This document shows, in pieces, positions 1-23,923 of a stretch of DNA of 23,923 nucleotides; within the stretch, counting starts at the first letter, position 1, and each line of letters begins with the position of its first letter. The DNA is taken from positions 1 through 23,923 of IMG/VR virus record IMGVR_UViG_3300044630_001752; one strand, 5' to 3'. The position numbers and the translations under genes were made by a program. This DNA is from a virus. The notes under the pieces were generated by a model that saw only the letters and a program-made list of their open reading frames with translations, was not told where the DNA came from and did not search any database.

Positions 1-2
1 GG

Positions 3-3000
3 ACGCAGGTCGCCCTTGTGATCGACGGTGTGACCGTGGCCACCAACGACCGCGTTCTGGTGTATGAGCAGACCGACCAGACCCAGAACGGCGTCTATGT
101 CGTCACCAGCACGGGCTCAGGCAGCACCAACTGGGTTCTTACCCGCTCCGCGGATGCGGACAGCTACGTCATCAACGACGCAAACGGCCTGAGCGAGGGC
201 TCGACGGTCTTTGTTCAGCAGGGCACCACGGGTGCGGGTGAGACCTACACCTGCAACACCTCCGGCGTCATCACGTTTGGCACCACGGCCATCGTGTTTG
301 CCCAGATTTCCTCAGCTCAGGTTTACTCCGCTGGCAGTGGTCTGGCACTGACGGGCACTGTGTTCTCGAACACCGCCCCTGACCAAACCGTCACGCTCAC
401 CCAAGGCGGAGCGACGACGATCTCGGGAACATACCCGAACTTCACGATCACCTCCGTCAACACGACCTATTCGGCTGGAAATGGCATTGGCCTTGCGGGC
501 ACGACCTTCTCCGTTGCCGCTGGTAGTGGCCTGACGCAGGACGCAAGCGGCCTCTCCCATGCCGACACGTCCTCGCAGTCGAGCGTTGACAACAGCGGCG
601 CTACCTTCGTTCAGGACGTCACCCTCGACACCTTTGGTCACGTCACTGGGCTGACCTCCGTCACCGCCACTCCGTCGCTGATTGGGGCCCCCAGCACTAC
701 GGGTGTGGGCGCATCTGGCTCTTGGGGTATCTCTGTTACCGGGACTGCAGGCAACGTCACTGGAACCGTAGCCATAGCGAATGGCGGCACGGGGGCGACC
801 ACTGCTGGTCAAGCGCTAAATAACCTTGGCCTCACCGCCACGGCGACCGAGCTGAACTATACATCTGGCGTTACGTCGGCGATCCAAACGCAGCTCGATG
901 CAAAGGCCCCACTTGCCTCTCCTGCGCTCAGTGGTACCCCGACTGCCCCGACAGCCTCTGTGGGCACCGACACCACGCAGATTGCCACCACGGCCTTCGT
1001 GAACGCTGAGATCGCCAACGACGCACCGACCAAGACGGGTGTGGGCGCTTCGGGGACGTGGAACATCGCGATCAGTGGAAACGCTGCGACCGCTACGTCC
1101 GCGACAACCTCCACCAGCACTACAAATCCGACGTTCTCTGGGGACTCCGTAAGCAAGGCCGACATCACGACGCGGACGGATTCTGGGTTCTACGAGACCG
1201 ACACCGGGACGACCGCCGAGGGATGGCCACGGAACGATGGCGCGTGGCAACACATGATTGCCTCCACCCACAGCAACGACTCAAACTACTACTCGATGCA
1301 ACTTGCTGGTGGCTTCTACAGCCAGCAATGGTACATGAGGAACACCAACGGTAATGGGTCGACCAGCTGGAGCGAACTGCTCACCAGCGCCAGCTACAAC
1401 TCCTACGCCCCGTCCCTCACCGGCACTGGAGCCTCGGGTAACTGGGCGATCAACGTCACGGGCAACGCTGCGACCACCTCGCAGAGGGCGTTCAGCGGTG
1501 ATATCTCCACCACTGGTCAGGGACGCTTTACCGGGTGGTATTCCGGTGGCGCTGCGACAGGAGCCGCAACAGAGGTGGGTGTGTCTGGTGGGGAGAGCTA
1601 TATCCTTGGATATAACAGGGACACCTCAACGTATATCCCGCTGAACATTTCAGCGTCCGGCGCAAACATGTATTTCAATGGGAGCGCCATCAACGTAACA
1701 TCTGGCGCACTCCAGCAAGGAGGCAATCAGGTTCTCCACGCAGGGAACTACAACTCCTATGCTCCCACGCTGACAGGCACAGGGGCCTCGGGTAACTGGG
1801 GCATCAACGTCACAGGCAATGCTGCCACGGTGACCAATGGGGTGTACACGAGCGATAACGTAGTCGTGTCGCGGGGCAGCCTTGGAGACCCCGCAGATTG
1901 GAACGCGATCACCACCGCTGGGGTGTATACCGTCGCGGCTGGTAGCCTTACGGGCGCAAACAACCCGGGTGGGTATCCCTATGGGACGCTGTACGTCTTT
2001 ACGGATGGCGCGAGGGTAACCCAATTCTATACGCGCCACTCCTCAACGAGCCAGACCAGCGTAAGAAACAAGTTTAATGTGTCGGACTGGCAGCCTTGGG
2101 CTAACTTGCTTAGTGCCCTTGACTACACCTCCTACGCCCCCTCCCTGACCGGATCGGGTGCTTCGGGGACGTGGAACATCGACATCAGCGGAAACGCTGC
2201 GACCGCAAGCAATGCCACCGCAGCCACCCTTTCCGTCATTCAGGATACTCGTTCTGGGGCGCTGACACCCAATGATTACTCTGATTACAGGGTAACCTAC
2301 GAGTTCACAAACCAAGTGATCGGCGGGGATTGGCACTCAGCTATAACCCCAAAGGGTTGGTCGGACGGATATGCGGCTTGGCAAATCTGGGGGCCGTCAA
2401 GCACATCGGCACATGAAAATTGGTATCTCCGCAGCGGGGTCAACACCACTTGGAACCCGCTTCGTACCATCCTGCACAGCGGCAACTACACCTCCTACGC
2501 TCCGTCCCTGACCGGATCGGGTGCTTCGGGGACGTGGGGTATCAACGTCACGGGAAATGCTGCGACAGCTACTAGCCTCAGCACCGACCGTACCAACTGG
2601 TCCACCAACGGCACCATAGACGATGTTGTCGGTCAACTGGCGTGGAAGAACTATGGCAACAACCACACGATCTTCGACGCTTCAAACAGCACATCCCCTA
2701 GCGGTTCGGGGGTAAACAACACCAATGCTGACATTGGGTGGGCTGCGTCATACCCAACTCTTATGGGGTGGAACGGAGTAAACACCTATGGTGTCCGCGT
2801 CGATAGTGCGCGTGTCTCTGACAGCGCCGGGAGCGTGGCTTGGGGTAACGTCTCCAGCAAGCCCTCCAACATCATGTACTACCAAGGGTTCACCTTGGAT
2901 GCCAACACGATGGACTCGAACTCCACGGGGTTTACGTATTCTATCAACGCGCCCGCAACGGGGCCTGTGGCTCGGTTCAGCACTGGCGGCAGCTATGACC

Positions 3001-3773
3001 TGTGGCTTAATGCTCCGTATAGCGGTGGTGGGAACAACCTGTATTTCCGCACTAGAAACGGAGACACTAACACCCTGAATAGCTGGCGCACCGTACTCAA
3101 CGACGCCAACTACACCTCCTACGCTCCCTCCCTCACGGGAAGCGGCGCTTCTGGGACTTGGGGTATCAACATCAGTGGAACCGCTGCCACCGACACCAGC
3201 CGCGCACCTCTGGCCTCTCCTGCGCTCACGGGCACCCCGACGGCCCCGACTGCTTCTGTAGGCACAAACACCACACAGATTGCGACCACGGCATTCGTTC
3301 TGGCTAATGGTGGCATCACACGCGGAACGGCTGTGACCGCATCCGGGACTAGCGTAAACTTTACTGGCATTCCAGCGGGGGTAAATCGCGTCACCCTGAT
3401 GTTTGCCGGGGTCAGCACAAACGGAAGCAGCTCCATTACCGTCCAGCTCGGAACTTCCTCTGGGCTTGAGTCTAGCGGCTATCTAGGCTCGATTAGCACC
3501 ATTGGCACTGGTGCGGCGAACGGGCCAGCGATTTCGTATTTCATTATATGCCAAAACAACACTCCAGCATCCGTGTACCACGGCTCAATGATACTCTCTC
3601 GTTTGAACGGAAACGTTTGGGTCCAGCAGAGCATCGTGACTCGCTCGGACGCAAACTCAGTCAACGTGCTGGCCGGGTCGAAGTCCTTGGGTGCGGTCTT
3701 GGACAGGATCAGCATCTCCACCGTTATTGGGAACTCCTTTGACGCTGGGACCATAAACATCATGTATGAGTAG
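3..3773 (+). CDS. Modular phage tail fibre, 5' partial
   Basis: This is probably the adsorption fibre that contacts the host surface. The reading frame is open to the left window edge, so the GTG at 18 is not the true start and the N-terminal attachment part is missing. The visible part begins with a domain common in phage fibres (VIDGVTVATNDRVLVYEQ). It then has an ELNYTSGVTSAIQTQLDAK module and an APTASVGT..TTQIATTAF module that recurs near residues 1070-1100. Five knob-like inserts ending in patterns such as SWSELL, NPLRTIL and SWRTVL follow, separated by SYAPSLTG.GASG.W linkers. The last ~150 residues form a beta-rich tip that starts near FTGIPAGVNRVTLMF and ends FDAGTINIMYE, a type I recognise from many phage and prophage fibres. 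A small chaperone-like gene follows after 6 nt. Fibre assignment is confident; receptor and exact domain borders are unknown. Confidence 0.9.
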   Translation, partial: TQVALVIDGVTVATNDRVLVYEQTDQTQNGVYVVTSTGSGSTNWVLTRSADADSYVINDANGLSEGSTVFVQQGTTGAGETYTCNTSGVITFGTTAIVFAQISSAQVYSAGSGLALTGTVFSNTAPDQTVTLTQGGATTISGTYPNFTITSVNTTYSAGNGIGLAGTTFSVAAGSGLTQDASGLSHADTSSQSSVDNSGATFVQDVTLDTFGHVTGLTSVTATPSLIGAPSTTGVGASGSWGISVTGTAGNVTGTVAIANGGTGATTAGQALNNLGLTATATELNYTSGVTSAIQTQLDAKAPLASPALSGTPTAPTASVGTDTTQIATTAFVNAEIANDAPTKTGVGASGTWNIAISGNAATATSATTSTSTTNPTFSGDSVSKADITTRTDSGFYETDTGTTAEGWPRNDGAWQHMIASTHSNDSNYYSMQLAGGFYSQQWYMRNTNGNGSTSWSELLTSASYNSYAPSLTGTGASGNWAINVTGNAATTSQRAFSGDISTTGQGRFTGWYSGGAATGAATEVGVSGGESYILGYNRDTSTYIPLNISASGANMYFNGSAINVTSGALQQGGNQVLHAGNYNSYAPTLTGTGASGNWGINVTGNAATVTNGVYTSDNVVVSRGSLGDPADWNAITTAGVYTVAAGSLTGANNPGGYPYGTLYVFTDGARVTQFYTRHSSTSQTSVRNKFNVSDWQPWANLLSALDYTSYAPSLTGSGASGTWNIDISGNAATASNATAATLSVIQDTRSGALTPNDYSDYRVTYEFTNQVIGGDWHSAITPKGWSDGYAAWQIWGPSSTSAHENWYLRSGVNTTWNPLRTILHSGNYTSYAPSLTGSGASGTWGINVTGNAATATSLSTDRTNWSTNGTIDDVVGQLAWKNYGNNHTIFDASNSTSPSGSGVNNTNADIGWAASYPTLMGWNGVNTYGVRVDSARVSDSAGSVAWGNVSSKPSNIMYYQGFTLDANTMDSNSTGFTYSINAPATGPVARFSTGGSYDLWLNAPYSGGGNNLYFRTRNGDTNTLNSWRTVLNDANYTSYAPSLTGSGASGTWGINISGTAATDTSRAPLASPALTGTPTAPTASVGTNTTQIATTAFVLANGGITRGTAVTASGTSVNFTGIPAGVNRVTLMFAGVSTNGSSSITVQLGTSSGLESSGYLGSISTIGTGAANGPAISYFIICQNNTPASVYHGSMILSRLNGNVWVQQSIVTRSDANSVNVLAGSKSLGAVLDRISISTVIGNSFDAGTINIMYE
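1395..3191 (+). repeat. Five dispersed 81-bp fibre linker repeats
   Basis: Near-identical 27-residue linkers (Y.SYAPSLTG.GASG.W.I...GNAAT) are encoded at 1395-1475, 1749-1829, 2124-2204, 2487-2567 and 3111-3191. Two diverged copies lie near 690 and 1025. The sequence between copies differs and looks like pyocin-knob-type modules, each ending with a Trp/Leu motif just before the next linker. DNA identity between linkers is high enough for homologous recombination, which would exchange, delete or duplicate knobs. The last point is inference. Confidence 0.8.
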
Positions 3774-3779
3774 TGAGAA

Positions 3780-4088
3780 ATGGAACGCACAGAGGTCAAT
3801 CTTGAGACTGGCGAGGTGAGGGTGGTCCCCTTGACCGCAGATGAGGTGGCTGAGATTCAGGCTCGCCAAGCGGAGTGGACGTCAATCGAGGAGCCTCGTA
3901 GGTGCCGCGAGAAGCGCAACGCCCTCCTTGCAGCTGAGGTCGATCCTGTAGTCAGCAACCCGCTCCGTTGGGCCGATCTAAGCGCAGAGAAGCAGGCCGA
4001 GTGGGCCGCATACCGCCGCGCTCTGCTTGACATCACGGCGCAAGCTGGATTCCCGCACGACGTCGTCTGGCCAGTCGCGCCGCGGTGA
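3780..4088 (+). CDS. Tail fibre assembly chaperone-like protein
   Basis: This 102-residue protein probably helps a tail fibre fold or trimerise. Its C-terminal half has the usual pattern of the phage tail assembly chaperone family (Phage_tail_APC type): an Arg-rich RCREKRNALL segment, then SNPLRWADLSAEKQAEWAAY, then RRALLDITAQAGFPHDVVWP at the end. The length is typical. The start lies 6 nt after the fibre stop, and the upstream sequence is only a weak ribosome-binding site, so translation may depend on coupling to the fibre gene. The position directly behind the fibre supports the role. The family call is from memory of the motif. Confidence 0.75.
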   Translation: MERTEVNLETGEVRVVPLTADEVAEIQARQAEWTSIEEPRRCREKRNALLAAEVDPVVSNPLRWADLSAEKQAEWAAYRRALLDITAQAGFPHDVVWPVAPR

Positions 4089-4099
4089 CTTAGCCCGCG
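4081..4099 (+). other. GC hairpin overlapping the stop of the preceding gene
   Basis: CGCGG (4081-4085) can pair with CCGCG (4095-4099) across a 9-nt loop that includes the TGA stop of the chaperone-like gene. No U-tract follows, so it is not a classic intrinsic terminator. It lies directly upstream of a promoter-like extended -10. Confidence 0.3.
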
Positions 4100-4113
4100 C
4101 TCCATGGTATAGT
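4085..4113 (+). promoter_or_regulatory. Candidate promoter with extended -10
   Basis: GTGACT at 4085-4090 matches TTGACA at 4 of 6 positions. A 17-nt spacer leads to TATAGT at 4108-4113, 5 of 6 to TATAAT, preceded by TGG as in an extended -10. It sits in the 53-nt gap before a gene with a strong AGGAGG ribosome-binding site (about 4129-4135). This is a consensus match only. Confidence 0.4.
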
Positions 4114-4141
4114 GCCATAAACCCAAGAGAGGAGGGACATC

Positions 4142-5164
4142 ATGTTTGGCTTTAGTCCCTTCTCCGCAGCCCCGTTCTCCGACCTCGGCGCGACCGCGGA
4201 TATTGTTGTCGGGGTTATTGGTGTATCTGCGGGTACCGCGGTCGGCACCGCTTCCGCTCCAGCAGCTGCAATCACGACCGGTGTATCCGCGTCGGGGGCT
4301 ATTGGCGACGTAGTCGTACTCGGGGATGCCAATCTCCTTGTCACCGGGGTGTCGGCAAGCAGTGTCGTCGGCAGCGTTTCTGTATCCGCGAATGCTGACG
4401 TTCCCGTATCTGGCGTCGAGGCCGCAGTCTTTGTCGGTGATGTCGTTGTCACGGGCGGCGCTACAGTCATTCCTGATGGGGTCTTCGCATCTGCAGATGT
4501 CGGGACCGTGGTCGTTTCTGCCGATGCCAATGTCTTCCCTAGCGGTGTTCTGGCGATCACTCAGGTTGGCACGGTCACCGCCACCGGCTCGGCTCTCGTA
4601 CTCCCCACGGGCGTGGAGGGCTCTGGTCAGGTCGGCACACTCACCGCCACCGGCACCGCGCTTGTATTGCCCAGTGGTGTTTCAGCATCCGGGCAGGTTG
4701 GTAGTGTGTCTATCGCTGCTGGCGCTGACGTGCAGGTCACTGGGGTATCCGCCTCTGTGCAGCTTGGCACCGTCATCGCCACGGGCTCAGCCCTTGTCCT
4801 GCCCACAGGTGTCTCCGGTACTGCTGCCGTCGGAACGGTCACCATTGAGGCTGGCGCTGATGTCCCGGTTGTCGGTGTCTCTGCCTCTGGAGCTGTTGGG
4901 TCGGTCACCGTCACTGGCTCTGCGGTTGTCATTCCGCTTGGCGTCAGCGCCACGGGTCGCGTCGGTCAGGCTATTGTCTGGGGGCAGGTCGTGCCGACAC
5001 CCGGGACCATCTGGGACCCACTCAACCCGGTGCCACCTACATCTTGGACCGCGATATCTCCCTCCCCCGGTTCGGCGTGGACGGAGGTCGATCCAGATGC
5101 TATAAATCCATGGACAGAGGTGGAGCCAGCACCGGCGACCATCTGGACAACCATCGCGGCGTGA
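4142..5164 (+). CDS. 22-residue beta-repeat virion-type protein with Trp-repeat tail
   Basis: A 340-residue protein of unknown function, probably structural and fibre-associated. After a short N-terminus (MFGFSPFSAAPF) it has ten exact-length 22-residue repeats (residues 47-266), with a consensus close to GVSASGAVGSVTVTGSAVVIP. Alternating hydrophobic residues and turn glycines suggest stacked beta strands, for example a solenoid. The C-terminus carries five Trp residues (291, 302, 313, 324, 335) spaced exactly 11 apart, in units like W-T-E-V-x-P. There is no signal peptide and almost no charge in the repeats. An AGGAGG site precedes the ATG. It lies between a fibre chaperone-like gene and a second fibre. 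Similar GV-repeat proteins occur in marine phage sequences, as I recall, but I know of no function. Confidence 0.85.
   Translation: MFGFSPFSAAPFSDLGATADIVVGVIGVSAGTAVGTASAPAAAITTGVSASGAIGDVVVLGDANLLVTGVSASSVVGSVSVSANADVPVSGVEAAVFVGDVVVTGGATVIPDGVFASADVGTVVVSADANVFPSGVLAITQVGTVTATGSALVLPTGVEGSGQVGTLTATGTALVLPSGVSASGQVGSVSIAAGADVQVTGVSASVQLGTVIATGSALVLPTGVSGTAAVGTVTIEAGADVPVVGVSASGAVGSVTVTGSAVVIPLGVSATGRVGQAIVWGQVVPTPGTIWDPLNPVPPTSWTAISPSPGSAWTEVDPDAINPWTEVEPAPATIWTTIAA
4280..4939 (+). repeat. Ten tandem 66-bp repeats (22 aa each)
   Basis: Ten contiguous in-frame 66-bp units encode residues 47-266 of the beta-repeat protein. Gly-Val opens each unit and a second Gly (for example VGSV or VGTV) sits at position 9. 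Copies differ at many synonymous positions, so the protein pattern is kept rather than recently amplified. A shorter 20-residue unit precedes the array and a partial unit follows it. Confidence 0.85.
5012..5146 (+). repeat. 33-bp Trp repeat (11 aa period)
   Basis: Five Trp codons are spaced exactly 33 nt apart (5012, 5045, 5078, 5111, 5144), with Pro and acidic residues between them. The run forms the C-terminal tail of the beta-repeat protein. Confidence 0.8.
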
Positions 5165-5173
5165 GGATGACCT

Positions 5174-7666
5174 ATGCCTAGTAGCTATACCACGAACCTC
5201 GGGATTGAGCTCCCAGCCGATGGCGAGCAGGACGGCATCTGGGGCGATATTGTCAACGACAACATGAATATTCTTGATCGGGCCATCAACGGCTCGATTG
5301 CACTCTCGCTGAGCGGTACGTCCTCTACGCTATCAACAACTGATGGCGTACTATCGAACGGTCAGTACAAGCTTCTGGTTCTCGCAGGTAGCCCGAGTGG
5401 GACGCATACCATTACCATCGCGCCCAATGACGCGCAGAAGATTTACTTCGTCCGCAATACCACGGCCCAGAGCGTGGTGTTCACCCAAGGTTCGGGCGGC
5501 AACGTGACCATCGCCACGGGCGACAGTGCGATTATCTACTCGGATGGCGCTGGTGTGGGTGCTGCAGTAGTCAACATCACTAATGACTTCGCTATGAGCT
5601 CGGTGAAGATCACGGGCGGCACTATCACCGGGATCACTGACTTGGCTGTTGCTGACGGCGGCACTGGGGCTTCTACGGCAGCGGACGCAAGAACCAACCT
5701 TGGCCTTGGCACGATGGCTACGCAGGCGGCATCGGCGGTAGCAATTACTGGCGGCACGATCACCGGAATCACCGACATTGCTATCGCCGACGGTGGCACC
5801 GGTGCCTCAAGCGCGGCTGCAGCTAGGACCAATCTTGGTCTTGTAATCGGTACCGACGTGCAGGCTTATGACGCTGAGCTCGCCGCGATAGCCGCCCTCG
5901 CTGTGACCGACAGCAACTTTATCGTGGGCAACGGGACGACTTGGGTCGCAGAGAGTGGCGCGACGGCTCGGACTTCGCTCGGTCTTGGTACCATGGCTAC
6001 CCAAAACGCCTCCGCGGTAGCAATCACGGGCGGGTCGGTTGCTGGCATTACCGATCTCGCTATCGCCGACGGTGGAACCGGAGCCTCTGACGCCGCGGGA
6101 GCTAGAGGCAACCTCGGCCTCGGCACCATGGCCACGCAGGCTGCGAGCGGGGTCTCCATCACTGGCGGGTCTATCACTGGTATCACTGACCTCGCTGTGG
6201 CGGACGGCGGCACCGGTGCCTCGGATGCAGGTGCGGCACGCACCAACCTCGGCCTTGGCACCATGGCCACCCAGAACTCTTCGGCGGTTACGATTACTGG
6301 TGGGTCTGTCTCCGGCATCACTGATCTGGCAATTGCCGACGGTGGCACGGGGGCCTCGACGGCAGACGGAGCGCTGGTTAACCTCGGGCTCACGGTCAAC
6401 CTCAAGAACTTTGCAGCCGCGTTCAACTTGCCCGTAACGGACGGCACCAACGGGCAGTATATGACCACCAACGGTGCTGGTGGCATTACGTTTACCACGG
6501 CGAGCTCGACGACAGCGCAGGCCGACGCGGTAAAGGTCACGACCTCGAACACCAATAGCGCCTTCAAGGTTCCGTTTGGTGACACCACGGCCTCCACGAC
6601 CGGCTACTACGGGCTGCTGCAGGACTCCACCGGCACGTTTACGTACAACCCGTCCACGAACACCTTCACGGTAGGGACGGTTGTTGCCGACCTCACTGGC
6701 ACCGCGACCAACGCAGCCCTCGCCGCCACCGCGTCTACCGCCACCACGCTGACCGGACTTACCTCCACTGTGGCGGAGCTGAATTTCACCGACGGAGTGA
6801 CATCGGCTATCCAGACACAGCTGAACGGCAAGCAACCGCTCGACGCAGACCTCACCGCACTCGCGGCCATTACGCCTACGGGCGGTGCCTTCATCGTGGG
6901 TAATGGTACTACTTGGGTGGGGCAAACCGACTCGACAGCCCGGTCTTCCTTGGGCCTTGGGACCATCGCCACGCAGGCAGCGTCCTCTGTATCTATCACC
7001 GGCGGTTCCATTTCCGGCATTACGGACTTGGCAGTGGCGGACGGCGGTACGGGAGCTTCTACTGCAGCTCAGGCGCTTATCAACCTCGGCCTTACCGCGA
7101 CAGCCGCAGAGCTTAACTTGGTTGATGGTTCTGCGGCTGGCACGATTGTCAACAGCAAGGCCGTGGTCTACGGGGCGGCTGGTCAGGTCAACGCCACTAC
7201 ACTCCAGATCGCTGGAACCAGCATCACCGCTACGGCTGCGGAGCTGAACTTTGTGGACGGCGTCACCTCGAGCATCCAGACCCAGCTCGACGCCAAGGCC
7301 CCCCTTGCCTCTCCGACCTTCACCGGGACGGTCGCGCTTCCAGTCACCACCGTGGCAGATGCGGTCACAACCACCGCCGATAACGACGGCACCCTTACGA
7401 CGGGGACCTACACGCCGACCCCAGTCGGTGGAAACATGAAGAGGATCGTCAACGGCGGTGCGTTCACTCTCGCCGCGCCTTCGGCAGCGGGGGACTACAC
7501 GCTGATTATCCAGATCACGAACACGACGGGCGCAGGGGCGATCACGCTTTCCGGGTTTAGCATGACCAGCGGGTCTCCGTTCACGACAACATCGGGGGAT
7601 GACTTCTTCGTCTACATCACCAAGCTGAACGGCTTCGAGCTTGCAAACGTGGTGGCGCTGCAATGA
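5174..7666 (+). CDS. Second long tail fibre protein
   Basis: An 830-residue fibre or tail-appendage protein. The N-terminus (residues 1-45, SYTTNLGIELPADGEQDGIWG and INDNMNILD-like sequence) resembles the start of many marine-phage fibres. A beta-rich segment with IYFVRNTT and VVFTQGSGGNV follows. The shaft holds six copies of an ITGG..TGITDLA.ADGGTGAS module, four of them in a 45-residue register that continues through a TNLGLGTMATQ segment. ELNF.DGVTS.IQTQL modules related to those in the first fibre also occur. The C-terminal ~100 residues form a compact beta-rich domain with GGNMKRIVNGGAFTL and FFVYITKLNGFELANV. The ATG follows a GAGG site 10 nt after the upstream stop. It overlaps the next gene by ATGA. 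Fibre call is firm; receptor unknown. Confidence 0.88.
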   Translation: MPSSYTTNLGIELPADGEQDGIWGDIVNDNMNILDRAINGSIALSLSGTSSTLSTTDGVLSNGQYKLLVLAGSPSGTHTITIAPNDAQKIYFVRNTTAQSVVFTQGSGGNVTIATGDSAIIYSDGAGVGAAVVNITNDFAMSSVKITGGTITGITDLAVADGGTGASTAADARTNLGLGTMATQAASAVAITGGTITGITDIAIADGGTGASSAAAARTNLGLVIGTDVQAYDAELAAIAALAVTDSNFIVGNGTTWVAESGATARTSLGLGTMATQNASAVAITGGSVAGITDLAIADGGTGASDAAGARGNLGLGTMATQAASGVSITGGSITGITDLAVADGGTGASDAGAARTNLGLGTMATQNSSAVTITGGSVSGITDLAIADGGTGASTADGALVNLGLTVNLKNFAAAFNLPVTDGTNGQYMTTNGAGGITFTTASSTTAQADAVKVTTSNTNSAFKVPFGDTTASTTGYYGLLQDSTGTFTYNPSTNTFTVGTVVADLTGTATNAALAATASTATTLTGLTSTVAELNFTDGVTSAIQTQLNGKQPLDADLTALAAITPTGGAFIVGNGTTWVGQTDSTARSSLGLGTIATQAASSVSITGGSISGITDLAVADGGTGASTAAQALINLGLTATAAELNLVDGSAAGTIVNSKAVVYGAAGQVNATTLQIAGTSITATAAELNFVDGVTSSIQTQLDAKAPLASPTFTGTVALPVTTVADAVTTTADNDGTLTTGTYTPTPVGGNMKRIVNGGAFTLAAPSAAGDYTLIIQITNTTGAGAITLSGFSMTSGSPFTTTSGDDFFVYITKLNGFELANVVALQ
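5609..7070 (+). repeat. 135-bp fibre shaft repeats, six copies
   Basis: Units starting ITGG..TGIT begin at 5609, 5744, 6023, 6158, 6293 and 6995. The steps 5609-5744, 6023-6158 and 6158-6293 are exactly 135 nt (45 aa). Unrelated inserts break the series at about 5840-6020 and 6400-6990. Repeats of this DGGTGAS type are a common fibre shaft element. Confidence 0.8.
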
Positions 7667-8364
7667 GCTTCCCCCTAATGCCAGATGTCAACACGGTCCT
7701 GACATCTAACGTCTCGATTGCATACACCGACGGCTCAAGTTCGTCGGCAAACTCATTTACCTACACCTTTTCGAGCGTAGGTATTGGCGCTGCTGCGACG
7801 GACAGGATCGTTGCGGTTTGTGCGGCAATCAACGCAACCAGCGCTACCACATACGGCATCTCTTCCATTACCATTGGGGGGGTTGCCGCGACGATGGCCG
7901 TCAGATCGTCTAGCAACAAGAACGCCGCCATCGCCTACGCCGTCATCCCGACTGGGACAACCGCAACCATTGTGGTCACTCTCACTGGTTCAGGAACGCC
8001 CGGACGGTGCGTTGTGAATGCCTACAGAATTACGGGCTACAATAACTCAGCCCCTATAGTCGCGTCGGCCTTTAGCGACACAGCCGTGGCTAGCGTAAGC
8101 GCGTCTATAAACGTCCCCGGCGGGGCAAAAGCCATCACCTCGGTCTACGTTGGGAATAACGGAGCTAATGGTTTCAGCATGACGGAACCCTTTCACAAGG
8201 TTGCCTCATACTTCGTGGAAAGCACTAGCCTCGGTTGCGGCATGTCTGGAAGTGCTGGCCTTCCGCCGACCGATGATCCACCTCTGCCTAGGGGAACTGC
8301 GGTGGCAACCGTTACTCCGCCCGCGGCTGGTGACATCTCGCTGTCCGTGGCTGCTTGGTGGTGA
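7663..8364 (+). CDS. Beta-rich putative fibre tip or accessory protein
   Basis: A 233-residue protein with no family I can name. It is rich in Ser, Thr, Ala and Val and has alternating strand-like segments (SVGIGAAATDRIVAVCAA, ISSITIGGVAATM, TTATIVVTLTGSG). This resembles beta-sandwich domains at the ends of phage fibres and baseplate proteins. It has no signal peptide. Its ATG overlaps the stop of the second fibre (ATGA), so it is likely translated with it and may cap or decorate it (inference). The C-terminus ends LSVAAWW. Confidence 0.75.
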   Translation: MSFPLMPDVNTVLTSNVSIAYTDGSSSSANSFTYTFSSVGIGAAATDRIVAVCAAINATSATTYGISSITIGGVAATMAVRSSSNKNAAIAYAVIPTGTTATIVVTLTGSGTPGRCVVNAYRITGYNNSAPIVASAFSDTAVASVSASINVPGGAKAITSVYVGNNGANGFSMTEPFHKVASYFVESTSLGCGMSGSAGLPPTDDPPLPRGTAVATVTPPAAGDISLSVAAWW

Positions 8365-8401
8365 ACATGAGGCATTTTTGCAGTCTGCATAGACCAACCA
8401 A
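8355..8401 (+). other. Imperfect inverted repeat at a gene boundary
   Basis: TTGGTGGT (8355-8362) can pair with ACCAACCAA (8393-8401) with one bulged base and a ~30-nt loop. The loop holds a short TTTTT run and two TGCA boxes. No convincing promoter hexamers are seen in this 64-nt gap. A GGAGG ribosome-binding site precedes the next ATG. Confidence 0.25.
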
Positions 8402-8428
8402 TCTTGGCGCTGAAACGGAGGCCACAAG

Positions 8429-8749
8429 ATGCTAAAACTGATGAGCGGAGAGCAGTTCATTAAAGACGTTGTCGAGGGCGGTCGGTTTAGCCTGCCGAAT
8501 GGGGATGTCGTGTCTCCAGCTTACGCCGGATGGACAGACGGTTTGTATGGGGTTGTCGAAGTGACGCCAACGCCCCCACCTGCACCCTTACCGCCATCTC
8601 GTGAAGATCAGGCAAACAACCGCCGCATGGCCTACATGGCCGAGGCTGACCCACTGTACTTCATGTCCCAGCGCGGCGAGGCAACGACCGCCGAGTGGGA
8701 GGCGAAGGTTGCAGAGATCAAGGCCCGCTACCCTTACCCCGTGGAGTAA
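8429..8749 (+). CDS. Small fibre-associated or chaperone-like protein
   Basis: A 106-residue protein. The N-terminal half (residues 1-45) is a small domain with FSLPNGDVVSPAYAGW. A Pro-rich linker follows (TPTPPPAPLPPS, ~47-58). The C-terminal helical tail (RRMAYMAEADPLYFMSQRGE, then EWEAKVAEIKARYPYP) is a motif I recall from short genes next to phage fibre genes. The role, helping assemble or attach the second fibre, is inferred from position and from similarity in size to the gene at 3780. A good GGAGG site precedes the ATG. Confidence 0.65.
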   Translation: MLKLMSGEQFIKDVVEGGRFSLPNGDVVSPAYAGWTDGLYGVVEVTPTPPPAPLPPSREDQANNRRMAYMAEADPLYFMSQRGEATTAEWEAKVAEIKARYPYPVE

Positions 8750-8752
8750 GCC

Positions 8753-8995
8753 ATGACCACAGAAATGCTATGGAGCGCGGGCCTGTCAGCCATCCTCGCC
8801 CTCGTGGGCTGGATTCTAAAAGGCCATTCCGACGAGGTGCAGCGACTGCAAATCCTGCTCAATCGCACCCGCGAGGACATGGCGCGGGAGTACGTCACCA
8901 AGACCGACGTGCAGGCCAGTATCAACATGCTGATCGCCCGGATCGACAACCTCGACCACAAGATTGACGCCCTCCTGCGGAGCCTCGCCAAATGA
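8753..8995 (+). CDS. TM plus coiled-coil protein, candidate i-spanin
   Basis: An 80-residue inner-membrane protein. One N-terminal membrane segment (residues ~7-23, SAGLSAILALVGWIL) is followed by a charged helix to the C-terminus with heptad-like Leu/Ile (RLQILL, INMLIARIDNLDHKIDALL). This is the architecture of an i-spanin, the inner-membrane half of the complex that fuses the membranes in the last step of lysis. The stop overlaps the start of a lipoprotein gene by ATGA, which matches the usual Rz/Rz1-like pairing. It is short for an i-spanin, and the topology is assumed. A holin accessory role is the main alternative. Confidence 0.65.
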   Translation: MTTEMLWSAGLSAILALVGWILKGHSDEVQRLQILLNRTREDMAREYVTKTDVQASINMLIARIDNLDHKIDALLRSLAK

Positions 8996-9207
8996 GACTT
9001 GCCCTTGTCCTCTTGGTCGCTGGCTGCGGCCCTGTTACTGTGTCCTCGGTGGCCTACACCACTGCCTGCCCGAAAGGTGACCGACAGTGCGAGATTCGTC
9101 AGAACGCGGAAACTCTTTACTACATGGCCATGCCAGACGCGGCAAACGCACTTCTTTGCTCTGGCGACACGCGGGACGTTATGGGAGCCTTGTGCTCTGT
9201 CTACTGA
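8992..9207 (+). CDS. Small lipoprotein, candidate o-spanin
   Basis: A 71-residue predicted lipoprotein. It has a very short signal (MRLALVLLVAGC) with lipobox VAGC, so Cys12 would be lipidated. The mature part is about 60 residues and contains further Cys residues. It starts inside the stop of the TM/coiled-coil gene (ATGA) and would sit on the inner face of the outer membrane, as an Rz1-like o-spanin does. It lacks the Pro-rich composition typical of many Rz1 proteins, so the role rests on gene pairing and lipobox. An alternative + frame over the same DNA (8999-9223) lacks these signals. Confidence 0.65.
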   Translation: MRLALVLLVAGCGPVTVSSVAYTTACPKGDRQCEIRQNAETLYYMAMPDAANALLCSGDTRDVMGALCSVY

Positions 9208-9866
9208 CAGCAAGCATCGCTGACGCTCAAGTCACGGGCGATCTTAACACCAACTCCGGCAACACCAACTCCACCATCGGCTCAAACAACAACGACAGCA
9301 CCACCAACTACAATGGTGCTGGGTCTGCGCCGTTCTCGACCCCCGTGCCGACAGCCGCAGCGCCGACAGTCATGGGCGGCGGTGGCAACGATAGCTGCCT
9401 CATCCCGTACCAGCAGGCGTTTCAGGTCAGCATCTTCGGTCGCGCTGAGGGAAAGATGGAACAAGACCCAGAGTGCAACCGCCGCAAGGATGCCCGCCTT
9501 TTGGGCACACCACAGGAAAGCGGGGGTCTTGGCCTGCAGGTCTCAGGCATCGCCGTCATGTGCGACAGCCCAGAAATCTTCAAAGCTATGGCCTTGGCGT
9601 CGACGCCATGCCCGATCTACTCCATCGCCACGGGCAAGTTGCTGGTCGGTCGGGAGGGGTATCTCGCAATGCGTGACGACCCCTATAGTTATGTGGTAGG
9701 ATACGCGGAAGATCAGGCGTTCTGGGACGCCTTCCTACTCATGAACGAGGAGTTGCCAGATGTCGTTGCTGAAGAAAACAGTGGTCCTACTCTTTCTGAG
9801 CGTTTCCGCCGCACACGCCGATCCGACGATGACAAGCCTGCAAGGGTCGGCACAGACAATCCTTGA
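9192..9866 (+). CDS. Secreted Asn-rich protein with conserved-Cys domain
   Basis: Counting from the GTG at 9192, this is a 224-residue protein. It starts with a short hydrophobic signal (VLCLLTASIADA, cleavage before QVTG). A low-complexity Asn/Thr/Ser stalk follows (~15-45), then a Pro/Ala linker. The domain at ~65-152 has Cys69, Cys95, Cys124 and Cys140 in the contexts NDSCLI, PECNRRKDAR, AVMCDSPEIF and STPCPI. I recall the same pattern in uncharacterised marine phage proteins. Start choice is uncertain: GTG 9192 has GGGAG 4 nt upstream, TTG 9156 would give a better basic n-region, and GTG 9087 is possible but extends deep into the lipoprotein gene. The last 107 nt overlap the next gene in another frame. 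Function unknown; likely periplasmic or surface. Confidence 0.7.
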   Translation: MLCLLTASIADAQVTGDLNTNSGNTNSTIGSNNNDSTTNYNGAGSAPFSTPVPTAAAPTVMGGGGNDSCLIPYQQAFQVSIFGRAEGKMEQDPECNRRKDARLLGTPQESGGLGLQVSGIAVMCDSPEIFKAMALASTPCPIYSIATGKLLVGREGYLAMRDDPYSYVVGYAEDQAFWDAFLLMNEELPDVVAEENSGPTLSERFRRTRRSDDDKPARVGTDNP

Positions 9867-10509
9867 CCAGCTTGCCGCATCGCAGAGCCTGACGGCTGGT
9901 GCGATCTACAGCGCCAGCAACGGCGACATCCTCGCGCCGGGTGTCATGCAGGACGCCATCATCACCGAGCAGATGCGGCTGGATTACAACGCTGACGTTC
10001 AGGGGGTGATCGACGCGACGTACTACAACGCCGAGATGCTGTTTCAGGATCAATACGCCGCAACAATGGTCAATCTCGATTCGGCTGTCGATAACCTCGT
10101 TGCCGCGACTGCGGTTCTAGCCGAGGTGCAGGCGGTGGCGAACATGGCTGCCAACGCCGACACGGTCACTGAGCAGCTTGCTGTGCAGGCCGTCCTGTCC
10201 AACAATGACATGACCGTCACGGCTGCCGACGTGAGCAACTACAACAACGCTCTGGGCGCTGTGCAGTCCTATGCGCGCGATGCTGGTGCCTTCTTGGCCG
10301 CGTCTCGCAGCTCAACCATGACCGGGACTGTCGATGCCTACGCCTCCAACAGCGGCACCAGCCTCTACGGCGCAACGGTGGCCTACAGCGCCACGGCTGA
10401 CCTCATGAACATCTCTGCCGCCAACGCCTTCGGCATCGGCCTGCAAGGCTTGCTTGCTGCGGACACTGTGACGCTGGCCGATGTATACGCTGCTGGGTAT
10501 GGTTCGTGA
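9760..10509 (+). CDS. Secreted Ala-rich helical protein, unknown function
   Basis: A 249-residue protein with a clear signal peptide (basic KK at 5-6, hydrophobic TVVLLFLSVSAAHA, cleavage before DP). The mature part is helical, rich in Ala, Asn, Val and Thr, with repeated motifs such as VQAVANMAANADTVTEQLAV and no Cys. GAGGAG upstream of the ATG gives good initiation even though the start is 107 nt inside the preceding gene. The stop overlaps the next gene's GTG start. I cannot name a family. Export to the periplasm and position among envelope genes suggest an envelope role, perhaps lysis timing or exclusion (inference). Confidence 0.75.
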   Translation: MSLLKKTVVLLFLSVSAAHADPTMTSLQGSAQTILDQLAASQSLTAGAIYSASNGDILAPGVMQDAIITEQMRLDYNADVQGVIDATYYNAEMLFQDQYAATMVNLDSAVDNLVAATAVLAEVQAVANMAANADTVTEQLAVQAVLSNNDMTVTAADVSNYNNALGAVQSYARDAGAFLAASRSSTMTGTVDAYASNSGTSLYGATVAYSATADLMNISAANAFGIGLQGLLAADTVTLADVYAAGYGS

Positions 10510-10937
10510 GCGAAGAAGCTGAAACCAACGGCCTGCGGATCGCTGGCTTTGACGTAAAGGGGTGGTGGCTTGCCGCCGCCCTGCCTGTCTTGTCCGGGGT
10601 CAGCGGCACGATCTACTATGCCTACGATGTGGTGAACCGCTTCTGGGCTGTCGAGGAGAGCGTGGATGGGGTCTTGGGTGTCGAGAGCCGCGTCCAGACC
10701 CTCGAGCAGGCGATACAGGACAATGACGTTCGAGGGCTTGCCCCGAAGCTCAGCGCGATCAGCACCCAGATGGGCACGATCTTGGAGCAACAAAAGGAGC
10801 TCATGGACCTTCGGTCGATGGTAGAGAAGTCGGACAGCGTGACCAGCAACCTTCAAGGGAAGCTGGAGAAGTACGACGCCGAGATTGAGGACCTATGGAA
10901 AGCTATGGATGATCTCATAAGGAATCCCATGCAATGA
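10506..10937 (+). CDS. Inner-membrane coiled-coil protein
   Basis: A 143-residue protein. After a short hydrophilic N-terminus it has one membrane segment (residues ~20-40, WWLAAALPVLSGVSGTIYYAY). A long amphipathic helix follows (~48-135) with heptad-like spacing (VQTLEQAIQ, IGTILEQQKELMDLRSM, LQGKLEKYDAEIEDLWKAM). The start is GTG inside the preceding stop (GTGA). It resembles the gene at 8753 in layout but is longer, so it could be the true i-spanin or a second scaffold protein. No enzyme motif is seen. Confidence 0.72.
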   Translation: MSEEAETNGLRIAGFDVKGWWLAAALPVLSGVSGTIYYAYDVVNRFWAVEESVDGVLGVESRVQTLEQAIQDNDVRGLAPKLSAISTQMGTILEQQKELMDLRSMVEKSDSVTSNLQGKLEKYDAEIEDLWKAMDDLIRNPMQ

Positions 10938-11125
10938 TGAAGATGGAAGCCTTAGTCTGGGGGGCGTTTCTCGCCGCCGTCGCCGCGATCTTCTGGGTCA
11001 GCGGTGATGGCTTTTACCGCTACCCCTGCCAAGACCCCGCGAACTGGGCTGCGCTTGAGTGCACCCCTCCCATTTGCCTTCGCACTGGCATGTGCGCCAC
11101 CGACCTGACAGGAGACTCGCAATGA
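10934..11125 (+). CDS. One-TM miniprotein with four-Cys periplasmic tail
   Basis: A 63-residue protein. A membrane segment (~7-22) leads into GFYRYPCQDPANW and then ECTPPICLRTGMC, giving Cys32, Cys43, Cys48 and Cys54. I recall the YPCQDP..W....C.PP.C spacing from small genes in several marine phages, where it has no assigned role. It starts in the stop of the preceding gene (ATGA) and its own stop holds the next ATG. Two disulfides in the periplasm are plausible (inference). Confidence 0.68.
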   Translation: MMKMEALVWGAFLAAVAAIFWVSGDGFYRYPCQDPANWAALECTPPICLRTGMCATDLTGDSQ

Positions 11126-11403
11126 GCAAGAACAACCCGGAAATGATGGAGGCCAAGCTGCGGTACTTCATCGGCTGCGCCTTGGTGGTAATCTTGGCTG
11201 GCACCATCTTCACCATCCTCTACTCGCTGGTCTTCGTGACCCAGCCCCTTGGAGAGTCGAGCGAGAACGACCGCAAGTTCTTCGAGCTGCTTACTCCCAT
11301 CGCCTCGTTCATCGTGGGCGCTCTTGGCGGCGTGATGGCGGCGGGCAACAACCGCAACAAGGGTGGCAACGATGAGCCGCCGACACAGGAGTACACCGAG
11401 TGA
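11122..11403 (+). CDS. Two-TM holin-like protein
   Basis: This 93-residue protein has two predicted membrane helices, ~15-39 (FIGCALVVILAGTIFTILYSLVF) and ~55-75 (ELLTPIASFIVGALGGVMAA), with a charged loop between them (GESSENDRK). The C-terminal tail is hydrophilic. Size and topology fit a class II holin, which would release or activate the endolysin. I chose the ATG at 11122 because it overlaps the preceding stop (ATGA); a longer frame from 11059 would run far into the upstream gene. The endolysin lies four genes downstream. Holins cannot be proved by sequence, so this is architecture-based. Confidence 0.65.
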   Translation: MSKNNPEMMEAKLRYFIGCALVVILAGTIFTILYSLVFVTQPLGESSENDRKFFELLTPIASFIVGALGGVMAAGNNRNKGGNDEPPTQEYTE

Positions 11404-11639
11404 TGGATTTTGGAGACGCACTCCGCGCCCTCAAGCAGGGTAAGCGCCTTTCGCGCACTGGATGGAACGGCAGGGGCCTGTGGCTGGAGCTGCAGGTGCC
11501 TGACGCAGGCAGTAAGATGACGCTGCCCTACGTTTACTTGAACTACCCCGACAACGCCCAGAACACTCCGGGCGCTCGGGTTCCGTGGCTTGCCAGCCAG
11601 ACGGATATGCTGGCCGAAGATTGGGGGATTGCAGAATGA
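11400..11639 (+). CDS. DUF2829 protein, Tad2-like (Thoeris anti-defence) candidate
   Basis: A 79-residue protein that matches the DUF2829 pattern: FGDALRALKQGKRLSRTGWNGRG at residues 4-26 and PWLASQTDMLAEDW at 62-75. Known members include Tad2, a small phage protein that binds the cyclic ADP-ribose-type signal of Thoeris TIR defence and so blocks cell suicide; some homologues also bind cyclic dinucleotides. Length and both conserved blocks agree. The middle insert (VPDAGSKMTLPYVYLNYPDNAQNTPGAR) is specific to this copy. It starts inside the preceding stop and overlaps the next gene by ATGA. Family membership is strong; sequestering activity in this copy is inferred. Confidence 0.8.
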   Translation: MMDFGDALRALKQGKRLSRTGWNGRGLWLELQVPDAGSKMTLPYVYLNYPDNAQNTPGARVPWLASQTDMLAEDWGIAE

Positions 11640-11863
11640 TCGGACGCATCGTTGGGATGCTTGTTGGCCGCAAGCTCAAAGAGAAGGCCGTTGACGCAGT
11701 GCTGGACAAGGTGAACCTGCCTGATCCGGTCGAAGGTGCCATCAAGATCGCCGCCACGGGCAACGTGGGCGACCTGCTTGGCGGCATGGGCAAGGACATG
11801 GCGCAGGAGGCTGTGCTGGGCGCTGTCACCAAGAAGGTGCCGACCAAGAGACCAAAGAAATGA
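11636..11863 (+). CDS. Small basic protein of unknown function
   Basis: This 75-residue protein starts with a short hydrophobic, Gly-containing helix (MIGRIVGMLVG). Helical segments with Lys follow, then a Gly-rich loop (GDLLGGMGKD), and it ends VTKKVPTKRPKK. The start at 11636 is preferred over 11585 because of the ATGA overlap with the DUF2829 gene. The basic tail could bind nucleic acid or membrane phosphates. I recognise no family. Confidence 0.62.
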   Translation: MIGRIVGMLVGRKLKEKAVDAVLDKVNLPDPVEGAIKIAATGNVGDLLGGMGKDMAQEAVLGAVTKKVPTKRPKK

Positions 11864-12267
11864 GGTGGATCGTTGCCCTGCTCCTGTCCACGACCTGCGC
11901 GACCGCCACACCCTATGAGATCACCCGCGTGATTGATGGCGATACGCTCGAGATCGCGGTGGACTTCCTCCCAGAGCCTCTGCCGCCGAAGCTGTCGATC
12001 CGGGTGATGGGTGTGGATACACCAGAGAAGGCACCGCGCGCCCAGTGTGATGCCGAGGCGGCTTTGGCGAAGAAGGCCAGCGCCTTCACCAAGAACGCGG
12101 TTGCCAACGCCCTCGAGGTCGATGTCGTCATCCTCAAGTGGGACAAGTACGGGGGTAGGGTTCTGGGTGAGGTCTATCTGGACCACCAGAGCCTTGCGGA
12201 AAGTCTGATCTCAGCGGGCCTAGCCCGCCCATACAAAGGCGAGGCCAAGTCCTCGTGGTGCGAATAG
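11860..12267 (+). CDS. Secreted staphylococcal-nuclease-like (thermonuclease) protein
   Basis: A 135-residue member of the SNase family, calcium-dependent enzymes that cut DNA and RNA. A signal peptide (residues 1-16, MRWIVALLLSTTCATA) sends it to the periplasm. The expected motifs are present: VIDGDT (D26), RVMGVDTPE with R48, D53, T54 and E56 in the spacing of Staphylococcus nuclease R35, D40, T41 and E43, and YGGRVLGEV with R100 matching R87. LISAGLARPY closes the domain. All catalytic residues are kept, so it should be active. It starts in the preceding stop and the endolysin follows 10 nt later. Possible roles are degrading host DNA at lysis or destroying competing phage DNA in the periplasm (inference). 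Confidence 0.85.
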   Translation: MRWIVALLLSTTCATATPYEITRVIDGDTLEIAVDFLPEPLPPKLSIRVMGVDTPEKAPRAQCDAEAALAKKASAFTKNAVANALEVDVVILKWDKYGGRVLGEVYLDHQSLAESLISAGLARPYKGEAKSSWCE

Positions 12268-12277
12268 GAGCCCATAG

Positions 12278-13138
12278 ATGAGCCTGATTACTGAAGCCCA
12301 ACTGGCCGTGATGCTGCCGACCAACAAGGAGGTCGGGGAGTGGTGCGCGGCCCTCAATGAGATGCTGCCCAAGTACGGCATCACCACCGACAAGCGCATC
12401 GCTGGCTTCATCAGCCAGTGCGCCCACGAAAGCATGGACTTCCGGGTGCTGGAGGAGAATCTGAACTACAAGGAGGCAACTCTCCTGAAGGTCTTCCCAC
12501 GCTACTTTGGCCCCGGCAAAGAGAACGCCGCCGAGTATGCTGGCAATCCGCAAAAGATCGCCAACTATGTGTACATGGACAAGAACCGCTCCAAGGGCGG
12601 CGCTTTGGGCAATGTGAAGGAAAATGACGGTTTCGCCATGAGAGGCAAAGGTCTGAAGCAAGTCACGGGCCGTGCGAACCATGAAGCATTTGGCAAGACA
12701 GTCGGCATGACTGCCGAGGAAGCCGCCGAGTATCTGATGACCAAGAAGGGCGCGCTTGAGAGCGCACTGTGGTTCTGGGGCAGCCGCAACCTGAACGAGG
12801 TCGCAGACACTGGCGACGTGGCCCGTCTGACAAAGATCATCAATGGCGGTGACATCGGCCTCGCAGACCGTCAGGCCCGCTATTCTAAGGCCATGTCTGC
12901 ATTGGGTGGTACTACCCCTGCCCAAACTCAAGGTGCCGCTCCTGCGACGGCTGTTGGGGCTCTACGCAAGGGCTCCAAGGGTGAGGAGGTCAAGAGGATG
13001 CAGGCGGCTCTCGGGATTGGCGCTGATGGCGACTTTGGTCCGGGCACCGAGGCTGCGCTCAAGAAGTGGCAGGCTGCAAATGGCTTGACCGCTGATGGCG
13101 TAGCTGGCCCGAAGACGTTGGCTAATCTTCTCGGGTGA
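12278..13138 (+). CDS. Endolysin: GH19 catalytic domain plus peptidoglycan-binding domain
   Basis: A 286-residue lysis enzyme expected to cut the peptidoglycan glycan strand. The N-terminal ~205 residues are GH19 (chitinase/muramidase type): FISQCAHES with likely acid E51, EENLNY with E59/E60 as second acidic candidates, then YFGPGKENAAEYAGNPQKIA, RGKGLKQVTGRANHEAF and ALWFW. An Ala/Thr/Pro/Gln linker (~207-226) leads to a PG_binding_1 domain at ~227-286 (LRKGSKGEEVKRMQAALG, DGDFGPGTEAALKKWQ, NGLTADGVAGPKT). There is no signal peptide, so export would rely on the holin-like gene product. AGGAG overlaps the upstream stop. Confidence 0.93.
   Translation: MSLITEAQLAVMLPTNKEVGEWCAALNEMLPKYGITTDKRIAGFISQCAHESMDFRVLEENLNYKEATLLKVFPRYFGPGKENAAEYAGNPQKIANYVYMDKNRSKGGALGNVKENDGFAMRGKGLKQVTGRANHEAFGKTVGMTAEEAAEYLMTKKGALESALWFWGSRNLNEVADTGDVARLTKIINGGDIGLADRQARYSKAMSALGGTTPAQTQGAAPATAVGALRKGSKGEEVKRMQAALGIGADGDFGPGTEAALKKWQAANGLTADGVAGPKTLANLLG
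13108..13135 (+). terminator. Hairpin at the end of the endolysin gene, weak terminator candidate
   Basis: CCCGAAGA (13108-13115) pairs with TCTT plus CGGG (13126-13129, 13132-13135), leaving a 2-nt bulge and a 10-nt loop. It ends right before the TGA stop. No U-tract follows, so termination, if any, is weak or factor-dependent; it may instead protect the 3' end of the island mRNA. Confidence 0.3.
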
Positions 13139-13146
13139 TGTAGTAT
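13118..13146 (+). promoter_or_regulatory. Candidate promoter before the tail protein gene
   Basis: TTGGCT at 13118-13123 (4 of 6 to TTGACA) lies 17 nt before TAGTAT at 13141-13146 (4 of 6 to TATAAT). AGGAG then precedes the ATG at 13168. The -35 box would lie in the loop of the preceding hairpin. Only a weak consensus match supports this. Confidence 0.3.
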
Positions 13147-13167
13147 CTCCCACAATAGGAGACCGCC

Positions 13168-15030
13168 ATGGCACTCACGAAGCTCGTATTCCGGCCCGGT
13201 ATCAACCGAGAGACCACTGCCTACGCCAATGAGGGCGGATGGTGGGATGGCAACCTTGTGCGGTTCCGGGCTGGAAAGCCGGAGAGTATCGGCGGCTGGA
13301 CGCGCTACACCCGCTCCCAGATGCTGGGAACGGGTCGCTCTCTCCTGACGTGGACCGCACTTGACGGCACGATCTACACGGGGTGCGGCACCAATCTGAA
13401 GTACTACGTTGTCCGCGGTGGGAGTCTCAGCGACATCACGCCGCTCAGGGAAACAACCACTGCTGGAGCTGTGACATTTGCCGCCACCAACGGCTCATCC
13501 GTTATCACGGTGTCCGACACAAGCAACGGCGTCCTGCTGGGCGACTTCGTCACCTTCTCTGGTGCAGCCTCCCTTGGTGGAAATGTCACCGCTGGCATTC
13601 TCAATGCCGAGCACAGGGTGACGCGAGTTGTCGACGCCAACACCTACGAGATAACGGTGAGCGTGACGGCAAACGCATCAGACAGCGGGAACGGCGGAGC
13701 CTCGGTTGTCGGAGCCTACCAGATCAACATTGGCCTAGACACATCGGTGTTTGGCACCGGCTGGGGTACGGGCCCATGGTCTCGCGGGACTTGGGGCTCT
13801 GGGTCAAGCACGACGGTTGCTGGCGCGCAGCTCCGTATCTGGTCGCAGGACAACTACGGCGAAGACCTCATCATCTGCGTTCAGGATGGTGGAATCTACT
13901 ACTGGGACAAGAGCCTTGGCCTTGCGTCTAGAGCTGTGGCTCTGGAGGACTTGGCCGGAGCTCAGGCTGCGCCCACCATTGCAAAGACCGTCATTGTGTC
14001 GGAGCGCGATAGGCATGTCATCGCCTTTGGCTGCGACCCGGAGGCCACTCCCGGCGTTCAGGACCCGCTTGTCATCCGATTCTCGGACCAAGAGAACCCG
14101 GCTGAGTGGCGCACCCTACCCACTACAACGGCTGGCGAGCTTCGCATCGGCACTGGCTCTGAGATCGTCGGCGCAATCCAGACGAAGCAACAGATCATCA
14201 TTTTCACTGACGTGTCTGTCCACGCCATGCAGTACATTGGCGACCCCTTCACGTTTGGCCTTCAGGAGGTGTCGTCATCCATCTCACTCACCAGCCCGAA
14301 CGCCATGGTGGCGGTGGGTGACGTCGTGTATTGGATGGGGAAGAACGAGTTCTATGCCTACGACGGTGCCGTGGTTCAGATTCCATGTGACGTCAAGGAG
14401 TACGTCTTCTCCGGCATGAACATCCAGCAGCAGCTCAAAATCTACGCTGGACACTCAAGCTCATTCTCTGAGGTGTGGTGGTTCTACCCGAGCTCGAGCA
14501 GTCAGGAGAACGACAGCTACGTGGTGTACAACTACGAGCAGCGCGTCTGGTACTACGGCACCCTGCCGCGCACGTCATGGCAGGACAGGAACGTCCTGTC
14601 GTTCCCTTTGGCAGTATCCCCGGACGGGTACATCTACTACCAAGAGAGCGGCCTGAACGATGGCAGTGCCAACCCCCCAGTGGCGCTTGCCCCGTACATC
14701 GAGTCGAGCGTTGTCGACATGGGCGAGGGTGACCAGTTCATGTTCGCCACCCGGGTCATACCTGACATCACGTTCAGGAACTCCACCAACGACACCCCGA
14801 CCGCCACGCTGACCATCAAGGCGCGCAACTTCCCCGGCGGAGCTTACTTCGCCTCGGACTCAGACCCCATCACCAAGACTGCCTCACTCCCGGTCGAGCA
14901 GTTCACCAACGAGCTCTACGTTCGACTGAGGGGTCGGTCCATGTCGCTGAGGATCGAGTCCAACCAGCTCAACACGGCTTGGCGTCTTGGTGATCCGCGA
15001 CTGGACATGCGTACCGACGGGAGGAAGTAA
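13168..15030 (+). CDS. P22 gp10-like tail/packaged-DNA stabilisation protein
   Basis: A 620-residue virion protein. The start (LVFRPGINRETTAYANEGGWWDGNLVRFR, then KPESIGGWTRY) is the hallmark of a phage family I associate with P22 gp10, a head-to-tail protein that plugs the portal vertex and forms part of the tail channel. Later segments (GCDPEATPGVQDPLVIRFSD, NPAEWRTLPTTTAGELRIG, IIIFTDVSVHAMQYIGDPF, VVYWMGKNEFYAYDG, WWFYPSSSSQENDSYVVYNY) read like repeated beta-propeller blades. It is longer than P22 gp10 because of a beta-rich insert at ~100-200. A tail nozzle or tubular protein is the near alternative. It has its own ribosome-binding site AGGAG. Confidence 0.7.
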   Translation: MALTKLVFRPGINRETTAYANEGGWWDGNLVRFRAGKPESIGGWTRYTRSQMLGTGRSLLTWTALDGTIYTGCGTNLKYYVVRGGSLSDITPLRETTTAGAVTFAATNGSSVITVSDTSNGVLLGDFVTFSGAASLGGNVTAGILNAEHRVTRVVDANTYEITVSVTANASDSGNGGASVVGAYQINIGLDTSVFGTGWGTGPWSRGTWGSGSSTTVAGAQLRIWSQDNYGEDLIICVQDGGIYYWDKSLGLASRAVALEDLAGAQAAPTIAKTVIVSERDRHVIAFGCDPEATPGVQDPLVIRFSDQENPAEWRTLPTTTAGELRIGTGSEIVGAIQTKQQIIIFTDVSVHAMQYIGDPFTFGLQEVSSSISLTSPNAMVAVGDVVYWMGKNEFYAYDGAVVQIPCDVKEYVFSGMNIQQQLKIYAGHSSSFSEVWWFYPSSSSQENDSYVVYNYEQRVWYYGTLPRTSWQDRNVLSFPLAVSPDGYIYYQESGLNDGSANPPVALAPYIESSVVDMGEGDQFMFATRVIPDITFRNSTNDTPTATLTIKARNFPGGAYFASDSDPITKTASLPVEQFTNELYVRLRGRSMSLRIESNQLNTAWRLGDPRLDMRTDGRK

Positions 15031-15281
15031 TGCCCAGCAGCTCACCAGCACCATTCTTCCCGACCCCGCCCGGGGAGTACAACCGTCAGTACATGGCACA
15101 GCTTGTCCGCGCCTTCTCGGTGTTCGTGCAGCAGGTCAACAACCCGGGTGATGCGATCTTCACCACGCTGCGCCTCACGGCCCTGCCCGTGTACGCCAAC
15201 AACGCGGCGGCGGTGGCTGGTGGCCTCATTGATGGAGACGTGTACAAGACGTCTACTGGAGAGCTGAGAATCGTTGTATAG
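15030..15281 (+). CDS. Small virion-cluster protein, unknown function
   Basis: This 83-residue protein starts in the preceding stop (TAATG). The N-terminal third is Pro-rich (SSSPAPFFPTPPGEYN). A short helix follows (QYMAQLVRAFSVFVQQV), and the C-terminus has LPVYANNAAAVAGGLIDGDVYKTSTGELRIVV, a motif I have seen in short phage structural genes without a known role. Translational coupling to the gp10-like protein suggests it acts in the same structure. Confidence 0.7.
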   Translation: MPSSSPAPFFPTPPGEYNRQYMAQLVRAFSVFVQQVNNPGDAIFTTLRLTALPVYANNAAAVAGGLIDGDVYKTSTGELRIVV

Positions 15282-15289
15282 GTGGGCCA

Positions 15290-15311
15290 AGAAAGTTCTA
15301 TGGAACTTTTT
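15290..15311 (+). terminator. A/U-type hairpin in the intergenic gap, weak terminator candidate
   Basis: AAAGTTC (15292-15298) and GAACTTT (15303-15309) form a perfect 7-bp stem with a TATG loop, extendable by a G-U and an A-U pair. The 3' arm ends in a T-run, so a partial U-tract forms within the stem. It lies 8 nt after a stop codon and upstream of a promoter-like site. Confidence 0.4.
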
Positions 15312-15321
15312 CACCCCGTTG

Positions 15322-15330
15322 TGCTAGAAT
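15322..15330 (+). promoter_or_regulatory. Candidate extended -10 promoter
   Basis: TGC followed by TAGAAT (15325-15330) matches an extended -10, with 5 of 6 positions to TATAAT. No good -35 is seen at 16-18 nt spacing. A small CCGC-AAA-GCGG hairpin (15332-15342) follows, and a GGAG site serves the ATG at 15364. This 82-nt gap is one of the longest in the window. Confidence 0.35.
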
Positions 15331-15363
15331 CCCGCAAAGCGGAAAGATGGACTGGAGCAAGAC

Positions 15364-16563
15364 ATGGTTCTACCACTGATCCTCGGTGCCCTTGGCGGTG
15401 GCCTCGGTACGGCTGGAATGCTTGGTGGCCTTGGGCCTCTTGCTGGAGCAGCCCTTGGTTCCGGCATTGGCGGATACGCCCAGACTGGGGACATTGAGAC
15501 TGGAATCCTGACGGGCCTAGGTGCCTTCGCTGGAGGCGCTCTCCTTGGGCCGATGATGGGTGGAGCTGGGGGTGCTGGCGGTGCCAGCGCCGCATCGACC
15601 GCTCCAGCTGCGGCAGCCACAGCGGCGGCTCCCGCGTCTGCAGCCTCTACAGCGACAAGCGGCAACCTTGGATCGCTGTTCTCGGGTGCCGCTCCGGGCT
15701 CTACGGCATCGATACTGGGAACATCCTCTCCGGCGGCAGGCATTGCTGGCATTGGTCGCGGCGCTATGGACTTTGCGAGGAGTGGAGCGGGCATCGGCTC
15801 TGGTGTTGGCGCAAGCGTTGGAGCATCGTTTGCCCCGCCTCCGGGAAGCGGCGACAAGAAGAAGAGTATGAGCAAGTACGCGGACACACCCGGCCCGTCG
15901 CTCTACAACAACCCAACATTCCCCGGGTCCAACTACACCCCCGGTGTCAGCGGCGAGTTCGACTATGGTGTTGGTCGCCTTCCGACCGCCGACCAAATCC
16001 TTGACTATAGGACCACCGGGACCAGACCCACGGGCTTCTATGGCGGCGGCATGATCCGCAGCCTGCAGGACAGGTTCGGCCCCATCCGCTTGGCTGAGGG
16101 AGGTATCGCAACCCTCATGCAGGACGCACCTGTGCCGTCTGGCGGAAACGAGAAGGACGTTGTCAACGAGGCCGTTCGCGCCATCAAGGGTGAGAGCTCG
16201 AACCCCGAGATCGCTCTCGCTGCATTTTTGACAGCATACGGAGAGGACGCGCTGCGTGATCTCGTGGACAAGGTTCAGTCCGGAGAAATGGATGACACCG
16301 CGGCCCGCAGCGAGGGGAAGCTACGCGGCCCCGGCGACGGCATGGACGACCTGATCCCGGCCACCATCGATGGCGAGCAGGATGTCCTCCTCAGTGACGG
16401 CGAGTTCATTGTGCCCGCCGATGTGGTGTCTGGCCTTGGCAATGGCTCGTCTGATGCTGGCGCTCGCGCCCTTGAGGAGATGATGAGCCGCGTTCGCACC
16501 TCGCGCAACGGAAGCTCCGAGCAGCCTCCGCAGGTTCCGCAAGAAGAGGTCATGCCCGCGTGA
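15364..16563 (+). CDS. Gly/Ala-rich virion-type protein
   Basis: A 399-residue protein. Residues 1-75 are hydrophobic and Gly/Ala-rich (LILGALGGGLGTAGMLGG, LTGLGAFAGGALLGPMMGG), like membrane-active segments of ejected proteins. A low-complexity Ala/Ser/Pro region follows. Near residue 225 there is FYGGGMIRSL...IRLAEGGIATLM, a motif also seen in the 630-aa protein downstream. The end (~322-383) has GPGDGMDDLIPATIDGEQDV, LLSDGEFIVPADVVSGLGNG and ARALEEMMSRVR, a conserved block I recall from many marine phage structural genes. Its function is unknown. It overlaps the next gene by GTGA. Confidence 0.75.
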   Translation: MVLPLILGALGGGLGTAGMLGGLGPLAGAALGSGIGGYAQTGDIETGILTGLGAFAGGALLGPMMGGAGGAGGASAASTAPAAAATAAAPASAASTATSGNLGSLFSGAAPGSTASILGTSSPAAGIAGIGRGAMDFARSGAGIGSGVGASVGASFAPPPGSGDKKKSMSKYADTPGPSLYNNPTFPGSNYTPGVSGEFDYGVGRLPTADQILDYRTTGTRPTGFYGGGMIRSLQDRFGPIRLAEGGIATLMQDAPVPSGGNEKDVVNEAVRAIKGESSNPEIALAAFLTAYGEDALRDLVDKVQSGEMDDTAARSEGKLRGPGDGMDDLIPATIDGEQDVLLSDGEFIVPADVVSGLGNGSSDAGARALEEMMSRVRTSRNGSSEQPPQVPQEEVMPA

Positions 16564-16979
16564 GCGATGTCATCTTCTCCCCTGTACCAAAGCACCTCCT
16601 CGGCCTGATATGGCCGAAGGTGGAGGAGTATCTCTCCAAGGCGGTAGATACCGCCAAGGGGAAGCTCACAGTAGAGGACGTGAGGTCTGGCATCGAGTCA
16701 GACCTTTATCTCTTGTGGGTTGCGGTCGACGGAGACGAGATCATTGGTGCCGTGACGACGAGGATAATCGACTATCCCAGCTGCAACGGCATGGCGCTTG
16801 ACTGGATCGGCGGAAAGCGCATCAAGGATTGGATCGCCATGGGCAACAAGGCTGTGGTAGAGCACGCAAGAAGCCATGGGTGTTCGCACCTAGAGGGGTA
16901 CGGTCGCCCCGCATGGACCCGCATGATTGAGCGGCATGGCTGGAAGCAGGACTACGTAGCATTCAGGCTGGAGGTTTGA
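16560..16979 (+). CDS. GNAT-like acetyltransferase-fold protein
   Basis: This 139-residue protein looks like a GNAT fold. A helical N-terminus comes first, then the strand pair LYLLWVAVDGDEIIGAVTTRII, a helix with a GKRIKDWIAMGNKAVVEHAR pattern, then HLEGYGRPAWTRMIERHGWKQDYVAFRLEV. The G-R-P-A-W and HGWK...FRLE ending is typical of small phage GNAT-like proteins found among internal virion genes. A T7 gp13-type role is possible. A clear acetyl-CoA loop (Q/RxxGxG/A) is not evident, so it may be non-catalytic. It starts with GTG in the preceding stop, and the next gene starts 1 nt after its stop. Confidence 0.7.
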   Translation: MSDVIFSPVPKHLLGLIWPKVEEYLSKAVDTAKGKLTVEDVRSGIESDLYLLWVAVDGDEIIGAVTTRIIDYPSCNGMALDWIGGKRIKDWIAMGNKAVVEHARSHGCSHLEGYGRPAWTRMIERHGWKQDYVAFRLEV

Positions 16980-16980
16980 G

Positions 16981-19188
16981 ATGGGTGGCGGTGGAAATAC
17001 CACTTCAACGGTTACGCAGCAGAACATTCCAGAGGAGTTCTTCCCGTACTTCGACCGGCTTCTCACGCAGGCCGAGAACGAGATGGGCAAGCCGTATCAG
17101 CCTTATCAGGGCCAGCGGCTTGGTGATGTGTCTGCTGACACCTTCGCGTCGTACAACCTTACGCGAGACATCGCGGGAAGGCCGACGCCCGGTCGTGATC
17201 TCGCATCTAACGTCGCGGCTGAGAATGTGTTCAGGACCGGGGAGCTCATGGGCTCTGCCGCGCCGTACCAGTTCGACCAGTACGGCGGCTTCAGGGCTGG
17301 AAGCGTGTCTCCTTATGCGGGCTTTAGAGAGTCAGGCGTCTCTCCGTATGCTGGCTTTGGGGTAACCCAAGGACGGGAGTTTGGTGGTTTTAGGGCTGGG
17401 CAGGCCGATCCCTATGCTGGGTTCCAAGCGACAGAGGTCACTCCGTTCCAAGAGTTCGAAGCTGGTCAGGCGTCTCCGTATGCCGACTTCTCGCAAACTC
17501 AGGGGCAGGAGTACGGTGGATTCCGAGCTGGTGAAGCAGCGCCGTTTGCAGACTTCGCTGAGACTCAGGCCAGAGAGTACGGTGGATTTGAGGCTGGTCA
17601 GGCTGACCAGTTCACTGACTTTAGGGAGACGCAGGCTCAGCCGTTCGCGGACTTCTCTGAGGCGCAGTACAATGAGTTTGGCTTTGGTCCCTCTGGTGAG
17701 TTCACCGGAGAGGATGCGACTCGCTACATGGACCCGTACATGCAGAGCGTGGTCGACATCGAGAAGCGCAAGGCTCAAGAGGACTATGACATTGCGCGGC
17801 AGGGACGCAGTGCCCGGGCTGTGTCTGCTGGTGCCTTCGGTGGCTCCCGCGCAGCAATTCAGGAGGGCCTCGCTGAGCGCTCGCTGCTAGAGCAGCAGGG
17901 CGACATTCAGGCCCGCGGCTTGTCTTCTGCATACGCGGACGCGCAGCGTCTGTTCGAAGCGGATCGCGCAGCTCGCATGGCAACCGAACGTGCAAAGGCG
18001 GACGAAGCGGCTCGTGTGCAAACCGGTATCGCCGGGGAGGCTGCAAGGGTTCAGCAGGCTCGCGCCGCAGAACTTGCCCGCGCTCAGGGGATCAGCGTTG
18101 ATGAAGCTGCACGTGTGCAGCAAGCACGTGCTGCAGAACTGGCACGGACGCAGGGCATCAGCATTGATGAAGCCGCTCGCATCCAGCAGGCTGAGGCGGC
18201 TGAGGCAGCTCGGGTACAGGGTACGGCCCAAGAGGAAGCAGCCCGGGTCCAGCAGGCAAGAGCCGCAGAGATTGCTCGCACACAAGGCATCTCGATTGAG
18301 GAGGCGGCTCGCATCCAGCAAGCGGAAGCAGCTGAGGCTGCGCGAGTTCAGGGCATGTCTCAGGAAGAGGCGGCTCGCGTTCAGGCCGCGCAGGCTGCAG
18401 AGCTCGCACGGGTTCAAGGCATTAGTGTCGATGAGCTTGGCCGCATTCAGCAGGCGAGAGCAGCTGAACTTGCTCGCACCCAAGGCATCACGGTCGAGGA
18501 GGCCGCTCGAGTTCAGCAGGCTGAGGCTGCCGAGATTGCCAGAACGCAGGGCATCAGCATCGATGAGGCTGCGCGTGTTCAGGCCGCTCGTGCCTCCGAG
18601 GCTGCCCGCATTCAGGCGATGTCTCAGGAAGAGTTTGCACGGGTGCAACAGGCTCAGGCTGCAGAGCTTGCGCGTGTGCAGGGCATCAGTGTGGATGAGG
18701 CGGCTAGGGTACAGCAGGCTAGGGCGGCAGAGCTCGCTCGAATCCAAGGCATCAGCATTGAAGAGGCTGCTCGTGTGCAGGCCGGTCAGGCTGCAGAAAC
18801 CGCCCGCGTTCAGGCGGCTCAGGCTTCGGAGAACAGAGCTGCCCGTCAAGAGCAACTCGCCATGATGGGCTTCTCCTCTGAGCAGGCTTCGCTGGTTGCC
18901 GACCTAGAAGAGCAAGCTCGCACTGGAGACATTCAAGCCGCCCAGATGCTCGAGACCATTGGCCGCGCTCAGGAGGCTCGCCAGCAAGCGGGTCTTGATC
19001 TTGCGTATGAAGACTACCTGCGCCAGACGGGCTACAATCAGGACCAGATCGGCTTCATGAGCAACATTCTGCAGGGCCTGCCCATCGGAGACGCCGGAAC
19101 GGCTGTGCAGCAGACCCCGTACAACCCCCTACAACAAGCACTTGGCGCTGGCCTCGCTGGCCTTAGCCTCTACAGAGGGTTCCAGTAA
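16981..19188 (+). CDS. Putative internal ejection protein with two hendecad repeat arrays
   Basis: A 735-residue protein. The N-terminus (GGGGNTTSTVTQQNIPEEFFPYF, then LLTQAENEMGKPYQPYQGQR) is of a type I have seen often in marine phage virion clusters. Residues 104-235 hold twelve 11-residue units such as FRAGQADPYAG. A conserved middle follows (YMDPYMQSVVDIEKRKAQEDYDIARQG, AGAFGGSRAAIQEG). Residues 353-594 hold eleven 22-residue units (EAARVQQARAA plus ELARTQGISID), each made of two 11-residue halves, then a twelfth partial unit. The C-terminus is helical (LAYEDYLRQTGYNQDQIGFM) and ends with a hydrophobic Gly/Leu patch. Long charged Ala-rich helices fit an ejected core or tunnel protein of podoviruses (inference). 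GGAGG precedes the ATG. Confidence 0.78.
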   Translation: MGGGGNTTSTVTQQNIPEEFFPYFDRLLTQAENEMGKPYQPYQGQRLGDVSADTFASYNLTRDIAGRPTPGRDLASNVAAENVFRTGELMGSAAPYQFDQYGGFRAGSVSPYAGFRESGVSPYAGFGVTQGREFGGFRAGQADPYAGFQATEVTPFQEFEAGQASPYADFSQTQGQEYGGFRAGEAAPFADFAETQAREYGGFEAGQADQFTDFRETQAQPFADFSEAQYNEFGFGPSGEFTGEDATRYMDPYMQSVVDIEKRKAQEDYDIARQGRSARAVSAGAFGGSRAAIQEGLAERSLLEQQGDIQARGLSSAYADAQRLFEADRAARMATERAKADEAARVQTGIAGEAARVQQARAAELARAQGISVDEAARVQQARAAELARTQGISIDEAARIQQAEAAEAARVQGTAQEEAARVQQARAAEIARTQGISIEEAARIQQAEAAEAARVQGMSQEEAARVQAAQAAELARVQGISVDELGRIQQARAAELARTQGITVEEAARVQQAEAAEIARTQGISIDEAARVQAARASEAARIQAMSQEEFARVQQAQAAELARVQGISVDEAARVQQARAAELARIQGISIEEAARVQAGQAAETARVQAAQASENRAARQEQLAMMGFSSEQASLVADLEEQARTGDIQAAQMLETIGRAQEARQQAGLDLAYEDYLRQTGYNQDQIGFMSNILQGLPIGDAGTAVQQTPYNPLQQALGAGLAGLSLYRGFQ
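17290..17685 (+). repeat. Twelve tandem 33-bp repeats (11 aa, Phe/Tyr-rich)
   Basis: Twelve in-frame 33-bp units begin with Phe and carry Tyr or Phe at position 9 (for example FRAGSVSPYAG, FEAGQASPYAD, FRETQAQPFAD). There are no indels over the whole run. Two unit types (AG..SPYA and TQ..EYGG) interleave. Confidence 0.85.
18037..18762 (+). repeat. Eleven tandem 66-bp repeats (22 aa, Ala/Glu/Arg/Gln-rich)
   Basis: Eleven exact-length units with a consensus near EAARVQQARAAELARTQGISID run without indels; a partial twelfth starts at 18763. Both 11-residue halves begin with a pattern like E-x-A-R-x-Q, so the base period is 33 bp. Copies differ widely at synonymous sites. The period and composition predict a hendecad coiled coil or helical bundle. 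Confidence 0.9.
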
Positions 19189-21080
19189 TGAACATGCTCG
19201 ACATCCAAGACAAGCTGAAGGGCCTCTCTGAGCAGCAGCTTGTTCAAGAGATGCAGATGCCATCGGGCTCTGCGCCTCAGTTTCTTGTGCTGTCGGAGAT
19301 CACACGCCGCAAGCGGGTACGTGACAGCATGCAGCAACAGCCGGACAACAGCACCGTGGCGCAGGAGGCGGTGGCTGCGGCTGGCGTTCCTCAGGGCGGC
19401 ATTGCTGACATGGCTCGGGCTCTGGCACCAAAGACCGACATGACCCAGAACACCGGGGCAGCCCCAGTGCAGGGCATGTATGGCGGTGGGTATGTGCAGA
19501 AGATGCAGCCCGGTGGACTTGTCGCATTGCAGCGCAACCCCGCAGCTCTGGCCTACGCTCAAAGAGAAGCGCAGCGCCTCGGCATGAGCCTCGAGCAGTA
19601 CGTCGCTCGCATGGGCCTGCCGCCTCAGGCCAGAGGAGCCATGGACTCTCGTCCCATTGATAGATTCCTTGAGACGCAGGCGGAACGCAACCGCATGCTT
19701 GGCTTCGAGCCTGTCGGTGACGGTGCTGAGTTCCCGTCGCAGTCCGATCTTGACCGTCGCTTCCAGCAACAGCAGCAGGCGGAGCAGTTTGCCTTCGGCG
19801 CATCGAACCCCCTGACGTCGCCCGGGCCGCTGGACGCAAATGTCGGCATGCCTCCGCAGGCTGGTCGAGTCATTGGCGCTCCGTCCGTGGCCTCCGTCGC
19901 TCCGCCTATGCCGTCCATTGGTGATGTCTTTGACGCTCGAGTGGAAAGCCCCCTCCCCCCGCTTCCAGCCTCGGGCCCGTACTCCATGGTTCCAAGCGCC
20001 CTCATGACGGCAGAGAACGAGCGCGTTCGCACTGAGCGTGGCATCCCCGGAGGAGAAGGCTTCGACGAACGTGCGTACACCGCGCCCGGACCAGCAGCCC
20101 TGCCGTCTACCGGACCCTACTCGAGAGTGCAGAGCGCCCTTGAGCTGGCGCAGGAGGAGTATGATCGCACCGCCTCCGGCATACCCGGCGGTGAGGGCTT
20201 CGATGAGCGCGCATATATGGCACCCGCAGTGCCGGAACCCGAGCCAATCGTTCGTGGTCCTGCGAGCGTCAGGCAGCGAGTGTATGAGGAGGCCCGCAGG
20301 CAGGGGGACCCCAATATCCTCGGTGGAGCGACGAACGAGGTTTTCTCAGCCCTGTCTGGCGAGACCGTAGCCGAACGTGAGGCAAGAAAGGTTGCTGAGG
20401 CCGAAGAGGCCGCCCGGAGAGAAGTGGAGATTGGGCCTGACTTTGAGCAGCGTGGCCGCGAGCAGTCCCCGACAGATGCGCTAGAGGCTATTGCAGCACA
20501 GACAGCAGCGGCAGAGGCATCTGCTGAGGCTGCCAAGAGGGCAGCGGCAAGTGACACCACCACTGGCGGCACCAGAACCTCTGGCGGCGCTGGTGGTGCG
20601 GGGAGCGCAAGTGGTGCCACATCCTATGAGCAAGAGCTCATCAGCGCCATGCAGCGCGCAGAGCGTCGTGCAGAGCAGGACAAGTGGCTTGCCTTGGCTC
20701 AGGTTGGACTTGGCCTCATGTCGTCCACGCAGCCCACGCTTGGTGGCGCTCTGGGTGAGGCTGGCCTTGCTGGCCTGCAGTCCTATCAGGGCGCTCGCGA
20801 TGAGTACGAGACTGAGCGTCTTGGCTTGAGTAAAGAGCTGGCTGGCATCGAGGCTGCACGGGCGTCACAGCGGGCCGCATCCGCAAAGGCCCGGTCGGGA
20901 CCTAGCATCAAGGATATCAGTGACCGGCTTCAGCTTATCACCACTGACGAGGTAGACCCGCTCACCGGAAGCAAGACCGGCAAGCGCGTTCCCATCAGCG
21001 ACAAGTACGCCGGGGCCGTGGCCCAATATGAGCAGATGCTCCTCGGCATGATGGGGGCTGAAGTAGCTCCTACGATGTGA
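19188..21080 (+). CDS. Putative internal virion protein, 630 aa
   Basis: The first ~80 residues (LDIQDKLKGLSEQQLVQEMQ, then APQFLVLSEITRRKRVRDSM, then STVAQEAVAAAGVPQGGIADMARALAPKTD) are a block I recall from marine phage gene clusters but cannot assign a function to. At ~97 there is MYGGGYVQKMQPGGLVAL, like the motif in the protein at 15364. The middle is Pro-rich and contains a 46-residue tandem duplication (~262-353). The region at ~385-470 is a charged Ala/Glu coiled coil, followed by a Gly/Ser/Thr linker. The C-terminal ~150 residues include LALAQVGLGLMSSTQPTLGGAL and a helical YETERLGLSKELAGIEAAR. It starts in the preceding stop (TAATG). An ejection or core role is inferred from neighbours. 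Confidence 0.75.
   Translation: MNMLDIQDKLKGLSEQQLVQEMQMPSGSAPQFLVLSEITRRKRVRDSMQQQPDNSTVAQEAVAAAGVPQGGIADMARALAPKTDMTQNTGAAPVQGMYGGGYVQKMQPGGLVALQRNPAALAYAQREAQRLGMSLEQYVARMGLPPQARGAMDSRPIDRFLETQAERNRMLGFEPVGDGAEFPSQSDLDRRFQQQQQAEQFAFGASNPLTSPGPLDANVGMPPQAGRVIGAPSVASVAPPMPSIGDVFDARVESPLPPLPASGPYSMVPSALMTAENERVRTERGIPGGEGFDERAYTAPGPAALPSTGPYSRVQSALELAQEEYDRTASGIPGGEGFDERAYMAPAVPEPEPIVRGPASVRQRVYEEARRQGDPNILGGATNEVFSALSGETVAEREARKVAEAEEAARREVEIGPDFEQRGREQSPTDALEAIAAQTAAAEASAEAAKRAAASDTTTGGTRTSGGAGGAGSASGATSYEQELISAMQRAERRAEQDKWLALAQVGLGLMSSTQPTLGGALGEAGLAGLQSYQGARDEYETERLGLSKELAGIEAARASQRAASAKARSGPSIKDISDRLQLITTDEVDPLTGSKTGKRVPISDKYAGAVAQYEQMLLGMMGAEVAPTM
19971..20246 (+). repeat. 138-bp (46-aa) tandem duplication
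   Basis: Two units (19971-20108 and 20109 to about 20246) encode GPYS..PSAL-type starts followed by the shared GIPGGEGFDERAY block at 20040 and 20178, exactly 138 nt apart. The shared block is the same in protein but differs at many third codon positions, so the duplication is old and selected at protein level. Confidence 0.8.
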
Positions 21081-21092
21081 GCCACTAACATC

Positions 21093-21121
21093 TAGAGATA
21101 GCCGCGGAATGCGGCTATACT
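21093..21121 (+). promoter_or_regulatory. Candidate promoter overlapping the hairpin
   Basis: TAGAGA at 21093-21098 (4 of 6 to TTGACA), a 17-nt spacer and TATACT at 21116-21121 (5 of 6 to TATAAT). A start site would fall near 21128, downstream of most of the hairpin sequence. Consensus match only. Confidence 0.35.
21098..21118 (+). other. Perfect 8-bp hairpin upstream of the large virion gene
   Basis: ATAGCCGC (21098-21105) pairs with GCGGCTAT (21111-21118) over the loop GGAAT. It begins 17 nt after a stop codon and no U-run follows. It could slow read-through transcription or stabilise the upstream mRNA. Its 3' arm overlaps a TATACT hexamer (21116-21121). Confidence 0.45.
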
Positions 21122-21140
21122 CCCTCTCGCATCAGGGAGT
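21119..21140 (+). promoter_or_regulatory. Hairpin that masks the ribosome-binding site
   Basis: ACTCCCT (21119-21125) pairs perfectly with AGGGAGT (21134-21140) over an 8-nt loop. AGGGAG (21134-21139) is also the Shine-Dalgarno sequence, 7 nt before the ATG at 21147. In a read-through transcript the site would be hidden; in a transcript starting near 21128 the 5' arm would be missing. That switch is inference. Confidence 0.45.
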
Positions 21141-21146
21141 TTGCAG

Positions 21147-23923
21147 ATGGCAGTGATTTCCGTACCCTCTTCCGCAACTGGCGCGACGTACTCTGTCCGC
21201 ATCGCGGGTGACACTCCAACTGCCGCAGAGCAGGCTCGCATCGACGCCTATGTCGCGCAGATGGATGCCTCCATGGCACCAGTCACCCCAGCTGCCACAC
21301 CGGAAGACACTGGCCCTGACACCTCCTTCACCGGAGCTCTGCGTTACGCCTTTGATCAACCCCTCGAGAACATGGCCATCACCTCCAAGGCTCTTGGCGG
21401 AGAAGGCATTGCATCATTCCTCAGTGGACTGACGGAAGCCCCGGCTGGATACCAGCCTGCGTCTGAAGGCTTCATGAATGAGGACGGTGCACTCTTTGAC
21501 TTCTCATACCTGCCCCGCGCCGCTGTGGAGCAGACCGGCCAGTTTGTTGGCTCCATCGGGACACGTGCGGCTGGTGCCCTCCTCGGCGGTGCCGCTGGTT
21601 CTGTGATCCCCGGCGTTGGTAACGTCGCTGGCGCTGCTACTGGTGCCATTGCTGGCCCCGCCCTCTTCGAGGCCGTTCAGGTCCTTGGCCCTGTCGCCCT
21701 TGAGCGCGCAAAGAACAATGGCCGAGATGAGCCGAATGCTGAGGATTGGCTCGGCGCACTATCCACGGCTGGTGTCTCTGGTGCCCTCAACGCCATTGCC
21801 CCCGGACTGTCTGGCTTCGTTCGAAAGACTGTCGCTGAAGCTGGCACCGAAGGCTTGCAGTCCATCGTCCAGCAGGCTGGTGAAACTGCAGCAACTGACG
21901 TCGGCCTCGAGATCGATCCCCGTCAGGCTGCAGCCGAGGCAATCCTCGGTGGTACTGCCGCTGGCGCAATCACTGCGCCATTTGCAATTGCAGAAAGTCG
22001 CGCAGCAAAGCGCGACGCGGCAAAGAAGGCAGACGAGAAGGCCCTCAGCGACCTCGAGGAAGATCAGAAGGAGGAGGCTGAGGACGCCGCAAAACGCATC
22101 GCATTTGGTGATGCGGCCATGGCACCTCCTCCGCCCGTCGAAGCGGCACCTGAAAAGCCCAAGATGCCGGAGACAACATCCGAGCTTATCTCGACTCTTG
22201 TGTCTTCTCGCGCCAGACCGACGGACACTGAAGCTGCAGCGCCATCCGCGCCCTTGCCGCCAGTTCCCGGTGCACTTCAGTTGCCAAGCTACAGTGGCAT
22301 TCAGGCCCCTGCGCCCGCCGCCCCAGTGGATGAAGCCGCCCCTCCGGTCAAACAGGCTCCCGCAGCCCAGCCGTCAGCCCCCGCGCTTGAGACACTGCGG
22401 CGCGCACGTGAGCGTCAGCTTGCAGGCAGCAACCAGCTGGTCAGCAAGAAAGGGGCGCAACGCCTCGCAGACGCTGGCCTCCTTGCCCCTGAGGACCTTG
22501 ACGTCCCGGCTGTCGCCAACGCCAAGGTGAACGAGCTTCTCACGCTTGGGCCGGAGGAAGTTACTCGGCGCATGCAGGGGACGCAGCCCACCCCCACAGC
22601 GCCACCAGCGCCAGAGAGTCTTGTCACACCTGCCGAGAGTCTTGTCACACCTGAGGCACCGCGCCCAGCGCAGCCCTTCCGTTGGCGTGATTACACTGCG
22701 GCAACTCAGGCCGTGGTCAACGCCAAGGACGCGTCTGTCCCTGCCATCCAGAAGGCTGCAAGCACCGATCCCAAGAAGCCTGTACCACCTGTGGTGGCCA
22801 AAGCTATCCGCGACCGAATGGTTGCTGACGGCGTCATCGTTGCCGACAAGAAGTCCAAGGGTGGCTTCCGTGTGGTGCCGACACGTGTGCCTGAGGTTGA
22901 CCAGACGGAGAGCTATCGCCGCACCCTTGATGACCTGCATCAGGACGCACAGGACGCCACTGCAGCGCAGCAGAAGGCGCTCCTAGACGCACGTCGTGCA
23001 GAGCAGACTGGCTCCAAGGCTGACGCCCGCAAGTTCAACCTGCAGGCAGATGCCGCCGCAGAGCAACTGAACCGGCTGCAGGCCACCCGTCAGGAGGTTG
23101 AGGCTCGCCTGCCTAGGGCGACCACTGAGACCGTTGTGCCGCGCACTGAGGCACCGTTGTCGCCCGTCGCTGACGGCAAGGCTGCAGTGCCGATCACTGA
23201 GGCACCCCCTCGCGCTCAAGCTACCGCAGTGTCTGACCGCGCAAAGCGCCTCAAGCAGTCCATGGACTATTACCAGCGGGAATCAGCCCGCAAGGCAGCC
23301 GATGCACGTCGTCTCCGCGAGTCCGCGAAAAAAGTTCAATTGCCCAAATCCGACCAGCAGCGCATGCTCGATCTGGAGCGTGACGCCGCTGCGGATTCCC
23401 GCATGGCTCAGGGCATCCGCGCAGCTCTCGCCCGCCCTGCATCCGACATCGAGCAGGATCGCGTACAGAAAACGGCAGCCGCAGCCAAGGAGGCATCCGT
23501 CGCAGCCGAGGCCGCAGCACGGGCACCGATCTACACCGCCAAGGAAGGCCAGCTCTTCACCGCCTTCCGTCGCCGCCTCGACAACCTCGGCCTGTCTGAC
23601 GTGAAGCTTGTTGCAGAGCGTGTCATTCGCCCCGCCAATGCTCCGCAGAATGCCCTGATCGAGGGCATGATGGAGGTGGATCGCCGCAACGGGAACCGCA
23701 TCATCTCCTTGGCTCTGGGCGTGTACGACCCGAAGATGTCGCAGCAAGAGCTGTTCGATGCCATCTCTGCCGTGATGAACCACGAGGTCATCCACGCGAT
23801 CCGAAGCCTCGGCCTCTTCACCGACGGCGAGTGGAAGACCCTCAGCGATCTGGCGGCACGTCAGCGCTACATGAAGGTCAAAGATGGCAAGAGCGTCGAG
23901 CGTGGGTACACCTACCTGCAGCG
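21147..23923 (+). CDS. Very large polyvalent virion protein with HExxH motif, 3' partial
   Basis: At least 925 residues with no stop before the right edge. The N-terminus has hydrophobic Gly/Ala segments (~130-170: FVGSIGTRAAGALLGGAAGS, VAGAATGAIAGPALFEAV) and EAGTEGLQSIVQQAGETAAT at ~228-247, a pattern I recall from giant phage internal proteins. A Pro/Ala-rich linker lies at ~325-420 and charged coiled coils at ~600-790. At ~807-900 there is LFTAFRRRLDNLGLSDVKLV, IEGMMEVDRRNGNRIISLAL and then NHEVIHAIRSLGLF with HEVIH at 879-883, a zinc-metallopeptidase-like signature. Such proteins may be ejected and open a path through the host envelope (family knowledge plus inference). AGGGAG gives the start. 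Confidence 0.82.
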   Translation, partial: MAVISVPSSATGATYSVRIAGDTPTAAEQARIDAYVAQMDASMAPVTPAATPEDTGPDTSFTGALRYAFDQPLENMAITSKALGGEGIASFLSGLTEAPAGYQPASEGFMNEDGALFDFSYLPRAAVEQTGQFVGSIGTRAAGALLGGAAGSVIPGVGNVAGAATGAIAGPALFEAVQVLGPVALERAKNNGRDEPNAEDWLGALSTAGVSGALNAIAPGLSGFVRKTVAEAGTEGLQSIVQQAGETAATDVGLEIDPRQAAAEAILGGTAAGAITAPFAIAESRAAKRDAAKKADEKALSDLEEDQKEEAEDAAKRIAFGDAAMAPPPPVEAAPEKPKMPETTSELISTLVSSRARPTDTEAAAPSAPLPPVPGALQLPSYSGIQAPAPAAPVDEAAPPVKQAPAAQPSAPALETLRRARERQLAGSNQLVSKKGAQRLADAGLLAPEDLDVPAVANAKVNELLTLGPEEVTRRMQGTQPTPTAPPAPESLVTPAESLVTPEAPRPAQPFRWRDYTAATQAVVNAKDASVPAIQKAASTDPKKPVPPVVAKAIRDRMVADGVIVADKKSKGGFRVVPTRVPEVDQTESYRRTLDDLHQDAQDATAAQQKALLDARRAEQTGSKADARKFNLQADAAAEQLNRLQATRQEVEARLPRATTETVVPRTEAPLSPVADGKAAVPITEAPPRAQATAVSDRAKRLKQSMDYYQRESARKAADARRLRESAKKVQLPKSDQQRMLDLERDAAADSRMAQGIRAALARPASDIEQDRVQKTAAAAKEASVAAEAAARAPIYTAKEGQLFTAFRRRLDNLGLSDVKLVAERVIRPANAPQNALIEGMMEVDRRNGNRIISLALGVYDPKMSQQELFDAISAVMNHEVIHAIRSLGLFTDGEWKTLSDLAARQRYMKVKDGKSVERGYTYLQ

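Follow-up and report, generated by a model that had tools for sequence, protein, structure and literature searches.

In a stretch of viral DNA of 23,923 nucleotides (IMG/VR virus record IMGVR_UViG_3300044630_001752, positions 1 to 23,923; the whole stretch is called the window hereafter), four overlapping genes at 8992-10937 form, as read from their sequences, one unit coding for a lipoprotein (B), an Asn-rich secreted protein (C), a helical secreted protein (D) and a membrane-anchored coiled coil (E). This block, present in many uncultured aquatic phages, has neither a name nor an assigned job, and in the family libraries searched, Pfam, PHROGs and NCBIfam among them, none of B, D and E falls into a functionally named family. 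We propose, with a probability of about 0.4, that B-C-D-E would be a late trans-envelope complex aiding the disruption of the outer membrane at virion release.

The block lies within an overlapping island at 8753-12267, whose ten genes, labelled A to J, are followed by the adjoining endolysin gene K, all on the + strand. The island described in the earlier note is real: the ten open reading frames were all confirmed and their junction lengths are conserved. The seven junctions of four or one bases counted there were recovered as six 4-base overlaps (A/B, D/E, E/F, F/G, H/I and I/J) and one 1-base overlap (G/H), and there are two long out-of-phase overlaps, of 52 nt for B/C, with the C start taken as the TTG at 9156, and of 107 nt for C/D. 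These lengths were kept in more than 100 related loci, the C/D overlap of -107 being found in 121 of 122 loci, the D/E overlap of -4 in 117/117 and the A/B overlap of -4 in 98 of 114, counts in which the loci are partly non-independent, some being overlapping pieces of the same contig. Such conservation argues against chance and makes the coupling a conserved feature. The dN/dS values of the island genes ranged from 0.07 to 0.29, all below 0.3, which indicates purifying selection. That eight of the genes are directed to the envelope also held, as a hydrophobic segment, N-terminal or internal, fitting export or membrane insertion was predicted in 8/10 island genes (A, B, C, D, E, F, G and J, the weakest being those of E and J) versus 2/13 of the other window genes (one-sided Fisher 0.003, with a segment threshold set post hoc on data already seen).

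The suggestion that the whole island is one machine stood for B-C-D-E, on gene order and joint loss, and fell for the ten genes together, since A, F-G and H are separable and J and K are common phage families. The island reads as a patchwork with a four-gene envelope block inside, not as a ten-gene machine. The conserved-synteny check that the earlier note had called for was run and gave a strong result for the block. B-C-D-E was found in order, with its overlaps kept, in 28/28 distant loci having enough upstream sequence, where D is about 35% identical to that of the window; none of these loci showed matches to A, F, G, H, I or J, and the K model matched in three of them. The cultured roseophages CRP-810 and CRP-207 carry A-B-C-D-E and B-C-D-E, respectively, in order, and over the 24 kb of CRP-810 examined no further window gene among those queried was matched at E<=1e-4. 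Loss was joint as well: wherever one of B, C, D and E was absent, all four were absent, in 11 loci (five distinct sequences) from scans in which the G and C proteins of the window served as queries. The 24-kb contig L039, where B-E are missing, showed no match to C and none to phrog_739. The known hosts of module carriers are all Gram-negative alphaproteobacteria. At L041:5182-5817 and similar loci, a 48-aa and a 163-aa protein are encoded between A and B or in place of B-E, the larger with a C-terminal TM and the motif MFDP.SIG...SKAF..LKQGIA.GREIQDM; they were rejected as a substitute for the missing genes, being no clean replacement and both co-occurring also with B-E.

B (8992..9207) is a predicted 71-aa lipoprotein with the lipobox LVAGC, whose Cys is invariant in four lineages (the window, MW202675, CRP-810 and CRP-207), and it shares with E the strongest constraint (dN/dS of 0.09 and 0.07, respectively). 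The comparison of B with the broad C family by hhalign gave a Prob of 97.2, whereas no such relationship was seen with the window's own narrow C family, and the B model also matched C ORFs at 1e-3 to 1e-7. These profiles make B a relative of the C domain that is shortened and lipidated, with a predicted outer-membrane placement. C (9156..9866), a relative of phrog_20531, is a predicted secreted Asn/Thr-rich protein with a C-terminal four-Cys domain. Its start is most likely the TTG at 9156, within B, as judged from its homologues, which have ATG, GTG or TTG at the equivalent position followed by the signal peptide MLWRHAGRYG...LLCLLTA.A.AQ. In the B/C overlap it is the protein of B that is conserved, with a pN of 0.04 in the B frame versus 0.16 in the C frame. 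AlphaFold2 predicted the Cys domain of C better (pLDDT 72-93) than the Asn-rich arm ahead of it, which is disordered. For D (9760..10509), a secreted Ala-rich helical protein whose signal peptide is coded within C, it gave a helical bundle with C-terminal beta strands and a mean pLDDT of 84.6. Fold searches against the PDB led to no convincing known family, with one match at Z 2.1 for C and, for D, nothing beyond generic helical matches (Z 7.1 at most); the viral matches of both were uncharacterised proteins. E (10506..10937) exhibits a short N-terminus, a TM and a coiled coil of about 100 aa ending in NPM/NPL, and matched distant E proteins with an hhalign Prob of 97.9. In the GenBank records of CRP-810 and CRP-207, B is unannotated, D, the start of which falls within C, is truncated and has therefore lost its signal peptide, and E is labelled lysozyme. 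This label was rejected, as no lysozyme match was found for the window E in Pfam and PHROGs or for the two roseophage versions in PHROGs.

A more distant version of the block, C-D'-E, combines the same C and E families with another secreted protein between them and was found in pelagiphages and jumbo-phage contigs. The C family (phrog_20531) occurs in pelagiphages and in hundreds of IMG/VR contigs, some longer than 300 kb, and its distant members comprise at least 598 confirmed stretches in uncultured aquatic phages. C and its pelagiphage homologues match phrog_20531, a family of unassigned function to which B, D and E do not belong. The succession of C, a secreted D' and E, often overlapping, was found in 48 of the 56 distant loci with enough sequence, a count that is approximate as the sequences used in the iterative building of the D' model were heterogeneous and in part of low complexity. 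A relation of D to D' was discarded, with an hhalign Prob of 13.9 and no detectable kinship. The distant C-D'-E units are mostly without a lipoprotein, a candidate being present in 7 of 61. In four C-D'-E phages (L171, L317, L325 and L326) a lipase-like gene, possibly coding for a membrane-lysis enzyme, was spotted by eye between E/A and the holin/lysozyme. Hyphomonadaceae chromosomes (contigs L175-L181) encode, as single genes, secreted proteins in which long Asn-rich or Gly-X-Asn repeats are followed by the phage C domain at the end.

The predicted anatomy of the block suggests an envelope-spanning complex, as it comprises an inner-membrane coiled coil, two periplasmic proteins and an outer-membrane lipoprotein. 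E would be anchored in the inner membrane with its coiled coil extending into the periplasm, D and C would be exported to the periplasm, and B would be an outer-membrane lipoprotein built on the shortened C domain. The four proteins, probably expressed late, might destabilise the outer membrane in a spanin-like manner, with more parts than a spanin, while the holin-like pair F-G and the endolysin K would open the inner membrane and the wall, J would break down extracytoplasmic DNA and H would be anti-defence cargo. The unity of the block, its localisation signals, its conserved overlaps and the relatedness of B and C can be read in the genes themselves; the physical complex, its timing and its outer-membrane role we infer. 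According to Kongari et al. (2018, PMC6139136), phage lipoprotein genes are rare and are the usual route by which spanins are found. The complete records of CRP-810, CRP-207 and MW202675 each encode a single credible lipoprotein, B, all further candidates being antisense or out of frame, and PF03245 (Rz) gave no match in 21 module-bearing records with a positive control. Together these two results point to outer-membrane disruption. In the window the block sits between the tail fibres and the endolysin, and in some contigs distant C-D'-E units lie near a lysozyme, M15 peptidase or holin. Several findings stand against outer-membrane disruption: most distant C-D'-E units have no lipoprotein candidate; GH24 or M15 was found within 8 kb in only 11/56 distant loci, with incomplete models; the holin and GH108 endolysin of CRP-810 lie about 23 kb from A-E; and the C domain also stands alone as a secreted protein in the Hyphomonadaceae chromosomes. 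Moreover, in two contigs (L363 and L373) a canonical Rz-like/Rz1-like overlapping pair directly follows C-D'-E (phrog_739, E about 1e-14), so that in these two the module cannot simply be equated with the spanin.

Compared with two-component spanins such as lambda Rz/Rz1, the block likewise has a predicted inner-membrane TM with a predicted periplasmic coiled coil (E), a small putative outer-membrane lipoprotein (B) and overlapping genes, and it is likewise missed by gene callers, as both roseophage records illustrate. It differs in that B and E are set apart by two secreted proteins, over about 1.3 kb, in that B is related to C, and in that related C-D'-E units stand beside a true Rz/Rz1-like pair. 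B has the lipobox of a spanin lipoprotein, with predicted outer-membrane sorting, and E fits a type II inner-membrane coiled coil by hydropathy and coiled-coil pattern, in a predicted orientation. Spanins are very diverse in sequence. No spanin-family match was found for E in Pfam or PHROGs, and A gave only phrog_739 at E=0.084. L363 and L373, where the module would not be the sole spanin system of its phage, are both C-D'-E examples that do not carry B. C was not found in the spanin-less cyanophages P-SSP7 and Syn5, the latter having only a homologue of A.

The spanin pair in L363 and L373 and the distance of the lysis genes in CRP-810 keep our confidence in outer-membrane disruption at the level given above, and leave some room for a reading that we consider rather unlikely, in which B-C-D-E remodels or shields the surface of the infected cell for superinfection exclusion or receptor masking, with D and E holding C, rich in Asn/Thr repeats, and B in place at the outer membrane. 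The coexistence of C-D'-E with a canonical spanin is consistent with such a role, as are the reports that CRP-810 is temperate and can integrate (PMC11288001), the host-secreted C-type proteins, whose long repeats are rich in Asn or Gly, and the nearby exported nuclease J, which could attack incoming DNA. The block is located, however, among late structural genes in the genomes examined, and no exclusion-protein family was matched in Pfam, PHROGs or NCBIfam.

We regard as doubtful that the island is an ordinary late lysis cassette, with A and B as two-component spanin, F and G as antiholin/holin, K as endolysin and C-D-E as accessory. A (8753..8995), an 80-aa protein of the phrog_462/phrog_7885 family with an N-terminal TM and a short coiled coil, does overlap the lipoprotein gene B by four bases, and its weak likeness to the Rz-like phrog_739 goes in the same direction. 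The distant A family was matched with an hhalign Prob of 99.8, and homologues are CRP-810 gp54 and a Syn5 ORF covering gp47. The spanin-like pair that had been proposed for A and B nevertheless finds no support in co-occurrence and was rejected as a unit: A is present without B in other loci, separable from B-E, and B is present without A in CRP-207 and in distant loci, B tracking C-D-E where A does not. The kinship of B to C likewise places B with C-D-E. F (10934..11125) is an anchored, predicted periplasmic four-Cys miniprotein (YRYPCQDPANW...C..P.C...G.C), an apparent relative of which, in L386, has a lipobox where the TM of F stands. F travels with G (11122..11403), a holin-like protein of the unnamed phrog_25359 that has two TMs. 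F-G is also present where B-E are lacking, namely in actinophage DSL-LC01, with no lysis gene annotated nearby, and in MW202462, where its place upstream of a chitinase-type endolysin speaks for the cassette. It is very improbable that B-C-D-E belong to the virion or to its assembly and are exported to some other end, for example as a trans-envelope tether in tail-fibre assembly or release: the block is often downstream of tail-fibre genes, but cleavable signal peptides would take C and D out of the cytoplasm, the site of virion assembly.

H (11403..11639), the role of which had been overlooked, is by sequence comparison a Tad2-type anti-defence gene and not a nameless envelope gene. It matched PF11195 (DUF2829) at E=1e-22 (80.9 bits, cut-off 25) with this fold over its full length, and matched full-length the PDB chains of SPO1 Tad2 and relatives (8wjd, 8sme, 8v3e). 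A Tad2 protein (Thoeris anti-defense 2) would be expected to bind either 1''-3' gcADPR or cyclic dinucleotides. H resembles the anti-Thoeris sponges (SPO1 gp34.65, SptTad2) along its entire length, with the motifs FG.AL..LK.G...R.GWNG and W..SQTD..AEDW, and differs from them as an optional gene within a late envelope operon. It was present in 26 of 133 loci, the window counted (about a fifth), and where it is absent G and I overlap by four bases in 103 of 105 loci, as for an optional insertion of predicted cargo. I (11636..11863) is a 75-aa basic protein with no TM and no family matched. J (11860..12267) is a nuclease of the staphylococcal-nuclease fold (PF00565 at E=1e-12, phrog_452) with a signal peptide predicted in the window lineage; a J-related gene in L171 is without one. 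K (12278..13138) matched the phrog_181 endolysins at E=2.6e-65, with a weak GH19 and PG_binding_1.

In a 2018 survey of Gram-negative phage genomes, about 13% had no recognisable spanin, many of these being marine, and how the outer membrane is opened there was listed as an unsolved problem (PMC6139136). That B-C-D-E and the wider C-D'-E family might be a new multi-protein outer-membrane breach in aquatic phages without a recognised spanin is a speculative and, at present, fairly unlikely extension of the proposal. B-C-D-E falls among late phage envelope and lysis genes and is not rated as categorically new, because its function is a proposal. The module is common in uncultured aquatic phages and rare among sequenced phage records (only 11 of 50,697), and as it is present in the cultured CRP-810 and CRP-207 and in several pelagiphages, its role can be tested.
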